Positions 1-64,000 of a DNA stretch of 64,000 bases are shown here, piece by piece. The notes under the pieces are model-generated. The model searched no databases. It saw only the letters and a list, made by a program, of their open reading frames with translations, and had not been told where the DNA came from. Positions within the stretch are counted from its first letter, which is position 1. Each line of letters begins with the position of its first letter. Source of the DNA: Candidatus Manganitrophus noduliformans (lineage in GTDB: Bacteria > Nitrospirota > Nitrospiria > SBBL01 > Manganitrophaceae); NCBI RefSeq assembly GCF_012184425.1, contig NZ_VTOW01000009.1, positions 1 to 64,000 on the forward strand. Direction: 5' to 3'. Made by a program: the position numbers and the translations under genes.

Positions 1-87
1 CTTACAGGCCTGTGAGACATTCCCTAACTGCTTGGCCAGCTCCAGTAATCCCACCTTCGTCTTGATGATCTTTTGATCCTTACTCAT
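1..87 (-). CDS. IS481-type transposase, N-terminal fragment
   Basis: Twenty-nine codons are visible reading leftwards off the window edge. They begin MSKDQKIIKTKVGLLELAKQ and continue LGNVSQACK, the helix-turn-helix opening typical of IS481-family DDE transposases. A purine-rich stretch (GGAGTCAAGG) precedes the start. The catalytic domain lies outside the window. The gene probably belongs to the element whose right end truncates the neighbouring STAND NTPase. Family assignment is from N-terminal resemblance only. Confidence 0.7.
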   Translation of the reverse strand, partial: MSKDQKIIKTKVGLLELAKQLGNVSQACK

Positions 88-162
88 GTCCTTGACTCCT
101 TTCTCCCACTCTCGGGATGAGATCCAAAGACCTTACCATATTGTCAGATTAAATCGTAGTAC
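1..162 (-). mobile_element. Right end of an IS481-like insertion sequence
   Basis: The transposase start at 87 lies about 60-75 bp from where the open frame of the adjacent NTPase stops making sense, which is the usual spacing between an IS481 end and its transposase. The terminal stretch at about 141-160 (TGTCAGATTAAATCGTAG) looks like an IS481 terminal repeat. The exact end and the target duplication cannot be set because the other end is outside the window. Confidence 0.5.
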
Positions 163-1079
163 TTGCAAATGATGACTACCTTTTCCTCCGACGCCAAGAT
201 CCGGATGGCATCTCGCAAATCGACATTGATATGAAGCCATTTACTCAAATCCTCGAATGTATTGATCCCCGCTCCTAACATATCGGCTTTAATCGCCAAC
301 ACCGACATTCCCTTCTCTATAAGGGCATGCGCCCCGGCAGACAGTAGAGAGGATTTTCCTGCCCCAGGACCTCCTAATATGAGTGTGCTGGACTGTTCCG
401 AACCGGAAATACGTTCTAACAATTCATCTAACTCTGGCCGCGCAATCTCATGTCCACTTCCAAGAGCTCTCTGCCAAGTAAGAAGACCCCGTGAGGCAGT
501 TAGGAATCTCTCTGTCAGATGCTTGGGTAAGGCCAGCTGACCATTTGTCAAAGCAAAGACTCTTTTAGTAAGATGCGCCCTAAAAAGCTGTTCAAATTCC
601 GAGGTTCCGTTAAACTCTGAAGCCAGGGCTTGATATTCAGAAAAAATTCGACTCCGGAAGTTCGCTAATGCACTTTGTTGATCAGGATCAACGATATAGG
701 TGGCGGGTGTTGCCCTATTAAAGTAGAGGCTTACAGTGGGACGCCCGCTCTTTTGCTCATTCATCTTTCTTGCGAGGTTCCACTCCTCTTCGGTTCCTGT
801 CATACCCATTCCAGCATCTGTGCCGAAGCGGTGCCAGAAAATAAACACAATCCAATGCGGGTCGAATTTTTCAATGGCCGCATTGATAATTGATTGAGGA
901 CGTCCTAAATCCGACAACAAGTCCTCGCAACCCAAATCATCAAGGGCAATGTTTAACTCTCTTTTGAGAGTGCGGATAGTCGGGTCTTGATTAATAATTT
1001 GGCGCACGGTTTTTCGTTCAACGTTGCAGTCGCTGGGCGATGCAATGAAAATCCGAAATGTAGTTACAGGTTGGCTCAC
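144..1079 (-). pseudogene. DUF4062-STAND NTPase, truncated by insertion sequence
   Basis: The 311-residue product starts with a DUF4062 domain (FRIFIASPSDCNVER, residues 8-22) and continues into a STAND/NACHT-type P-loop NTPase with a clear Walker A, GGPGAGKSS, at residues 236-244. The chain then runs EEKVVII and ends CKYYDLI, where the Walker B acidic residues would be expected. The frame therefore enters the insertion sequence exactly at Walker B. DUF4062-STAND proteins are known in signalling and phage-defence contexts and normally carry a long C-terminal sensor, which is missing here. The remaining N-terminal part is intact, so disruption looks recent. The protein is very unlikely to function. 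Confidence 0.75.
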
Positions 1080-1118
1080 AGTTTATTTCCGGTCTGTATG
1101 AAGTGTTAGGAGGTTAAA

Positions 1119-1139
1119 GTATGGTCAGATTAGGTCGTC
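1119..1139. repeat. Possible solitary IS481-type terminal repeat
   Basis: The stretch TGGTCAGATTAGGTCGT matches most positions of the putative insertion-sequence end at 141-158 (TTGTCAGATTAAATCGT) in the same orientation. No transposase is attached. It may be a scar of a second element or chance similarity. Confidence 0.25.
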
Positions 1140-1223
1140 CCTTATAATTATATGATCTTACATGGTCAGTAGCTGGTGTGACAGGCGTACGATTGCACCT
1201 GGATGCTATGATAAGCTGCATGA

Positions 1224-1394
1224 TCAATACATTCGGAGATCACGAGCCGCTTCCTTCATTAAGAACGTTTGCCTGTTAACTGGCTTTAATCCCCAGATAA
1301 TAGGTGTTTTCTTCTCAACCGGGAACCTAAGAATTTCCTTTTTGAATACACATTCGAGTACTTTGTCATAGGGCAGTTGCGGGAAAGGCATCAT
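1224..1394 (-). CDS. Small hypothetical protein (doubtful)
   Basis: An open frame of about 56 codons starting MMPFPQLPYDKVL has a balanced, protein-like composition (for example EILRFPVEKKTPIIWGLKP), unlike most short open frames nearby. There is only a weak purine tract upstream, and the start lies inside a palindromic terminator-like hairpin. It sits just downstream, on the same strand, of the truncated NTPase promoter region but is separate from it. I do not recognise the family. It could be a gene remnant. Confidence 0.25.
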   Translation of the reverse strand: MMPFPQLPYDKVLECVFKKEILRFPVEKKTPIIWGLKPVNRQTFLMKEAARDLRMY

Positions 1395-1410
1395 CGCTTG
1401 ATGCCTTTTT
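1384..1410. terminator. Bidirectional rho-independent terminator
   Basis: An AAAGGCATCA / TGATGCCTTT stem with a four-base loop is followed by a run of T on the + strand and preceded by a few A residues, so it could stop transcription in either direction. It separates the GIY-YIG gene region from the NTPase region. Confidence 0.5.
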
Positions 1411-1445
1411 AAGATCAATTAAGCAACTCTTTAAAATCAGGATAA

Positions 1446-1916
1446 CTAAAGTTCGTAATAAAGATAACTAACTTCAGGAAGTAAATGCCCCAACCGGCCG
1501 GTGTTCAAAATCCGGAAGCCCCTTGCCGTAGGAAAACTGCTCAAACTTTGAGAATTGTAGGCAGGTTGATGCGCATAAATAAGAAGGGCTTCGATTGCAT
1601 TTACGATAGGGGGGCTGGCTTTAGGATAGCGTTCTCCGTCATTCCAATCGTCCCAATCGATGAATATACCGACCGACGCGAACCTCACCTTCATGGTGTC
1701 ATATTCATCGGCAACCCATCGGTCATGTTCTCTCATCCTGCTTTTAATCCCTGAGGATGTTTTCCCTATATAGAGCAGCACATCCCGGCCGTAAAGGTGG
1801 TGAGAACCGTAAATCGCGTAGAGAACGTGCTCGGTTACCTGATGTTCCCTGTAGGAATCCCATTCATAGGGCCCTTCCCAGTGGGCACAGTAGATATTCT
1901 CTTTCATTGCTTTCAC
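1446..1916 (-). CDS. GIY-YIG-domain nuclease-like protein
   Basis: The 156-residue product has the GIY-YIG signature split as usual: YAIYG near residue 33, then LLYIGKTSSGIKSRMREH, with the metal-binding-type glutamate in NAIEALLIYAHQPAYNSQ near residue 110. The family comprises small single-strand-cleaving nuclease modules found in repair enzymes, homing endonucleases and restriction systems. Stand-alone versions of this size are common on mobile DNA and usually uncharacterised. The longest frame begins with GTG; an internal ATG at 1907 (MKENIYCAHWEG) is an equally good start. It lies in a decayed island with a truncated defence NTPase and a broken vsr gene, which hints at a defence or mobile-element origin, but the substrate is unknown. 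Confidence 0.6.
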   Translation of the reverse strand: MKAMKENIYCAHWEGPYEWDSYREHQVTEHVLYAIYGSHHLYGRDVLLYIGKTSSGIKSRMREHDRWVADEYDTMKVRFASVGIFIDWDDWNDGERYPKASPPIVNAIEALLIYAHQPAYNSQSLSSFPTARGFRILNTGRLGHLLPEVSYLYYEL

Positions 1917-2013
1917 TCAATTTCCCACACAATGATTCCTGCCATATGGATATATAAAGATATTGTTATGAAATACCTTTTCGGAATACATAAGAATTGC
2001 TTACAATCCCATT

Positions 2014-2297
2014 CTAGATTTCAAGCAGCCTTTGTAATTTAAATCTGACCTTCTCTGGTCTCAACTCAACGTCGCATTCCCACAGCCTCAGCACTTTCCA
2101 CCCCCTGCGGCGTATTGAACGGAAATGGCGAGCATCCCGCTCCCTGTTCTTGTAGAGCTTTTCTTGCCAGTAGGACATTCTTGTTTTAGGTACTGTTTCG
2201 TCCCGGCACCCACGGTGCAAATGCCAGAAACAGCCATGGACAAAAATACCACTGTGCAAATCTTTGTATAGTTCCGGTGTATTTTCCTTTGCGGTCT
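2014..2297 (-). pseudogene. vsr: Very-short-patch repair endonuclease (Vsr), C-terminal remnant
   Basis: The readable product has the Vsr core: IFVHGCFWHLHRGC, then YWQEKLYKNRERDARH and GWKVLRLWECDV. Reading upstream in the same frame adds only about a dozen residues (TAKENTPELYKD) before a stop codon. The N-terminal third, which carries the conserved LPG.PD region, is therefore lost or scrambled. Vsr normally nicks T:G mismatches arising at cytosine methylase sites and is encoded beside a dcm-type methylase. No methylase is recognisable here. It is most likely a relic. Confidence 0.7.
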
Positions 2298-2404
2298 ATC
2301 GGCATTAAATCGGAAGCAGTCCATGGCTTATCCCAGGAAGTTATAGAGTGTTTAAGCTGACAGTAATTAATACGATTGGCATTTTCAAATTTCTCGCCAC
2401 CGTA

Positions 2405-2560
2405 TTATTCTGCGGTGTCGATTACTAGCAGGCCTTCCTTGCCTGGTGGACCATCTCCGCTCTCAAATGGTGAGATACCCTCAATCGCTATGGCAGTCAA
2501 ATCACTTTTAGGATTAAGATTCTCAAAACTCGCCGGGCAGACCAAAGAAAATGAAAGTCA
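2405..2560 (-). pseudogene. C-terminal fragment of an unrecognised protein
   Basis: On the minus strand about 45 codons read smoothly to a TAA at 2405-2407, including SFENLNPKSDLTAIAIEGIS and FESGDGPPGKEGLLVIDTAE. The composition is convincingly protein-like, but there is no start codon or upstream continuation. It lies just beyond the vsr remnant and may be the tail of a restriction-modification gene; I cannot name the family. Confidence 0.3.
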
Positions 2561-2800
2561 TGGCCGGCATGACTGAACCGTACAGAGTCAATTTCCCTGC
2601 TAAACACCCATAGATTAAGACCTACTTTTCAGGCCGGCAGTAGTCACGCTTCAGCCTCCTTTACCCCAGGGGGCACGGATCACTCCCCCGATACCCGTTT
2701 GCCAAAAATTCGTTATTTACTTTCAATTCGAAGACGACAAGATTCGGCATCTTTAACATATTTTCCATGACGTTTTTCTGAAGGGCTGGATCAATCGGAT

Positions 2801-3850
2801 TCATTCTTGCCGGGCTCCATTTAGCAGGGCAGACAGATTCGCCCTTCTTTCGACCTGCACCCGATGCTCCGCTCCATCAGTGAGCCTCCGGCTCAGATGA
2901 ATATAATTCTCAGTTGTTGCAATCGTCGAATGCCCCATCATGTCCTGAACATCCTTCAGATGTGCCCCGTTTTGTAAAGCATTTGTCGCCGCGAAATGCC
3001 TCATCGAATGAGGGCTGACCCGGGGCCGATTAATCCCCGCCTCCCTCATATATGACGTGAGAATCGATTGTATCCCCCGTACGGAAAGCCGGCTCCCCTT
3101 CCGATCGGGCCGCTCGGAGAAAAAGAGAGGATCAACCGCCTTCTTCTTCCCAGAAAGTTGAAGATAAAGATCCATCGTATCCGCCAGGTCCTCCACCAGC
3201 ACCACCGTTCGATCTTTTGCTTTTCGCCCTTTGCGCTGAAGATAGAGAATCCCGATCTTGCCGCCTCTGGAGTAATCCCCGACATCAGCCCGGTGCATCT
3301 CAATCTCCCGCACCCCCACCCGGACCGCGAGCGACACTAACAGATGATCCCGAAGCTCCCCCAGGTCCTTCACCATCCTCACCGTCTCGAGCAGCCGATC
3401 CGTCTCCTCATCGCTCAGAGTATCTCTTCTATATTGTCTGGAGAGTTTCGGCAGCTTCACCTGGAGAGCGGGGTTGGCCAGAAGCATCCCCCCTTCCACC
3501 GCCCAGGAGCAGAACGATCGAAGTGCCGAGAGGTTTCTCTGAACGGTGGCCGGTGCGAGTTTGCGAAAGCGGGTCAGTTCCCGTTCATACTGCCGGATAA
3601 AGAGGGAATCAAATCCTGGCCGTTTTTGCTGGTTCCAATAGGAGAGAAAGTCAGAGATGGCGTTTCGGTAGGTGATGAGGGTCGATTTGAAGAACTGTCC
3701 CTCTTTTTCGATGAGCCACACATTAATATAGGAGCTCAAATCCTGTCCCTTGAGAGGAAGGCGTCGGCCGGAGGATAAGTTTTCCGGCTCGGAATCGGAC
3801 CCATCGGCCGTCGCAAGGCTTCCGTTCGGGCTCTTTTGATCCTCTTTCAA
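2801..3850 (-). CDS. Tyrosine site-specific recombinase (Xer/integrase type)
   Basis: The 349-residue protein has a SAM-like core-binding domain (about residues 37-125) and a catalytic domain with every expected residue: Arg181 (GVREIE), Lys207 (LQRKG), His281-x-x-Arg284 (PHSMRH), His307 (MMGHSTI) and Tyr316 (TTENYIHL). It is predicted to cut and rejoin DNA through a 3'-phosphotyrosine. Its size and C-terminus resemble Xer-like plasmid resolvases and mobile-element integrases. It is transcribed away from the adjacent partition genes. Resolving replicon multimers is a reasonable role for a neighbour of parAB, but integration of a mobile segment is equally possible. No recombination site was identified. 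Confidence 0.85.
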   Translation of the reverse strand: MKEDQKSPNGSLATADGSDSEPENLSSGRRLPLKGQDLSSYINVWLIEKEGQFFKSTLITYRNAISDFLSYWNQQKRPGFDSLFIRQYERELTRFRKLAPATVQRNLSALRSFCSWAVEGGMLLANPALQVKLPKLSRQYRRDTLSDEETDRLLETVRMVKDLGELRDHLLVSLAVRVGVREIEMHRADVGDYSRGGKIGILYLQRKGRKAKDRTVVLVEDLADTMDLYLQLSGKKKAVDPLFFSERPDRKGSRLSVRGIQSILTSYMREAGINRPRVSPHSMRHFAATNALQNGAHLKDVQDMMGHSTIATTENYIHLSRRLTDGAEHRVQVERRANLSALLNGARQE

Positions 3851-3989
3851 GTTTTTAACCCCCGAAGAGAGCTCAATTCTCCGGGTTACGATATATCAGT
3901 GCGCCCTATAGGTCAAGAAGTTTTATTGCGTGGAAGGCTTCTTATAGGCAATAAAGCCTTGATTTTCATCCGGAACCGGGATAGAGTGA

Positions 3990-4508
3990 GTGGGTCAAAT
4001 TTTGACCGATCGAAAAGGAAATCTGAAAAGATTCCGTTCGGAGCCGCCAATGCCTTCCATCGACCAGATCTCTCCCCTACTCTCAACCCTCAAACCGACC
4101 GCTCAAAGTACCCTCATCCAGCTTTGGGTACACACAGTTGATGATGAGGTGATCGCTTCCCACGCCGACCTTGCTGCTTGGACCGGAATTAAAAGCCGAA
4201 ACACAATCCGTTCTGCCGTGAGGGAACTTCTCGATAAAGGATGGATCAAAGTCGTGAAACCAGGTCAGGAGGGATCGCCATCTGTATACCGAATCTTAAT
4301 CGTTGGGAAGGGTGCCGTTCACTCCCCGCCTTCAACGGTGCCCACAATCAGTTTGACGGCCGAGAACCAACTCCTGCTTGCGGCGATTAAGCGATCGCTC
4401 CCTCCGGCCGCATGGAGTTTGGTCCGGCGAGAGGCCTCGCTCACCAAAGAATCCGAAGACGACGTGATCGTTAAGAGATACTTTGGTCCGGGTAGGTTGA
4501 ATGGATAA
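3990..4508 (+). CDS. Helix-turn-helix protein upstream of ScpB
   Basis: The 172-residue product contains a winged-helix segment, ADLAAWTGIKSRNTIRSAVR followed by ELLDKGWIKVVKPG, of the type seen in plasmid replication and regulatory proteins (residues about 58-100). The rest is unfamiliar. The stop codon overlaps the ATG of the ScpB-like gene by 8 bp, so the two are almost certainly translated together. The annotated start is the longest frame; an internal ATG at 4050 (MPSIDQISP) is also possible. The pairing of a DNA-binding protein with ScpB next to a centromere-like repeat suggests a role in replicon segregation or its regulation, which is inference. Confidence 0.6.
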   Translation: MGQILTDRKGNLKRFRSEPPMPSIDQISPLLSTLKPTAQSTLIQLWVHTVDDEVIASHADLAAWTGIKSRNTIRSAVRELLDKGWIKVVKPGQEGSPSVYRILIVGKGAVHSPPSTVPTISLTAENQLLLAAIKRSLPPAAWSLVRREASLTKESEDDVIVKRYFGPGRLNG

Positions 4509-5004
4509 GATTCTCGAGAATCTCCTTTTTATCTCGTCTGAGCCGATCTCAAAGGCGCAGATGATCGAAATCCTGCAGCTGGAGACTGCGCAGGAGGTCG
4601 AAGACCTTGATGCGACGATTGCGAGACTCACGAAAGAATATGAGAACCGCGGGCTGCAACTGGTGGAGGTTGCCGGCGGCTATCAAGTGATGACACAAGC
4701 CCCTTATTCGAAGTGGATCCAGCGCCTTCGAAAAATGACGCCGATACGGCTGTCCGAAGAGGCTCGACTGACTCTGGCAATTATCGCTTACAGGCAGCCC
4801 ATCACCCGAACGGCGATCGAAGAGATCCGTGGTGTCGACTGCGAGAGCGTCTTGGAGACGCTCCGGTCGTATAATTTGATTCATATCGTCGGTGATATCT
4901 CAGGCGCTTTTCTTTGGTGCACGACTGATCGATTTCTCCAGCTACTTCACCTAAAGAACCTGGGCGACCTTCCTGCTATTACCCATCAAAAAAACCGATT
5001 TTAA
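4501..5004 (+). CDS. scpB: ScpB-like segregation/condensation protein
   Basis: The 167-residue product follows the ScpB pattern throughout: ILENLLFISSEPIS at the N-terminus, LAIIAYRQPITRTAIEEIRG in the middle and FLWCTTDRFLQLLHLKNLGD near the C-terminus. These form two winged-helix domains. Chromosomal ScpB dimers bind ScpA and close the SMC ring. Neither SMC nor ScpA is encoded in this window, so this copy either uses the host's partners or works alone. It overlaps the upstream DNA-binding gene by 8 bp and lies upstream of the palindromic array at 5.6-6.6 kb. Length is slightly short for the family but no key region appears missing. Confidence 0.8.
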   Translation: MDKILENLLFISSEPISKAQMIEILQLETAQEVEDLDATIARLTKEYENRGLQLVEVAGGYQVMTQAPYSKWIQRLRKMTPIRLSEEARLTLAIIAYRQPITRTAIEEIRGVDCESVLETLRSYNLIHIVGDISGAFLWCTTDRFLQLLHLKNLGDLPAITHQKNRF

Positions 5005-5014
5005 TTCTCCTGGG

Positions 5015-5158
5015 ATGAGTTTTTCGTCGGGGGGAATTCTCTTCGATCGAACACTTCAGAAACTCCTGCTTCAGGTGAGTACCAGATTGCCTCTCTCTCC
5101 GGAAAAAATTGCCTTTGTTGTCGATCTTGGCTATGTCTTGCTCAATCAAAATTTTTAA
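5015..5158 (+). CDS. Small ORF downstream of scpB (doubtful)
   Basis: A 47-codon frame starting MSFSSGGILFDRTLQKLLLQ begins 10 bp after the scpB stop and ends ...AFVVDLGYVLLNQNF. Spacing fits a third gene of the operon and composition is reasonable, but the ribosome-binding site is poor (only TGGG) and no family is recognised. It could be a degraded extension of the operon. Confidence 0.3.
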   Translation: MSFSSGGILFDRTLQKLLLQVSTRLPLSPEKIAFVVDLGYVLLNQNF

Positions 5159-5577
5159 TCCACGAGTATCAAACTCGAACAAAAATAGTATGAGAAGTCA
5201 TCACAGAAATATAATGTAAGTACATAGACTCATCTATGTGATAGTGCTTGGACACAGTAATTAAAATTGCAGTCCAGAGGCTCTTACTCTTTACCCTTCC
5301 GGGAGGTCCGAAGTACTTCCCATCAATAGCCTCTCTGGTGACGGACCCTAATATGAGAGATCGATCCGTATCCTGAAAAGGATCTGACGAACTCCCCTAT
5401 CCCATCAGGACGGATCATGCTAGACATCATCGATAACTTCAAGTGAGTTTCAGAAATATTAAGAGAATTTTTCGGACGGATCATCTCATTCCGGCACTAC
5501 ACAGATAATATCTCAGAAGATTAGTCAGAGAGATTTGGATTATCTTGCTCGACTCAATCGCAAATACTTTTGTAGCC
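5159..5577. other. Intergenic region, no gene recognised
   Basis: No open frame with a ribosome-binding site is seen. An imperfect CCAGAGGCT / AGCCTCTCTGG pairing spans about 5274-5338. The region leads into the palindrome array and may be part of the centromere. Confidence 0.4.
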
Positions 5578-6617
5578 GGCAGGGTGTGGGACGTCCCACA
5601 CCCTGCCCTTCTCGCGAGCAGCTCCTACAAGACAAGCAGGGGGACAGAACTCGATTCGTTGTTCTAGCCTGGGGAGATTTATTTTTTACTGTATAAGTTG
5701 CAGATCAGCCCGACACTTTGATGGTTCCGTTATTCCAACATCTCGTGGATCCCGACAAAAAGGACCCAATCACCGATGAGCGATCTTCCGAATATTAACT
5801 CTAACCCGTCATAGTAATTCAGAGTAAGACGCGCACCCAATTATTTATGGACTGGGATACTGATTCTCTCAGACCACCAACTCTTCTGGACAAAGACACA
5901 CTAAAATATCCGTACCCTGATAAAGTTGGCATCGCAAGGAAGAATGCCGAAGCTGACCACTTCAGGAGTTATAACATCCTGAAGCGTCTCGCCGCTATTC
6001 CCCATCCCGGGTTCCACGTTCCCGATTCAGCAACCGAGGTGTGGGACGTCCCACACCCAGCATTCGACTACTATCGTCCTCAGTATTTTGGACGCCTTGA
6101 TCCTGTTAGTGAGCCGACCCTCGCATTCGAAACAAATGATCTACTCGAGACGGCCTGATTAATAAATGTTAGAGAATGAGTCAGGGCCGTCAGTAAAACC
6201 GGCCGTGCGCCCGTTCCAAATAGATCGGCGCAGAAAGCCAACCCCGTTTGGAAGGTTCATAACGATAATAAGCGAAATGCCCGGCGGTGTTTTTTTCTGC
6301 ACTGGACAGATGGTGTTCTTTAGAGGTTGCTCTCAATTTCCCCCGATCGAACAGAACATTCCCTCCTCTTCATCACAGCTGCTTCAATACCTGTGGGACG
6401 TCCCACACCCGCCGGTTATTTGAACCGCTGCCGGGACACGGGCGCCGCATTCCGGGCCTCGTAAAGATCCTCGAATCTTGTCATCAGTGACTTGATATTA
6501 GAATAAAGCGCGAAGGTGTGGGACGTCCCACACCGTTGTTCTGAGGAACACAGTCTTGGAGCACACGTGGACACCTTGGATAGTGTCGGCTTGAGAATAC
6601 CTGTGGAACGTCCCACA
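5578..6617. repeat. parS: Cluster of five palindromes, candidate parS centromere
   Basis: The 18-bp perfect palindrome GTGTGGGACGTCCCACAC occurs at 5584-5601, 6039-6056 and 6516-6533. Near copies with the 16-bp core TGTGGGACGTCCCACA lie at 6392-6407 and, with one mismatch, at 6602-6617. The first copy extends to a perfect 30-bp palindrome (5578-5607). All lie in a gene-poor kilobase directly upstream of parA and parB. Multiple 16-18-bp palindromes beside parAB are the hallmark of ParB-binding sites. The sequence is unlike the chromosomal parS consensus (TGTTTCACGTGAAACA), as expected for a plasmid system. ParB binding is inferred from position. Confidence 0.75.
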
Positions 6618-6771
6618 CTCCTTCCTCTAACAGAAAAGAATGTAAACCGATCTTGTTTACACCTAGAACACCTTCCCGTACAGTTATTGCCATCACAGCA
6701 GATGTAATTGCACATATATGATTATCCCATGTCTATATTAATTCCGTTGACTAATGCCTGATCTTCTGATA

Positions 6772-6808
6772 TGTAGGTAGAACGTGTTATACAATTCTTT
6801 TACCTACA
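6772..6808. promoter_or_regulatory. parA promoter/operator with inverted repeat
   Basis: TGTAGGTA at 6772-6779 is mirrored by TACCTACA at 6801-6808, flanking a TATACA (6788-6793) that could be a -10 box, 16 bp before the parA ATG. P1- and F-type ParA proteins with an N-terminal helix-turn-helix repress their own promoter, so this is a plausible ParA operator. Confidence 0.45.
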
Positions 6809-6823
6809 CACAGGGTAACTGCC

Positions 6824-7852
6824 ATGATCGATCGAAAAGAGAGTCATAATTACGTTATGTCCCGCCCGGAATTTTCCGAAGTGTTGGGCGTATCGCAAAG
6901 TACCGCTATCAAATGGGAAAAGGCCGGCCTCAGTCCGAACACAATCCAATGGGGCAACTCAACCCGACGAAGATACAACATCGATCACATACTGGAGGCG
7001 AGGAAAAAGTTTAGACCGCTTCCGAAGCGTGAGCCGACAACCATCCTCTTCTGGCTTCTCAAAGGCGGGGTCGGCAAGACAACCGTTAGCTTCAATTTGT
7101 GCGGAGCGCTCTCCCGGGCAGGTTATCGTGTTTTGGCAATTGACCTTGATGGGCAGTCCCACCTGACGACATGCTTCGGGATCCCATTCGCCGATCAAGA
7201 AAATCTAAAGACCCTTTACAACCTGCTGTACGGGGAAGGGGACGACGCCGCGACCCTCGATGACATCCTCGTTGAGCTCTCTCCAACGCTTCATCTGATA
7301 CCCTCCTCCCTTGATACCGCTGCGATCGATCTTTTCTTAATCGCCGAGAAAGATCCCGAAAGGAAACTCCACCGCCTGCGGAACCTCATTATGCCGCTTC
7401 GGGCGAAGTACGATTTCATCATTTTAGACGCTCCCCCGAATATCAACTTCCTCAATCTCAACGCGATCTTTGCCGCTGACGAGATAGTCGCCCCGATGCT
7501 TACGGACTTTCTCTCGCACCATTCCCTCTCGCTCCTTTACGATACGTTCGACTCACTAACTGAAACATTCCGCGATACCGGGTTTAAACTTCCGACGATC
7601 CGGCTCTTGGCCAACCATTTCGATATCCGGAACAACCTCTGCCAAGAATCGCTGGGCAAGCTCAAGACCGGCGAGTTTGCCTCTCAACTCTTCAAGACTG
7701 TTATCCGTCTGAGCACCGCTTTGGCCGAGTCAGCAAAGAACATGAAACCTGTATTTACTTTTGCGCCGCAGAGCAATGGCGCAAGAGATATATTGGCATT
7801 ATCCCGCGAGCTGACAGGCGAGAAGGGGACGGAGGGCGTCAATGAAGCGTAA
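6824..7852 (+). CDS. parA: ParA-family partition ATPase (type Ia, with N-terminal HTH)
   Basis: The 342-residue protein has an N-terminal MerR/Xre-like DNA-binding region (FSEVLGVSQSTAIKWEKAGL, residues 17-36, with a winged RRRYNIDHI) and then a deviant Walker ATPase: Walker A KGGVGKTT at 80-87, Walker A' DLDGQ at 107-111 and FIILDAPPNINF as Walker B. ParA forms ATP-dependent gradients on the nucleoid that move ParB-parS complexes. The N-terminal domain marks it as type Ia, in which ParA also autoregulates. parB begins 11 bp inside its 3' end. A candidate operator and five candidate parS sites lie upstream. Confidence 0.9.
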   Translation: MIDRKESHNYVMSRPEFSEVLGVSQSTAIKWEKAGLSPNTIQWGNSTRRRYNIDHILEARKKFRPLPKREPTTILFWLLKGGVGKTTVSFNLCGALSRAGYRVLAIDLDGQSHLTTCFGIPFADQENLKTLYNLLYGEGDDAATLDDILVELSPTLHLIPSSLDTAAIDLFLIAEKDPERKLHRLRNLIMPLRAKYDFIILDAPPNINFLNLNAIFAADEIVAPMLTDFLSHHSLSLLYDTFDSLTETFRDTGFKLPTIRLLANHFDIRNNLCQESLGKLKTGEFASQLFKTVIRLSTALAESAKNMKPVFTFAPQSNGARDILALSRELTGEKGTEGVNEA

Positions 7853-8786
7853 TTCCAAAGACCCACCAGATTTTAAAACGAAAACGGCTGAAGGTCCTGG
7901 ATGGCAAAGCCTCGAAAGAAAAAAACAGCCCGTCCGGCCCTGGACAGTAGGCGTTGATCCGCCTGCGGATCAGAAAGCAGGATCTTCTTCCCAAACGGGA
8001 ACCGCCAACTCCTTCGTTCAGGTTATCAAGATCGATCAAATCCGGCCGGATCCCAAACAACCCAGACGCACCTTTAGTCAGAAGGCGATCTCGGATCTCG
8101 CCCGCTCAATCGCCGAAGTCGACCTTCTGGAGCCAATACTCGTGCGACCGGATGAAGCAGGCGGATTCTGCATCATCGCCGGCGAGCGTCGATGGCGCGC
8201 ATGTAAAAGTCTGAACCACGAATCGATTAAAGCGATCGTTCGGGAGACGACTCCTACGGAAGCTTTCAAACTATCTATTATCGAGAATCTAATCCGGGAA
8301 CAATTGAACATCGTTGAGAAGGCTCTCGGCTTCAAAGAGCTCCTCAAGCAGAAAATCTATCCAAGTCAATCGGCGATGGCAAGTGAATTGGGTCTTCACC
8401 GTACAAACATCGTTAAGACCCTTCGACTTCTCGAACGTCTTCATGAGGAAGCCATCGGGTATTATCTGGATCATTACGACCATCTGACCGAGGGGCATCT
8501 ACACGCGGTCATGAGGGCTCCAATCGTCGAACAACGAACAATTCTCGAACGAGTAAAGGCGGAGAGTTGGTCGGTTCAGCAGACGCGCCATTTCGTAACG
8601 ACGAATTTCTTCCCCACACAGAGGTCAAACAATATCGCTTTAAAAGAGAAGCAGTCCGACTGGTTTGATCTGGAGGTCCGTGTCCGCCCCACCATGAGAA
8701 AGCCGGAGCTTCAAGCTTTGATCGGGACACTGAAACAGACGATTCACAAATTGGAGGCGCTCGCGAAGAACAAGACGGAGGCGTAG
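7842..8786 (+). CDS. parB: ParB-family centromere-binding protein
   Basis: The 314-residue protein carries the ParB/Spo0J N-terminal CTPase domain with the boxed motif GERRWRA at residues 114-120 and IENLIREQLNIVEKA (usual form ENLQREDLN) near residue 147. A helix-turn-helix follows (SQSAMASELGLHRTNIVKTL). The first 55 residues are a basic, unstructured extension, where type I ParBs interact with ParA. The C-terminal part would dimerise. Translation is coupled to parA by an 11-bp overlap. The expected target is the five-copy palindrome array upstream of parA. Confidence 0.9.
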   Translation: MKRNSKDPPDFKTKTAEGPGWQSLERKKQPVRPWTVGVDPPADQKAGSSSQTGTANSFVQVIKIDQIRPDPKQPRRTFSQKAISDLARSIAEVDLLEPILVRPDEAGGFCIIAGERRWRACKSLNHESIKAIVRETTPTEAFKLSIIENLIREQLNIVEKALGFKELLKQKIYPSQSAMASELGLHRTNIVKTLRLLERLHEEAIGYYLDHYDHLTEGHLHAVMRAPIVEQRTILERVKAESWSVQQTRHFVTTNFFPTQRSNNIALKEKQSDWFDLEVRVRPTMRKPELQALIGTLKQTIHKLEALAKNKTEA

Positions 8787-8825
8787 GCTGCGCCGCTACC
8801 TTCGACCTTGTCGAAGAGCATCGAA

Positions 8826-9128
8826 GGGTAGTTCAGAGGAAGCACAGCAAGGTTGCAAGATAAAAGTAGGGTAGTAAGAAGGAAGAACAGGGTAGCTGAA
8901 AGGAAGCTTTTCGCCCCATTTGATCAGTTTTGCCATGGAATCGGATCGTTTGGTCGGGTTAGAAGCCGGTTTTTTGGGCATTATGCCGTATATAAAATGA
9001 TGGGGTAGCTGAAAGGAATGCTACAGGAGTCGAAAGGAAGAGGAAGCGTGGTTGAAAGGAAGAAATCGGGTAGTCGGAAGGAAAGGGTAGGGTAGCGCAG
9101 AGGAAGGTCCCCGGTAGTTGAAAGGAAG
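8826..9128 (+). repeat. oriV: Nine iterons, plasmid replication origin
   Basis: A 17-bp motif with consensus GGGTAGYTGAAAGGAAG occurs at 8826-8842, 8869-8885, 8890-8906, 9003-9019, 9024-9040, 9046-9062, 9068-9084, 9090-9106 and 9112-9128, all in the same orientation. The last six are spaced 21-22 bp, two helical turns. The array lies immediately upstream of the replication initiator gene, with an AT-rich tract between. This is the standard layout of an iteron-controlled theta origin, where Rep monomers bind iterons to open the helix and Rep dimers limit copy number. Confidence 0.8.
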
Positions 9129-9137
9129 AACGGTCTC

Positions 9138-9220
9138 GTAACTTATTGTTATTACAAATGTTCTCGCTCCTATAATTAGATAATATACATAATCTAATAG
9201 CTTTTTATAATTAGGACACG
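9138..9220. other. AT-rich tract between iterons and rep
   Basis: About 80 bp rich in A and T with nested inverted repeats (ATTAGAT/ATCTAAT around 9176-9197 and related TATAATTAG copies). It is the likely DNA-unwinding element and also contains the rep promoter. Repeated TAATTAG units could be Rep-dimer autoregulatory sites. Confidence 0.5.
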
Positions 9221-9227
9221 AGCGAAT

Positions 9228-10325
9228 ATGGATTTGATAAACCCGAAGGAAGAAAAGGGAAAGGTCGAGTGTAACCTCGAAGAATTCCCGTATTTCATTC
9301 CCTCAACGAAGAACCTCAAAGATCAACACGAGATTATCTTCGTCCGGACGGTCCAGAACAGGCAAGGGGAGACTTTCCGGCAGGAGTGGATCGTTCGAGC
9401 TGAGCACGGCGACCACCTTCCCGGATCGTTCGAAGCCGATGTCAAAAGGGCCCTCGATAAGATCGTCTACGACATCGGTTTTCAAACCGTGATTGAGACG
9501 GGGATCATTAAATTCTCGCTTTACCAGATCGCAGAGATCCTCGGACTTGGCCATGGCGGCTGGACCTGGCAGCGTATTCGCAAAGCCCTCGAGCGGATGA
9601 AAACAACTAACATTCACTCGAAGCAGTCTTTCTATCTGAAGGGGAAAAATGTTTATGTCGATGATGTCTTCTCATACATCGACAACGTCCGATTCTATCA
9701 ACTCGGCGATGAGAGCCGGACAAATAATTGCACCTGCCAGGTCAAATTCTCCAAATATTACATTGAAAGCTTAAAGGGACATTACATCAAGCCGTTCGAT
9801 TTTGGTTTTTACTGGTCCCTGGGTGATCCCATTCCGAAGCGCCTGTATTCCCTCTTTGATAAGAGAAGCTACACATCGCCGACCGTAACATTTGACCTGA
9901 TCGAACTGGGTAAAATAATTCCACTCACCAAGCGCCCTCCTTCAAAAATTCGGCAGTGTATTCTTCCAGGCCTCAATCTCCTTAAAGAGAGAGGATACTT
10001 AGTCGACTATTCATTTCGAAAATCGGTCGGGAGCAAGGGCGAGGCGCTGATCGTTCGCGTCAAGGGCAAGGAAGACATTGATCCGGAAGTTAAGGCGTTG
10101 GCTGAATCGATCTTCGAAGACATCGTCAGAAATATTGGTGTGGAGCATCGCTCAGAAAAATTCTATCGCCGCATATGTGAGAAATTGCCACGCAATATTA
10201 TTTATAGAGCCCTTTCCGAAGTTCGGGAGGAAGAACAACACGGTCAGGTTCAATCGAAAATCGCTTTATTCACGACGAAGATAAAAAGATTTGCGGATGA
10301 AGCCGATATACCAATCTATGATTGA
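9228..10325 (+). CDS. repA: Plasmid replication initiator (RPA family)
   Basis: The 365-residue protein fits the RPA/RepA initiator family: an opening LEEFPYFIPSTKNLK, a winged-helix stretch (SLYQIAEILGLGHGGWTWQR, residues about 93-112), the beta-rich YVDDVFSYIDNVRFYQ and a second winged helix around IPKRLYSLFDKRSY and the following 60 residues. Such proteins bind iterons and load the host helicase. The C-terminal 80 residues are charged and less conserved. Nine iterons and an AT-rich tract lie directly upstream, and parAB lies upstream of these. Start chosen at the ATG after AGGACACGAGCGAAT; no other start fits better. Confidence 0.85.
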   Translation: MDLINPKEEKGKVECNLEEFPYFIPSTKNLKDQHEIIFVRTVQNRQGETFRQEWIVRAEHGDHLPGSFEADVKRALDKIVYDIGFQTVIETGIIKFSLYQIAEILGLGHGGWTWQRIRKALERMKTTNIHSKQSFYLKGKNVYVDDVFSYIDNVRFYQLGDESRTNNCTCQVKFSKYYIESLKGHYIKPFDFGFYWSLGDPIPKRLYSLFDKRSYTSPTVTFDLIELGKIIPLTKRPPSKIRQCILPGLNLLKERGYLVDYSFRKSVGSKGEALIVRVKGKEDIDPEVKALAESIFEDIVRNIGVEHRSEKFYRRICEKLPRNIIYRALSEVREEEQHGQVQSKIALFTTKIKRFADEADIPIYD

Positions 10326-10596
10326 CTGTCCCCCCGATTTTACCGTTGATTAATTTCCCGTCTTCCCGGATTACTTTCACCGAGGATCGATCCCTCCCAC
10401 TGCCATGAGTATGGATCAGTTCAGTTCCCCCAAATATCATCAGCTCAGCTTTTCCTAACTGTAGCGTCTTGCCTTCTTACCATGCTAATGGACAGCGTGT
10501 CAGTATCTTGAGATCTTCTACCTTCTGAGCCGGTTGGGCTTCATTTATCAAACTTATGCCATACCAGCAAAGAGATAATCTTCTGAGACAGCGAAC
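10326..10596. other. Intergenic region downstream of rep
   Basis: No supported gene. It leads into the enhancer array of the signalling operon. Its short open frames lack ribosome-binding sites. Confidence 0.4.
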
Positions 10597-10656
10597 TGTC
10601 GCAGATCTGCGACACATTGTCGCTATTCCGCTACAACATGTCGCGCTTCGACGACA
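10597..10656 (+). promoter_or_regulatory. Three tandem enhancer sites (UAS)
   Basis: Three 18-bp sites of form TGTCGC-N6-GCGACA lie head to tail: TGTCGCAGATCTGCGACA at 10597-10614 (perfect palindrome), TGTCGCTATTCCGCTACA at 10618-10635 and TGTCGCGCTTCGACGACA at 10639-10656. Centres are exactly 21 bp apart, so all face the same side of the helix. The last centre is 132 bp upstream of the sigma-54 promoter, a normal enhancer distance. The likely binders are the NtrC-like proteins of this locus. Confidence 0.7.
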
Positions 10657-10776
10657 GTGGTCTTCAATCGGCTTGCGTCATTATTATTTGTTGGGTTTAC
10701 GGCTGACTAATGAGAACCAATTGATATATTTAATGATCTCGAAGGTTTCCAAAGTCCGTGACTTTGCCATACCGAG

Positions 10777-10793
10777 TTGGTACAATCCTTGCT
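10777..10793 (+). promoter_or_regulatory. Sigma-54 promoter of the fadL operon
   Basis: TTGGTACAATCCTTGCT matches the -24/-12 consensus (TTGGCACGNNNNTTGCW) with GG at 10779-10780 and GC at 10791-10792 at the obligatory spacing of ten. Transcription would start near 10803, leaving about 75 nt before the preferred ATG of the outer-membrane protein. Confidence 0.7.
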
Positions 10794-10876
10794 GCTGAAA
10801 TATATTAATGACAATGCCGTGGCTACTGGTGGGTACATCTGTAAAGCAAGAGCCAGATACCAAAAGGAGGAATGAC

Positions 10877-12244
10877 ATGATATTCCGATCTTACTGCACA
10901 ATAGTCGAGTTGTGGATCTTCCGAAGTGTTCTGGAGGGAATAAGAGGTTTTAAATCAGCGATCTTTGACATCAGTGGAAGGATTATATCCATATCTGTTG
11001 CAACTCGGAAGTTTGGATTTATTACCGGACTATGCATGTTATTTTGGTCGAGTTTCGTTTTTCCAAATCAGATACTTGCATCTGGTTTTACTGTTTATGA
11101 GTACGGTGCCGAGGAACAGGCGCAAGGAAGTGCTGTCGCGGCGCAGGTAGATTCTCCGTCCGCCATTTTTTATAATCCTGCGGGGACAGCGAACATTCCA
11201 GGTACTCAGATCAGAGTCGGATCATCCTTTCTTTTTGCCGATGTAACGTTCGCTGGCGAATTAAGCGGAAGGAAAACAGAAGCAGACACTGGGCCGATCT
11301 ATCCGACTCATTTTTTTGCAACGAAGGAAGTAGCGTTCGGCGGAATTGGTATTGGATTTTACTCTGCGAACGGTAATAAAATAGAGTATCCGAGAAACTG
11401 GGAAGGAAGGTACTTTGTAGTCTCGTCAGACCTCCTACAGTTAAACCTAGCGCCTGCTATTTCCTTTAGAATTCGTGACAATGTCTTTGCCGGTATAAGT
11501 GTCGTGGGATCATATGTCAAAATACAACAAGCCAACCAAATTAACCTCATGACGTTGGGATTCCCAGCAGATGGCTCGGCTAATTTGGAGGCTGATGGAT
11601 TTGGGATCGGTGGTACAGTCGGGATTAAAGCCATCTTTGACCGGTGGCTTTTAGGAGTAGTGTATAAGAGTCCGACCTCCGTCAGATTAGAGGGAAAAGC
11701 TGATTTTAAGATCCCAGAAACCCTGAGTCCCTTCTTCCCGAATGGAGACATTAGCACAAAGCAAAAATTTCCCCAGATCGTCACAATTGGAGTTGCCAAC
11801 CGATCATTGCAAAACGTAACACTTGAGGCCGACCTCCAGTGGACGAATTGGAATTCATTTAATGACCAGGAGATCGATTTTGAAATCCAAACGCTTGCCG
11901 TACAGAATATCAGCGTTCCTTTCGACTGGCATGACACTTGGACACTCCGTCTGGGGGCTCAATATGATTTTCATGAATCATTCGCTCTCCGTCTGGGATA
12001 TATTCATGACCCTTCAGCAGTGCCTCAATCGACAATAAATCCTATTTTTCCTGAACTCGATAAACATATTGTTACGGCCGGTCTAGGATTTCGACGGAAT
12101 CAATGGAGCGCGGATCTCTACCTTGCTCGGATTTACAGCAAGGAACGCCGTGTTGACAATGCCTTACCTGGATTTCCAACACATCAAGGTAAATACGAAG
12201 CCAATGCAGACGCCGTTGGGTTTTCAGTTACATATGCATTCTAA
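10877..12244 (+). CDS. FadL/OmpP1/TodX-family outer-membrane protein
   Basis: The C-terminal 400 residues are a typical FadL-type 14-strand barrel: the conserved start SGFTVYEYGAEEQAQGSAVA with the DSPSAIFYNPAG hatch motif, repeated alternating strands, and a final strand ending in Phe (VGFSVTYAF). FadL proteins pass long-chain fatty acids, hydrocarbons and fatty-acid-type signals through the outer membrane. The frame is open from 10808, but the ATG at 10877 follows AGGAGG by six bases and is preferred (455 residues). This leaves an odd basic stretch of about 50 residues before the hydrophobic signal sequence (GFITGLCMLFWSSFVF...ILAS). A later start may be the true one. It is the first gene behind a sigma-54 promoter and lies 62 bp upstream of a methyltransferase gene. 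Confidence 0.85.
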   Translation: MIFRSYCTIVELWIFRSVLEGIRGFKSAIFDISGRIISISVATRKFGFITGLCMLFWSSFVFPNQILASGFTVYEYGAEEQAQGSAVAAQVDSPSAIFYNPAGTANIPGTQIRVGSSFLFADVTFAGELSGRKTEADTGPIYPTHFFATKEVAFGGIGIGFYSANGNKIEYPRNWEGRYFVVSSDLLQLNLAPAISFRIRDNVFAGISVVGSYVKIQQANQINLMTLGFPADGSANLEADGFGIGGTVGIKAIFDRWLLGVVYKSPTSVRLEGKADFKIPETLSPFFPNGDISTKQKFPQIVTIGVANRSLQNVTLEADLQWTNWNSFNDQEIDFEIQTLAVQNISVPFDWHDTWTLRLGAQYDFHESFALRLGYIHDPSAVPQSTINPIFPELDKHIVTAGLGFRRNQWSADLYLARIYSKERRVDNALPGFPTHQGKYEANADAVGFSVTYAF

Positions 12245-12306
12245 TCTTGAGAATCCATTATGGCTGTGCTAAATTGCGGGTGATTTCCTAGATAGGAAGA
12301 ACGCCT

Positions 12307-13353
12307 ATGCGTATTGGTATGATTCCACAAACGGTATTGGAGTGGTTTCTTTCGAAGATGAACGTGATTCCATTTCCCGCCGAGGATACGTTCGTCGCGA
12401 TGATGCAAACGCGGGCTATTATGGCTGCTAATCGTTTGGGTATTTTTACATCTTTGGCAAAGGGTCCTGCTTCTTCCGCTGAGCTTGCCCGAGATCTTTC
12501 CTGCCAGATAAGAGGGCTTGAAGCCCTTTTAGAAGCCGTCAAGAACGCCGGTTACGTTGTAGAACAGAAAGGAAGGTACTCTCTTTCTCCCAGAGCCCGC
12601 AAGTGGGTTACACCGGATAGTTCCGAGTCAGTCAACTGGTTTATTGAGTTTAATTACGACAACTGGGAAAGAATGGGTAATCTCGAGGAATCCGTAAAAA
12701 CCGGAAAGTCCTTGGATCTACATGCGCAACTTCTAGATATTACTCAATGGAGGCGGTATCTTTATGGTCTTCATGATCTTTCGAGAATGGCCGCCAAAGA
12801 AATAGTTCTAAGAAGGTTGGTAAGGTCTTCTCCGAAACTCCTCCTGGATATAGGTGGAGGTCACGGCGGGTACTCAGCAGCGTTCTGCCGAGCGTATCCT
12901 CATTTGAAGTCCGTCATCTTTGACTTACCTCAAGCTATTGAAATTGGAAATGAGATCATAAGAAAGCATTATGGTGATGTGACAGATAGAATCGAATTCA
13001 AAGAAGGAGATATTACGAAAGATTCTTGGGGAACCGGTTACGACGTTGTCCTTCTAATGAATGTAATTCATCATTTTGAGCCGGAACAGATCAGACAGAT
13101 TTTTGGAAAAATAATGGGAACTATAAATTCAGGGGGAGTGCTTCTGATCTTAGATCAGCTTAATAACGTAAATAAATCTACATCTTATCTCGCCTCTATG
13201 GCAGAACTGCTTTTTCTCGTAATGACGAGTGGAAGAAGCTATAGATTCGATACTGTTCAGGACTGGCTGACAGAAGCCGGTTTCAAAAATATCCGACTCA
13301 AGAACCTGAGAGTCGGACCGGGAGCCTCTGTTTTAGCTGCCGAAAAAAGCTAA
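12307..13353 (+). CDS. SAM-dependent O-methyltransferase (Methyltransf_2 type)
   Basis: The 348-residue enzyme has an N-terminal winged-helix dimerisation domain (residues about 30-100, with LGIFTSLAKGPASSAELARD) and a Rossmann methyltransferase domain with the SAM motif LLDIGGGHGGYS at 179-190, DLPQAIEIG as acidic loop and DVVLLMNVIHHFEPEQ as post-II motif. These enzymes usually methylate a hydroxyl or carboxyl of small molecules; the substrate cannot be told. It lies between an FadL-type porin and a membrane sensor kinase (7 bp downstream), all on one predicted sigma-54 transcript. That context suggests it makes or modifies a hydrophobic signal. A weak AGGAAG precedes the ATG; internal ATGs at 12319 and 12358 are alternatives. 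Confidence 0.8.
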   Translation: MRIGMIPQTVLEWFLSKMNVIPFPAEDTFVAMMQTRAIMAANRLGIFTSLAKGPASSAELARDLSCQIRGLEALLEAVKNAGYVVEQKGRYSLSPRARKWVTPDSSESVNWFIEFNYDNWERMGNLEESVKTGKSLDLHAQLLDITQWRRYLYGLHDLSRMAAKEIVLRRLVRSSPKLLLDIGGGHGGYSAAFCRAYPHLKSVIFDLPQAIEIGNEIIRKHYGDVTDRIEFKEGDITKDSWGTGYDVVLLMNVIHHFEPEQIRQIFGKIMGTINSGGVLLILDQLNNVNKSTSYLASMAELLFLVMTSGRSYRFDTVQDWLTEAGFKNIRLKNLRVGPGASVLAAEKS

Positions 13354-13360
13354 AAAACCG

Positions 13361-16300
13361 ATGAATTTCCTACCAATTCTCCTGCCTCTAGTAACGATTG
13401 TATTGACCACCTTTATGGGTTTTTTCGTTATTAGGCAGCGTCGAACACGTCCGAATGTCGCTTTCTTTTTTATGTGTCTCTCCGCGGGGCTTGTCTCATT
13501 CTTTCTATTGAAAATGGAGTGGAGTGTGGCACGTGGCGAAGTCCCACTCCCATGGCACAGTCTCTACGATGCAACGTTGGCGGTGTTTTTATTGTCGACA
13601 GTTTTTTTTTCGTTAATGTTTCCAAAACCGACTCCACACGCCGGCAGGATTTTGGCTCCGTTTACGATATGCGCTGCAGGTATTACCGGGGGATCTCTTG
13701 TCGGAGGTAATTTCTCTCAGCACAATGTTCTCGGCGATATTCATACGTTTGAACCAACGCTCTTTTTTAGAATCTATATCCTATATGCTATTGCTAGTCT
13801 CGGCACAATGATTGGAGTTCTCCTCTATAAATACAGAATGCTTCGGTATGCCCAATGTGACAGACCAGCTCAAATGGCGCTGAAAGTGATTGTGATGTGG
13901 TTCTCTCTCTCAATAATATTTGGGCTCCAGTTCTCATTAGTCGAAGTTGTTATTCTCAAGAGTATGAAGCACTTTTACCTACAAACTGGCGGTTTTTTGA
14001 TCTATACGGTTGCAACTTTTTATAGCATCGTTAAATATAACGCTTTCGACATTGAAACTGTCCTGCATAAGACGCTAAGTTGGCTTATCGTTTCTTTGGG
14101 GCCTATTGCAGTCATCTTTACTTCGGCTATATGGCTCAGGCCGCACCTGCAGAATGTGCCTAACTGGCAGTGGGCGGTAGCAGTCAGCGGAATTAGCTGT
14201 ATCGCGGGGCTCTATCTTTATTTCGCTCAGCCTTATGTTGATCAACTCTTTGATCGCAGAAAATACGATTTGGCAAAGACACTGGACGAAGTAATCAGCG
14301 ACTTGGCCGTTCTCCAGGAGTTGCAACCGATGGCTGTCAGAATCCTCAATCGCGTCTGTCAAGTCCTGACCGTTAATGGCGGCGGCGCCATGATTCTTGA
14401 TCCTCAGAAGAAGCATCTTGTCGTAGTTGCCCGGAAAGATTTGGACATGAACGACACCATCCCTCTTGGAGAATCAATATTGCAGACATTTGAAATGGGA
14501 TCAATGGAGGAGCTTGATCCGGCCCAAGGTGGAGAAGCTAAAGATAGTACTCATTCTGCGTGGCTTCGGAATCACTCCTTTGCGCTTTGTCTTCCCTTGG
14601 TCCAGAAAGACGAACTTCTTGGAATTCTGGTATTCGGGAGGAAACGGAATCTCGGAAGGTTTTCTCAACGGGAAAAAGCTTTTCTCGCAAAACTTTCCAC
14701 TGCAGTGACGATCGCCTTTTCAAATTCACTACTCCTGGAGCGGGAACGTGAACTTGATCGTTTAAAAACGGAATTTCTTTCTGAAGTGGCTCATGAGCTG
14801 GGGGGACCTCTCTCGGGTATAGCTAGAATCGCCGAAGGCGTTCTGATGCGGAGTCCTGATCAAATCAGTGAGGATCAGAGACGTATGGTCGAGAACATTC
14901 GTATCACTGCGGTCGAAATAAAAAAACTCGTCGACTACCTGCTAGATCTGAGCAAGATTGAAATGGGCGTAATGCACTATGATTTCCAACCGGTGGAAGT
15001 TGCCTCATGTGTACGTCTAGCTCTTGATTTGGCACTCAGTGAAATTAATTTGAAAGGTCTGAATATTCAATTGGATATTGATGATGATCTACCCATGATC
15101 AAAGGCGATAAAGCGCGAATCCGTCAATGTGTATCGAATCTTCTTTCCAACGCCATCAAGTACACTGAGCGAGGCCAGATCGGGATCTGTTGCAAGAAAG
15201 ATGATGACCGGATAAAGATTTCCGTTTGGGATACCGGTCGAGGAATGACTCCTGACGAAAAAGACACCATATTTGATCGTTACCGTAGAGGTAAGAAGGT
15301 GGATAGCATTGAGGGGAGCGGTCTCGGATTGACGGTGACAAAAGGCATTATAGAGAGTCTCGGTGGTACTATTGATGTGGATTCGACAATCGGTGTAGGT
15401 AGTGTTTTTTCAATTTATCTTCCTTTTGATCTCCAAAAAGTGGAGCTTCATACTCCACCCCGGTCCGGGAGTCCCCAGATTTATTATAAAAATTCCCAGC
15501 CGCCCGCCAACATTAACGCTGATAATACAGCATCAGAGGTTTTCAGAGGCAATGGTGAGAAGGTTCTTGTTGTTGACGACCTTGAAACTGAGCGTAATGT
15601 GGTTTGTACATATCTTGAGGCAAATGGCTATCTCATCGAAACAGCGAGCAATGGTTTTCAGGCTCTAGAATTAGTTCGGGCGACAAAACCAGATATTATC
15701 ATCACAGATTTATTAATGCCAATCCTAAATGGACCGGAGCTCTGTCGCATCTTAAAAGCTAATCCAAGCTTTGCCTCCACACCGATCATCATGCTCACGG
15801 GAAGGAATAACTTCGGTGATATGGAGTTTGGAATTCAAATGGGTGCGGACGACTATATAGGTAAGCCGTGTAACCTTCAAGAACTCTCGTTACGAATGGC
15901 TGCACTCCTGCGGATGCACCAAATACGCAATGATCTGGACCTTGCCAGATCGAGCCTGATTGAGATGGAGTTAATTGCAAGCTCTTCCGGAACCTTTGTA
16001 CATGCCATCAAGACTCCACTCGCTTTGATTGAGAATTACGTCAGGATTGCCCGAATCGCGCTGGATCGCTCCAACCGTCAGAAGGTTGATGAGAGCCTCT
16101 TCCAAATTGAAGACGCTGCCCGAGCAATCTCCAGAATTCTGCAGGGTCTCAGGAGGGCCCATCTTGATTCTCCGAAAATGGCCAGGATTCATCTGCCGAA
16201 AGTTTTAGATGCTTGTCTTTCTAGACTGATATGGGAAGAAAGTTGTACGAAATATGAGGTGAAACGGAAGTATGGGGAGGAGATTCCCTATGTGGAAGGA

Positions 16301-16687
16301 GATGTACACCAGCTCGAAATGGCGTTTTCGAACCTCATTTCAAATGCCCTTGATGCGATGCGGATGAGCGGGATCCTAGAGATCGGGATTTTCGTGCCTC
16401 ATCCGGGAGGCGTGATGATTGAGATCAGGGATTCCGGCGTCGGCATTCCCGATCCGATAATGAAGAATCTCTTCAAGCCTTTTATCACGACCAAGATTGA
16501 TGGGACCGGCCTGGGTCTTTGGACTGCAAAGAGAATTATTGAGACCCACCATGGCGGCAGTTTAACTCTGGATTCCACTCCCGGAAGGGGCACAACAGTC
16601 AAGGCGTGGATCCCAACTGGAGGGCTCCAGATCAGGCAGCCGGAAGAGGTTACAATCGATGGAAAACAGCCACATTCTGATTGTTGA
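13361..16687 (+). CDS. Membrane hybrid histidine kinase with two kinase cores and one receiver
   Basis: The 1108-residue protein has about eight hydrophobic segments in residues 1-285, including YNAFDIETVLHKTLSWLIV, a pattern common in PrsK- and ComP-like sensors. A GAF-like domain (about 305-450) follows. The first HisKA/HATPase pair has His478 in HELGGPL, N box NLLSNAIKY and G boxes DTGRGM and GSGLGLTV. A receiver carries Asp783 (IIITDLLMP) and Lys in GKPCN. A second kinase core has His881 (HAIKTPLALIENY), NLISNALDAM, DSGVGIP and GTGLGLWTAKR. All catalytic residues look intact, so a multi-step phosphorelay is possible. It begins 7 bp after the methyltransferase, has no strong ribosome-binding site of its own and overlaps the next regulator gene by 29 bp. 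Confidence 0.88.
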   Translation: MNFLPILLPLVTIVLTTFMGFFVIRQRRTRPNVAFFFMCLSAGLVSFFLLKMEWSVARGEVPLPWHSLYDATLAVFLLSTVFFSLMFPKPTPHAGRILAPFTICAAGITGGSLVGGNFSQHNVLGDIHTFEPTLFFRIYILYAIASLGTMIGVLLYKYRMLRYAQCDRPAQMALKVIVMWFSLSIIFGLQFSLVEVVILKSMKHFYLQTGGFLIYTVATFYSIVKYNAFDIETVLHKTLSWLIVSLGPIAVIFTSAIWLRPHLQNVPNWQWAVAVSGISCIAGLYLYFAQPYVDQLFDRRKYDLAKTLDEVISDLAVLQELQPMAVRILNRVCQVLTVNGGGAMILDPQKKHLVVVARKDLDMNDTIPLGESILQTFEMGSMEELDPAQGGEAKDSTHSAWLRNHSFALCLPLVQKDELLGILVFGRKRNLGRFSQREKAFLAKLSTAVTIAFSNSLLLERERELDRLKTEFLSEVAHELGGPLSGIARIAEGVLMRSPDQISEDQRRMVENIRITAVEIKKLVDYLLDLSKIEMGVMHYDFQPVEVASCVRLALDLALSEINLKGLNIQLDIDDDLPMIKGDKARIRQCVSNLLSNAIKYTERGQIGICCKKDDDRIKISVWDTGRGMTPDEKDTIFDRYRRGKKVDSIEGSGLGLTVTKGIIESLGGTIDVDSTIGVGSVFSIYLPFDLQKVELHTPPRSGSPQIYYKNSQPPANINADNTASEVFRGNGEKVLVVDDLETERNVVCTYLEANGYLIETASNGFQALELVRATKPDIIITDLLMPILNGPELCRILKANPSFASTPIIMLTGRNNFGDMEFGIQMGADDYIGKPCNLQELSLRMAALLRMHQIRNDLDLARSSLIEMELIASSSGTFVHAIKTPLALIENYVRIARIALDRSNRQKVDESLFQIEDAARAISRILQGLRRAHLDSPKMARIHLPKVLDACLSRLIWEESCTKYEVKRKYGEEIPYVEGDVHQLEMAFSNLISNALDAMRMSGILEIGIFVPHPGGVMIEIRDSGVGIPDPIMKNLFKPFITTKIDGTGLGLWTAKRIIETHHGGSLTLDSTPGRGTTVKAWIPTGGLQIRQPEEVTIDGKQPHSDC

Positions 16688-18074
16688 AGACGATCCTAGG
16701 TATATTAAGCTTTACAGTGATGCCCTGGAGACACATCGATACACACTGGATGTCGAGCGAGAGCTGTCGGCGGGTCTGCAGGCTGTCCAAAAAAACGTTC
16801 CGGATCTTGTTCTCCTTGATCTGTCCTTCGATGGGACGCCGGAGGGAGGGCTCACGTTTATTTCCGCTGCGCTGGAAAATCAGGCCGATCTTCCGATTAT
16901 CATCATCAGTGCTCACAGTGACAGCGCAATAATCAATAAGGCCCTCGACCTCGGTGCGGTCGATTACATCGTAAAAGATCACTCTCTCCATGAGCTCCTT
17001 CCTATTAGAGTCCATCATACTCTGAAGAGGACACTCTTTGAGAAGCGAAGAAAAACGCAGATCGAGCTTCATAACGGATTTATCTTCGGCCCTGGAAAGA
17101 TCATCATCGGACAATCCCCCAAGATGCTTGAGGTCTACGCTTTGATCGAGAAGGTAGCTCGGAGCCGATCCACTGCGCTAATTCTTGGGGAAAGCGGGAC
17201 GGGAAAAGAGCTGGTTGCCGAGGCGATTCACGACAGGAAGGAATCAGCAGCCCCGTATATCTCCATTGATTGTGGGGCTGTTCCTGAGTCAGTTCTGGAG
17301 AGTGAGCTCTTCGGTGTGAAGGCGCGTTATCCGGGATTCCATAACACAGAGCCGCTGATCGGAAAAATGGAGGTGGTCGGGGAAGGAACGCTCCTTCTGG
17401 ATGAGATCGGAAACATGGGTATAGGGCTCCAGGCTAAGCTCCTCCGAGTTTTGGAGGAGAGGAGGTTTAGTCCGCTAGGTTCCGAGAAGATCCAGTTTCT
17501 CGCGCAAATTATCGCGTCGACCAATATTGATTTTAAACTCGCAATTGAGTCCAAAAGATTTCGGGAAGATCTCTATTACCGTCTCAACGATGTACCCATT
17601 CTCCTGCCACCTCTGCGGGAGCGCAAGGAGGATATTCCGCTTGTCGTTAGCTACATTCTGGATCAGTACCGGTTCCAGACCGATAGAACTGTAGAAGTAT
17701 TGCCGCAGACATTGGAGAAACTGATTGAATATGACTGGCCCGGCAACGTTCGGGAACTGGTCAAAACCGTTCATCGTGCTCTGATAGGAACTCAGTCCCA
17801 GTATTTGACGCCCAAGCATATCGAGCTCTCTGGCTCAGGCGCTACGAGATCGCGGGCGGAGTCCGGAGCAGCGAATGAGCCGGAAAAACCCAGCCCGCCC
17901 ATCGTCGGCAACTATAAGAAAATGGTTCAGGAATATCAGAAAAAACTGTTGCGATTGGCCCTTGATCGGACAAAGGGTAATCAATCGGAAGCGGCCAAGC
18001 TCCTCGGGCTTCACAGGACTCATTTCATTCGCCTGATCAATTTTCATGGACTTAATAAAACGGAGGAAATGTGA
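16659..18074 (+). CDS. NtrC-like response regulator lacking the GAFTGA loop
   Basis: Order of domains: receiver (residues 1-120, phosphoacceptor Asp54 in LVLLDLSFDG), AAA+ domain (Walker A GESGTGKE near 178, Walker B LLLDEIGN, arginine finger FREDLYYRLN) and a Fis-type helix-turn-helix (GNQSEAAKLLGLHRTHFIRL). The segment that should read GAFTGA after ELFG is replaced by VKARYPGFHNTEPLIG. In well-studied activators GAFTGA contacts sigma-54, so this is a variant. Nevertheless two sigma-54-type promoters with enhancer arrays lie beside this gene. It overlaps the kinase gene by 29 bp, making a cognate pair very likely. Confidence 0.85.
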   Translation: MENSHILIVEDDPRYIKLYSDALETHRYTLDVERELSAGLQAVQKNVPDLVLLDLSFDGTPEGGLTFISAALENQADLPIIIISAHSDSAIINKALDLGAVDYIVKDHSLHELLPIRVHHTLKRTLFEKRRKTQIELHNGFIFGPGKIIIGQSPKMLEVYALIEKVARSRSTALILGESGTGKELVAEAIHDRKESAAPYISIDCGAVPESVLESELFGVKARYPGFHNTEPLIGKMEVVGEGTLLLDEIGNMGIGLQAKLLRVLEERRFSPLGSEKIQFLAQIIASTNIDFKLAIESKRFREDLYYRLNDVPILLPPLRERKEDIPLVVSYILDQYRFQTDRTVEVLPQTLEKLIEYDWPGNVRELVKTVHRALIGTQSQYLTPKHIELSGSGATRSRAESGAANEPEKPSPPIVGNYKKMVQEYQKKLLRLALDRTKGNQSEAAKLLGLHRTHFIRLINFHGLNKTEEM

Positions 18075-18091
18075 TAAGCGGTGATTGAAAT

Positions 18092-18152
18092 TGTAGCGCA
18101 TTCGCGACATGCTGTGAGTGAGAGTGCTACAATTTGTAGCGAATCAGCGACA
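18092..18152 (+). promoter_or_regulatory. Second enhancer array (UAS)
   Basis: TGTAGCGCATTCGCGACA at 18092-18109 and TGTAGCGAATCAGCGACA at 18135-18152 match the sites upstream of fadL. A weaker TGT...GCTACA copy lies between (18113-18131). Centres are thus about 21 bp apart again, and the last centre is 140 bp upstream of the next sigma-54 promoter. The same regulator should bind both arrays. Confidence 0.65.
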
Positions 18153-18279
18153 CCCCCCTACTTTAATGCCCTCCCTTTGGCGGTCTTCCGCAGAGCGGTC
18201 TTATCTTCTAAGCATCTATTTTTAAAATAATTTCTCACGAAAACGGCAACTCACCCCGAGGCGAAAAATAAAATCCAAA

Positions 18280-18297
18280 TTGGGCACACGATTTGCG
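18280..18297 (+). promoter_or_regulatory. Sigma-54 promoter upstream of the receiver genes
   Basis: TTGGGCACACGATTTGCG has GG at 18283-18284 and GC at 18295-18296, with ten bases between, and the GGCAC...TTGC core of the -24/-12 consensus. Transcription would begin near 18308, just before the receiver-like gene. Confidence 0.65.
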
Positions 18298-18323
18298 ATA
18301 GGTATCGGCGTATTGATTCTTGT

Positions 18324-18749
18324 ATGGTATCTTTCCGCGGGGTTTTCGGATTGAAAAATGTATTAATCGTCATCCCCGGAGACAGAGAAATTCTGAATCC
18401 GCTTCGACGCCTTGTTGAAACGCTGTTGAACGAGATTCGGTTTGTCCCCGCAAAGGTGATCGGCACATCATCTAGAACCCAGGCATTAGGATTCATTCAA
18501 CGTCACCGAACTGATCTACTTTTGATCGAGCATACAGCACTACGAATCAACGGATTCCACTTCGTTCAATCGATTCCGAATAGGTCCTCGATAAAGAGAG
18601 TTGTATTGGTCGCAAAGGTTCGCCTTACCTTGGATGAAATGGAGCAATTGATTCGGGTAGGAATTCATTCGGCGCTTGAAAGGCCTCTTAATAGAGATGA
18701 GCTCAAACAAGTTTTGCGCAAAGTTCTTTTACGAGCGGAGGCAATCTAA
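18324..18749 (+). CDS. Degenerate receiver-domain protein
   Basis: The 141-residue product folds like a CheY receiver (LKNVLIVIPGDREIL at the start, TDLLLIEHTAL at the beta-3 position, VVLVAKV, ALERPLNRDEL), but the phosphoacceptor Asp is Glu (LLLIEH), the acidic pair is reduced and the conserved Lys is Arg (ERPLNR). It is therefore a pseudo-receiver that probably cannot be phosphorylated, or mimics the phosphorylated state. It is the first gene after the second sigma-54 promoter. The first ten residues (MVSFRGVFGL) have no good ribosome-binding site; TTG at 18351 is an alternative start. Its partner is unknown. Confidence 0.65.
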   Translation: MVSFRGVFGLKNVLIVIPGDREILNPLRRLVETLLNEIRFVPAKVIGTSSRTQALGFIQRHRTDLLLIEHTALRINGFHFVQSIPNRSSIKRVVLVAKVRLTLDEMEQLIRVGIHSALERPLNRDELKQVLRKVLLRAEAI

Positions 18750-18854
18750 TTTCGGAAACCATACACACCGAACAGGGAAAGGCTGCGTAGGGTTTGAGTC
18801 GGTTGACAGCCTCTTTTAGGAGGAAGCCTCATGAACGCTTAACTGGAGGACCGA

Positions 18855-19229
18855 ATGATTGGTATCCTGGTTGTGGATGATGATCGCGCAAAGCGACATG
18901 AGATTGAGGATCTTATTAAAATCGTTCTCGCCAATCGACCGCATCTTCCGGTCGACATACGGTTTGCCGGTTCAGCGGAAGAAGCAATCGGAATACTTAC
19001 AAGTGAGGACATAGCGCTTTTGATTACCGATTATGAGTTACCTGGTCTTAACGGTTTGGAGCTCATCCAGCAGATCAGCGATCGGGTGTCGACGAAGAAA
19101 ATCCTTCTAAGCGAAACTCCACCCTCGCTTCAGGTTCGCATTCTTGGTGCGGAAGCTGGACTCGAGGGTATCTTCCGTAAGCCTATAAGACGGAAAGAAT
19201 TAAAACAGATCCTCCTGAACCTTTTTTGA
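18855..19229 (+). CDS. Stand-alone CheY-like receiver
   Basis: The 124-residue protein is a canonical receiver: acidic pocket VVDDD (residues 6-10), phosphoacceptor Asp in LLITDYELPGLNG and Lys in FRKPIRR. No output domain is attached, so it would act as a phosphotransfer shuttle or protein-binding switch. TGGAGG lies six bases before the ATG. It follows the degenerate receiver by about 100 bp on the same strand and probably shares its transcript, placing it in a phosphorelay with the two-core kinase upstream. Confidence 0.8.
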   Translation: MIGILVVDDDRAKRHEIEDLIKIVLANRPHLPVDIRFAGSAEEAIGILTSEDIALLITDYELPGLNGLELIQQISDRVSTKKILLSETPPSLQVRILGAEAGLEGIFRKPIRRKELKQILLNLF

Positions 19230-19521
19230 TGGTAGCGAACAGCCATTAAGCTCACCGCTGTGCATAAAGCGAAAATGCTGACGAGAGGTCTTTGTTCAAG
19301 AACGCCCGGGCCCGTCGCTTAAAGTTCGATGCCCACTGTAATCGCGGGACATTTACAGAACCCAGAGTGAACGGCTTCTTCCTAATGTACTGCGCTGAAT
19401 TAATTGGAGCAGAGAAACCTGCGTCAAAAACCGGTGTTTGTTTCGGGTTTAGCTTTTGTGTTTAGGGACGGTTCAAAATAATGCTCCTAAATAATATAGG
19501 TATTATGAGGAGTAATTCTTT

Positions 19522-21036
19522 ATGGATTCTGTGAGAACAAAAAGCGACATTATCTTGCTCGTCGAAAAGAATCCTGATCTCCTGGTTCTTTACAAGTCCG
19601 TTGCAGACGCTGCGCGGTACGAAACCGCTATCACCCAAAATTTTGAGACCGCCTGGAAAATTCTGAAAAAGGAGGAACCGGTGCTCATCTTCCTGGAAAT
19701 CGGAATCCATGGAGATCCACAAAAAGGGCTTCTCTTTATTGAGAGAGCACTGCAACTTAAGCCAGATGTCTCTATTGCCATCGTTAGTTACACGACCGAT
19801 CCCAAAATTATTGATAAAGCTCTCGGCCGAGGTGTCATCGATTACATCGATAAATCCAAGCGCGATCGGCTATCCAAGCAGATCGAACAAATCGTGATGA
19901 AAGTCGATATAGAAGTTCAAAATAACCGAAGGGTAGATAAGGATGGCGGCTTTAGAATCAATACCGACCAAATAATTGTTGGAACGTCCCCCCTCATGCG
20001 GCAGATCTATAAGCTGATTCCAAGAGTGGCGGAAACCCGAGCTTCGGTACTCATTTGTGGAGAAAGCGGCACAGGGAAGGAGCTGATCGCCCGCGCGATC
20101 CATGCTCAGAAGGGTATTCAGGCGCCTTTTATTCCAATTGATTGCGGCTGTATGACCAAGTCTCTCTTGGAATCGGAATTATTCGGTGTGCGCGCGAAGT
20201 ACCCCGGATTTCATAATGCCGATCGCCTCGTTGGGAAATTCGAAGCGGCAGGCAGGGGAACTCTTCTACTAGATGAAATCGGAAATATGCCGGCCGATAT
20301 CCAGCCGGCCCTTCTACGGGTACTCTGGGAAAGGGAATTCCGTCCATTAGGATTTGAAAAGCCAATGCCGCTTCAAGCGCAGGTGATCGCCTCAACAAAC
20401 ATCGAATTGGAGGAATTAATCAGAAGGGGGCGATTCCGTGAAGATCTTTATTTTCGGCTAAACACACTTAGATTTACTCTCCCACCGCTTCGCAAGCGAC
20501 GGGAAGACATCCCGTTGCTGATCCAGCATTTCCTCGAGCAACACGAAAAACAATCGGGTGAGTACTTTGAAATTGTCCCCGAAGCGATTGAGATGCTCAC
20601 TGCGCACAACTGGCCTGGAAATATCAGAGAGCTTGCGCAGACCCTATGGGGTACACTGACTACGTCCCAATCGCACTACTTAGTGCCGCGCCACTTTGCA
20701 CTCCTAACCCGTAACAATCGAAGTTTTCCGGTTATGACATCAACGCCGAAGTCTTTCCGGGAGAGCGTTACGGAATTCCAAAAACAGCTCATCGTGAACA
20801 CGCTGAATGCCTGTAATGGCAACCGCAACCAAGCAGCGAGGGAACTCGGAATTGCACGCGGCAGTTTGTTCCATTTCATTAGAAAATTTGCGATTCAGGA
20901 GATGCCTGGATCAAGGAATGGCCATTCTATTGGGACCAACGGCTTGAAGTCTAAAGATTCAGCTGAGAGTGTGTCACCGTCGGTGACGATCTCGGCAGGC
21001 CCAGAAAATGGCAGCTTGAAGATTCATTCTGTTTAG
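19522..21036 (+). CDS. Second NtrC-like regulator, no GAFTGA and altered receiver
   Basis: The 504-residue protein has the same layout as the regulator at 16.7 kb: receiver, AAA+ domain (GESGTGKE, LLLDEIGNM, FREDLYFRLN) and Fis-type HTH (GNRNQAARELGIARGSLFHF). The GAFTGA loop is again replaced, here by VRAKYPGFHNADRLVG. Its receiver has Glu59 instead of the phosphoacceptor Asp (VLIFLEIG) and a depleted acidic pocket (LLVEKNPD), so it is probably not switched by phosphorylation. AGGAG precedes the ATG at a good distance. The two regulators look like paralogues that diverged in input; one may bind the shared enhancer sites constitutively. Confidence 0.82.
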   Translation: MDSVRTKSDIILLVEKNPDLLVLYKSVADAARYETAITQNFETAWKILKKEEPVLIFLEIGIHGDPQKGLLFIERALQLKPDVSIAIVSYTTDPKIIDKALGRGVIDYIDKSKRDRLSKQIEQIVMKVDIEVQNNRRVDKDGGFRINTDQIIVGTSPLMRQIYKLIPRVAETRASVLICGESGTGKELIARAIHAQKGIQAPFIPIDCGCMTKSLLESELFGVRAKYPGFHNADRLVGKFEAAGRGTLLLDEIGNMPADIQPALLRVLWEREFRPLGFEKPMPLQAQVIASTNIELEELIRRGRFREDLYFRLNTLRFTLPPLRKRREDIPLLIQHFLEQHEKQSGEYFEIVPEAIEMLTAHNWPGNIRELAQTLWGTLTTSQSHYLVPRHFALLTRNNRSFPVMTSTPKSFRESVTEFQKQLIVNTLNACNGNRNQAARELGIARGSLFHFIRKFAIQEMPGSRNGHSIGTNGLKSKDSAESVSPSVTISAGPENGSLKIHSV

Positions 21037-21156
21037 AAAAATATGATGGCATCGTTAAGCGCATCAACATTGCCTCTCGAGATCCATTGATTAAATAGCA
21101 TGACTCTAAAAAAAGAAATCCGATGGACAGTGATCTACTGTTTCAGAGGAACTGAG

Positions 21157-21690
21157 ATGAACTCGCATCGTCCCGTCAATGGTAAAGAGCTTGAGAAGCT
21201 GCTGGGAGAGGGGCTCCTGAAGCGTTCGGCGTCAAATGATCGTTTCGATCCGATTGACGAAAGTGGTGCTGTGAATAATCTCAGGGTGCGGTTTTTCATT
21301 GCCCTATACCACTGCATCGAGAAAGATCTGGAATTGATACGTATTTGCGGGGCTTTCTGTGAGCAATCTCTTCCACTGGAAGAAATTCATTTGAAGACCG
21401 GCTTTCCTGTCGAAAAAATAAAGCATTTGGCTGAAATCAGCCAGCACCTCTTCCTCTCCGGTGAAGCGCTGGAAGCCGATTACGTGGTCGTGTGGTATCG
21501 CTATCTTCGCCATTTACTTACCCCAAATGGATATACAGCTAAAGATCGAAAACGCGATTTGACACTTCTTTCGAGTACTTTACGATCAAGGAAGAAACTA
21601 AAGCGAAGAATTCGAGAGTTGGAAGAGAAACTCCATCACCTGACATCTGTGATAGCATCCATGGCCCAAAAACAGAATGAATTATCCTAA
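21157..21690 (+). CDS. Hypothetical protein with C-terminal coiled coil
   Basis: About 177 residues from the ATG at 21157, which follows AGAGGA by six bases; the frame is open from 21100. The middle contains a helix-turn-helix-like stretch (LPLEEIHLKTGFPVEKIKHL). The last 45 residues form a heptad-rich helix (RSRKKLKRRIRELEEKLHHL) ending with SVIASMAQKQ. I do not recognise the family. Its 3' end overlaps the next gene by 14 bp, so the two are translated together, downstream of the signalling genes. Confidence 0.6.
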   Translation: MNSHRPVNGKELEKLLGEGLLKRSASNDRFDPIDESGAVNNLRVRFFIALYHCIEKDLELIRICGAFCEQSLPLEEIHLKTGFPVEKIKHLAEISQHLFLSGEALEADYVVVWYRYLRHLLTPNGYTAKDRKRDLTLLSSTLRSRKKLKRRIRELEEKLHHLTSVIASMAQKQNELS

Positions 21691-22255
21691 ACCTTTATCT
21701 GGAAAAGACCGTTATTCTTTCTTGTGCCTGGCAAAGGCGGCCGGATTTACGGCAAAGCAGGCGGCCCCCTTATGCGGTTCTAGCCTATTGCGGGTATCCA
21801 AAATATGGAAGCAGATTAAGGTGACAACATACCCTAAAACCGCGTCACGCAATGTTCAACTGTCAGTCGAGAACAAACATTTAGTTGTCACATTGCTTCT
21901 TATTGGATGCGATCTCTTTGAAGTCGCGCGTACAATCGGACGCAGCCCGAGCGATATTCTGTCTTTCGTTGAAAGAAATCCAGAAGTGTGGAGGTGGATT
22001 TCGTGTCGCATTTGTGACCAGCTGTGTATCACGTCGGACCTTCAGGTAAGGCATTGCCAAAAACCGAGCTGTGTGAAAATGGCGCGAGAGATCCGGACAC
22101 GAGAGATAGAATTCGACAGCCCAAGCCGACCCAAGATCGGGCGTTCACCGCTCAATTCTCCTCTCAAATTCACACATCAGTTCACCAGTTGCGATAGCGG
22201 GAAACAGCGGAAGTCCCGTACTAATGCCGAAAAGCACCTCCACGCTAACGCATAA
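21677..22255 (+). CDS. Hypothetical protein with HTH and Cys cluster
   Basis: The 192-residue product begins with a helix-turn-helix-like region (FTAKQAAPLCGSSLLRVSKI, residues about 24-43). A second one follows (LFEVARTIGRSPSDILSFV), then a cysteine cluster CRICDQLCITSDLQVRHC and KPSC, reminiscent of a small zinc-binding module. The tail is polar and basic. Family not recognised; a DNA- or RNA-binding regulator is likely. It overlaps the previous gene by 14 bp, and the pair closes the signalling island. Confidence 0.55.
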   Translation: MNYPKPLSGKDRYSFLCLAKAAGFTAKQAAPLCGSSLLRVSKIWKQIKVTTYPKTASRNVQLSVENKHLVVTLLLIGCDLFEVARTIGRSPSDILSFVERNPEVWRWISCRICDQLCITSDLQVRHCQKPSCVKMAREIRTREIEFDSPSRPKIGRSPLNSPLKFTHQFTSCDSGKQRKSRTNAEKHLHANA

Positions 22256-22681
22256 CTCCATATTCTTGCCCTCATTACCCCTTCTTATCGACGCTTATAT
22301 TCTCAGATCCGGTCCCGACAGTTTCGATCAAAAGATCCAATCACGTGTGATGAGTCATTTCGATAATCGCTCTGTCGCTGCCCCCCCACCTGTCTGACCA
22401 TTCTAAAAATTTCTTTTTTCGACAAAAACGAAAATAATTTTTAAATTCGTCGGGCCTATCCTCCGCGGACTCCTCCTGTTACCTCTCCGTACCCTCCTCC
22501 CAATCCACCTCCTGACGTCCTCCCCCGATGTAGCACAACGTATTACAATCACGAATGTTTTACGCGGGACGAGCTACTTACGTTATGATTGTCTGTTCTG
22601 TCCTAAGATGTCTCAGTAACGATATCTCGATACATCTAAGGTATATCGCGCGCTTTATATCGTAGGCCGATGATTTTTTTC
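22256..22681. other. Intergenic, no gene recognised
   Basis: Pyrimidine-rich and AT-rich stretches alternate (for example the CTCCTCC-rich tract at 22460-22525). No open frame has a ribosome-binding site on either strand. Confidence 0.4.
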
Positions 22682-22834
22682 TTGACAGCGATAGCCGAGC
22701 ATGGTATTTCTGATTTTGTAATCAATGTAGTAGGCCCCTCATCGAGGGAGTGTCGGGCATAACAGCCCAAAATATCACCACTATTTCCTTTCTGCCCTTT
22801 TAACGACATCTGGATCCGGCGGAAGGGCTTTTTT
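22682..22834 (+). ncRNA. Candidate small RNA with own promoter and terminator
   Basis: TTGACA at 22682-22687, a 17-bp spacer and TATTTC at 22705-22710 form a sigma-70-type promoter. About 85 bp further on, GCCCTT (22794-22799) pairs with AAGGGC (22823-22828), followed by six T residues. A smaller CCCTC/GAGGG hairpin lies between. No open frame fits the predicted ~120-nt transcript. It resembles no RNA family I recognise. Confidence 0.4.
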
Positions 22835-23317
22835 ATGTCCTCGCTCCGCTAACTTTCAATGCACGTCAAATTCCCCGAGATTTTCATCTCTTAGCGTTTT
22901 TGCCCCGTATTGTCCTTCCTCAACATCAGTGACCTAATTCACCCTATGGCGGTTCGATGAGTGTTTTCGCTTTATCGCTCGAATAACGTCTTGAAGGTCT
23001 CCCTTGCACCGGCCGTATCGATTTTCACGGGTCAGACGATCTCCTTCGTCATCGACTGGGATCCTCTCCGTCAGGTGCGTTCGCCGATGTCTTCCCTCGG
23101 AATCATTAGCGTCTCGTCTCGCACGATCTCTGTAAGGATCGCTCGCGTCAGCTTTGAACGCGTGTCGCATCAGAAGCTCTTCGATCGATCGCTTTCTTAT
23201 GTTCACGATCTCCATCATGGCTGCATTATCTTCGGACCGGGATGATCCTGGCGTTACTTGAACGAATCATTTCGACCGTCACAATGACGTTTGGCGCGTG
23301 CAGATTGGAGGCTGATT
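22835..23317. other. Region of uncertain coding status
   Basis: Opposed frames at 22961-23245 (+) and 22934-23218 (-) both span about 94 codons. The minus-strand one (rich in charged residues, for example RKRSIEELLMRHAFK) looks more protein-like, but neither has a ribosome-binding site or a recognisable domain. I leave both uncalled. Confidence 0.3.
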
Positions 23318-23560
23318 ATGAAACACGTTGTCCATCGATACTGGTGTGTCCGGTGCCACCAAGCAAGCAGATTTATTTCGAAGGGTCCGCGTCTGAGGCG
23401 GTCGACGTCCGACGCGCCGCCCGCGGTGATGGATCTCTTTGAGGTTTGCCGGCGATGCAATCCACCATTGCCTCGGTCCAGGCCGATCGGCTCTCCCTCT
23501 TACCAACGGGTCAGATTGGGCAGTAGATTTGGATCGCTCGTTTACGTTTGTCTGAATTAA
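23318..23560 (+). CDS. Small protein with two CxxC knuckles
   Basis: An 80-residue product starting MKHVVHRYWCVRCHQASRF follows TGGAGG by six bases. Two CxxC pairs (CVRC at 10-13, CRRC near 49-52) could coordinate zinc. The remainder is basic and Ser/Pro-rich. It is followed directly by a strong terminator, which supports a real transcription unit. Family not recognised. It is one of several very small, well-initiated genes in this stretch. Confidence 0.5.
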   Translation: MKHVVHRYWCVRCHQASRFISKGPRLRRSTSDAPPAVMDLFEVCRRCNPPLPRSRPIGSPSYQRVRLGSRFGSLVYVCLN

Positions 23561-23583
23561 CCTGAGCCGATGTTCGCATTGGA

Positions 23584-23627
23584 AGGCCGGATAAATCGGG
23601 TCACTCGGTTTATTCGGCCTTTTTATT
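23584..23627 (+). terminator. Strong rho-independent terminator
   Basis: A 17-bp nearly continuous stem (AGGCCGGATAAATCGGG / TCGGTTTATTCGGCCT) with a three-base loop is followed by TTTTTATT. It ends the unit of the small CxxC gene. Confidence 0.75.
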
Positions 23628-24171
23628 CCAGCTTGTAGCGGTGTGCAGATTGCTTTGGTTAATCTACCCGCTCTTCACCGGCCGGCATTTGAGAATGTGA
23701 TCTTTACCCGGAACAGATCGGCACGATTTCGGTTACGAGGGTGTTTCAGGGGCCGTCGGCATCGCAGGAAGGTCGATCTTTGATCTTCTTTATCGAACAG
23801 ATGGTTGGGCGCGTTTTGACACCCTTTCAGCGGCCGGTTTGACATTTTCGCTTTCTACCATGTCGGCGCCGACAGGACAACGGGCCGCCTCTCCTGTATG
23901 GATCGCCTGAAACTAAATCGGAATGTGAATCAAACCCGAGCGCCAATCGGCAGCGATCCATCTTAACGTGTGATCCGCATTAAAGCGGATCAATCGCAAT
24001 AACACGGTAGGGGAGTCATCTCTTACGACAGTTTCATTGCGGCCTTTCTGTTCCCGGGAGACAGAGCATTCGTGGAAATCTCTCTTCGTTCGTTCACCGT
24101 AAAACCCGACGGATTCTCATGGTCGCTTCGGAAGTGACGTGAGGATTCTACAACCAACAAAGGAGGATCGT
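23628..24171. other. Intergenic region with palindromes
   Basis: No gene with a ribosome-binding site until 24172. A perfect 14-bp palindrome TGTCGGCGCCGACA lies at 23861-23874, seventeen bases after a TTGACA (23839-23844). A GATCCGC-ATTAAA-GCGGATC hairpin lies near 23970-23991. These could be operators or RNA structure in the leader of the following small genes. Confidence 0.35.
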
Positions 24172-24303
24172 ATGCAGCAGGGTAACGTCCGTGTCGTTTT
24201 GGTTCGTCCTCAGACCGGAGAGGATCTCGTTCGTTTCGGAAGGCGCGGCGGTGTCAAGGAGGTGCTGAGAGCAAACCGCCTCCGGCAGATGATTTTCAGG
24301 TAA
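24172..24303 (+). CDS. Small basic protein, 43 residues
   Basis: The frame MQQGNVRVVLVRPQTGEDLV continues RFGRRGGVKEVLRANRLRQM to a TAA at 24301. AGGAGG lies seven bases before the ATG, the best initiation signal in this area. The product is basic with alternating strands and one helix, and could bind nucleic acid. No family recognised. It starts a run of four similarly initiated tiny genes. Confidence 0.5.
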   Translation: MQQGNVRVVLVRPQTGEDLVRFGRRGGVKEVLRANRLRQMIFR

Positions 24304-24418
24304 CAAGAAAGAAGGCAGAAAACCAATCCCACGAGCGATTCACCACGCTCGAGCTTATCCCGTCGAAAGTTTCTACGATTTATCCAAACCGACAACCATC
24401 ATAAAAAGGAGACGAATC

Positions 24419-24601
24419 ATGGCACCCATTTGCGTGGACGAGGCAAAAGAGGCGGAATTATTTCAGGAAGCAATGAAGGCCCGCGTTTATACAGGCCGGC
24501 CGGCACTTCGCTTAGTTCGGAGGGAGGCTGAGGGTCACTTTCCGGAGGCGAAGGACTATATGAGGGAGATCCGACTGGCAAGGCTCTATTTGACCCGATA
24601 A
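24419..24601 (+). CDS. Small hypothetical protein, 60 residues
   Basis: Starts MAPICVDEAKEAELFQEAMK after AAAAAGGAGACGAATC. It is charged and mostly helical, with a middle stretch YTGRPALRLVRREAEGHF. Family not recognised. It belongs to the run of small genes at 24.2-25.3 kb. Confidence 0.5.
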   Translation: MAPICVDEAKEAELFQEAMKARVYTGRPALRLVRREAEGHFPEAKDYMREIRLARLYLTR

Positions 24602-24664
24602 AAGAGGATTACGCCACAGAGAGGAGAGTGCTTTCAGTAAACCGTCAAATCATAGGAGGAGTCG

Positions 24665-24976
24665 ATGCGAGAGAACACGGAGATCGCGCAGCTGGAGAAA
24701 ATGGCGACGCTGGGAGAAAAAGCGGCCGAGGAGTCGTTCTCGTTTTCGGATGCCGTCGCGCTTGCCCAAGTAGGGGCGGCGTTTCGGTACGAGTCGGAAA
24801 AGATCACCTTTGTCATCCGACGGCCGGGATGGGTAGGGCGCCTCTTGGGAAAGAGACTCTGCTTCGAGATTTATAACGATCAGGAGCGGTTGCGCTGTCA
24901 GGTGAGCGCTTCGTTCGCGGAGTCGCGGTGGGAGAAGCTTCGCTTTGAATTCGGCCGGCTTCCATGGAGGCGGTAA
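24665..24976 (+). CDS. Small hypothetical protein, 103 residues
   Basis: Starts MRENTEIAQLEKMATLGEKA after ATAGGAGGAGTCG. An N-terminal helical part (AEESFSFSDAVALAQVGAAF) is followed by a strand-rich part (KITFVIRRPGWVGRLLGKRL...WEKLRFEFGRLPWRR). Family not recognised. A hairpin region follows directly, so it probably ends a transcription unit. Confidence 0.55.
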   Translation: MRENTEIAQLEKMATLGEKAAEESFSFSDAVALAQVGAAFRYESEKITFVIRRPGWVGRLLGKRLCFEIYNDQERLRCQVSASFAESRWEKLRFEFGRLPWRR

Positions 24977-24983
24977 TAAAAAA

Positions 24984-25034
24984 GGGATCAACCAGTTGGA
25001 GCTGATTGACCCCTTCGAGAGGGCCCCTTTTCAG
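24984..25034 (+). terminator. Terminator-like hairpins
   Basis: GGGATCAACCAG pairs imperfectly with CTGATTGACCC, followed at once by a short CCCTT/GAGGG hairpin and CCCCTTTT. The U tract is modest. Confidence 0.4.
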
Positions 25035-25136
25035 GAGACGACTCTTTTTACACTCAAAGATAAGTCTACTGTTTAGGGGTCTTCCTGTCAAGAAAAAACG
25101 AAATCAACTTCATTCAAAAACAGGGAGGATACCCAC

Positions 25137-25316
25137 ATGGCTAAAAGCAGCGCGCAGAAAAAAGGCGGAAAGTTTATCGCAACCTGGAACGGCGGCCCGC
25201 GGTACTCGAGCCACTACAGCAGCCCGCTTCGACATCAGAAAGGGCAGATCGAGCAGGACCGGTTCCTGACCTCCTTCGTCGATCCGAAGGATGGCGCTCG
25301 CACCTGGAGCTTCTAA
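25137..25316 (+). CDS. Small basic protein, 59 residues
   Basis: Starts MAKSSAQKKGGKFIATWNGG after GGGAGGATACCCAC and ends ...FVDPKDGARTWSF. It is Lys/Ser/Gly-rich at the N-terminus, like many nucleic-acid-binding or structural small proteins. Family not recognised. A strong terminator follows 23 bp after the stop codon, giving a neat single-gene unit. Confidence 0.5.
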   Translation: MAKSSAQKKGGKFIATWNGGPRYSSHYSSPLRHQKGQIEQDRFLTSFVDPKDGARTWSF

Positions 25317-25338
25317 CCGAGACCTGTAAACGATAGGG

Positions 25339-25377
25339 GAGAGACCCGGTTGGAGAATTCAGCCGGGTCTCTCTTTC
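25339..25377 (+). terminator. Rho-independent terminator
   Basis: GAGAGACCCGG pairs perfectly with CCGGGTCTCTC across a 13-base loop, followed by TTT. Confidence 0.7.
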
Positions 25378-25817
25378 CGATGGCCCGGATCGGCTTCCCA
25401 TAGATAGCGGATCATCTTGCGCTCCGGATCCCTCGTGAACGCTTGACGGGTGGAGGTCTCCACCCTTCCTCTTCCCTGAAAGCAAATAGGCTGGAAAACC
25501 TCCAGGCATAGACACTTTAATCGGAAATGATCGCTTCTTGGCTCTCGCTGTAATCATTTTTTATATGATAGTCCTACTGGTAAGCTGACGCAGAATGCAA
25601 TCAATGATTCATCAAAAAGAGAATTCTGCATCTTGATCAGGTCAGATCATCAAGATTCAAGACGCGAGCCCACAGTCGGTACGCGAGCCGGAGTGATTCT
25701 GCCTCGGGTTTTCTTATTTTGAGAAATAAAACAAGGCAATCAGGAACTGCTGTTTGATCGACGTGGTTTTTTTAATCCGATATAGGAAGTTGCGGGATTT
25801 TGATGAAATTGATAAAA
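25378..25817. other. Intergenic region with a relic toxin-antitoxin promoter
   Basis: No gene seen. At about 25543-25576 the sequence GCTGTAATCATTTTTTATAT and the following ATAGTCCTACTGGTAAGC resemble the promoter/operator of the AbrB-type antitoxin at 38.47-38.51 kb, including a decayed copy of its palindrome. It is probably the scar of a lost module. Confidence 0.35.
25643..25667. repeat. 25-bp direct repeat, copy 1
   Basis: Identical to 30808-30832 (it includes ATCATCAAGATTCAAGACGC). The two copies bracket the toxin-antitoxin cluster. The second copy abuts a truncated gene, suggesting that it marks the end of an inserted or deleted segment. Confidence 0.6.
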
Positions 25818-25838
25818 TATGTACATCGAATGTACATA
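25818..25838. promoter_or_regulatory. vapBC operator palindrome
   Basis: TATGTACAT-CGA-ATGTACATA is a perfect inverted repeat 13 bp upstream of the antitoxin ATG and overlaps the start of its AAAGGAGG. VapBC complexes typically repress through such palindromes. Confidence 0.6.
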
Positions 25839-25851
25839 AAGGAGGCGTCGC

Positions 25852-26058
25852 ATGAGTTCCCCCGTGATGAGGCATAAGCATCTTAAATTGGATCAGAAGA
25901 AGATCGATATCGCCAAGCGTTATTTCGGCGTAAAGTCCGAACAGGAAGCGATCGATAAAGCGCTTTCATTGCTCGTTGAGGAAGAGGAGATCATTCGAAC
26001 GATGAAACCGCTGAAAGGCCGCCTCAAAGGAGACGATCGAAAATGGCCGTATCTGTAA
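25852..26058 (+). CDS. vapB: VapB-type antitoxin
   Basis: The 68-residue protein has a short strand-helix-helix opening (HLKLDQKKIDIAKRYFGVKS, EQEAIDKALSLLVEE) of the ribbon-helix-helix type, followed by a basic tail (MKPLKGRLKGDDRKWPYL) that would wrap the toxin. It overlaps the PIN toxin gene by 16 bp and follows a palindromic operator and AAAGGAGG. Confidence 0.75.
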   Translation: MSSPVMRHKHLKLDQKKIDIAKRYFGVKSEQEAIDKALSLLVEEEEIIRTMKPLKGRLKGDDRKWPYL

Positions 26059-26480
26059 AAGGGAAGGTCGTTCATGATACAAATGTCTTTGTCGATTATC
26101 TGAGGCTTCAGCTTCATTCGGACTGGGTCTTCGGAAACGTGGGGAATGTGATTCGTTTTCTTCCATCCGTTGTCCTGATGGAACTTCGGTTCGGCGCGGA
26201 TACCCCGCGACGTAAGCGGGCCGTGGACCGCATCAAGGCGGCCTTTCCGGCGAGCCGGCTGATCTCGCCCGACGCGGAGAGCTATGATTGGGCCGGCAGC
26301 CTCTTCCGACGTATTCATGGAAACGGAAGCGGTTTAAAAGACCGGCTTGGACCGATGAATGATCTCCTGATCGCCTTGACCGCGAGGGGAATCGGCGCCA
26401 CCGTGATCACGAGGAGTCTAAAAGAGTTCGAAGGAATCGCCGCTCACGTTCCCGGCTTGAAGTTCTCCTCTCCGGATTGA
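26043..26480 (+). CDS. vapC: PIN-domain toxin (VapC-like)
   Basis: The 145-residue ribonuclease has the PIN acidic residues: Asp in HDTNVFVDYL, Glu in VVLMELRFGA, Asp in PMNDLLIALTARG. The last motif reads VITRSLKEF, where an Asp is commoner. PIN toxins cleave RNA, often tRNA or rRNA, when their antitoxin is degraded. Coupled to the antitoxin gene by a 16-bp overlap. Confidence 0.8.
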   Translation: MAVSVKGKVVHDTNVFVDYLRLQLHSDWVFGNVGNVIRFLPSVVLMELRFGADTPRRKRAVDRIKAAFPASRLISPDAESYDWAGSLFRRIHGNGSGLKDRLGPMNDLLIALTARGIGATVITRSLKEFEGIAAHVPGLKFSSPD

Positions 26481-26497
26481 ACAGGGCCATGGAGAGA

Positions 26498-26789
26498 TCA
26501 AATAACGTCTAAGGGGCTGCGAACCCCGCTTCCTCCCTGCTTCGGCACATGCGTATAAACCATCGTGGTGCCGGCATCCTTGAGCCCCAGCAGCTTTTGT
26601 ACCATTCGAATACGGGCGACCCATCTCTTCCGGATGCCTCTTTCCAAGGAATAAAATAAACCGGTGCGCCCATTGGACAGAGGCCTCTTCTGGGTGAATG
26701 CTATCATGGCGGAGGCGTATGGCGGCTCTGAGCTGATCGGGGAGTTTCGGTTTGTTGGAAGGGATCAGAGGCGCATTTAAAGACTTCAT
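26498..26789 (-). pseudogene. intI: Integron-type integrase remnant
   Basis: The N-terminal part reads [20 protein letters not shown] and then [20 protein letters not shown], typical of IntI-like tyrosine recombinases. After a large internal deletion and frame change, the C-terminal end appears as [20 protein letters not shown] and [11 protein letters not shown], which matches the IntI terminus (TTMIYTHV...GVRSPLD). The catalytic core is gone except for the last tyrosine segment. It lies among toxin-antitoxin modules, a common integron cargo, but I could not find convincing attC sites. Confidence 0.65.
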
Positions 26790-27127
26790 TTCATCCCCCT
26801 TGGCAATATATTGACATTAAGTGCAAACTGGCTTATACAGAAAAGCCAGATGTAAAAGAGACCTCTTTTAGGACGCCTAATACTGTAGCTCTCGGAACTC
26901 CATCTTTGTGAGGTCCAAGCATGAAAGCATTCTCCTTTTATGAGACTGATTTTCTCATGACGGCCTATGCTCTTATTCAGCCTTCTGTCGTGTAAAATCA
27001 GCCAGGAAAAGGATTGGTTGGCGAACAGCTCATAGCTGGGCTGAGGGTCAGCCCATTATTGGGATATTCTTCCTGCAATCCGCAACATCGACCTTTGATA
27101 TACCTATATAGATACGAGTGGAAATCC
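26790..27127. other. Intergenic, no gene recognised
   Basis: AT-rich sequence upstream of the integrase remnant. No attI or attC pattern was identified with confidence. Confidence 0.35.
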
Positions 27128-27508
27128 TCAGGTCAGGATGACCATTTCTCCATATTTTGCCAGCGTTCTATCGTGAGTCAGAAGACGCATCGGTTCAATA
27201 AGACTTTGAGCCACGAGCATTCGGTCGAATGGGTCCTGATGATGAGGAGGAAGCTTTGAAACCTGAGCTGCATGTTTACCATTGATTGGCAGTTGAAGAA
27301 ACCCACTCGGTCCCAGCGCAGCCTCGATCTCTGTAACGTCTCCTTCAATTCTTCCAAGCGCAGATTTAATCGCGACTTCCCAAATAGAGGCGGCGCTGAC
27401 ATATACTTCATTATCGGAGTCCGCAATAAGCTGATCGGCTTGCTTGGGAAGCCGCCGATCACCGGTTAACCACCAGAGCATTAAGTGAGTATCCAGGAGC
27501 AACCTCAT
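27128..27508 (-). CDS. vapC: PIN-domain toxin (VapC-like)
   Basis: The 126-residue protein has all four PIN positions: LLLDTHLMLWWL, AASIWEVAIK, DPFDRMLVAQ and LLTHDRTLAKY. The DTHxxLWW opening is the subgroup usually paired with Phd-type antitoxins. Its start overlaps the 3' end of the antitoxin gene by 4 bp. Confidence 0.85.
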   Translation of the reverse strand: MRLLLDTHLMLWWLTGDRRLPKQADQLIADSDNEVYVSAASIWEVAIKSALGRIEGDVTEIEAALGPSGFLQLPINGKHAAQVSKLPPHHQDPFDRMLVAQSLIEPMRLLTHDRTLAKYGEMVILT

Positions 27509-27747
27509 TCTGTTTCTCTCTCAAATGCGGCCCGAATTTCCTCTGGCAGCGGTTTATCGAAGGCCTTGCTGATCTTAAGCTTCCCTTTCATCAGCCCCTT
27601 CTTACGTCTTTTTCGCGATGGTTGCACCGATACCAATTTGGCTACAGGCTTTCCTGCTTTGGCGATGACGATCTCCTCACCCGAACCAGCCCGCTCCAAT
27701 AGCTGGGAGAGATGGGTCTTTGCGTTATGAATATTAACTTGTTCCAT
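27505..27747 (-). CDS. Phd/YefM-type antitoxin
   Basis: The 80-residue protein has the Phd pattern (VNIHNAKTHLSQLLERAGSG, EEIVIAKAGKPVAKLV) followed by a basic, then acidic tail that would bind the PIN toxin downstream. It autoregulates in related systems; a palindrome lies just upstream. Confidence 0.85.
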   Translation of the reverse strand: MEQVNIHNAKTHLSQLLERAGSGEEIVIAKAGKPVAKLVSVQPSRKRRKKGLMKGKLKISKAFDKPLPEEIRAAFERETE

Positions 27748-27771
27748 ATCTGAAGTCTCCAGTAAAAGTTA

Positions 27772-27785
27772 GACTAAGCTTAGTC
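27772..27785. promoter_or_regulatory. Operator of the phd-vapC module
   Basis: GACTAAGCTTAGTC is a perfect 14-bp palindrome 25 bp upstream of the antitoxin start. Confidence 0.5.
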
Positions 27786-27818
27786 CGAATCCAGAGAAAT
27801 GTCAATCAGGCGAGATTG

Positions 27819-28139
27819 TTATGTCAAGCCAAAGTAGAAATGTCCTAATCCTACCAAGATAGAAATGTCCGGTTTTAGGATAACGGAGCGCAGGGCTCTT
27901 TTTTCTTTCGCAGCCAGGGATGTTTTTTCCAAGGATGCTGCGGTGATGGTTTGGTCCTGGGCCTCTGCGAGGGGTGATTTCGGTGTTTCGTGGGCTTTGA
28001 GCGGCCGGGTGGTAATCTGCCGATACCGAAGCCGCCGCTCCTGATGGGTGATCCGCATCGATCCGTCCAGCCGCTCTTCGACGGTCACCCGTTGCGCCCG
28101 AAGGTTATCTTCAATCTGATAGAGCTTCCGGTATGGCAA
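27819..28139 (-). pseudogene. ISNCY-type transposase, C-terminal fragment
   Basis: The readable part (YQIEDNLRAQRVTVEERLDG, SMRITHQERRLRYRQI) is the C-terminal beta-barrel region of a DDE transposase of the ISNCY/IS481-like kind. The catalytic domain is absent because the sequence changes abruptly near 28140 to a different transposase on the opposite strand. Confidence 0.6.
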
Positions 28140-28658
28140 AAAAGCAGAGGGAGATTAATATTAACAGCTGCACTTGAATTATTATCTAATCAAGTGACAC
28201 ATTTTTATTCCCCAAAAAAGAACACTGATGAAATGATAAAGCTGCTTGAAGTCCTACTAAAACAGTACAAGAACGAAGATCGAATTTTCTTTTCATGGGA
28301 TGCGGCATCTTGGCATGCATCAAAGAAACTTTATGAGAAGGTGAATGAAGTTAATTCACCCGGTTGTCGAGAGATCAATAAAACTCCCATAGTTAAGCGC
28401 GCGCCATTGCCCTCTTGCGCTCGATTTCTCAACGTTATTGAATCGATTTTCAGCGGTATGGCAAAGACGATTATTCACAACAGCAATTATTATTCTGTTG
28501 AAGATTGCATGGTTGCGATTGACCGTGATTTTACCGAGCGGAATCAATATTTCAAGGAAAATCCAAGAAGGGCAGGGAATAAGCTATGGGGCAAGGAAAT
28601 TTCAAGGGCTGAATTAAGCGAAAGTAATAATTGCAAAGATCCTAAATATACGAGATGA
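28138..28658 (+). pseudogene. IS630-type transposase, C-terminal fragment
   Basis: From about 28138 the frame reads GRLILTAALELLSNQVTHFY and later FFSWDAASWHASKKLYEKVN, with FLNVIESIFSGMAKTIIHNS near the end, matching the second half of IS630/DDE_3 transposases (the Asp of WDAASWH and the Glu of NVIES). The N-terminal half is missing. The upstream 50 codons of the open frame belong to the antisense of the adjacent transposase. No terminal repeats were found. Confidence 0.65.
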
Positions 28659-28865
28659 AAAAAAGCACAGTATCCGGAGCAACAAATTGATGGCCGGCAC
28701 TGCAGCCTTCTGGCGACTGAACTTTCTCGCTCTCCCACTCCCTGTGCGTTTGCCAATGATCATATCCCACAATTTAACTGCTGATGGTAAGAAAATCCTC
28801 TTGTAGCCGATACTCAATAGATTCGCTCAAACGATCGCAGATAATATTCGGAAGGTATTTTCGCC

Positions 28866-29294
28866 TCACCGAGATTCGATCAATCGAATCCTGGTGTCTT
28901 TCCTACCGACCGCGTTCACAAGCCTACGATCAGCCGTCCACAATTCACATTTGACCAGATGAGCCAAGGCAAGATAGGCTGTATCGTAGGTGGTGGGCCG
29001 ATCGTACTTCGATGCGAGTTCCCATGCTTTTATCCAGAGTGCGTCGTGATGACGCAGCTCAATTGCCAGATCCGAGAGAATCTCCCACGCGCGACGACCT
29101 TCTGTAGATGAAAGCTCTTTTCGGAAGACCTTCCTTCTCAAAACAGCGAGGACTTCGAATGCAAACAACCAAGGTGACACCACGTTTCTTCCAGTGGTTT
29201 GCCACTCCTCCCACATTGCTGCCACATCTTCGCTCTCTGGCTCAGGGATTACAAGCTTCAGCGCAAAAGAAGCATCAACGCAAACCGCATTCAA
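28866..29294 (-). CDS. vapC: PIN-domain toxin (VapC-like)
   Basis: The 142-residue protein shows VCVDASFALKLVIPE, LFAFEVLAVLRR, TTYDTAYLALAHL and LWTADRRLVNAV, the four acidic PIN motifs in order. Its start codon overlaps the stop of the upstream antitoxin by 4 bp (ATGA). Confidence 0.85.
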   Translation of the reverse strand: MNAVCVDASFALKLVIPEPESEDVAAMWEEWQTTGRNVVSPWLFAFEVLAVLRRKVFRKELSSTEGRRAWEILSDLAIELRHHDALWIKAWELASKYDRPTTYDTAYLALAHLVKCELWTADRRLVNAVGRKDTRIRLIESR

Positions 29295-29587
29295 CGTTTG
29301 CTTCCTCTGATCGCTTCAAGATCATCCTCGATTGCATCGTGCTTTTTACCACGTGATGCAATTTTCCGCCTTAATTCGGCGGCGTGTGTTAACACTGTTC
29401 TCGTCGTTGTTGTCATCAGACCACCCTGGAGCCGTTTTAGGTCTTCGACGCCGACCAATGCTGCTTTGGGTTTTCCATGGGATAGAAGGAGAATCCGCTC
29501 TCCTTCATGGGCTACACTTTCAATCAAGGACGAGAAATGCGCCTTGGCTTCTGCGATATTGACTGTCCGCTCCAAGCTGTCCTCCAA
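29291..29587 (-). CDS. Phd/YefM-type antitoxin
   Basis: The 98-residue protein opens with TVNIAEAKAHFSSLIESVAH and ERILLLSHGKPKAALVGVED, the Phd DNA-binding fold, followed by a variable tail. Overlaps the PIN toxin gene by 4 bp. The upstream sequence is AT-rich with imperfect repeats of ATGATCAT type. Confidence 0.8.
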   Translation of the reverse strand: MEDSLERTVNIAEAKAHFSSLIESVAHEGERILLLSHGKPKAALVGVEDLKRLQGGLMTTTTRTVLTHAAELRRKIASRGKKHDAIEDDLEAIRGSKR

Positions 29588-29941
29588 TCTATGAATAATG
29601 ACCTATATGATCATTTTAGTCATAATAGCATCATTTGTCAAAATCATTTAAGGTGCATAGTTTTAGCCGTAATACTCCAATCTTAAGGTGTTAAATCTTG
29701 AGTGTTTGTAGGTGAACATTCCTGCAAGACATCCTTCCTGAAACAAACGAGCAGCAAGACCCACCCTGCATCGCATATTTCAATTGGAATTCCTGTCTGA
29801 CTGAAGCCCTCGTGTGAGCCATTTCTGATCTATTCCAGATTTTAAATGAAAAATCTAGAACAAAATCACTATTTGTACTCTCGTCAAACGAGACCTCCGC
29901 AAGTTCACATTTATTTTCAAAATGACGCTGTAGGAAAGAGT
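29588..29941. other. Intergenic between divergent toxin-antitoxin modules
   Basis: AT-rich; holds the divergent promoters of the two modules. No gene recognised. Confidence 0.4.
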
Positions 29942-29961
29942 CTATATACTTCTCTATATAG
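29942..29961. promoter_or_regulatory. Operator of vapBC module
   Basis: CTATATA-cttctc-TATATAG is an inverted repeat 17 bp upstream of the antitoxin ATG, between the promoter and AAAGGAGG. Confidence 0.5.
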
Positions 29962-29978
29962 TTGTAAAAGGAGGATTT

Positions 29979-30236
29979 ATGGCGACTTCAAAGCAGGCTA
30001 ATTTTCTTTTGCCGGAAGATTTGCTCGACGAGTTCAGGAAAGCCGTTCCGGGGCGTCAGCAGAGTAAGGTGGTAGCCGAAGCCCTTCGAAAGGAGCTGAA
30101 ACGGCTTAAACTGAAGAAATCCCTTCAGGACTCTTTTGGAGCCTGGAAGGAGAAGGATCATCCTGAATTGAAGGAAGGGACGGAAGGATTCGTCCGCAGA
30201 CTCAGAAAGTCGACACGGCTGACCCGTTCGCAATGA
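29979..30236 (+). CDS. vapB: VapB-type antitoxin (ribbon-helix-helix)
   Basis: The 85-residue protein begins with an RHH-like segment (QANFLLPEDLLDEFRKAVPG, QQSKVVAEALRKELKRL) and has a charged tail. AAAGGAGG precedes the ATG. It overlaps the toxin gene by 4 bp. Confidence 0.8.
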   Translation: MATSKQANFLLPEDLLDEFRKAVPGRQQSKVVAEALRKELKRLKLKKSLQDSFGAWKEKDHPELKEGTEGFVRRLRKSTRLTRSQ

Positions 30237-30622
30237 AAAATATTGTATTGGATACGGATATCCTCATCAACTTCTTGAGAGGCCAGGAGACCGCGAGAGA
30301 TTTTCTCTCTTCGCTCATCGATGAAGCAACCCTCTATTGCTCCGTTATCACAGTTGCGGAGATCTTTGCGCGGATGAGAGAGCACGAGAGAAAGAAAACA
30401 GAGGAACTTCTGGATAGTTTCAATCTCATCGAAATCACGAAAGAGATCGCTGAAAAAGCGGGAAATTACAAAAACAGGATCAAGAGTCAGACCCTCGAAC
30501 TGGATGATTGCTTGATCGCCGCGTCGGCCAAGTCAATCGGAGCGATTCTTGCCACAGAAAATATTAAACATTACCCCATGACTGATATCAAAAAGAGGAC
30601 CGTTTCTGGCAGAAGCAGATAA
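30233..30622 (+). CDS. vapC: PIN-domain toxin (VapC-like)
   Basis: The 129-residue protein has IVLDTDILINFLRG, ITVAEIFARMRE and LELDDCLIAASAK. The last motif is ILATENIKHY, where Asp is often Glu/Asn in this subgroup. It is coupled to its antitoxin by ATGA overlap. Confidence 0.85.
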   Translation: MKNIVLDTDILINFLRGQETARDFLSSLIDEATLYCSVITVAEIFARMREHERKKTEELLDSFNLIEITKEIAEKAGNYKNRIKSQTLELDDCLIAASAKSIGAILATENIKHYPMTDIKKRTVSGRSR

Positions 30623-30807
30623 ATTTATCACATCACAAATATTTTGAAGAATCGCAAAACGTAAGCTCTCTAAAAAACCGTTCCTCCCAGATTACATTCT
30701 TCCGACCGGAAAGTCCGCCCGAAGCCAATGGTTGAAAAAAATCGATGAATGGGATGAATTACACTTAGAGTCAACAACGCCGTTGGGAATCTTGATTTGC
30801 GACGGCC

Positions 30808-30832
30808 CAGATCATCAAGATTCAAGACGCGA
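30808..30832. repeat. 25-bp direct repeat, copy 2
   Basis: Identical to 25643-25667. It ends exactly where the truncated DNA-alkylation-repair reading frame begins, so it probably marks the edge of a former mobile segment. Confidence 0.6.
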
Positions 30833-30834
30833 CC

Positions 30835-31371
30835 CCAAGAAGCGTAGCGAACAATCTCAACGACATTGGGAAGGATCATCCTGACCTGCTTGTGGAAACG
30901 GCCCGGCGCTGGACGACCGATGCAACGGAAGAGCGTCGCCGGCTCATTCGTCACGCGCTCCGTTCGGCGATCAAACGGGGCGAGCCGGGCGCGCTCGGCG
31001 TTCTGGGCTTCGGCAAGAAGGTCAACGTGGCGATTCGTAACGCCACCATCACACCGAAACGTCCCCGAACAGGCGGCTCGGTTGCGATCGGTTTTGAAGT
31101 GGTGAACAAGGGCTCGCGTCGGCAACGGGTGCTGGTTGATTTTCGTGTCCACTTCGTGAAGGCCAACGGCAAAACCAGTCCGAAGGCGTTTAAACTCAAA
31201 ACAATCGAGCTCGCCCCGAAAGAAACCATCCCCCTTCGAAAGACGATCTCATTGACGGAGATGACGACGCGGAAGCACTATCCCGGAACGCACCGGGTGG
31301 AGGTCATGTTGAATGGTGCGGTGAACCTGCTGGGATCGTTTGAGTTGGTAAAACGTATCGACTATAAATAG
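30835..31371 (+). pseudogene. AlkD-like DNA alkylation repair protein, C-terminal fragment
   Basis: From 30838 the frame reads RSVANNLNDIGKDHPDLLVE then RRLIRHALRSAIKRGEPGAL, the last HEAT-like repeats of AlkD-type DNA glycosylases, followed by an extra beta-sandwich (VAIRNATITPKRPRTGGSVA to the end). The N-terminal HEAT repeats with the catalytic pocket are missing. The first ATG in frame is at 30892, but no ribosome-binding site is present. The junction coincides with the 25-bp repeat, so an insertion or deletion removed the 5' half. Confidence 0.7.
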
Positions 31372-31420
31372 ATCTGTCCCCTTTTCGAAAGCGATCTTCA
31401 CTTATTTTCGTTGGCCTGAG

Positions 31421-31528
31421 ATGTCCGATGAGAAGTATGATAAGGATGCCGCTTTGGTCGAGCGCGATCTAAAATCCTTGAAAGAGATGTTTGATGGAGA
31501 ATGCTTCCAGACAATTAACGCTGCATAA
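31421..31528 (+). CDS. Small acidic ORF (doubtful)
   Basis: Thirty-five codons, MSDEKYDKDAALVERDLKSL..., ending in INAA. The composition is protein-like but there is no clear ribosome-binding site. It may be a remnant. Confidence 0.25.
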   Translation: MSDEKYDKDAALVERDLKSLKEMFDGECFQTINAA

Positions 31529-31552
31529 CCCATTCGTTCAGGAGGAGAACCG

Positions 31553-32176
31553 ATGAAAGTGACCAGCCGCTCCATTCAGAACAACAAACGTATTCCCGAA
31601 GTGAACGCCGCGGGCGTTCCGGGGCCGAGCGGTCCCGTTCCGGGACAGAACAAGAGCCCGCATATCTCTTGGTCCGACTTCCCGGCGAATACCAAGTCAT
31701 TCGCAATCATCGTCCACGACCCCGACGTGCCGTCGAAGCCAGACGACGTCAACAAATCGGATCGAACCGTTCCGTACAACCTGCCGCGCGTCGATTTCTA
31801 TCACTGGGTCCTCGTCGACATTCCGGCGAACATGACCGCGCTGGCCGAAGGGCAAGACTCGGACGGCTTCACCCCCAAAGGAAAGAAGCCGGGGAAGGTC
31901 ACCTACGGCGTGCGCGGGATCAACAACTACAAGGAATGGTTCGGCAACGACCCTCAGATGGGGGGTGACTATGGCGGCTACGACGGGCCGTGGCCCCCCT
32001 TCAACGACGAGCGGCTCCACCACTACCACTTCACCGTCTATGCGCTCGACGTCCCGTCGCTCAAGATGCCGGAGCGGTTCAACGGGCCCGACGCGCTCAA
32101 GGCGATGCAGGGGCATATCCTCGATAAAGCGACGCTGATCGGGACCTACGCCCTGAACCCGAACCCGCGGGATTAG
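31553..32176 (+). CDS. PEBP / YbhB-YbcL Raf-kinase-inhibitor-like protein
   Basis: The 207-residue protein has the PEBP ligand-pocket motifs: KSFAIIVHDPDVP, FYHWVLVDIP, then YDGPWPPFNDERLHHYHFTV and VYALDVPSL. Bacterial members are cytoplasmic or periplasmic and mostly of unknown function. No signal peptide is seen. CAGGAGGAG precedes the ATG. Its high GC content matches the antiporter gene downstream and differs from the toxin-antitoxin cluster, indicating separate acquisition. Confidence 0.85.
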   Translation: MKVTSRSIQNNKRIPEVNAAGVPGPSGPVPGQNKSPHISWSDFPANTKSFAIIVHDPDVPSKPDDVNKSDRTVPYNLPRVDFYHWVLVDIPANMTALAEGQDSDGFTPKGKKPGKVTYGVRGINNYKEWFGNDPQMGGDYGGYDGPWPPFNDERLHHYHFTVYALDVPSLKMPERFNGPDALKAMQGHILDKATLIGTYALNPNPRD

Positions 32177-32562
32177 ATCGCAAATGGAATTCCGCCCCGC
32201 GTCTTACGGACGGAGGGGCCGGGTCATCCCTGAGAAAAATCGAAAGGCCCGGTTCCTCGCAGCCCGTTTAATTTCTTGACTCAAAGAAAAAAGTATCATA
32301 TATAGAGAAGAAGCAAAGGATTTTCAGATATCCTTCGTATCAGGGCACGCTTGGCGAGTGTCATTGCCCGGGCAATGACACTCATCCTTCCAATTCCAGA
32401 TCCATTACACTGACCTTTCCCGACAACGAAGGCGCTTCAACCGCTCCGAGATTTTGGAAATTCGCCCAGAAGTCGTGGCCGATCGCGCAGATTCTTATCG
32501 GTCTGCGGCCCATCGTTCGCGTGTTGTGATTTCACCTAACCGGACCATTTTGGAGTCTCAGA
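32177..32562 (+). promoter_or_regulatory. Promoter and 28-bp palindrome upstream of the antiporter gene
   Basis: TTGACT (32276-32281), a 17-bp spacer and TATATA (32299-32304) make a good sigma-70 promoter. A perfect 28-bp palindrome (32356-32383, arms GAGTGTCATTGCCC) lies about 45 bp downstream of the predicted start, so it would be transcribed as a stable hairpin or act as an operator. No open frame is supported here. Confidence 0.5.
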
Positions 32563-33768
32563 ATGCCTCACGAAATCTCTCTGATTTCCACCCTTGCGAT
32601 GGGGCTTGCCTTCGCATTTTTTTTGGGGTTTATCGCGCTCCGCCTCGGCTTGTCACCGCTGGTCGGCTACCTGCTGGCCGGGATGGCCGTGGGACCGTTC
32701 ACGCCGGGGTTCGTCGCCGACGGCGCGCTGACGCCGCAACTTGCTGAAATCGGCGTCATCCTCCTGATGTTCGGCGTCGGCATGCACTTTTCGGTGGGGG
32801 ACCTGATGGCGGTTCGCAGCATCGCGCTGCCCGGCGCCGTCGTTCAGATCGCGGCGGCCACCGCGCTGGGCGCCGGCCTCGCCTCCTGGTGGGGCTGGTC
32901 GCTCGGCGCGGGATTGGTTTTCGGACTGGCATTATCGGTCGCCAGCACCGTGGTCTTGCTCCGCGCGCTGGAGGCGGGAAACGTTCTCCACTCGGACAAC
33001 GGCCGGATCGCCGTCGGCTGGCTCATCGTCGAAGACCTGGTCATGGTGCTCACCCTCGTCTTGCTGCCGGCCCTGGCGGGGTTGCTCGACGGAAAGCCGT
33101 CCGGCGGCGCCGAATCGTCGAATGTCGCGGTCGCGCTCGGCGTGACCCTCTTCAAGGTGGCGACGTTCATCGGTTTCATGTTGCTGTTCGGGCGCCGCCT
33201 GTTCCCCTGGCTGCTGAAGCGGGTGGAAAGCACCGGCTCGCGCGAGCTGTTCACCCTCGCCGTGGTAGCGATCGCCCTGGGTGTCGCTTTCGGCTCGGCC
33301 AAGCTCTTCGACGTATCCTTCGCTCTTGGGGCGTTCTTCGGCGGGGTCGTGATCAACGCGTCCGACGTGAGCCACCGGGCGGCGACCGATCTGAAACCGT
33401 TGGAGGACATTTTCGCGGTGCTCTTCTTTGTGTCGGTCGGGATGCTCTTCGACCCCGGCATCCTTGTGCGGCAGCCTTTTCAAGTGTTGGCGGCGGTTGG
33501 AATCATCCTGGTCGGCAAGTCGGTCGCGGCGGCGGTCATCGTATTGGCGCTGGGGCGTCCGCTCGATACGGCGCTGATGGTGTCGGCCGCGCTGGCGCAG
33601 ATCGGCGAGTTCTCATTTATCCTGGGCGGGCTCGGCGTCAGCCTGGGCCTGCTGCCGTCCGAGGGGTACAACCTGATCCTGGCCGGCGCGCTGCTTTCGA
33701 TCATCCTCAATCCATTTATTTTTCAATTCGCCGCCACCTTGCGGCCCAGTCCGGGTCCGGCCGTCTGA
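32563..33768 (+). CDS. CPA2-type cation/proton antiporter (KefB/YbaL-like), no RCK domain
   Basis: The 401-residue membrane protein has about 12 hydrophobic segments and CPA2 landmarks: LSPLVGYLLAGMAVGPFTPG near the N-terminus, VLLMFGVGMHFS, ALSVASTVVLLRALE, and ILFFVSVGMLFDP-type sequence near residue 290 (FAVLFFVSVGMLFDP). YbaL/KefB proteins normally end with a cytoplasmic RCK (TrkA_N) domain; here the chain stops after the membrane part. KefB-like antiporters are among the genes of transmissible stress-tolerance loci. The gene is strikingly GC-rich compared with its surroundings, a sign of transfer. Confidence 0.85.
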   Translation: MPHEISLISTLAMGLAFAFFLGFIALRLGLSPLVGYLLAGMAVGPFTPGFVADGALTPQLAEIGVILLMFGVGMHFSVGDLMAVRSIALPGAVVQIAAATALGAGLASWWGWSLGAGLVFGLALSVASTVVLLRALEAGNVLHSDNGRIAVGWLIVEDLVMVLTLVLLPALAGLLDGKPSGGAESSNVAVALGVTLFKVATFIGFMLLFGRRLFPWLLKRVESTGSRELFTLAVVAIALGVAFGSAKLFDVSFALGAFFGGVVINASDVSHRAATDLKPLEDIFAVLFFVSVGMLFDPGILVRQPFQVLAAVGIILVGKSVAAAVIVLALGRPLDTALMVSAALAQIGEFSFILGGLGVSLGLLPSEGYNLILAGALLSIILNPFIFQFAATLRPSPGPAV

Positions 33769-34053
33769 CCGATCGATTGAAAAACCGCCGATAGTGTTCA
33801 TCCTCAGGCTTTTATTCCTTAGGAAATGAAGACAGACTGAAATGTCATCTCTCTCACTCATTCGTTTCAGTGATTTGACTCGGTGTGGAAGGTTGAATTA
33901 TACAGAACCAAGCGACGACTCGATCGATCCTGGAGAATTCTCCCATTCCAATGCACTTCTTCATAAGGAGGGAAAAGAGGTGGCCGTCAAACGAACCGGG
34001 AAGAACACATAAGCGTCTTTCACCGCTAAACCGAAAAAAAGGATTTCCAAATC

Positions 34054-34494
34054 ATGGAAACACGACCCCCGCTTCCTCCGTTTACCTTTGAGACGTCCAA
34101 AGAAAAAGTCCAGGCGGCCGAAGATGCCTGGAACAGCCGTGATCCGGAACGGGTCGCTGGTGCTTACACCGAAGACTCACAGTGGCGGAATCGATCGGAA
34201 TTTTTCAGCGGTCGAGACAAGATCAAAGAATTTCTCAAACGGAAATGGGAAAAGGAGCTCGATTATCGCCTCAAGAAAGAACTTTGGAGCTTTACCGATA
34301 ATCGAATTTCGGTTCGTTTTGAGTATGAATGGCATGACGACGCCGGATTCTGGTATCGCTCTCATGGAAATGAGCAGTGGGAATTCGCCGAAAATGGCTT
34401 GATGAGAAGACGTGAAGCGAGCATCAATGATGTTCCGATCAAAGAGTCCGACCGCAAGTTCCGGTGGGAGCGCACGCCGGTCATGTCGCGGTGA
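34054..34494 (+). CDS. SnoaL/NTF2-like protein (DUF1348)
   Basis: The 146-residue protein is typical of DUF1348: [40 protein letters not shown], and a C-terminal [11 protein letters not shown]. It should form the cone-shaped NTF2 fold; function in the family is unknown. AAAGGATTTCCAAATC precedes the ATG. It is followed 31 bp later by a C39-like gene. Confidence 0.85.
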
Positions 34495-34525
34495 GTTCGG
34501 CAATTATCTGAGATAAGAGAGACAC

Positions 34526-34984
34526 ATGGAAGTTGTTATCCAAGAAGAGCCGACCGGCTGCGGCTTTGCGAACGTGGCGATGTTGGCAAAACGGCGTTAT
34601 GCTGAAGTAAAGGCGCTTGCAAACAGCATCGGCATCTTTGCGGCGGATCCCCGGCTTTACTCCGACACGACCTACGTGAGGCGCCTTCTTGCGGAATACG
34701 GCATCCGGGTCTCTGAGCAAGAAACGCCGTTCACTTCCTGGGAGAGCCTCCCGGAGAGGGCGCTTCTTTCAATCAAATACCCCGTTGAGGACGGGCAGCC
34801 CTTTTGGCACTGGGTGGTCTTTGTCCGGGAAAGCGGAACGCCGGTGGTTCTGGACCCGGCGAAATATCTCTCGAACAACCGAAGAACCGACTACAAGAAG
34901 ATGCAGCCAAGGTGGTTTATCGAGGTCTTTGGCCTTCCTTCCAAGGCGGGGACCGAGCGTAAAAAGCGGCCTCCCGTTTTATAA
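34526..34984 (+). CDS. C39-like papain-fold protein, copy 1
   Basis: The 152-residue protein opens VIQEEPTGCGFANVAMLAKR, with a Gln/Glu followed by Cys12, then a His in FWHWVVFVRE and an Asp in VVLDPAKY. These are the Cys-His-Asp arrangement of C39-like peptidases, though no substrate is evident and there is no signal peptide or transporter. A diverged, frameshifted paralogue lies at 37.3 kb. The copies flank the UspA and NhaP2-type genes, so a duplicated unit is likely. It may be a protease, a transglutaminase-like enzyme or an inactive binding protein. Confidence 0.65.
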   Translation: MEVVIQEEPTGCGFANVAMLAKRRYAEVKALANSIGIFAADPRLYSDTTYVRRLLAEYGIRVSEQETPFTSWESLPERALLSIKYPVEDGQPFWHWVVFVRESGTPVVLDPAKYLSNNRRTDYKKMQPRWFIEVFGLPSKAGTERKKRPPVL

Positions 34985-35079
34985 CTATTTTCATTAAAAC
35001 GCAGTCAGCGGAACGTTGAATGATGAAAGGAAGAAGACACGCGTCTGATCGAACCCCTGCTGAAAAAGGAGAATAAATC

Positions 35080-35577
35080 ATGGCGATCCTGCGTCGGATT
35101 TTAATGGCAACCGACTTTTCGAATTATTCAAAAGAGGCCCTCGACCATGCCGTTTATTTGGCAAAAAACGTCAAGGCGGAGCTGTACCTGTTCCATGTGT
35201 TCGAGCAACCGGTCTACAATCCGGCCGCGTCGAGCCGTATCGGCGCAGGGAGCATCGCGGTCCTTGAATGGATTAATAACGTGAGGGAAAAGGAGCGCGG
35301 TCGACTGATGACCCTTGCCAAAGAGGTCGGTCGCAAAGGGATCAAGGTTCATCCGATTTTGAAAGAAGGGATTCCGTTCTACGAAATTCTCAAATCCGCC
35401 GAAGAAACCTCGGCGGATCTGATCGTGCTCGGCACGCAGGGCCGGACCGGTCTCGACCGCTTCATGATGGGGAGCGTGGCCGAGCGGGTGGCGCAAAAGG
35501 CCCCCTGCCCGGTGTATGTCGTCAGGCCCAAGACCCGCGCGGCAATAAAAAAGAGAAGACGCGCAGGCCCGGATTGA
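35080..35577 (+). CDS. uspA: Universal stress protein (UspA family)
   Basis: The 165-residue protein has the Usp fold: ILMATDFSNYSKEALDHAVY at the N-terminus and the ATP-binding signature GTQGRTGLDRFMMGSVAERV (G-2x-G-9x-GS) near residue 125. Such ATP-binding Usps accumulate in stationary phase and stress. A basic tail (RAAIKKRRRAGPD) is unusual. AAAGGAGAATAAATC precedes the ATG. Confidence 0.9.
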   Translation: MAILRRILMATDFSNYSKEALDHAVYLAKNVKAELYLFHVFEQPVYNPAASSRIGAGSIAVLEWINNVREKERGRLMTLAKEVGRKGIKVHPILKEGIPFYEILKSAEETSADLIVLGTQGRTGLDRFMMGSVAERVAQKAPCPVYVVRPKTRAAIKKRRRAGPD

Positions 35578-35741
35578 ATCTTGCGTCTCAAAAAAGGAGT
35601 TCGCCCTTGCCTTTTTCGGCGTCATACCTTAACATTTTAAAGAGATTTCCTGAGTTTTCCTTTCCCTCTCACTTCTTCGATCATTCCTTATGGAAGGCCG
35701 GCGCTTTCCCGCCGAAGCCATAAAAGAGAGCCGTTTGCGCA

Positions 35742-37238
35742 ATGATCTCTGATTTCCACATTGAATACATTCTCGTCGGCGCTTCTATTCTCATTCTGAT
35801 CAGCGTCTTCGCCAGCAAAGCCTCGGGGAGATTGGGGGTTCCCTCGCTTCTCCTCTTCATCCTCATCGGCATGCTCGCCGGATCGGACGGACCCGGGGGG
35901 ATCGAATTTGCCGATTTCCGGCTGGCCCAGTCGCTCGGGGTCATCGCTCTCTCCTTTATTCTTTTTTCCGGCGGCCTCGACACCGATTGGAGAAGGGTTC
36001 GTCCCGTCCTCGGAAAAGGCCTTGCCCTCTCCACGCTCGGTGTCCTGATCACGGCGGTGCTGGTCGGCCTCTTTGCCATGCTGATTCTCGATCTCTCATT
36101 TATTCAAGGGATGCTTCTCGGGGCGATCGTCTCCTCCACCGATGCGGCGGCGGTTTTCGCGGTCCTTCGGTCGAAGAATGTCAGCTTGCGGGGAAATTTA
36201 AAGCCGTTGCTGGAGCTCGAATCGGGAAGCAACGACCCGATGGCGGTCTTCCTCACGATCGGCATGATCGGTCTCTTGTCCGATCCGGGCGCTTCCATGC
36301 TCGATCTGATCCCGATGTTCGTTCAGCAGATGGCGGTCGGCGCCCTCCTCGGATACGCGATGGGGAGAGGGATGACCCACCTGGTCAACCGGATGCGGCT
36401 GGAGTATGAAGGGCTCTATCCGGTGCTGACCCTCTCTTTGGTTCTCCTCACGTATGGGGCGACCGCCTCGCTTGGAGGGAATGGGTTCTTGGCGGTTTAT
36501 GTCGCCGGTCTGATGATGGGGAACAGCGACTTCATTCATAAGAAGAGCTTGATGCGCTTTCAGGACGGGGTGGCTTGGCTGATGCAGATTACGATGTTCC
36601 TGACCCTGGGGCTGCTGGTCTTTCCATCGCAGCTCGTTCCGGTCATCGGGGCCGGCCTCTTCATTTCGGCCTTTCTGATTTTCGTCGCCCGTCCCCTCGC
36701 CGTCTTTTTAACCCTCTTTCCATTCAAGATGGACATTAAAGAGAAACTTTTGTTGGCCTGGGTGGGACTGCGCGGCGCGGTTCCGATCGTTTTAGCGACC
36801 TTCCCGCTGCTGGCCGGTGTTCCCCAGGCCGATACCCTCTTCAACCTCGTCTTTTTTATCGTCCTGACCTCCGCCCTTTTGCAAGGATCGTCGATCCCCT
36901 GGGTCGCAAGAAAACTCGGGGTCGAAGCCCCCCTTCCCGACCGGTCTCCCTATCCGATCACCTATGGGCCCAATGAAAGGGTCAAGGGGGAGCTGATTGA
37001 GATAGAAATCCCGAGCCGCTCTCCCGTGGTCGGAAAACAGATCGTGGATGTCGGCTTTCCCCGGGAAGCCCTGATCGTCTTGATCAGGAGAAAGGATGAA
37101 TTCCTTGTCTCCACCGGAGCAACGGTTCTTGAACCGGAAGATATTTTATTGATTTTAGGGAATCAAGAAGCCCTTACAAAAGCCCGCTCTTTCATCGAAG
37201 GGGATTCATCCACTGAAGGAGTAAGGCCTCTCGCCTGA
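35742..37238 (+). CDS. NhaP2/CvrA-type K+(Na+)/H+ antiporter
   Basis: The 498-residue protein has 12-13 membrane segments with the CPA1/NhaP2 motifs FILFSGGLDTDWRRVRPVLG, IVSSTDAAAVFAVLR and LELESGSNDPMAV, then a cytoplasmic RCK_C (TrkA_C) domain at about 400-490 (ELIEIEIPSRSPVVGKQIVD). It exchanges K+ or Na+ for protons across the inner membrane, gated by the C-terminal domain. It lies between UspA and the second C39-like gene. Confidence 0.9.
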   Translation: MISDFHIEYILVGASILILISVFASKASGRLGVPSLLLFILIGMLAGSDGPGGIEFADFRLAQSLGVIALSFILFSGGLDTDWRRVRPVLGKGLALSTLGVLITAVLVGLFAMLILDLSFIQGMLLGAIVSSTDAAAVFAVLRSKNVSLRGNLKPLLELESGSNDPMAVFLTIGMIGLLSDPGASMLDLIPMFVQQMAVGALLGYAMGRGMTHLVNRMRLEYEGLYPVLTLSLVLLTYGATASLGGNGFLAVYVAGLMMGNSDFIHKKSLMRFQDGVAWLMQITMFLTLGLLVFPSQLVPVIGAGLFISAFLIFVARPLAVFLTLFPFKMDIKEKLLLAWVGLRGAVPIVLATFPLLAGVPQADTLFNLVFFIVLTSALLQGSSIPWVARKLGVEAPLPDRSPYPITYGPNERVKGELIEIEIPSRSPVVGKQIVDVGFPREALIVLIRRKDEFLVSTGATVLEPEDILLILGNQEALTKARSFIEGDSSTEGVRPLA

Positions 37239-37324
37239 TTGGCCCGAGGGAGGGATCCCCGGCCGGTCGAGAAAAATGGCTTGCGAAGATGCACACGCTA
37301 AACCGCAAGGGGAAATAGGGAACG

Positions 37325-37781
37325 ATGAAAGTTGTTCTCCAAGAAGAGCCGACCGGCTGCGGCCTGGCGAGTGTGGCGATGTTGTCCGGACAGAAGTATG
37401 CCGCGGTCAAAGCGCTGGCGAACCGCCTCGGCATCTTTGCAGAAGATATCCGGCTTTATTCGGAGACCGGCTACGTCCGGCGCCTTCTGAAAGAATACGG
37501 CCTTCAGCAATCCGAAGAAGAGACGCCCTTTACGTCTTGGAAGGAGTTACCGGATCAGGCGCTCCTTGCGATCAAATATCACATCGAAAATGACTGGCCC
37601 TTTTGGCACTGGGTGGTGTTCGTTCGAGAAGGGGGAGAGCCGGTCGTTCTCGACCCGGCGAAATATCTCTCGAAGAACCGACTTCGAGGCGATGCAGCCC
37701 AAGTGGTTCATCGGGGTCCGGCCGCACGCGGCAGATATCATGGGGCCAAAATCAAGCCGTAAAGAAGCAGGGCCAGAATGA
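37325..37781 (+). pseudogene. C39-like protein, copy 2, frameshifted
   Basis: It opens VLQEEPTGCGLASVAMLSGQ and is close to copy 1 through VVLDPAKYLSKN. It then leaves the frame because eight bases present in copy 1 (within AACAACCGAAGAACC) are missing near 37676. In the +1 frame the sequence continues RTDFEAMQPKWFIGVRPHAA to a stop at 37779-37781, matching the copy 1 tail (RTDYKKMQPRWFIEVFGLPS). The Cys-His-Asp core lies before the break, so a shortened protein with an altered tail (to 37762) could still fold. The 3' end overlaps the convergent DUF1634 gene. Confidence 0.7.
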
Positions 37782-38136
37782 TAATCGCCATGGCGGCGTA
37801 AAAACGATCACGCTGGCGTACAAACGCGAAGGCCAAGAAGGCCACCCGAGCCACCGGCGTCGCGATTAGTAAGAGGAGTCCCAACTGAATCAAACCGCGG
37901 CTGCGGAAAGACAGGGCATCGGCCACGACGCCCGAAACGCTCCGCAGGTCGTCGGGCTCCCCCTGAAAACCGCGGTAGGGGGGAAGGGCTGCGCCGTATC
38001 GAATCAGGTAAAGCGACCCGCCGATCAGGACGATCATCGCAGCAACCGTCACGCCGAAGCGGAGCAGATTCCCGACGATCTGTTCGACCCGATGATCGCT
38101 CCAGACCTTTTCCGAAACCGCGATCTTCATCTTCAT
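37738..38136 (-). CDS. DUF1634 membrane protein
   Basis: About 132 residues from the ATG at 38136, which follows AAGGGGGAACGTTC. Three hydrophobic segments (VTVAAMIVLIGGSLYLIRYG, LIQLGLLLLIATPVARVAFL, YAAMAIIILALLLYGLI) match DUF1634, a family normally encoded next to TauE/SafE-type exporters. The partner here is a broken TauE fragment just upstream. The 3' end overlaps the convergent C39-like copy 2. Confidence 0.8.
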   Translation of the reverse strand: MKMKIAVSEKVWSDHRVEQIVGNLLRFGVTVAAMIVLIGGSLYLIRYGAALPPYRGFQGEPDDLRSVSGVVADALSFRSRGLIQLGLLLLIATPVARVAFLAFAFVRQRDRFYAAMAIIILALLLYGLILAP

Positions 38137-38150
38137 GAACGTTCCCCCTT

Positions 38151-38437
38151 TTAGAGGCGGCCGGTCCATCCTTTATAAATCATTTCAACCGCCAATATCA
38201 GGATCACGCCGGTGAACATGAGCCGTAAGTGCCGCGGCCGCGCGAAGACCAATTGACGCGCTCCCAACAAGGCGCCCGGGAGAACCCCAACATCACCGGC
38301 ATCGAAAGACCGGGATCGATATAACCCCGACTGAAGTAAATCCCCGCACTGGCCGCTGCGGTCACCCCGATCATAAAATTGCTGGTGGTCGTGGAGACCT
38401 TAAACGGAAGCCGCATCGTCCGATCCATCGCGAGCAC
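38151..38437 (-). pseudogene. TauE/SafE-type exporter, C-terminal fragment
   Basis: The frame begins LAMDRTMRLPFKVSTTTSNF and GVTAAASAGIYFSRGYIDPG, typical of the C-terminal half of TauE/SafE permeases. It then loses frame after PVMLGF; in the neighbouring frame it continues GVLPGALLGARQLVFARPRH and LMFTGVILILAVEMIYKGWT to a TAA at 38151-38153. The N-terminal half is missing. It is the decayed partner of the intact DUF1634 gene. Confidence 0.7.
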
Positions 38438-38491
38438 CTTCAGCCGAAATGTTTGTTTTATCTCTTGCTGTAATCGTCTCTTTGTATTATA

Positions 38492-38507
38492 ATCTTACTA
38501 GTAAGAT
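38492..38507. promoter_or_regulatory. Operator of the AbrB-PIN module
   Basis: ATCTTACTAGTAAGAT is a perfect 16-bp palindrome 21 bp upstream of the antitoxin ATG. A decayed relative of this promoter occurs near 25.55 kb. Confidence 0.55.
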
Positions 38508-38528
38508 AATCTATTTGGGAGTGATCCA

Positions 38529-38792
38529 ATGTCTGATTTAGCGACAACAAAAATGTCCTCCAAAGGGCAGGTCGTCATTCCGGAGAATATTCGTAAGCGA
38601 CTGAAATTAAAAGCCGGCTCTCAGTTCGTAGTGGTAGGGGACGAAGATGTGGTGATCCTCAAAGCCATTTCGGCTCCGTCTATGGAAGAGTTTGACACCT
38701 TGATCGCAGAGGCCCGTAAACAAGCCAGAGAAGCCGGTTTGAAGAAGGCGGATATCGCTGCTGCAGTTGCGAAGGCCCGGGGCCGGAATTGA
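38529..38792 (+). CDS. SpoVT/AbrB-type antitoxin
   Basis: The 87-residue protein opens with the swapped-hairpin AbrB motif TKMSSKGQVVIPENIRKRLK and LKAGSQFVVVGDEDVVILKA, then a helical tail (FDTLIAEARKQAREAGLKKA). It pairs with a COG1569-type PIN toxin whose first codons overlap its stop. Confidence 0.85.
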   Translation: MSDLATTKMSSKGQVVIPENIRKRLKLKAGSQFVVVGDEDVVILKAISAPSMEEFDTLIAEARKQAREAGLKKADIAAAVAKARGRN

Positions 38793-39194
38793 GAATTATT
38801 CTCGACACGCATGTTTTTTGTCTCAGGGGTGTTCTTTACCGGTCCTCCTTATCAGATCCTCAAAGCGTGGAGAGAGGGAAGAGTAAGATTGATCGTCTCC
38901 CCGGAAATACTCGAGGAGTACGAGCGAGTCGGCAAAATCCTTGCTGAGGAATTCCCATCCATCAACCTTCAGCCAATCCTCGATTTTGTTACAATCAAGG
39001 CGGAGATAATTTCTGCTGAACGGTTATCTGAGCGTGTCAGCGACGATCCTGACGATGATAAATTTCTTGCCTGCGCGATTTCAGCGAACAGTAAAATCGT
39101 TATCAGTGGAGACCGGCATTTGCTAAAGGTGTCTGGTTTCAGGGGCATTAAAGTAATGAAGCCACGTCCTTTTGTCGATGACTATCTCACTTGA
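38789..39194 (+). pseudogene. COG1569-type PIN toxin with T6 frameshift
   Basis: The natural start (TTG at 38789, overlapping the antitoxin stop) reads LRIILDTHVF and then runs into a six-T tract at 38813-38818. The rest continues one frame over as VSGVFFTGPPYQILKAWREG to DDKFLACAISANSKIVISGD. Removing one T restores a normal PIN toxin (DTHVFVSGVFF). In the uncorrected frame the first in-frame ATG (38811) omits the catalytic Asp of LDTH. It may be a loss-of-function mutation, polymerase slippage at the T tract, or a sequencing error. Confidence 0.65.
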
Positions 39195-39304
39195 TCTTCT
39201 CAATACTTTTGCTATCCGAAACTGTTAGGGAAAATAATCTGATTTCTTAGAATACTGGACGATCTTCCTCTGGCTGGAAAGATACTTTCGTCAGGTTCCC
39301 TTGC

Positions 39305-39348
39305 TTGACAAATAGGACATATTTCGTTAAAATAATGACAAATGTCAT
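39305..39348 (+). promoter_or_regulatory. Promoter/operator of the Xre-RES module
   Basis: TTGACA (39305-39310), 17-bp spacer, TAAAAT (39328-39333): a near-consensus sigma-70 promoter. ATGACA-aa-TGTCAT (39335-39348) overlaps the expected start point and suits autorepression by the antitoxin. Confidence 0.65.
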
Positions 39349-39371
39349 AGTACATGCAAAGAGAGGATTTC

Positions 39372-39818
39372 ATGGATACGCTTACAATAAAAGAGAGCGA
39401 CAAACAAGCGGATGCGATCTTCAAAAAGATCTTCCATAAGCAATTAAAATCCTACATGGACGTCATCGAAATGAGCAAAGAGGGGATCACCAAAGCCTCC
39501 CTCATGGAGTTTATTCATTTTTTAAACTTCTCGCCCGATCAGTTTGCACATTTGCTTCCCATCACGCTTCGCACGATTCAGAGATACTCCAGCAAGCAGA
39601 AATTTAGCCCCACCATCTCCGAGCACATTATCCAGTTGGTCTTTCTCGTGGGAAAAGGCATCGAGGTGTTCGGATCACTCGAGAAGTTTATGGGCTGGTT
39701 TAATACACCGAGCAAGGCCTTAGGCGGGAGGGTCCCGAGCGATTTGGTCAGTCTTAAAACCGGGACCCAAATGGTCATGGACGAACTCGGTCGAATTGAG
39801 TATGGTGTGTATGCATGA
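39372..39818 (+). CDS. Xre/MbcA/ParS-type antitoxin (DUF2384)
   Basis: About 148 residues from ATG 39372 (after GAGAGGATTTC; the frame is open from 39354). It has an N-terminal HTH-like region (LMEFIHFLNFSPDQFAHLLP then LRTIQRYSSKQ) and the DUF2384 toxin-binding C-terminus (GKGIEVFGSLEKFMGWFNTP, ALGGRVPSDLVSLKTG). It overlaps the RES-domain gene by 4 bp. Confidence 0.88.
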   Translation: MDTLTIKESDKQADAIFKKIFHKQLKSYMDVIEMSKEGITKASLMEFIHFLNFSPDQFAHLLPITLRTIQRYSSKQKFSPTISEHIIQLVFLVGKGIEVFGSLEKFMGWFNTPSKALGGRVPSDLVSLKTGTQMVMDELGRIEYGVYA

Positions 39819-40285
39819 GGGAGGTCTATCGGATCGCCCTCGCAAAACATGCGCGCGACCTCTCAGGAAAGGGGGCGAGACTCACGGGGGGCCGATGGAA
39901 CACCAAAGATACGGCGGTCATCTACACCTCTGAGAGTAGATCGCTCGCGGCAATGGAATACCTGGTCCATGTGTCGCTGACTGACATCCCACCCGAAATA
40001 AAAATAACCTCGATCGGCATCTCTGAAACGATCATTCCGAAAGAAATCGATCCATCCGATCTACCCAAAGATTGGCGTAAAAGTCCCGCCCCTTTCTTGT
40101 TGGGAGACATCGGTGCGAAGTGGGTATCGGGTATGGATAGCCTTTTATTGCGCGTTCCATCCGCCGTTGTCCTGCATGAGTTTAACATCCTAATTAACCC
40201 GGCTCACCCCGACATGAAATCCGTCAAAATCGTCGATGTGGAGAGCTTTATCTATGATGAGAGACTCCACAAGCCGACGAAATAA
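39815..40285 (+). CDS. RES-domain toxin
   Basis: The 156-residue protein has the RES motifs: YRIALAKHARDLSGKGARLT, GGRWN with Arg, YTSESRSLAAMEYLVHV with Glu, and SAVVLHEFNILINPAHPDMK. RES toxins degrade NAD+ or ADP-ribosylate targets. It is coupled to the antitoxin by ATGA overlap and looks intact. Confidence 0.88.
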   Translation: MREVYRIALAKHARDLSGKGARLTGGRWNTKDTAVIYTSESRSLAAMEYLVHVSLTDIPPEIKITSIGISETIIPKEIDPSDLPKDWRKSPAPFLLGDIGAKWVSGMDSLLLRVPSAVVLHEFNILINPAHPDMKSVKIVDVESFIYDERLHKPTK

Positions 40286-40350
40286 TAAAAGCGGTATCAC
40301 TCCATGATTAAAGATCGACCAAAGACCGGCTCGCTGTCTGCGCCGGAGTC

Positions 40351-40449
40351 GGCTCGGGGAGCGCTGCCGGCAGAGGTATCGAATCCGCCTTAATTGAATC
40401 CTGACGAAATAGCCCGAAGTCGGGGTCAACCATCATAGTCCTGCGGAGC
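40351..40449 (+). ncRNA. Duplicated structured intergenic element, copy A
   Basis: About 100 nt strongly similar to 41355-41460, including CGCTGCCGG, ATCCGCCTTAAT, GAATCC, CCCGAAGTCGGG (a hairpin whose arms are kept in both copies while the loop varies) and GGTCAACCATCATAG. No terminator follows this copy. No coding capacity. A cis-regulatory RNA or a small mobile RNA element is likely. Confidence 0.5.
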
Positions 40450-40644
40450 AAACATGAGGTTTTAGCGCAGGTAATCCGGTTTCTGCCGACACGTCAGAGT
40501 GGTCCGGAGGATCCTGCAGGCCAAGAGGCGGCTGAGGATGAAGGGAGCGATGAGATTCCTTTGGATCATGTTCTGCATCTGCGCTTTGGATTTGATCTTG
40601 TGATCGAAAATTGTTACACTTAAGGCAGTTCTCGGAGAGAGAAG
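40450..40644. other. Intergenic, nothing else recognised
   Basis: Leader region of the Uma2 gene; TTGTTACACTTAAGG near 40606-40620 may hold promoter elements. Confidence 0.35.
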
Positions 40645-41196
40645 ATGTTGAAGACGAAGATCAAATTAACCTATGCCGATTATGTCGCCCTGCCCGATGA
40701 GAAGCGCTACGAATTGATCGAGGGGGATCTTTATATGGTTCCAGCGCCCGGGTTCTATCACCAGGTTGTTTCTCGAAATATTGAAATGGCCCTTTGGGAT
40801 ATTGTGAAGTCCCACCGCTTGGGAGTGGTGCTAGATGCCCCGGTGGATGTGGTCCTCACCCAGGAAGATGTGGTTCAACCCGATATTCTGTTTATCTCCA
40901 ACGAACGGCGCAGCATCATTACCGAGAAGTATCTCTCCGGTGCGCCTGATTTGATCATCGAGATCCTCTCCCCCTCCTCAATGGAGCGGGATAAACTCGT
41001 CAAACGCAATCTGTATGCCGAGCATGGGGTTTCCGAATACTGGATCGTCAATCCGGTAGGGAAACAGATCGAGGTCCTTCTTCTGAAAAGCCATGCGTTT
41101 GTTCTGTACGGAATCTTTTTAATCGATGATCGCCTCACCTCCCCGCTCCTGCCGGGGTTTGAACTTTCCCTTGAGAGCGTTTTTGAACCCGCATAG
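40645..41196 (+). CDS. Uma2-family (DUF820) putative nuclease
   Basis: The 183-residue protein has the Uma2 PD-(D/E)XK-like pattern: ADYVALPDEKRYELIEGDLY, VVQPDILFISNERR, APDLIIEILSPSS and RDKLVKRNLYAEHGVSEYWI, where Asp, Glu and Lys would form the nuclease site. Most family members are uncharacterised and highly multiplied in some genomes. AGAGAGAAG precedes the ATG. Confidence 0.88.
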   Translation: MLKTKIKLTYADYVALPDEKRYELIEGDLYMVPAPGFYHQVVSRNIEMALWDIVKSHRLGVVLDAPVDVVLTQEDVVQPDILFISNERRSIITEKYLSGAPDLIIEILSPSSMERDKLVKRNLYAEHGVSEYWIVNPVGKQIEVLLLKSHAFVLYGIFLIDDRLTSPLLPGFELSLESVFEPA

Positions 41197-41311
41197 CCAG
41201 TTGACCTCCTGCGCTTCTATCCCCAGTGACGCGGGGTGGTTGGGTTTGGATTTCGCTTCCTCCATCTCCTAGAGATGAAGCCTCCAAGAAATAGTGGGAT
41301 GATAAATCTAT

Positions 41312-41343
41312 GCCTGAAGAGATATTTCCTTCAGGCTTTTTTG
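41312..41343 (+). terminator. Rho-independent terminator after the Uma2 gene
   Basis: GCCTGAA / TTCAGGC stem with an 11-base loop and TTTTTT. Confidence 0.75.
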
Positions 41344-41354
41344 TTTTCGGATTC

Positions 41355-41482
41355 GGCAAGGGGAAACGCTGCCGGTGGGACTATCTGATCCGCCTTAATG
41401 GAATCCGTTCGTAAATAGGCCCGAATGCCGGGTCAACCATCATAGCCCTTCGGAGAAGCAATTCTCCCGAGGGCTTTTTTTA
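41355..41482 (+). ncRNA. Duplicated structured element, copy B, ending in a terminator
   Basis: Second copy of the element at 40351. Here it runs directly into a strong terminator (CCCTTCGGAGAA / TTCTCCCGAGGG stem, then seven T residues, 41446-41482), 20 bp before the ribosome-binding site of a small zinc-ribbon gene. The CCCGAATGCCGGG hairpin and GGTCAACCATCATAG are conserved with copy A. The layout suits a transcription-attenuating riboswitch or leader for the downstream gene. It matches no riboswitch class I can name. Confidence 0.5.
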
Positions 41483-41502
41483 TTGTCCAAAGGAGGTGCT
41501 CG

Positions 41503-41673
41503 ATGCATTGTCCGAAGTGTCAGGGAATGGTAAGAGAGGAATTTGTAGCCACCTACGAGGGGAAATGTCTCTCCCCGTATTGCATTCAATGCGGCTGGAG
41601 GCCGACACGATCTCCGCACCGCAGCTTTCAAGAGGAAGCACGGCTGAGGGAAAAAGTGCTTTCGATCCTGTAA
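41503..41673 (+). CDS. Small zinc-ribbon protein, 56 residues
   Basis: Starts MHCPKCQGMVREEFVATYEG; the second pair is CIQCGWRPTRSP, giving a CxxC-N-CxxC zinc ribbon. AAAGGAGG lies six bases before the ATG. It sits directly downstream of the structured element and its terminator, so the element may control it. A similar tiny zinc ribbon lies at 44730. Function unknown; nucleic-acid or protein binding is likely. Confidence 0.6.
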   Translation: MHCPKCQGMVREEFVATYEGKCLSPYCIQCGWRPTRSPHRSFQEEARLREKVLSIL

Positions 41674-41798
41674 GGTCACCGATCTCCGGATAAACCATCC
41701 AACCCGCAGAGGAGGAAATCGTCGAGAGAATCGTTGTCGAGACGAGATCCGAAACCTCTAAAACCATCAAACTCTAAAACCGAATAGGAGAGACGCCA

Positions 41799-42227
41799 AT
41801 GGAACGGAATCAGAATCGTATTGCCAATCTGGTCAATGGGTTTCAGGCGCTCGCGCCGCTCGCCCCGAACCAAAATCGGACCCAGGAGAATATCAGCCCG
41901 CGAATGTCGGTGGGATATTACATCGGCCGCTTCGGGCTGAAATTCAAGGAGGCAGATCGACTCACCCATTTTCTCTACCTGTTCATGGCGGAGGAAGACC
42001 GGTACTTTCTATCGCGCGTGGAGCGGTGGGTCAGAGAGATCGCGCTCACGAAAGGGAGCATTCGGTCCGTCCTGGACGATCTCATGATCCTGGCGGTCTG
42101 CCGGATCGATCCGAATCGACCGGAGCGTTGCTGCAGACGGGTTCGCAGCGAAATCATCCGGTATGTCGATCGGCGATTTCAGCGCGATCGGCGGGAGAGT
42201 CGGAATGAAGGCTCGGGTTCGGCTTGA
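41799..42227 (+). CDS. Hypothetical protein, 142 residues
   Basis: Starts after AATAGGAGAGACGCCA. It is Arg-rich and helical (EADRLTHFLYLFMAEEDRYF, VERWVREIALTKGSIRSVLD, RRVRSEIIRYVDRRFQRDRR). Family not recognised. It lies between the zinc-ribbon gene and the nrdJ control region on the same strand. Confidence 0.55.
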   Translation: MERNQNRIANLVNGFQALAPLAPNQNRTQENISPRMSVGYYIGRFGLKFKEADRLTHFLYLFMAEEDRYFLSRVERWVREIALTKGSIRSVLDDLMILAVCRIDPNRPERCCRRVRSEIIRYVDRRFQRDRRESRNEGSGSA

Positions 42228-42245
42228 CCGCAAATTTGTGAGCAG

Positions 42246-42262
42246 CGTCAAAAATCTTGACG
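42246..42262. promoter_or_regulatory. Possible enhancer site upstream of nrdJ
   Basis: CGTCAA-AAATC-TTGACG is a 17-bp inverted repeat centred 121 bp upstream of the nrdJ sigma-54 promoter, a typical enhancer distance. It differs from the TGTCGC-type sites of the signalling island. Confidence 0.35.
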
Positions 42263-42372
42263 GCGATCGGTCTTTTAATAAACGCGACCCTCGATATTCC
42301 AACCCGGTTTAAGTCGGCGATAAATCGGGGAATCTTGTCGGCCGGGCGAGTCCGCAGTTTAGGCGGGGGCGC

Positions 42373-42388
42373 CTGGCACATAAGTTGC
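42373..42388 (+). promoter_or_regulatory. Sigma-54 promoter upstream of nrdJ
   Basis: CTGGCACATAAGTTGC is almost perfect for the -24/-12 consensus, with GG at 42375-42376 and GC at 42387-42388, ten bases apart. Transcription would begin near 42400, 30 bp before the nrdJ start. Confidence 0.65.
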
Positions 42389-42429
42389 GCTGTAGGAGAC
42401 TCGCAATTCACACAACAAAGAGGTGTTCT

Positions 42430-44616
42430 ATGCAGACAGTAACCTTGTCCCCAAATGCAATACGGGTTTTAGAGAAGCGGTATCTCGCTAAGAGCGCAAA
42501 AGGGGAGGTGATCGAGACCGCCGAGGAGCTCTTTCGGCGGGTGGCGAAGAATATCGCGGAAGCAGATCCGCACTACAATGCTACCGAAGATCCGGCGAAG
42601 ACCGAGGATGCGTTCTACGCGTTGATGGTCTCGGGACGTTTTCTTCCGAATTCACCCACGCTGATGAACGCCGGCCGGGAGCTGCAGCAGCTCTCCGCCT
42701 GTTTTGTCCTTCCGGTGGGAGACTCCATCTGCGAGATCTTCGACGCGGTCAAACAGACCGCGATCATCCATAAGAGCGGCGGCGGAACGGGATTCTCTTT
42801 CTCCCGGCTTCGCCCGAAAGACGATCTGGTCCGAACGACCGGAGGGGTTTCCTCCGGTCCGGTCTCCTTTATGAGCGTCTTCAACCACACCACCGAGGCG
42901 ATCAAACAAGGAGGCACTCGCCGGGGCGCCAACATGGGGATTCTGAGGGTGGACCACCCCGATATCCTCGATTTTATCCACTGTAAAGCCGATACCGGCA
43001 AGATCATCAATTTCAACATCTCCGTGGCGATCACCGACGAATTCATGCGGGCGGCCAGGGAGGATAAAGACTACCCCCTCATCAACCCGCGGACGCGCGA
43101 AACCGTCAAGCGGCTCTCCGCCCGAATGGTTCTCGATGAAATCGCCAAAGAGGCGCATGCCACAGGCGAGCCGGGTCTTTTCTTCGTCGATGTCACCAAT
43201 CGGACCAATCCCACCCCCCACGTCGGTGAGATCGAGGCGACCAACCCCTGCGGGGAGCAGCCGCTGCTTCCCTATGAGAGCTGCAATCTGGGAAGCATCA
43301 ACCTGGAGCGCCACCTGAAGCGGATCGACGATCGGTACGAGATCGACTGGGAAGCGCTCGAGGGAACGATCCGTACATCGGTGCATTTTCTCGACAACGT
43401 CATCGACGTGAACCGTTATCCGATCCGGCAGATCGAGGAGATCACCAAAGCGAACCGGAAGATCGGCCTGGGTGTGATGGGATTCGCCAGGATGCTCTTT
43501 AAGCTGGGCGTTCCGTACAACTGCCTCGATGGACTGCGGGTGGCGCAACAGGTGATGGCCTTTGTGCGTCGGGTGGGATATGAGCAGTCCGGCCAGCTCG
43601 CGGAGCTGCGGGGGGTCTACCCGAACTGGAGAGGCTCTCTTCATGAAAAACGGGGTCAGCGGGTTCGCAACGCCTACATCACGACGATCGCCCCCACCGG
43701 GACCGTCTCGATGATCGCCGACACCTCCGGAGGATGTGAGCCGGAGTTTAGTCTCATCTGGTACAAGAACGTCATGGACGGAGAGAAACTCCCCTACATC
43801 CTCGACTATCTGATCGAAGCGGCAAAGCGGGAGGGCTTCTGGAGTGAGGATCTGCTCGAGCGGATCGTGAAAAACAAGGGATCGGTCAATGGAATCGATC
43901 AAGTCCCCCCGGAATGGCAGAGGGTTTTCGTCACCGCGCATGAGATCTCGCCGGAGTGGCATGTTCGCATGCAGGCGGCCTTTCAGGAGTATTCCGACTC
44001 CGCCGTCAGCAAGACGATCAATCTTCCATCGGATGCCGGCGTGGAGGAGGTCACGAAAGCCTACCTGCTTGCCTACGAGCTCGGTTGCAAAGGGATCACC
44101 GTCTACCGGGACGGCGCGCGGCCCGACCAGGTGATGAATGTGGGCTCTTTTCGGAGAAACGGAGACGGATCGCACGGCCCCGCTCCCGAGGACTTGGCGT
44201 GGGGGAAACTTGTCGAACTCGCCGACATTGTCGATGAAAAGCGGATCCGGGTAAAAACCGCCGACGGCAACGCCTACCTCCACGTCGGACTGGTCGACGG
44301 TCAGCCGAGAGAGATTTTTGGAAATCCTGCTCTCGGCGCCTATCAAAGCACCGTCGCCCTGGTTTGCCGATTGGGCTCGACCGTCTTAAGACTCGGCGGA
44401 ACGGTTGAGATGATCATGGATCAGCTCAACAAGGTCCACCGGGAGTATGGAGATGTAAGAATCCCGCTTCTGGCCTTGAATCGGGGTTTTCAGCGGGTCA
44501 TGGAAGATCTCGGTCAACACGTGTCGATCACGGAGAGCTGTCCGGAGTGTCGTCGCCAGATGCGGATGGTTGAAGGCTGCATGAAATGTCACGACTGCGG
44601 ATTCAGCCGCTGTTAG
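42430..44616 (+). CDS. nrdJ: Adenosylcobalamin-dependent (class II) ribonucleotide reductase
   Basis: The 728-residue enzyme has the class II core: NSPTLMNAG with AdoCbl-site context, GGGTGFSFSRLRPKDDLVRT, the radical Cys and Glu in NPCGEQPLLPYESCNLGS (Cys274), and ITTIAPTGTVSMIADTSGGC. The C-terminus has the redox/zinc cluster CPECRRQMRM...CMKCHDCGF. It reduces ribonucleotides to deoxyribonucleotides without oxygen, using vitamin B12. The frame is open from 42385, but the ATG at 42430 after AAAGAGGTG is preferred. A sigma-54-type promoter lies 42 bp upstream, an unusual control for this enzyme. Confidence 0.93.
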   Translation: MQTVTLSPNAIRVLEKRYLAKSAKGEVIETAEELFRRVAKNIAEADPHYNATEDPAKTEDAFYALMVSGRFLPNSPTLMNAGRELQQLSACFVLPVGDSICEIFDAVKQTAIIHKSGGGTGFSFSRLRPKDDLVRTTGGVSSGPVSFMSVFNHTTEAIKQGGTRRGANMGILRVDHPDILDFIHCKADTGKIINFNISVAITDEFMRAAREDKDYPLINPRTRETVKRLSARMVLDEIAKEAHATGEPGLFFVDVTNRTNPTPHVGEIEATNPCGEQPLLPYESCNLGSINLERHLKRIDDRYEIDWEALEGTIRTSVHFLDNVIDVNRYPIRQIEEITKANRKIGLGVMGFARMLFKLGVPYNCLDGLRVAQQVMAFVRRVGYEQSGQLAELRGVYPNWRGSLHEKRGQRVRNAYITTIAPTGTVSMIADTSGGCEPEFSLIWYKNVMDGEKLPYILDYLIEAAKREGFWSEDLLERIVKNKGSVNGIDQVPPEWQRVFVTAHEISPEWHVRMQAAFQEYSDSAVSKTINLPSDAGVEEVTKAYLLAYELGCKGITVYRDGARPDQVMNVGSFRRNGDGSHGPAPEDLAWGKLVELADIVDEKRIRVKTADGNAYLHVGLVDGQPREIFGNPALGAYQSTVALVCRLGSTVLRLGGTVEMIMDQLNKVHREYGDVRIPLLALNRGFQRVMEDLGQHVSITESCPECRRQMRMVEGCMKCHDCGFSRC

Positions 44617-44632
44617 GCGCATCCGGTCCGGT

Positions 44633-44665
44633 GAAGAGAGGGGTGAAAATCCCCCCCCTCTCTTC
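44633..44665 (+). terminator. Hairpin after nrdJ
   Basis: GAAGAGAGGGG pairs with CCCCTCTCTTC across a short C-rich loop. No T run follows, so it may be an RNA-stability hairpin rather than a true terminator. Confidence 0.4.
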
Positions 44666-44729
44666 GGGATCCGTCGGTTGGAAGATATCGGACTCTCCGT
44701 TTGAGTCCGTCTTTCTTTGCGGAGGGAGT

Positions 44730-44945
44730 ATGGGAGAAATGGCCGCCGGCTGTCCGCATTGCCACACAGGAGGTCGCTGCGAGAAGGGGGGCGTCATCGT
44801 CTCGCTCGTTTGGTCCGCTCTTTTTCTCGAATGGCATTGCGTCGTGTGCGGATATGTCGGCGACGGCAAAACCGAGCCGGCTCGACCGTGGCTCAGGGTA
44901 AGACCTACTGAGAGGAAAACAGAGAGACTGCTGAGGGCTGTTTGA
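44730..44945 (+). CDS. Small zinc-ribbon protein, 71 residues
   Basis: Starts MGEMAAGCPHCHTGGRCEKG after GGAGGGAGT. The second knuckle is CVVCGYVGDG, so it is a CxxC-CxxC zinc ribbon with a hydrophobic linker and a basic tail (RVRPTERKTERLLRAV). Family not recognised. It is the third tiny CxxC protein in the window and follows nrdJ by 113 bp. Confidence 0.6.
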   Translation: MGEMAAGCPHCHTGGRCEKGGVIVSLVWSALFLEWHCVVCGYVGDGKTEPARPWLRVRPTERKTERLLRAV

Positions 44946-45007
44946 ATATCGGTCAATAAAAAAAGGTGTGGAAGCCAACCGGTGATCTTAATCAGGAGGA
45001 GATGCTG

Positions 45008-45661
45008 ATGAATCGAGAAAGCGGGTTTTTGATCATCTTTTTATCGATGACCCTCTCCGGGTGTTTGGGTGCGCTTCAGGCGATGAACACGGCGACCGGC
45101 CTCTATCAGAACGCCCGTGCCGGTTATACCGCGTATAACGCCGCCGCCACGGCTAAAGATTTAAAGGATACCCAGCCGTTGTTCGCGGATGCGGAGATCA
45201 TCAAGATCCGAGCCGATCTCTCTCCGAGAATGCGAGACCGGGAGGAGGCGATTAAAGCCGCGTTCACCGCGGAGCTGGTGCGTGAGGCGAAGGAGGTTCT
45301 GGGGGCGATCGGCCGCTCCGAAACGGTTGTTTGCACCGAAGCGTGTCCGGCCGAAGGGAAGATGACGATCCTTCATTTCCGTGAGAAGGAGCGACCGGGG
45401 ATGATCACAAAGGTGCTCGCCGGCGACCGCCTGACCGGAACGGCGAGCGTGATTAACGCGAGCGATGGAGCGGTTCTCAGGGACGAGCAGGTGGACGGGC
45501 AGGACTATGCCGTCATCGCCGCAATGATCAATCTTTCGGTGATGAAGAAGCTCCTCAAGGAGAAGGAGGACGATCCAAAACTAAAGGCGTATCTGGATAA
45601 GGTCAACGAGATCCCTCTGCTGTCGGAAGAGGGGGAAAAGATTCTGACGGGATCAAAGTGA
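45008..45661 (+). CDS. Predicted lipoprotein
   Basis: From ATG 45008 (seven bases after AGGAGGA) the product is about 217 residues and begins MNRESGFLIIFLSMTLSGCL. This is a lipoprotein signal peptide with lipobox LSGC, cysteine at residue 19. The mature part is mostly alpha/beta with TVVCTEACPAEGKM containing two more cysteines. It would be anchored to a membrane facing the periplasm. Family not recognised. A frame-open start at 44966 lacks a ribosome-binding site. Confidence 0.7.
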   Translation: MNRESGFLIIFLSMTLSGCLGALQAMNTATGLYQNARAGYTAYNAAATAKDLKDTQPLFADAEIIKIRADLSPRMRDREEAIKAAFTAELVREAKEVLGAIGRSETVVCTEACPAEGKMTILHFREKERPGMITKVLAGDRLTGTASVINASDGAVLRDEQVDGQDYAVIAAMINLSVMKKLLKEKEDDPKLKAYLDKVNEIPLLSEEGEKILTGSK

Positions 45662-45678
45662 TCTTCTGAACGGCCGGG

Positions 45679-45708
45679 GCCGGTGAGGCCGCATCATCGC
45701 TCACCGGC
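45679..45708. other. Perfect 9-bp hairpin downstream of the lipoprotein gene
   Basis: GCCGGTGAG pairs with CTCACCGGC over a 12-base loop. There is no T run; it may stabilise the mRNA end or mark a weak terminator. Confidence 0.35.
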
Positions 45709-45743
45709 TCCTGTCCGCTAACCGGAGTCGGAGGATTCTGACG

Positions 45744-46070
45744 ATGTCGCAACATTACTTCAAGACGACTTATCAGGGTGAGCCGGTCACGATTCTGATG
45801 GGATGGGATCGTCCGCTTCAGGGTTTTTTTATGGTGATCGAGAAGCCGCAGCGTAAAGATGATGACGAGCGATATCTATACAGTAACCTAAACGAGGAGG
45901 ATTCGCATCCGAAGTCTCTGAAACCGTTTTTGGATGTCTTACGCGTCTTTCAGATTGTCTTGCCCGGGGAGATGATTCATGAGGTTCTCGAGGACAAAAT
46001 GATCAACTGCGGAAATAAAACAGTTGAACACCAGGCCGAGGGTGGGGAGTACAAGAAGGGTTCGCTTTGA
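45744..46070 (+). CDS. Hypothetical protein, 108 residues
   Basis: Starts MSQHYFKTTYQGEPVTILMG after CGGAGGATTCTGACG. The sequence FFMVIEKPQRKDDDERYLYS and VLPGEMIHEVLEDKMINCGN suggest a compact beta-alpha protein. Family not recognised. Last gene of the small cluster around nrdJ. Confidence 0.5.
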   Translation: MSQHYFKTTYQGEPVTILMGWDRPLQGFFMVIEKPQRKDDDERYLYSNLNEEDSHPKSLKPFLDVLRVFQIVLPGEMIHEVLEDKMINCGNKTVEHQAEGGEYKKGSL

Positions 46071-46669
46071 GGAGGTAAAAAAACGACCGTAAGTCCCGCG
46101 CTAGTATTATTGCGGCCCCTCCCTAGAGATAAAAAGCCGGCGGCAGTGTGAGCTCTGATCGGCTCGCGCGGATGGATCGAATATTTTATCTGTAAAAGTC
46201 ATAACTTTACTTTTCAGACATTGTAAGGCCAACCCGTACTTCCTGAACTAAGCAGCATCCAGATCTTCCCATGTGCAATAGTTCAAGTTGAAATACTTGT
46301 TCTGACCGAATTTCTCACCTTTGGTACACCCGGCACAAATTCAGCTACACTCAGTACATTTCATCAGAGCTCAAATTATCGATAGTACTTTAAAAAATGA
46401 CCTAAATGAGATTACGTCTCATGAGCCTGATTAATTTAGCACAGTTGTTGGATGAAATCCTTCATTCTCTCCCGCTTCATGGATTCAAAAGAATTGCATT
46501 CTGGCGGAGCGCTTCAGAGAATGCGGTTTGCTCGAACTCTTCTGAAGGGTGATACCTACTTGAGTTTTTTAATAAAGCTCCCGCAGCTCGCACTGTCGTA
46601 GAATGGGTCGGCCGGCTAATACTCGGGATAATCTGTACTTTCCACAAATTGAACAGTTCGCTTGTTCCT
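46071..46669. other. Intergenic region, no gene recognised
   Basis: About 600 bp between converging units. Short frames here lack ribosome-binding sites and have no recognisable domains. Confidence 0.4.
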
Positions 46670-46888
46670 TTAAGAGTCACGAGTATGCAGGCGACGGAGG
46701 TAATCGGCCTCCCAAACGAATCGAGGCCGCAGCTTCCGCAGGTGAACTTTTAATTTTAAAGGAGCGTTCACGAGTACAGGTTTGACCCATTTATAAATTT
46801 CGTACGATGAGGCATAGAGTATCGCCCAAAGCGGCCAGAGTACAACCGCCAGAATCAAGGTCCACTCGAAAAAGATCTTGATATCCAT
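46670..46888 (-). CDS. Small membrane protein, 72 residues
   Basis: Starts MDIKIFFEWTLILAVVLWPL after TTCGGAGGACACC. One transmembrane helix (residues 6-30) is followed by a basic cytoplasmic tail (LKVHLRKLRPRFVWEADYLR). Family not recognised. First of several small membrane proteins in the proteostasis block. Confidence 0.6.
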   Translation of the reverse strand: MDIKIFFEWTLILAVVLWPLWAILYASSYEIYKWVKPVLVNAPLKLKVHLRKLRPRFVWEADYLRRLHTRDS

Positions 46889-47016
46889 GGTGTCCTCCGA
46901 AATAACCTCACCTATGGAATGATCTCTTCCACAGGATGAACTTAATAAAAATATTACCGAGAAGCGGGCGTATTCTTTGGCGGGCCGGCTCTTCGCCGAC
47001 CCGCCTCGAAAGTAGA

Positions 47017-47295
47017 TTACTGGATAACCGCTTGGCCGCCGCTGCCGTCCATGGTCCAGAGCACCCAGGCGAAGTAAACAAGAGAACCGTAGAGGGCGAA
47101 ATAGAGTCCATACCGGTACAACGCCTCATAGAGCAGATCGAATCCGGGGGCAGCTACCGACTCAGACCACCGTTTAGCGACGACCTCTTTCAATGCATTA
47201 ATCTTGCTCCCTTGCTTTCCAATAAAATCGCGGAAGCGGAAGGGAGAGGTCGGAAATCGCTTCAAGAGATTAGGTGCCGTTCTTACTGTCATCAT
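47017..47295 (-). CDS. Small membrane protein, about 92 residues
   Basis: ATG at 47295 follows AAAGGAGGTG by eight bases. A basic N-terminus (TVRTAPNLLKRFPTSPFRFR) precedes one hydrophobic helix (LYRYGLYFALYGSLVYFAWV). Family not recognised. It lies between another small membrane protein and Hsp20, on the same strand. Confidence 0.6.
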   Translation of the reverse strand: MMTVRTAPNLLKRFPTSPFRFRDFIGKQGSKINALKEVVAKRWSESVAAPGFDLLYEALYRYGLYFALYGSLVYFAWVLWTMDGSGGQAVIQ

Positions 47296-47557
47296 AGACA
47301 CTCACCTCCTTTCTCAATCGAAGAGATAAACCATGGAGACCCCATTTTCAAGGGGAAGTGTATCCCTCACAGGAGTTAAAAGGAAGTCGCCTGGAGTGAT
47401 TTCATGTTAACTTCAAACCGACAGGCCTGGACTGTTGGATAAAAATAGAGACGATAGGGAAATGGACCCAGATTAACATTACAGAATGTGGATTGCGGGG
47501 GGCAGGGGTCACGGAGGAGTGTTCCGGCTGCCAGACGGTCACTTCCTCCGCGCCGTT

Positions 47558-48037
47558 TTATTTCTCTTCGATTTTGATTTCTTTCGGCAACGCCTCTTTT
47601 GATTTTGGAAGCTCAACCGTCAAGATGCCGTTTTTAAAAGCGGCCCGGATCTGGTCGGCGTTCACCGCGGAAGGGAGCGCAATCTCACGTACGAAGCTTC
47701 CATAGTAGCGCTCATTATAATGATAGTTCCGCTCTTGCTTCTCCTCTTCCTGCTTAATCTCACCCCGAAGCTGTAGGGTCTGATCGGTCATGGAGATTTT
47801 AATGTTCTCCTTCTCAAAACCTGGGACTTCCGCTTTCATCACATACTTGTCCTTCTCCTCGTACATATCGATAGAAGGAAAAGTGGCCCCTCTGAAGAGA
47901 GATTGCGGCTCCCAGTCCGTCAGATCCCGAAAATTTTTAAAGAAATGATCAAACATCTTCTCCATCTCCCGGCGCGGATTCACGACATCTGTAACCCGCG
48001 AGCGCCGTCGCGGCAGCAATTGTCCAAAAGCCATCAT
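47558..48037 (-). CDS. Small heat-shock protein (Hsp20)
   Basis: The 159-residue chaperone has the alpha-crystallin domain: SIDMYEEKDKYVMKAEVPGF, FVREIALPSAVNADQIRAAF and the C-terminal GILTVELPKSK followed by the I-x-I-type tail EIKIEE. It holds unfolding proteins in oligomers. AAAGGAGGTGTATG-like sequence precedes the start. An IS3 element is inserted about 125 bp upstream and could alter its promoter. Confidence 0.9.
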   Translation of the reverse strand: MMAFGQLLPRRRSRVTDVVNPRREMEKMFDHFFKNFRDLTDWEPQSLFRGATFPSIDMYEEKDKYVMKAEVPGFEKENIKISMTDQTLQLRGEIKQEEEKQERNYHYNERYYGSFVREIALPSAVNADQIRAAFKNGILTVELPKSKEALPKEIKIEEK

Positions 48038-48189
48038 ACACCTCCTTTGTTCGTTTTAAGTTTTAAGTTGATGCGAATACACAAACTCTGCTTGCTTCGG
48101 CAAGCTGAGCATCCAATATCATCCGTATCTCAGCCGAGATGCTACCCGCAATCACCCCCTGTAATGGTCCAGTAAAAACGGACACTGGG

Positions 48190-49053
48190 TTAAGATACAT
48201 CGGCTAAAGTTTCATACTCAGCCGGAGAGACGTAGCCGAGATAGGAATGATACCGCCGGCTGTTGTAGAACATTTCGATATAATCGACCACATCCTTTTT
48301 TGCTTCCTCCCATGTGGCATAGCGACGATGCTCGGTTTGATCGCTCTTCAGACTTCTAAAGAAGCGCTCGGCGACCGCATTGTCCCAGCAGTTGCCTTTG
48401 CGGCTCATGCTGCAGATCATCCCGTGTTCAGACAACAAAGCCTGATAGTCCTGGCTGGCGTATTGACTGCCTCGATCCGAATGGTGGATCAGTCCTCTGT
48501 CCGGCTTTCGGATCAAGAGGGCCATGCGTAAGGCATCGCCGACGAGCCCCGCTTTCATCTGACTCGACATCGACCATCCCACCACCTTGCGCGAGAACAA
48601 ATCCAGCACCACGGCCAAATACAGCCACCCCTGCTCTGTCCAAAGATAGGTGATATCGGCCGCCCAGACCCGATTGGGCGCACTGACCTCGAATTTCCGG
48701 TCAAGAAGATTCAATGCCACAGGATCATCGTGGCGGCTGTCGGTGGTGACTTTAAAGTGCTTCTTCCTTCTGACCGCAACTGCCGCCTGCCGCATGAGCG
48801 TTCGGGCCTGATAGCGGCCCACGGCCTCTGCATCCTCTTTTAGCGCTTTTGACATCCGACGGCTCCCATACGTCTGCCGGTTGGAAAAATGAATGGCTCG
48901 CACTTTGAGAATCCGCCTCTGCCGATCGGGACCATCCGGCCGGGCTTTCCGATTCTGATAATCGTAATACCCGCTTCGGCTCACCTGCAAAACCTGACAC
49001 AATACCACGACCGGAAAATTCGCCTTCTCCACCGCAACAAATCGATACCTCAA
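48190..49053 (-). CDS. IS3-family transposase orfB
   Basis: The 287-residue catalytic subunit has the rve-type DDE triad: Asp in VWAADITYL, Asp in IHHSDRGSQYAS and Glu in NAVAERFFRSLK, with the HTH_21 region (YGSRRMSKALKED) before them. It begins with TTG overlapping the orfA stop; the active transposase is normally an orfAB fusion made by -1 frameshifting at the A6G tract. It looks intact. Confidence 0.9.
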   Translation of the reverse strand: MRYRFVAVEKANFPVVVLCQVLQVSRSGYYDYQNRKARPDGPDRQRRILKVRAIHFSNRQTYGSRRMSKALKEDAEAVGRYQARTLMRQAAVAVRRKKHFKVTTDSRHDDPVALNLLDRKFEVSAPNRVWAADITYLWTEQGWLYLAVVLDLFSRKVVGWSMSSQMKAGLVGDALRMALLIRKPDRGLIHHSDRGSQYASQDYQALLSEHGMICSMSRKGNCWDNAVAERFFRSLKSDQTEHRRYATWEEAKKDVVDYIEMFYNSRRYHSYLGYVSPAEYETLADVS

Positions 49054-49349
49054 CTCGATTCTTTGGCAAAGAAGGCTGCCGCCTTTTTTAAGATCTCCCG
49101 CTCCATCAGAAGACGCTTATTCTCGGCTCGCAGCCGATGAAGCTCCTCTTGCTCTGAGCTCAACGGCCCTTTACTGAAAATCACCCCTTTTCCGTTTTGC
49201 TGCGCTCGCCGAACCCAACGGCCTAGCATCCCTCCGTGAATCCCTAAATTGCGAGCCGCCTCCGAGATCTTATATCCCTGTTCGGTCACCAACCGAACGG
49301 CTTCTCGTTTATATTCCGCTGGATACTGCTTTCTCTTCTTCCTCGTCAT
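49050..49349 (-). CDS. IS3-family transposase orfA
   Basis: From ATG 49349 (after GGAGGTGTTCC) the product is about 99 residues: HTH (YPAEYKREAVRLVTEQGYKI, SEAARNLGIHGGMLGRWVRR) and a leucine-zipper-like helix (LHRLRAENKRLLMEREILKK). It binds the terminal repeats and ends in the slippery A6G tract that permits fusion with orfB. Confidence 0.88.
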   Translation of the reverse strand: MTRKKRKQYPAEYKREAVRLVTEQGYKISEAARNLGIHGGMLGRWVRRAQQNGKGVIFSKGPLSSEQEELHRLRAENKRLLMEREILKKAAAFFAKESS

Positions 49350-49477
49350 GGAACACCTCCTTGAGCGCATTATCGCGCTTATTTCGGTGTCCGTCCACAT
49401 TAGACCACTTCACCCCTTACTCCAGGAACCTCTCTTCATAAGATCGGAAGCAGCATCCGGAGCGCAGGCGTCCGCAC

Positions 49478-49663
49478 TTATTCTCCTGCTTGTTTCGGCT
49501 GGTTTGAGAGCGGTGGAAGCGGGAATCTCCAATTCATCCGGCGGGTGCGACGCTGCACTGTATCATAGAGCAGGACCCCGACTGCCCAGAGTGTTAACGA
49601 GAGCGCCCAGAACAGCCCAGCAACAATAATGATATTTTGAAGCAGTTCCAACAAGCGTGACAT
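49478..49663 (-). CDS. Small membrane protein, 61 residues
   Basis: MSRLLELLQNIIIVAGLFWA then LSLTLWAVGVLLYDTVQRRT: one long hydrophobic helix and a Pro/Arg-rich tail. TTGGGAGAAATGC precedes the ATG. Family not recognised; same strand as the rhomboid gene upstream of it. Confidence 0.5.
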   Translation of the reverse strand: MSRLLELLQNIIIVAGLFWALSLTLWAVGVLLYDTVQRRTRRMNWRFPLPPLSNQPKQAGE

Positions 49664-49744
49664 AAAGCATTTCTCCCAAGAGGTATCTCATTGGATAATT
49701 AATTCGGAAACAGGCCGTGTCAAGGAACTTATTTTGACGCCATC

Positions 49745-50467
49745 TCACAGCGGAAGCCTCTCGATCCCAAATTTTATCCTGCTCCCTCCTTCATCTTGAA
49801 TCGGTTTTAAGAAAAATCGATAGAACAAAACACCCGCCGCGAATCCGCCGAGATGTCCCCACCAGGCCACCCCGCCGGCCTGCGATGCATCGGCCAAAAC
49901 ACCCCCTAGAATCTGCATGAGAAACCAGGTACCGAAAAAAGTCACCGTATGAACTTCGAAAAAGAGCGGAAGAAGAAAGAGCGGGAAGAAGACCCTCACG
50001 CGAGCGTTGGGAAAAAGGAAGAGGTAGGCCCCCATCACACCGGCTATGGCGCCTGAAGCCCCGACCGCGGGAAGCCCTGAGGCCGGATTCGAAACCAAGT
50101 GGACAATCCCGGCGAGCAGACCAGACAGAAGATAAAAGAGTAAGAAGCGGATCGATCCCATCCGATCTTCCACGTTATCCCCGAAGATCCAGAGCGTCCA
50201 CATATTGCCGAGGAAATGGATCCACCCGCTGTGCAGAAACTGATGGGTGATAAAAGGCCAGTAATCACCGACCGGAAATCCGACCCAGGCCGCCCACTCG
50301 GGATAGGCAAATCGGGCCGGGACGATCCCGAGGAGATAAAAGAATTCCTCCTTCAGGGATCTCGGGAGCAGCAGTTCATAAAGAAAGATCATCCCATTGA
50401 CGAAGATCAATCCCACGGTGATAAGCGGACGATTTCGCCTCGGAGCGGTATCTTCTAATGGAATCAC
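49745..50467 (-). CDS. Rhomboid-family intramembrane serine protease
   Basis: The 240-residue protein has six or seven membrane helices and the rhomboid catalytic dyad: Ser138 in GASGAIAGVMGAY and His205 in WWGHLGGFAAG, with Asn88 in HFLGNMW as oxyanion residue. It would cleave membrane proteins within the bilayer. It lies between two Hsp20 genes and 1.3 kb from ftsH, pointing to membrane protein quality control. Confidence 0.9.
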   Translation of the reverse strand: MIPLEDTAPRRNRPLITVGLIFVNGMIFLYELLLPRSLKEEFFYLLGIVPARFAYPEWAAWVGFPVGDYWPFITHQFLHSGWIHFLGNMWTLWIFGDNVEDRMGSIRFLLFYLLSGLLAGIVHLVSNPASGLPAVGASGAIAGVMGAYLFLFPNARVRVFFPLFLLPLFFEVHTVTFFGTWFLMQILGGVLADASQAGGVAWWGHLGGFAAGVLFYRFFLKPIQDEGGSRIKFGIERLPL

Positions 50468-50534
50468 AAGCCAACCTCTTTAAACAAGGAAGGCAGGAGT
50501 GCTCCCCCTGCCTTCCGGAGGACACGGATGCAAT

Positions 50535-50954
50535 TTATCCTTCAATGGCGATCTGCCGTGGCTTCGCTTCCGCTTTCTTCGGCAGTGTGATCGTCAGCAC
50601 CCCATTCTCACAGTGTGCTTTGACCGCTTCTGTGTTCACGTAGGCCGGCAGCACGATCGTTCGGAGGAACGGACCGCTGGCCCGCTCCGCACAGAAGAGT
50701 TGGGCTTTCTCGTCGTAGCTCGGTTTGCGCTCGCACCGGAACCAGAGCATGTCCCCCTGGATCCTCATCTCGATCGATTTAGAGTCGACGCCCGGAAGAT
50801 CGGCGACGATCGTCAGCTGGTTCTCATCTTCATATACATCGACCGGGGGGCTCCAAGTGACAGCCGCCTGCTCATCCTGTACGGACTGAAAGAGGCTGTT
50901 GGTGATTTCTGCTAAATCCGAAAACGGTTTCATGATCAGAGAAGTCATAGCCAT
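50535..50954 (-). CDS. Small heat-shock protein (Hsp20), second copy
   Basis: The 139-residue protein has VDVYEDENQLTIVADLPGVD, FLRTIVLPAYVNTEAVKAHC and GVLTITLPKKAEAKPRQIAI, a full alpha-crystallin domain with the I-x-I tail. It is only distantly similar to the copy at 47.6 kb, so the two probably form different oligomers. A GGAGGTG precedes the ATG. Same strand as the rhomboid gene, 67 bp upstream. Confidence 0.9.
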   Translation of the reverse strand: MAMTSLIMKPFSDLAEITNSLFQSVQDEQAAVTWSPPVDVYEDENQLTIVADLPGVDSKSIEMRIQGDMLWFRCERKPSYDEKAQLFCAERASGPFLRTIVLPAYVNTEAVKAHCENGVLTITLPKKAEAKPRQIAIEG

Positions 50955-51315
50955 TCACCTCCTTCTGATGAGAATGCCGGCACCCTGCCGTCATGAGGCG
51001 AGGGAGCCGAAGTCAATGTATTTTTAAGATATTTTCAAGCAGAGGGAGGAGAGGGGGCTATACAGGGGAAGGTTTCGAGCAGCAGGGGTAGATCCCGCTC
51101 AATCCGCACCCCACGCCTGCCTTTCCAATGTCGGCCGCTTAAAAGCAAACCGAATATCAGGCAGAGGAGGGATCGAGGTTAGGAATTGAACGGATCGAAA
51201 CGATCCTCTCTGGAAGGGGCAGCCCCCCTTCCATCCCTCACATCTGATATAAATCGCGCCGGTTTGGTGTCAAGAGGGGACGTTCCTGGGGGGATGTCGA
51301 CGGTATTTAATCGCT

Positions 51316-51546
51316 TTACGATCGGGTTTTCGGGGGCTCCATTTTCTTTCTCTGAGCCCAAGCATAAATATTGAAGGCAATCAGTGCAAATACGAAAATG
51401 ATAAAGAGAGTGTCGGCTGCCGTCTGAATTTTCGCCGAGGCCTCTACCCACGTCAGGACCGCTTTTAGGAGTGCGATCAGCGGCAGCGCGAATGGAATCC
51501 AAAAGATGATTTTGCTGATGGATTTGAGATCGATTGGTCGTTTCAT
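51316..51546 (-). CDS. Small membrane protein, 76 residues
   Basis: From ATG 51546 (after AGAGGGAAGTG) the product has two hydrophobic helices (IIFWIPFALPLIALLKAVLT, TLFIIFVFALIAFNIYAWAQ) joined by a short polar loop and ending in a basic tail. Family not recognised. Divergent from ftsH, 180 bp away. Confidence 0.6.
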   Translation of the reverse strand: MKRPIDLKSISKIIFWIPFALPLIALLKAVLTWVEASAKIQTAADTLFIIFVFALIAFNIYAWAQRKKMEPPKTRS

Positions 51547-51728
51547 CACTTCCCTCTGAAAGATGACCAATTTAAAGATAATTCCAATTCGATCATAGTA
51601 AACCCCTCCGAACTCTCCATATCGAATCCTTCTGCTGTCCGGAGCCGCCCCAATCCCACTTGAATCTTAAAAGCCGCGCAGTTATTTAAAGTACAGGTAG
51701 GAATCGATCCTAAATTCAGGAGTCCGCA

Positions 51729-53651
51729 ATGCAGCTTCCGGCCCGCCATAAAACAGAGATGTTTTTAGTTTATCTAATGGTTGGTTTATTTTTCTTAAGC
51801 TTTCTTCAAGCGCTCGTCATGGTGCCCGGAGCGGTCGAGATCCCCTACAGCCGCTTAATTCAACTGGTGAAGGAGGGGAAGGTCGAGAGTACGGTGATCG
51901 GCGCCGACGAAATCCACGTCACCTTAAAGTCGAGGATTGAAATTGATGAGGATCTGAAAAAACTCGCCGAACAGCAACAGCCGCTCTTCCCCCTCTATCG
52001 GATGGAGGGGTTAGAGCCGGTCACCTTCAAAGTGTCTCACCTCCCGGGAGTAGAAAAGACGGCATTGGTTCAACAGATGCTCGATGCCGGGGTCACGATC
52101 AGCGGGGATGTCGAAAATACGTTCTGGAATAATCTTCTCTTCGGCTGGATCCTCCCGATTGCGGCGATGATGCTCTTCTGGCAGCTTCTGATGCGCCGCG
52201 TTTCGCAGAACAGCAGTTTCACCTCGCCGCTCACCTTGGGAAAGAACCGCGCGAAGATCTACAGCGAAAAGGACATTCAGGTCACCTTCGATGATGTCGC
52301 CGGGGTTGAAGAGGCGAAGGCGGAACTGCGAGAAATCGTCGATTTCTTAAAGCAGCCGGCACGCTATCAAGCCTTGGGCGGGAGAATTCCGAAGGGGGTT
52401 TTGCTGGTCGGCCCTCCGGGAACGGGGAAAACACTGCTGGCGCGAGCGATCGCCGGCGAAGCGAAGGTCCCTTTCTTCTCGATCAGCGGATCGGAATTCA
52501 TTGAGATGTTCGTCGGGGTGGGCGCCGCTCGGGTCCGCGATCTATTTGAGCAGGCAAAGCAGAAAGCCCCCTGCATCATCTTCATCGATGAGCTCGATGC
52601 GGTCGGAAAGTCGCGCCTCTCGTCGGCCGCTCCCTTTGGACGGCACGACGAGCAGGAGCAGACCCTCAACCAGCTGCTGGTCGAAATGGACGGCTTCGAT
52701 CCCTCGAAAGGGGTGATCCTCCTCGCCGCCACCAACCGCCCGGAGGTGCTCGATCCGGCGCTGCTTCGGGCCGGCCGGTTCGACCGGCGGGTGGTCGTTG
52801 ATCTTCCGGACGTGGCGGGGCGCCTTCAGATTCTGCAGGTGCATGCGCGGCGGGTTCGTCTCGCGCCGGATGTTGATCTTCGGACGCTCTCCGCGCGGAC
52901 ACCCGGTTTCTCCGGGGCCGACCTCGTCAACCTAATGAATGAGGCGGCCCTTCTTGCGGTCCGGGAAGGGAAGGAGGGGGTTGATCAGACGTCCCTCGAT
53001 CGGGCTGCGGACCGCCTGATGGCCGGGCTGGAACGCAAAAGCCGGGTTTTAAGTCCACGAGATCGGGATATCGTTGCAATCCACGAGATCGGACATGCGC
53101 TGGTGGCGATGCTGTCAAAGCATGCCGATCCGGTTCACAAAGTCTCCATCATTCCGCGCAGCATCGGAGCATTGGGGTTCACGATGCAGCTTCCGACCGA
53201 GGATCGCTATCTGATGACCCGTTCCGAGTTGGAGGATAAAATCGCCGTCCTTCTCGGAGGCCGGGTCGCCGAAGAGATTATTTTTAGAGAGGCGTCCACC
53301 GGCGCCCAGGACGATCTGCAAAAAGCCACTCGGCTCGCCCGCCACATGGTCTGTGTCTACGGAATGAGTCACCAGCTCGGCCCGCAAGCGTTTGCCGACC
53401 CGCAAGGAAGTGTCTACCTAAAAGAGGGAGCCCCTTCGATCAACCATCGTATGGAGTACAGTGAGCGGACCGCGCAATTAATTGATGACGAAGTTTTGAA
53501 GATTTTAGGGAAGGTGCATCAGCAGGTCACGGAGACGTTGACGAAGAATAAAGAGGCCCTTGAGCAGCTCGCTCATCGTCTAAAAGAACGTGAGACGCTC
53601 GACGGCGCTGAGCTGATGCAGCTGCTGACCGAGAAGACACAGAAGGGATAG
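51729..53651 (+). CDS. ftsH: FtsH-type membrane AAA+ zinc protease
   Basis: The 640-residue protein has two membrane helices (about 10-30 and 135-155) around a periplasmic domain, a AAA+ module with Walker A GPPGTGKT at 228-235, Walker B IIFIDELD and the SRH ([20 protein letters not shown]), then an M41 protease with HEIGH at 452-456 (most FtsH have HEAGH) and the third metal ligand expected in [15 protein letters not shown]. It degrades misfolded membrane and soluble proteins. CAGGAG precedes the ATG. Plasmid-borne extra FtsH copies are a feature of stress-tolerance loci. Confidence 0.93.
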
Positions 53652-54025
53652 AAGCACGTTTTGAATCCGAAGCCGAAAATGAAGATGGTTTTTACGGCGC
53701 AACAATATCTTCTTCTCCTTCTTGATATTTCTTCCTTGAAATCGAACGCCTCCGATTGAAGCAACGACAAAGCTCCGGCCCGAACCAAACAATAGATCAG
53801 AGAATGGTGTCTAAATTTTATCTCTAATTCAGAGGAACGCTCAGGGTTTGTTCGCCTGGATCAGATTGATCCCCCTTGACGAAACGAAATGCAATGGTTA
53901 TCTCCGCTCTAGAACGGCTGGCGCACCGTTTCTCTCCTGCCCGGCGCTTTTACCTGGTAGGCCATGCAATGCGCCAGGGTATACCATCAATCAATATGAG
54001 TAATATGATTAAGGAGGTGGTGTCT

Positions 54026-54595
54026 ATGAAATGGCTGAAAGCGATTTCAATTTCTCTCTTTTTATTGCTGTTGATCCTGATGCCGGTCTCTTCGGCGAAA
54101 GGGGCGGATAGCTTAAAGAGCGGCTTCCGGCTGCCGTCTAGCGCGCCGACGCCACATCATCGAGTCATCGCGGCGGAGGTTCAGAGAATGAACCGGGGAG
54201 TCGTCTTCGTGAAGACGCAGGAGGGAACCCTCCGAAACTTCTCGATCGAGGAGGCAAAGAAAGAGGGCATCTCTTCGCTGCAAAAGGGAGATCGCTTGCT
54301 CTTAGAAATCGATGAAGGAAACCTCATCATCGATATGCAAAAGCAAGAGGCCGCTGCGAAAGCGGCCCGATCCCCCGAGAGTGGAACGATTGGGCATCCT
54401 CAGACGATTAAAGGAGCACTCGACTCCTTTGATCCGCTCGACAGAAAGGTATCTATCCGTCTTGGCAGCGGTGAAACCCAATCATTTGAGGTAAAGGTCC
54501 CTGTGTTGACGAAATTAAACGGAGTTACGCAGGGAGCTCACATCACGCTGATCGTCGATGAGCAAGGCCGCGTCAAAGACGCACATAAAAGTTAA
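54026..54595 (+). CDS. Secreted hypothetical protein
   Basis: From ATG 54026 (after AAGGAGGTGG) about 189 residues with a cleavable signal peptide (MKWLKAISISLFLLLLILMP, SSAKGADS). The mature part has two related beta-rich units (RGVVFVKTQEGTLRNFSIEE and DRKVSIRLGSGETQSFEVKV) resembling small OB/SH3-like repeats. The frame is open from 53876, but only this start has a ribosome-binding site. Family not recognised. A terminator follows. Confidence 0.65.
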   Translation: MKWLKAISISLFLLLLILMPVSSAKGADSLKSGFRLPSSAPTPHHRVIAAEVQRMNRGVVFVKTQEGTLRNFSIEEAKKEGISSLQKGDRLLLEIDEGNLIIDMQKQEAAAKAARSPESGTIGHPQTIKGALDSFDPLDRKVSIRLGSGETQSFEVKVPVLTKLNGVTQGAHITLIVDEQGRVKDAHKS

Positions 54596-54601
54596 ACCCG
54601 T

Positions 54602-54627
54602 CCCCCGGGCTCTCCGCCCGGGGGTTT
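54602..54627 (+). terminator. Rho-independent terminator
   Basis: CCCCCGGGC / GCCCGGGGG with a five-base loop and TTT. Confidence 0.7.
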
Positions 54628-54790
54628 CCTCCTTGTTGTATTGAATCATTCTCCGCCTCTGCTCTTAATTCTCTTGTCTGGAAACCGATCGGCTGCTTCC
54701 CCCGCCTTCATGCGTTGGATCTTCGATCCCTTCTTCAGGGGGTTTTTAATTTTGAGGGATCGGTTTAGTGAAGGGGGAAGCGGAAACAGC

Positions 54791-55951
54791 TTAGCAAGCA
54801 TCGTACGGCAAGGTCACCGTAAAGATGGAGCCAGTGCCCTGCTGCCTTTTCACTTCGATGCGTCCTTTTAAAAGATCCACCAACTTTTTCACGATCGACA
54901 ATCCTAACCCCGTTCCGACCGGCGCAACGACCCCTCCCGACTGGTAGAACGGCTTAAAGAGATGGGGAAGATCCTCCTCAGGGATTCCGATTCCAGTGTC
55001 CTGGATCTGGACTGAAATCTCTTTTGCCTGACTGTGATGGAGGATTTGAACTGAGATCGCCCCTTTCTCGGTAAACTTAATGGCATTGACAATCAGATTG
55101 GTAAAGATCTGACGCAGTTTTCCCGGATCGGACCGAATGCTGGGCGCGGTGAGATCATCGTGAAATTCTACAGTGAGCCCCTTTTCGATCCAGATAAAGC
55201 GTAAGTCCTCCAAGATCTGTCTTAATATTTCTGGAAGGAAGACCTCACTGATATTCGCTTGAAGCTGCATTCGGCCTGTTTCGATCTTCTCAACGTCCAG
55301 AATGCGATTGACCAAATCGTTTAGATCGTGGGCGCAGCGTAAAATGTGCTTATACATCTCGGCCCGTTTTTCTTGCGGCATCGTCCCGTCTGCTAAAAGA
55401 TGGGCATATCCGATGATCGCATTGAGTCCGTTTCGGATTTCATGAGATGCAATTGATAGAAAGTGGGATTTGGTTCGGTTCGCCTCCTCTGCCTCTTCCG
55501 TCTTCTGTTTGAGCTTTTCTTCTACTTCTTTCAAATAAGTAATCTCGACCGAGAGGCCCCGGTAGACAATTTGATCTTCCATCCGTGAGGCATGTACGCC
55601 GGTATGAAACCAGACTACACGACCATCAGCGGTAATAAACCGATGATCACAGGCCTGGTCCTCTCCTGTCAGCGCCTTCTTGAAAACAGCGAGAACACGG
55701 CCACGGTCATCCGGATAGACATGGTTTATCCAGAAACCCGGCTCCTGACACCACTGCTCAATAGAGTAGCCGAGCATCTGCTCCGCCCGCCTGCTGACCA
55801 TGCAGAACCGAAAGCTCTCATCCGCTTCCCAGACAATGCCATGATCGATCCCTTCGGCCAGATCCCGGTAGCGCTGCTGTGCAATGTCGACTTCAGCACG
55901 CGCAGCTTGTTCCCGTGTTGAGTATGAAGTTTTTCGTTTGTCCATTCCCAT
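54791..55951 (-). CDS. Cytoplasmic PAS-domain histidine kinase
   Basis: The 386-residue protein has a PAS/PAC pair (about 25-140, DHGIVWEADESFRFCMVSRR and RVVWFHTGVHASRMEDQIVY), a short coiled coil, HisKA with His in FLSIASHEIRNGLNAIIGYA and HATPase motifs NLIVNAIKFTEKG, DTGIGIPEEDL and GTGLGLSIVKKL. No membrane helix is present, so it senses a cytoplasmic cue. No response regulator is adjacent, making it an orphan. No strong ribosome-binding site is visible at the first ATG. Confidence 0.88.
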   Translation of the reverse strand: MGMDKRKTSYSTREQAARAEVDIAQQRYRDLAEGIDHGIVWEADESFRFCMVSRRAEQMLGYSIEQWCQEPGFWINHVYPDDRGRVLAVFKKALTGEDQACDHRFITADGRVVWFHTGVHASRMEDQIVYRGLSVEITYLKEVEEKLKQKTEEAEEANRTKSHFLSIASHEIRNGLNAIIGYAHLLADGTMPQEKRAEMYKHILRCAHDLNDLVNRILDVEKIETGRMQLQANISEVFLPEILRQILEDLRFIWIEKGLTVEFHDDLTAPSIRSDPGKLRQIFTNLIVNAIKFTEKGAISVQILHHSQAKEISVQIQDTGIGIPEEDLPHLFKPFYQSGGVVAPVGTGLGLSIVKKLVDLLKGRIEVKRQQGTGSIFTVTLPYDAC

Positions 55952-56547
55952 TTATCCTTTGCTAGAGGACACGGTATTAATTCCTGGAGAAGCAGGTCCA
56001 CAAAGTCATGGCTCCTCTGTATAATGTTACTCTATGCATAGGGTTATCTGAAAGAGGGTTGAGCGGATAACCCGAACATCATTATGATGGTAACGACTAT
56101 AGAAAATATAATTTAGAATGCCTTGCTTTCAAGACCGATCGGCTTATGAGAGATGGGCAGCGGTTCGACTCGTGTAGCGTAACTGATGGGAATGAGGGAA
56201 CAGATTTTTTTCGCTTAATACTTTTGGTAATCCTCAAATTTCAACAGTTTGTGTTTGAGTATAGGTAGGTGAAATTAATTCCGACGGCGTCTGAAAGATC
56301 GAGTCCTCTGTTTTACATTTTATCGACAGGCTGCCCGCGAGTAAATCTTCTTGTAATCTTTAGCGGTAGAGAAAAAGACGCCGGAATCACAGAGGCCCTG
56401 GATTCACGCCGCCTGGGCCTTTTAATTCTTTCCCGATGCAGAGATTCAGAGGAAAATGACGTTGCGCTGGGAGGCATCCCGGTGGGCGTTATCAGTATGG
56501 GAAAAAACCTTATTGATCCCACTATTTTTATTTTCTTCCCATTATCC
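55952..56547. other. Intergenic region, no gene recognised
   Basis: About 600 bp between the kinase and the HigBA module. An open frame at 56269-56604 has neither a good ribosome-binding site nor a recognisable domain. Confidence 0.35.
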
Positions 56548-56576
56548 TTGCGAAATAATAACCTAATGGTTATAAT
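56548..56576 (+). promoter_or_regulatory. Promoter overlapping the start of higB
   Basis: TTGCGA (56548-56553), 17-bp spacer and a perfect TATAAT (56571-56576). The -10 box directly abuts the first sense codons of the toxin frame, so the transcript would have almost no leader. Confidence 0.6.
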
Positions 56577-56891
56577 ATCATTATCAAAGTCTACAGGACG
56601 GTAAGCGGCAGGAGCCCTGTTGAGGATTATCTCTTACGCTTATCTAAGCCGGATCGGGCAGATGTTCTTGGGACTTTTAAGGCGATCGAGAAAAACGGCT
56701 TCTCCGCGCCTGTTTCCATGCGCCAGATTAGAGGAAAACTTTGGGAGCTTCGGATTTCACAGAGCCGCATTTTTTACGTCATCGTCGAGTCCGACACCAT
56801 GGTTCTCCTTCACGCCTATAAAAAGCAGGGACAAAAGGCGCCGGACCGGGAAATAGAAACGGCTCTTCAGCGTATGGCTGAATTTATTTAG
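56577..56891 (+). CDS. higB: HigB/RelE-type toxin without a canonical start codon
   Basis: The frame reads YRTVSGRSPVEDYLLRLSKP, then FKAIEKNGFSAPVSMRQIRG, LWELRISQSRIFYVIVESDT and LLHAYKKQGQKAPDREIETA, a complete RelE/HigB-like (Gp49-type) mRNA interferase. Upstream of KVYRTV the frame has only ATC and ATT codons back to a stop at about 56565, and no ATG, GTG or TTG. The first in-frame ATG is deep inside. Either initiation uses ATT/ATC on a near-leaderless mRNA, or the start has been mutated. The antitoxin gene follows 13 bp after the stop. Confidence 0.65.
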   Translation: MIIKVYRTVSGRSPVEDYLLRLSKPDRADVLGTFKAIEKNGFSAPVSMRQIRGKLWELRISQSRIFYVIVESDTMVLLHAYKKQGQKAPDREIETALQRMAEFI

Positions 56892-56904
56892 ATTAGGAGA
56901 GGAG

Positions 56905-57243
56905 ATGAAGAAAATAAAAAAACGAAATGTAAAGGACCTTCCATCCATCGGTCCATTCATCCGTGAACAGGAAAAAGATCCTGAGATGAAAGTTCTGATG
57001 GATCGGGCTGGCCTTCGGATTGAAATTGCCCGTGTTATTAAAACCGCTCGGGAGAAAGCAGGATTGACCCAGGCAGAACTCGCGAAGAAGCTCGGTAAAA
57101 CGCAGGCACAGATCGGCCGTCTTGAGAGTTTGAGGGATAAACGTCTACCCAGCTTGGAACTTTTAGCCGAGATTGCCGCTGTTACCAAAAGACGACTCAT
57201 AGTCGACCACCCCGGAATTCACTTTGAGTTGGTCGCCACATAG
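56905..57243 (+). CDS. higA: HigA-type Xre antitoxin
   Basis: The 112-residue protein has an Xre helix-turn-helix (LTQAELAKKLGKTQAQIGRL) and an N-terminal arm (KKIKKRNVKDLPSIGPFIRE) typical of HigA-like antitoxins encoded downstream of their toxin. TAGGAGAGGAG precedes the ATG. Confidence 0.85.
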   Translation: MKKIKKRNVKDLPSIGPFIREQEKDPEMKVLMDRAGLRIEIARVIKTAREKAGLTQAELAKKLGKTQAQIGRLESLRDKRLPSLELLAEIAAVTKRRLIVDHPGIHFELVAT

Positions 57244-57541
57244 GTATGGAGTCAATGGGTAATGGATTTGCCTTTGTAATCGGGCCGATCTGGTTTGGGA
57301 GGAGGCGCGTATTGGACATGCTGCAGAGCGCCCTTGGCTCTGCTGGATGTCGTGCGGGGGGAGCCCCTGGGGGCGGATGGGGCTCTTCGCGGTCGCTGAA
57401 GGCAAACGCCGGAGGCGACGGCGGTTTTGGGGGGCGGGGGATTTTTTAAATGTAATCTTAAAATGACCTGAGGTCGTTTGGGACTTGCCTTTTTTTCCGT
57501 GTTCATCTATCTTACCCGCAATATCCTAAGCAGGAGTAGCA
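57244..57541. other. Intergenic, low-complexity G-rich stretch
   Basis: G-rich sequence around 57350-57450 gives Gly/Ala/Arg-rich translations in several frames. No gene is supported. Confidence 0.35.
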
Positions 57542-58927
57542 ATGGGCCAGATCGGACGAAACGATCCCTGCCCTTGCGGGAGCGGAAAGAAATACAAGAG
57601 ATGCTGCCTTGAAAGAACAGGAGCGCTCCCAGCGGCGGAGATCCATGGGGCCGGCGCTTTCACGCCCGAAGCGCGGGCCTCGGCCATCCAAAAGCTCCTG
57701 AAGTTCGCCTCCGGTCCGGAATTTGACACGGACCGCGACATCGCCGCGAGCCTCTTCTGGGGCGGTCACCTCGAAGATCGAACCGATGAAGAGATCCGGA
57801 TGGTTGAGGAACTGCCGCAAACCGAAATTAATTTCAATACCTGGTTTCTTTATGACATGGATCTGGAAGATGAGCGGACCGTCGCCGACTTCTTCTTGGC
57901 CCAAAAAGGAAACCGCCTCACCCCCGGCGAGGCGGCCTATCTCAAAGCGGCGGCGAAAACCCACTTTCGTCTTTATGAAGTCGAGCAGGTCGAGATCGAC
58001 CGGGGATTTCGGCTGAAGGACCTCTGGTCGGGGGAATCCTTTCAAGTTTCGGAGCGCGCCGCCACGCACTCTTTCGTTCAGTGGGACCTGATGGCGACCC
58101 GCCTGATGAACCTCGGCGCGGACGGCTGGGTGAGCGACGGCGGCATTTATAATTATCCTTCCCGCGCCAAAGAGCCGCTTTTGAAAGCGCTTCGAGCCGA
58201 GCACAAGCGGTTTCGAAAAAACCTCCCCGGCCGGGCCGACACCGTCTTCTTCAAGCGGATCGGCATTCTATTCAATCATTGGTGGCTCGATTGGGTCGTC
58301 TTTCCCCCCTTTCCGAAAATGGTCACGCCGGAGGGGGACGAGACGGTCTTCACCAAAGCGCTCTTCGACATCGAAGACGCCCCCCGATTGATCGCGTCTT
58401 TGGAACGGCATCCCGATTTGGAGAAGATCGAACCGGGAACCTACGCGTGGGGAGAGGAGACTCCTGAATTCCATCGCAGCCTGGGGACCTTTGCCGTCAA
58501 AGAAACCCGGTTGATTCTGGAGACGGTTTCGAAAGAGAGGGGCGAGCGAGGACGAAGGTTGCTGGAAGAGACCGCCGGAACGGCGGCCCGCTATCGTCTC
58601 ACGGAATATCAAGACCCGGCGCAGGCGATCAAAGCGCGGGAAGGCTGGGAAGTCGGGATTCAAGGTCCTATCCCCGAAGAGATTCAAGCGCCTCTGATCA
58701 AAAAGTTCCTGGACGACCATTACCGGAAGTGGCTCGACGAAGCGCTCCCCGCCCTCTCGCATAAGACCCCGCGCCATGCCGTGACGCTGAAGACCTTTCG
58801 ACCCAAAGTGATTGAACTTCTCAAACAAATGGAAAACATGGAGGCCCATGCTGCCGAGCGTGGAAAGACGCCGTATGATTTTGGGTGGCTTTGGAGGGAG
58901 TTGGGGTTGGAGAGGGAAAGAGTTTAA
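57542..58927 (+). CDS. SEC-C motif protein, 461 residues
   Basis: The protein opens with a SEC-C zinc motif, RNDPCPCGSGKKYKRCC at residues 6-22, and is otherwise a mixed alpha/beta protein with many Trp and charged residues (VQWDLMATRLMNLGADGWVS, LFNHWWLDWVVFPPFPKMVT). SEC-C modules bind zinc and partners such as SecB; large uncharacterised SEC-C proteins are widespread and some occur near defence genes. Here it precedes the cas operon by 145 bp on the same strand. AGCAGGAGTAGCA precedes the ATG. Specific function unknown. Confidence 0.75.
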   Translation: MGQIGRNDPCPCGSGKKYKRCCLERTGALPAAEIHGAGAFTPEARASAIQKLLKFASGPEFDTDRDIAASLFWGGHLEDRTDEEIRMVEELPQTEINFNTWFLYDMDLEDERTVADFFLAQKGNRLTPGEAAYLKAAAKTHFRLYEVEQVEIDRGFRLKDLWSGESFQVSERAATHSFVQWDLMATRLMNLGADGWVSDGGIYNYPSRAKEPLLKALRAEHKRFRKNLPGRADTVFFKRIGILFNHWWLDWVVFPPFPKMVTPEGDETVFTKALFDIEDAPRLIASLERHPDLEKIEPGTYAWGEETPEFHRSLGTFAVKETRLILETVSKERGERGRRLLEETAGTAARYRLTEYQDPAQAIKAREGWEVGIQGPIPEEIQAPLIKKFLDDHYRKWLDEALPALSHKTPRHAVTLKTFRPKVIELLKQMENMEAHAAERGKTPYDFGWLWRELGLERERV

Positions 58928-58996
58928 ACCGTTGAAGCCGTTTAAATCTTTTAAGCCGTTCGACGGGCGCGTGAAGTTTTTGGAAGGTAGGACTGA

Positions 58997-59065
58997 ATGG
59001 AGCGATTCATCAAAATCGGCCCGCGGTATGTGAAACAAGATGAGGACGGGTTGAGGCCCCGATAG
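58997..59065 (+). CDS. Very short ORF before cas6 (doubtful)
   Basis: Twenty-two codons, MERFIKIGPRYVKQDEDGLR and two more, after GGAAGGTAGGACTGA. The ribosome-binding site is fair, but length prevents a firm call; it may be a leader peptide or relic. Confidence 0.2.
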   Translation: MERFIKIGPRYVKQDEDGLRPR

Positions 59066-59071
59066 ATTGAA

Positions 59072-59785
59072 ATGGCTCGATTAGTAAATCTCAAAGAAAC
59101 CATAAAAATACGGCACGGCATATTAACGTTTCGTCTCGAAGGAAACAAGCCGGTAACAGGGCAGGGCTTACGTGCTGCAATAGCCCGCCTCTGTCCCCAT
59201 TATCCGCAGTTGGCTCAGCGCACTCTATCGGGAGAATTGATTTATCGCCACCCTCATATCCAATTTAAGACGATGGATGGAATGGGAGTGATCACTGCCC
59301 TTGGGGAGGAAGCCGGAATTTTGGTCGAGGTATTTGCCACCCTTCCTGAAATTGTCCTTGGTGGGCGTAGAATTCGGATTGTGGAGAAAAAAATAGAAGT
59401 TCAGGATGTGTTATTTGGCCCCACAGATAAAGAATATGAATATGTATTCACCTCTCCTTGGTTTGCGTTGAACCAAGAAAACGAAAAAATCTACTCCACG
59501 GCAAATGAAGTGGAAAAACATAAATTGCTGAACAAGGTATTGGCCGGGAACTTTCTGTCAATGGCGAAAGGCTTGGGGTTCTTCCTTGTTCCACATGTTA
59601 GAGCAACCGTTCAAGGTCGCTGGTCCGAGTCTCCCTCTCTCTTCAAAGGTGTTCTGATGCGGGGTATTCGATGTCGATTTCAAACTCATTTTCAAATTCC
59701 CTTTTTATGGGGAATCGGAAAGTCTTCATCTTCAGGGTGGGGAACCACTATTCCGGCATCGCAGGGAGAAAACAATGTCGCTTGA
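59072..59785 (+). CDS. cas6: Cas6-family CRISPR RNA endonuclease
   Basis: The 237-residue protein has a ferredoxin-like N-terminal half and the C-terminal glycine-rich loop characteristic of Cas6 (LWGIGKSSSSGWGTT near residue 218). It should cut precursor CRISPR RNA within the repeats and may stay bound to the guide. It overlaps cas8b by 11 bp and is the first gene of the I-B operon. Confidence 0.8.
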   Translation: MARLVNLKETIKIRHGILTFRLEGNKPVTGQGLRAAIARLCPHYPQLAQRTLSGELIYRHPHIQFKTMDGMGVITALGEEAGILVEVFATLPEIVLGGRRIRIVEKKIEVQDVLFGPTDKEYEYVFTSPWFALNQENEKIYSTANEVEKHKLLNKVLAGNFLSMAKGLGFFLVPHVRATVQGRWSESPSLFKGVLMRGIRCRFQTHFQIPFLWGIGKSSSSGWGTTIPASQGENNVA

Positions 59786-61835
59786 AAGCGCTTATTTACT
59801 TGGCGAGAAAACAGGAGATATAAGAGAAACCCTCCGTCAAAAGGGATGGGACAAGTATCCGATAATTATCCTGAAAATAGACAATACTTTTAAATTTATA
59901 GGAATAGAGCAGAAGAGCCCTGGGACAGTTGACGTTCTTCCAACCCGAATTGAAGGACAAGCTGATCCCTATCTTCCAAGTCTGGTTGCTAAGGAGAAGT
60001 TAAGGCTTAACAAGAAAGACACTGATGAAAAAAAGAAGGAGAATATCCAAAAATTTCGCCAAGGCATATTAAGAAAGCTTGAGAAACTTAATAGAAGTGC
60101 TGAAAGGATGAGAAACAGCCAGACCAACGGTATTATTGAATTTGGTAATGCTGTCTCGGAAATTTTTAAAGCTGAGACTGAGAAGAAAAAGATAGCAGAG
60201 GCGATTACCAAATATGCGGAGGGAATAGCCACCCATAATTCAGAGGGTATAAATGGCCTTTTGCTCTGCGTCTCCGTGGACGGGAAACATGCCGAAAACG
60301 TTCCGGAAGTGGATGCGTATCTCCAAAATGCAGATCAGAAAGAGAGCAGGGAACACGCCGGGAGAAAGGTGGCGGGACAAGGTCGCTGTGCGTGGTGTGG
60401 TAAGAATAGTAGCCTATCCTCTCGAATGAATTATTGGAAACCGGGAAATGTGGACAATCTTTTCAGCGCCCCTTACGGCCGGAAAGAGGATACTTACAAA
60501 GTGATCCCAATCTGCCCTGGGTGTCACGATCGTCTCAGGGCGGGGAAGGCGATTCTGGATAAATTCACGAGCCGCCCTCTTGGGGGAAATGTTCGAGTAA
60601 TTCATGCGCCCCGTGTTCTCCATGGAAGTATCCAACGAAACTTACGCGATGATCTTCAAGAGTTTTGGAAACTATTGAGAGAAGATATCTTGAAATTTGT
60701 ACAGATTGGAGCTAGTCAGCTTTCTCGCAGAGGAGAAAAGGTATTAAGCCTTCGCGGAGCTTCCACCAATATAGATGACCTTGCAGATATGCTTGAAGGA
60801 GAATGTTTGACATTTGACGTAATATGGTTAAGGGCAGAAAAATCATCTGAAACTATTCTTGCGAGGGGATACGATGTTGTTCCAACGTGGCTTCTTCGTT
60901 TAGCTGAAATAACGGACTTGGTAAACAACAAAAATAGAAATCCTCAATGGTCTGCCTTTGCCGGTTTGTGTGAAAGGAAGTTTGTTTTGGAAGGAAAACA
61001 TTTTTGGTCACTATTTCCACCACATAATAAGGGAAAAGAGGCAAAGAAGACCAAAACTAAACCTTTGAAAGTGATAACTCTTCCGTGGCTCGTAGCGGCC
61101 GAAGTATTGGAGAAGCGCGTACGACCTTTTCATGAATATCTTCCTGATTTTTTTATTGGGGTTGATGCTTACTGGTGTAGCGCAGAAGAGAAAGAACGAA
61201 AAAGAGTGTTTGTCAAAAAGGGAGCAGAAAAGACTAAGATCTTTGAATGGATGTCTCTTTGGCATAAGTTTTCTTTCTATGTTCATCTCTTGCGAAAGGA
61301 GACCGAAATTATGGAGCATGTGATCATGAAAAATGAAAGCGGAGGAAGTATTGACGAGGTCTCCTCTGAGACAAATAACCTTCCCCTCGAAGAAAAATAT
61401 CCTCGTAAAGTAATTAGTGCTGCTGTTCGAGAAGCAGACGAGGCAAAGGTATACAAAACAAGAACAGAAAAAGGAGTTTTTCTTGCTGGTATTGCTCTTG
61501 GCATCCTTGCTATCTACCAAGATGAGGATGATAAAACGATGCGGGTTCTCGATTATCCTGGTGATTATCGCCTGGGAGAAACAGAATACAAAGAATTCAT
61601 GTTGCGTTTTGGCGAAAAGCTAAAAGACTATCTTTATGTGAAAGATTTCAAAGTAAATAAGGGAGACATTATACTGGGCATTTTGAGCGCCTCAACAGAG
61701 AGAACCATTGGAGGTTTCGAGAATTTTACACCGCAAATCATCGGCTTTGCGCTTCTCAGTGGAGTTCTTAGAGCCAATCATTATTATTACATGCCAGGAG
61801 ATAAAACCAAGCAAAAGAAGGGGGTAAAATCATGA
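59775..61835 (+). CDS. cas8b: Cas8b (Csh1-type) large subunit
   Basis: The 686-residue protein has the type I-B Csh1 architecture: a CxxC-CxxC zinc finger at about 208-250 (RCAWCGKNSS ... ICPGCHDRLRAGK), a long helical middle and a C-terminal part resembling the fused small subunit (KGVFLAGIALGILAIYQDED ... GFALLSGVLRANHYYY). In Cascade it recognises the PAM and non-target strand. Overlaps cas7 by 4 bp. Confidence 0.85.
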   Translation: MSLESAYLLGEKTGDIRETLRQKGWDKYPIIILKIDNTFKFIGIEQKSPGTVDVLPTRIEGQADPYLPSLVAKEKLRLNKKDTDEKKKENIQKFRQGILRKLEKLNRSAERMRNSQTNGIIEFGNAVSEIFKAETEKKKIAEAITKYAEGIATHNSEGINGLLLCVSVDGKHAENVPEVDAYLQNADQKESREHAGRKVAGQGRCAWCGKNSSLSSRMNYWKPGNVDNLFSAPYGRKEDTYKVIPICPGCHDRLRAGKAILDKFTSRPLGGNVRVIHAPRVLHGSIQRNLRDDLQEFWKLLREDILKFVQIGASQLSRRGEKVLSLRGASTNIDDLADMLEGECLTFDVIWLRAEKSSETILARGYDVVPTWLLRLAEITDLVNNKNRNPQWSAFAGLCERKFVLEGKHFWSLFPPHNKGKEAKKTKTKPLKVITLPWLVAAEVLEKRVRPFHEYLPDFFIGVDAYWCSAEEKERKRVFVKKGAEKTKIFEWMSLWHKFSFYVHLLRKETEIMEHVIMKNESGGSIDEVSSETNNLPLEEKYPRKVISAAVREADEAKVYKTRTEKGVFLAGIALGILAIYQDEDDKTMRVLDYPGDYRLGETEYKEFMLRFGEKLKDYLYVKDFKVNKGDIILGILSASTERTIGGFENFTPQIIGFALLSGVLRANHYYYMPGDKTKQKKGVKS

Positions 61836-62953
61836 CCACTAAAGTTTCCAAACCGATAGAACAACCTAAATCTACCGAATCGCCGATCCTTGTGAATTCT
61901 TCGGACGTTCTTTTTCTGATGGACGCCACATTGACCAATCCTAATGGGGATCCATATGAGAATATTCCAAGGCGATGCCGCACTGAAAAAGGAGACCTGG
62001 GTGAGATCACAGGAGTCTGCCTGGGGCAAACGATACGTGGTTATTTGAAGAATTTGAAAGAAAATGGATCAAAGAGCTATGGAGTTTTTGTTGATCGAGA
62101 ATCCGCAATAGGCACTTCAGGCGAGGTTTTTGAAAGATTTACTCAGAAGGAGGAAGATTTAAAGAACAAGCCTAATGGAGAACGAACGGACTTTATTTTG
62201 AAGCAGTTCTTGGCAAAGTACATTGATGTTCGACTGTTTGGGGCGCTTGTTACCGTAAAAGATAAAGGTGAAACAAAGAAGAAATTAGATGAGCTAAATG
62301 TAAAGCTACCTCAAAACAGTATACAGCTTACCGGCCCCATTCAGCTTGGTGCTTTGGGCCAGACGGTGCACCCTATTGTAATTCAGAAAATACCTATCAC
62401 ATCTACGTTCAGATCAAAAGAAGGTGTAAAGGGTGAAGATGAACAGGAACAGGGCACGCGCGGTGAAAAATGGATTGTAAACTATGGTCTTTACCAGTTC
62501 ACTCCGGTAATTGACGCTACACTGGCAGGAAAAACAAAAATGACTGGAAAGGATAAAGATCTCTTTGTTGAGGCGCTTTGGTGTGGCATTAAAGCACGGG
62601 TTAGCGGATCAAAGACGAATCAATTGCCACTTCTCTATTTAGAAGTTGTATACGAGGACGGCATTAAGGGGCGCATCGGAAGGCTATCCGATTTTCCCAG
62701 CTACAAACCCGAAAAGGAACCTCAAAACTATCGTGATATCAGTATAGACATGCAAGAACTTATCGACGTCCTGGTTAAGCACAAAAAAGCGATCAAAGAG
62801 GTAAGAATTATTGAAGATACAGATCGATTAAAACTGAATATCGCTTCCAAGTTGAAAGAAAAAAAGCTTATCGTAAAAGAAGGTGACTCATTGACTGGAA
62901 AGTTTGTCAATGATAGTGACTCAACTCCACCCCCTGGAACTCCGGCACAATGA
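61832..62953 (+). CDS. cas7: Cas7 (Csh2-type) backbone subunit
   Basis: The 373-residue protein has the Csh2 signature: FLMDATLTNPNGDPYENIPR near residue 28, GVCLGQTIRGYL, YIDVRLFGALVTVK and ITSTFRSKEGVKG, with FTPVIDATLAGKT near 230. Cas7 subunits line the guide RNA in Cascade. A Pro/Ser-rich tail closes the protein. Overlaps both neighbours by 4 bp. Confidence 0.9.
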   Translation: MTTKVSKPIEQPKSTESPILVNSSDVLFLMDATLTNPNGDPYENIPRRCRTEKGDLGEITGVCLGQTIRGYLKNLKENGSKSYGVFVDRESAIGTSGEVFERFTQKEEDLKNKPNGERTDFILKQFLAKYIDVRLFGALVTVKDKGETKKKLDELNVKLPQNSIQLTGPIQLGALGQTVHPIVIQKIPITSTFRSKEGVKGEDEQEQGTRGEKWIVNYGLYQFTPVIDATLAGKTKMTGKDKDLFVEALWCGIKARVSGSKTNQLPLLYLEVVYEDGIKGRIGRLSDFPSYKPEKEPQNYRDISIDMQELIDVLVKHKKAIKEVRIIEDTDRLKLNIASKLKEKKLIVKEGDSLTGKFVNDSDSTPPPGTPAQ

Positions 62954-63705
62954 GAGCGATTGCATTTGATATCTACGGAACCTATGCTCATTTCAAGGCA
63001 TGGTATATGACAACTTCTCGGACAACATATCCGCTGCCTCCAAGAACCGCATTGGCAGGAATTATAGGCGCTATTATGGGGATAGAGAGGGAGGACCTGC
63101 CAACTTGGTGCGCTGTTGGTAACGGTATACGATTTGGTGTTCGCTCCTTGAAACCTATCAAAATGAGGATATTGGTGGTAAAGGGGCTTAGAGGGCCGGC
63201 AGTCCTTAGCCTGACTGGAAAGAAAGGGGGTAAACGAGTTGAGGTTAACTGGCTCAAAGACAACTCCCCTCCTCGCATCCCGCTGGAGGTAATTGACCAA
63301 CCGGAGTATCGTGCTTATGTTCATTTTCCTCAAGATTCTGATTTGAATAAACTCTCCGAAAGAATTCAAGGGAGCCGCCCCCATTTCCGGCCCTATCTTG
63401 GAACAGCAAACATGATCGCGTATTTTCGTGAGAAAGTCTTAAATTTCGATATCAAAACGACTGGCCCAGGAACAGGCAAATTGGCAGGATTGGTTCCAAA
63501 AGAAACAGCGCAACTGGATGTGCAGGAGCTACGGAGAAATAACGTGCGTCTGACAGAAGTGGTAGCACAAAGCGCCGTAACGGAAAGCTTTGCATTCCAC
63601 CATGGGGAATTTCTGATGGATATGGGGGCTATCGGGATCCCAGGTCGATTAGCTATGGATTTTAATCATGTCATTGATGATGGGCTAACAATTCCGTTGA
63701 TATGA
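62950..63705 (+). CDS. cas5: Cas5 (type I-B) subunit
   Basis: The 251-residue protein has the Cas5 opening (AIAFDIYGTYAHFKAWYMTT, SRTTYPLPPRTALAGIIGAI), including the GIIGAI segment typical of Cas5b, and YRAYVHFP later. It caps the 5' handle of the guide. Overlaps cas7 and cas3 by 4 bp each. Confidence 0.9.
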   Translation: MRAIAFDIYGTYAHFKAWYMTTSRTTYPLPPRTALAGIIGAIMGIEREDLPTWCAVGNGIRFGVRSLKPIKMRILVVKGLRGPAVLSLTGKKGGKRVEVNWLKDNSPPRIPLEVIDQPEYRAYVHFPQDSDLNKLSERIQGSRPHFRPYLGTANMIAYFREKVLNFDIKTTGPGTGKLAGLVPKETAQLDVQELRRNNVRLTEVVAQSAVTESFAFHHGEFLMDMGAIGIPGRLAMDFNHVIDDGLTIPLI

Positions 63706-64000
63706 AACCAATCTATTCTCATAAACTGGAATCAGGAAAATTTCTCCCTTGGATAGCCCATGCTCAGCGGGTAGCAGATCGCGCTTTGGCAATTGTTCGC
63801 TCAAAACAATTTGAGTTCCCGAGTTTTCAACGAGAAGACGTTGAAGATGCTATTTACCTATGCGCTCTATTCCACGATTTCGGAAAAGGCACCCAGTATT
63901 TTCAGATTTATCTTAAAACTGCCCATAGGCACGATTTATCTAAAGCTTTTGTGAAAGCGGGTTTAATAGCAAACGAAAGGCTAAAAGACCATTCATTACT
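63702..64000 (+). CDS. cas3: Cas3 HD nuclease, N-terminal part
   Basis: The first 99 residues are visible. SHKLESGKFLPWIAHAQRVA and CALFHDFGKGTQYFQ contain the HD-nuclease metal ligands (His-Asp at 58-59). The helicase domain lies beyond the window. Cas3 is recruited by Cascade to degrade the target. Start overlaps the cas5 stop (ATGA). Confidence 0.88.
   Translation, partial: MKPIYSHKLESGKFLPWIAHAQRVADRALAIVRSKQFEFPSFQREDVEDAIYLCALFHDFGKGTQYFQIYLKTAHRHDLSKAFVKAGLIANERLKDHSL

Follow-up and report, generated by a model that had tools for sequence, protein, structure and literature searches.

Two similar intergenic elements, one of them leading into a terminator just before a small zinc-ribbon gene, raised the question of whether this locus encodes a structured regulatory RNA and, if so, which genes are under its control. 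The stretch analyzed, termed the window, comprises 64,000 nt of contig C9 (G000:C9) of a 5.17-Mb genome related to Candidatus Manganitrophus (Nitrospirota, Troglogloeales). The window region is also present, at about 98.5% identity, in three Manganitrophus plasmid records.

Two copies of the element in the window

A repeat search of the window detected direct repeats at 40356-40401/41361-41406 (78% identical) and 40412-40448/41419-41455 (86% identical), with a spacing of about 1,005 bp between the repeat blocks, and BLASTN with copy B as the query against its own genome recovered copy A at E=2e-16. The first-pass annotation was, therefore, correct in describing two real copies. The repeats it had delimited were recovered, but the element itself starts ~8 nt further 5′, with the cores of A and B beginning at 40343 and 41347, respectively.

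40343-40431, plus strand: element copy A, ~90 nt, three-way junction and P4, without T1 and without T2
41347-41438, plus strand: element copy B, ~90 nt (core of 92 nt), leading into intrinsic terminator T2

The same BLASTN search detected four more copies or part copies in this genome, with the extra copies being on contigs C1 and C2 and the part copies including one on C7. Copy A starts 57 nt after a RES toxin gene, and directly 3′ of it, at 40444-40563, there is a C-terminal SSB gene remnant (75% across 40 aa). A score of 72.8 bits (E=1e-15) was obtained for copy A with covariance model R1. The annotated retention of CCCG/CGGG arms around an altered loop was also seen (CCCG-AATGC-CGGG in B and CCCG-AAGTC-GGGG in A), with the qualification that the innermost P4 pair of A is broken in the window and intact in the GAC4 plasmid copy. 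In the window version of A, P1 and P2 each contain one broken pair and the P4 closing pair is lost. Copy A is probably a decayed duplicate that has lost T1 and T2.

A conserved fold on the plus strand

The consensus for the junction and P4 was derived from an alignment (A2) of ten cores, and identical P1-P4 helices were produced by RNAalifold without guidance.

41349-41406, plus strand: three-way junction of element B, same helices from RNAalifold unaided, with compensatory changes
41349-41354/41401-41406, plus strand: P1 of B, GGAUUC/GAAUCC
41355-41358/41370-41373, plus strand: P2 of B, GGCA/UGCC, with a conserved loop of 10-11 nt, AGGGGA(A)ACGC
41374-41378/41390-41394, plus strand: P3 of B, GGCGG/CCGCC
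41395-41399, plus strand: conserved, unpaired junction UUAAU
41419-41433, plus strand: P4 hairpin, CCCG/CGGG, with pair changes across 13 loci

Covariation had been set beforehand as a test and was present, with compensatory changes. Within the junction and P4, 97.4% of cells were paired and 5 pairs had changed on both sides; these levels of paired cells and double changes, and the covariation score, were matched in 0 of 500 shuffles, a statistic that ignores kinship among loci and was supplemented by changes at distant loci and by slid-partner controls, in which paired cells dropped to 31 to 56%. An A-U pair of P2 is replaced by G-C in genomes G004 and G005 and a G-C pair of P3 by A-U in G014, while among 13 loci one P4 pair occurs as C-G, U-A and G-C and the next as A-U, G-U and G-C. 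Taken together, P4 and T2 exhibited 7 double-change pairs at the 13 loci (14 cells versus 3.7 in shuffles). Wobbles consisted of 29 G-U versus 3 A-C pairs, indicating that the fold is that of the plus-strand RNA and disfavouring a minus-strand reading.

The unpaired loop AGGGGAAC is conserved, as is the junction sequence. Identity between loci was 70 to 88% for the RNA core and 69 to 86% for nrdJ DNA, relative to a baseline of 51 to 64% in the 100 nt upstream. A pseudoknot between L2 and the P1 flank (AACG/CGUU) was rejected on inspection, being absent in loci L017 and L018. The GGGG of L2 is invariant across copies, and its pairing with the CCC of the P4 loop is possible.

Distribution of the family

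Searching of genomes with model R1, a step proposed in the first-pass annotation, yielded 13 copies (E values of 3e-23 to 6e-3) in 6 of 18 genomes of Troglogloeales, five of these six being Candidatus Manganitrophus and one being from a related family. No credible R1 copy was detected in 270 Nitrospiria or 296 Nitrospirota genomes scanned under stricter filters. A 26.6-bit match in G434 lies antisense within an MgtE-like coding gene and was, therefore, ascribed to chance. A pattern scan of 85k genomes gave three matches outside Nitrospirota, in Acetatifactor, Desulfobacteraceae and Methylorubrum, that do not score as the RNA, and viral contigs gave no pattern match. None of the 4227 families of Rfam 15 matched the window or the homologous loci at the gathering threshold, and three copies searched at E<=10 returned chance-level matches only, in keeping with the earlier statement that the element fits no nameable class. 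As judged by sequence comparison, the element is a structured RNA family new to Rfam, with the fold, strand and synteny described here and a narrow distribution.

On C1 and C2, an arrangement of T1-X-P4-T2, with X differing, precedes p139. Part copies in which P4-T2 occurs without the junction are present at L071 and L074, and in G009, G013 and G014:C1 the same genes follow a terminator without a junction. The module can, therefore, do without the junction, a point against the leader function proposed below.

Terminators and a proposed leader function

The layout previously described for copy B, a terminator before a gene, was recovered, but a second terminator-like hairpin (T1) on the 5′ side of B had been overlooked.

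41312-41346, plus strand: T1, terminator-like hairpin (GCCTGAAG/CTTCAGGC plus T-run), directly 5′ of element B
41444-41481, plus strand: T2, intrinsic terminator, 13-pair stem at 41444-41475 with a T-run to 41481
41503-41673, plus strand: 56-aa zinc-ribbon protein P0001 (MHCPKCQG..CIQCGW..), with ribosome-binding site AAAGGAGG

T1 could be aligned at 11 homologous loci, with both arms varying in sequence, and is kept at most homologous copies, the exceptions being copy A and copy a of L073. In T2, five pairs had both-side changes across 13 loci, such that a terminator supported by covariation lies 5′ of the start codon, as in an attenuator. The good ribosome-binding site of P0001 is situated in the 22 bp between the end of T2 and the ATG (41503), and the order of T2, ribosome-binding site and start codon recurs at nine loci, with T2 about 20 to 26 nt before the start. 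As in a leader RNA, the element with its compensatory changes is on the same strand as, and directly 5′ of, the gene.

Regulated read-through is argued for by the position of T2, directly before a ribosome-binding site, and by the conserved fold upstream. We consider it somewhat probable that the element is a cis-acting structured 5′ leader RNA of the module operons which controls read-through of T2, the regulation itself being exerted, we infer, at this terminator. The plus-strand transcript would fold into the three-way junction and P4, directly 5′ of T2; the state of the junction and P4 would then decide between termination at T2 and continued transcription into the zinc-ribbon/nrdJ or gp3/primase/uvrD genes. 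As a possible mechanism, P4 and T2 would both be formed in the off state, and the on state would be an antiterminator formed by pairing of P4 (CCGAA and GGG) with the 5′ arm of T2 (UUCGG and CCC). This antiterminator fold is compatible with 89.6% of cells and exhibited no covariation; P4/T2 complementarity was in weak excess over a structure-keeping null (p of 0.009 to 0.68, the loci being non-independent), and for transcripts cut before the T2 3′ arm the proposed antiterminator was the lowest-energy fold in 6 of 13 sequences. A P4/T2 antiterminator is possible on these data.

The earlier interpretation as an attenuating riboswitch was thus borne out with respect to the structured RNA and the attenuator-like layout, while a riboswitch is a candidate and only one of several leader readings. 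Our suggestion of what is sensed is tentative: the RNA may represent a new class of riboswitch, or a leader that senses a protein, and may couple the dNTP supply and replication genes of a plasmid or integrated element to a cellular signal (e.g., adenosylcobalamin or a nucleotide) or to the zinc-ribbon protein encoded there. A 90-nt RNA would suffice for direct tests of candidate ligands, since a single sequence family stands 5′ of nrdJ and primase operons alike.

Genes behind the RNA

Analysis by tblastn gave the module order as zinc ribbon, s49, p103, s55, p148 and nrdJ, then p139, gp3 (PF18897), a CHC2/toprim primase and a UvrD helicase.

41799-42227, plus strand: p148 homologue, 47-52% identity to L073 10326-10772, conserved module member
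42433-44616, plus strand: nrdJ, B12-dependent (class II) ribonucleotide reductase (Pfam Ribonuc_red_lgC, 2e-134)

The nrdJ homologue of L073 passes the NCBIfam PRK08665 cut-off. Copies of the RNA stand 5′ of the nrdJ operon or of the gp3-primase-uvrD operon. Two R1 copies, about 5 to 10 kb apart, are present at each of L067, L068 and L073. At L068, one precedes the nrdJ operon and the other p139-gp3-primase-uvrD; the second copy of L073 is without T2 and is situated 5′ of a MazF pair and of p139, and that of L067, close to the end of its contig, precedes a zinc-ribbon gene and s49. Relatives of gp3 were also found on betaproteobacterial plasmids and none in the phage collection. On gene content and order, the copies are assigned to a plasmid or integrated-element core module of Manganitrophaceae.

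A TnpB-like gene (OrfB_IS605, Cas12f1-like) is inserted next to nrdJ at L067 6313-7581. On the same contig as the window, just upstream of the gp3-primase-uvrD operon of that contig, a CRISPR array with the repeat GTTGAAGAGAAGGTTCCACCAAAACAAGGATTGAAAC occupies L095 8000-8620 (G000:C9 about 72000-72620).

P0001 had no Pfam, PHROG or NCBIfam match. An AlphaFold2 model based on four sequences (pLDDT 79.5, pTM 0.52) predicted a two-strand ribbon with a C-terminal helix, for which the best Foldseek matches were NrdR and RNA polymerase zinc ribbons. All of the close homologues of P0001 were located downstream of this RNA or of its P4-T2 part, consistent with a leader that is bound by a protein, e.g., the zinc-ribbon protein in autoregulation, and not by a small molecule. 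The very weak likeness to NrdR and RNA polymerase zinc ribbons points the same way, but the fold match is non-significant (E=0.23), and the RNA directly precedes s49, not the zinc ribbon, in G004 and p139-gp3-primase-uvrD in the case of G005 copy 2; we regard this alternative as unlikely. Since the RNA also precedes genes other than zinc ribbons, metal sensing is not indicated, and the metal ligand that had been deduced from the downstream protein is unsupported. From gene order, the common denominator of the copies is the nrdJ and primase operons rather than the zinc ribbon.

Flanking promoters and toxin genes

Flanking of the RNA by T1 and T2 at most copies, and the presence of copies before different operons, would also be expected of a free-standing ~130-nt sRNA, extending from T1 to T2 and acting in trans, with the downstream genes expressed by read-through or from their own start. 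This alternative is quite unlikely, as at nine loci the ribosome-binding site and start codon follow T2 within about 26 nt, too short a distance to accommodate another promoter, and neither computation nor inspection detected a sigma-70-like promoter between T1 and P1 or the junction. T1 begins 10 to 40 nt past the stop codon of the toxin gene at several loci and leaves little room for a promoter; transcription of the leader may, we infer, come from the upstream toxin operon.

A candidate antisense promoter at 41489-41461 (9/12) was rejected as it is not conserved. A conserved promoter-like sequence, TTGACA-17-TAGACT, is located before s55, antisense to the operon, with a strong terminator (GGGGTCAATCAG...CTGGTTGATCCCTTTTT) downstream of it; such sites were found at L073 9958-10067, L068 7709-7814, L072 about 9306-9334, and L070 3973-4077 and 9665-9770. 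By sequence, this pair is a candidate for an antisense RNA of ~75 nt of the plasmid-copy-number-control kind.

Almost all copies and P4-T2 parts have a toxin gene, a toxin-antitoxin gene or Uma2 just 5′ of them, the families comprising Xre-RES, MazE-PIN, Phd-PIN, Fic, DUF433-DUF5615, an HTH gene after a likely HigB, and RHH-MazF. The upstream ORFs of G004 had no Pfam match, and the nrdJ-side copy on C2 had no evident toxin gene. In the window, a dense toxin-antitoxin stretch (38529-41196; MazE-PIN and Xre-RES, then Uma2) lies directly 5′ of the elements. A type III toxin-antitoxin system was rejected, as the protein encoded downstream is a zinc ribbon of 56 aa and the RNA has no repeat-array organization.

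The variety of upstream genes could indicate a recombination boundary or cassette scar, i.e., a slot for toxin-antitoxin exchange in which the fold would have a role at the DNA level or no role. A degenerate T2 and zinc-ribbon start at L073 7990-8060, upstream of Xre-RES, indicates that units of the module recombine. This explanation is improbable, given that the compensatory changes and the strong bias of G-U over A-C pairs point to RNA, that conservation runs through T2 to the start codon and that no recombinase or inverted-repeat ends accompany the element. No transposase lies beside most copies and none travels with the element, and the copies track syntenic modules (ends examined in part for target duplications), so that a transposable element, which had been named as a refutation of the initial reading, was not found. 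Very improbable is a processive antiterminator RNA, by which RNA polymerase would be altered so as to pass T2 and subsequent terminators. Although a structured RNA just 5′ of terminators in a mobile-element operon has a cis-acting precedent in the put RNA (PMC9378689), T1 sits 5′ of the RNA and no strong plus-strand terminators, and thus little to override, occur from the zinc ribbon to the end of nrdJ at L068, L072 and L073.

Comparison with known systems

If the leader reading is true, this is a new structured RNA family in a manganese-oxidising lineage, and a plasmid-type module for replication and dNTPs has both its operons governed by a common folded leader. To our knowledge, the Manganitrophus lineage is the only one known to live on manganese oxidation.

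Cobalamin riboswitches precede genes for B12-dependent ribonucleotide reductases, and adenosylcobalamin is the cofactor of NrdJ. The element resembles them in its leader position in operons ending with nrdJ but differs in that cobalamin families are absent from the E<=10 Rfam lists of three copies and no B12-box was seen. In plasmid attenuation of the pT181/pIP501 type, a leader and terminator lie just before the replicon gene, a placement that the element shares; in contrast to these plasmids, no conserved antisense promoter lies opposite the leader, the promoter-terminator pair being located before s55. The HK022 put RNA (PMC9378689) is structured, acts in cis and is encoded by mobile DNA close to terminators; the element resembles it in its structure, its probable action in cis, its association with mobile DNA and its adjacency to terminators. 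Unlike put, it consists of a single junction and P4 followed by one terminator, with no downstream terminator series. Attenuation-type and orphan riboswitch candidates (PMC7266159) have the same succession of a junction with conserved loop residues, a terminator, a ribosome-binding site and a gene. The element differs from attenuation-type riboswitches in being without an Rfam class, in its occurrence in one genus and one relative and in its association with plasmid-type modules rather than metabolic operons.
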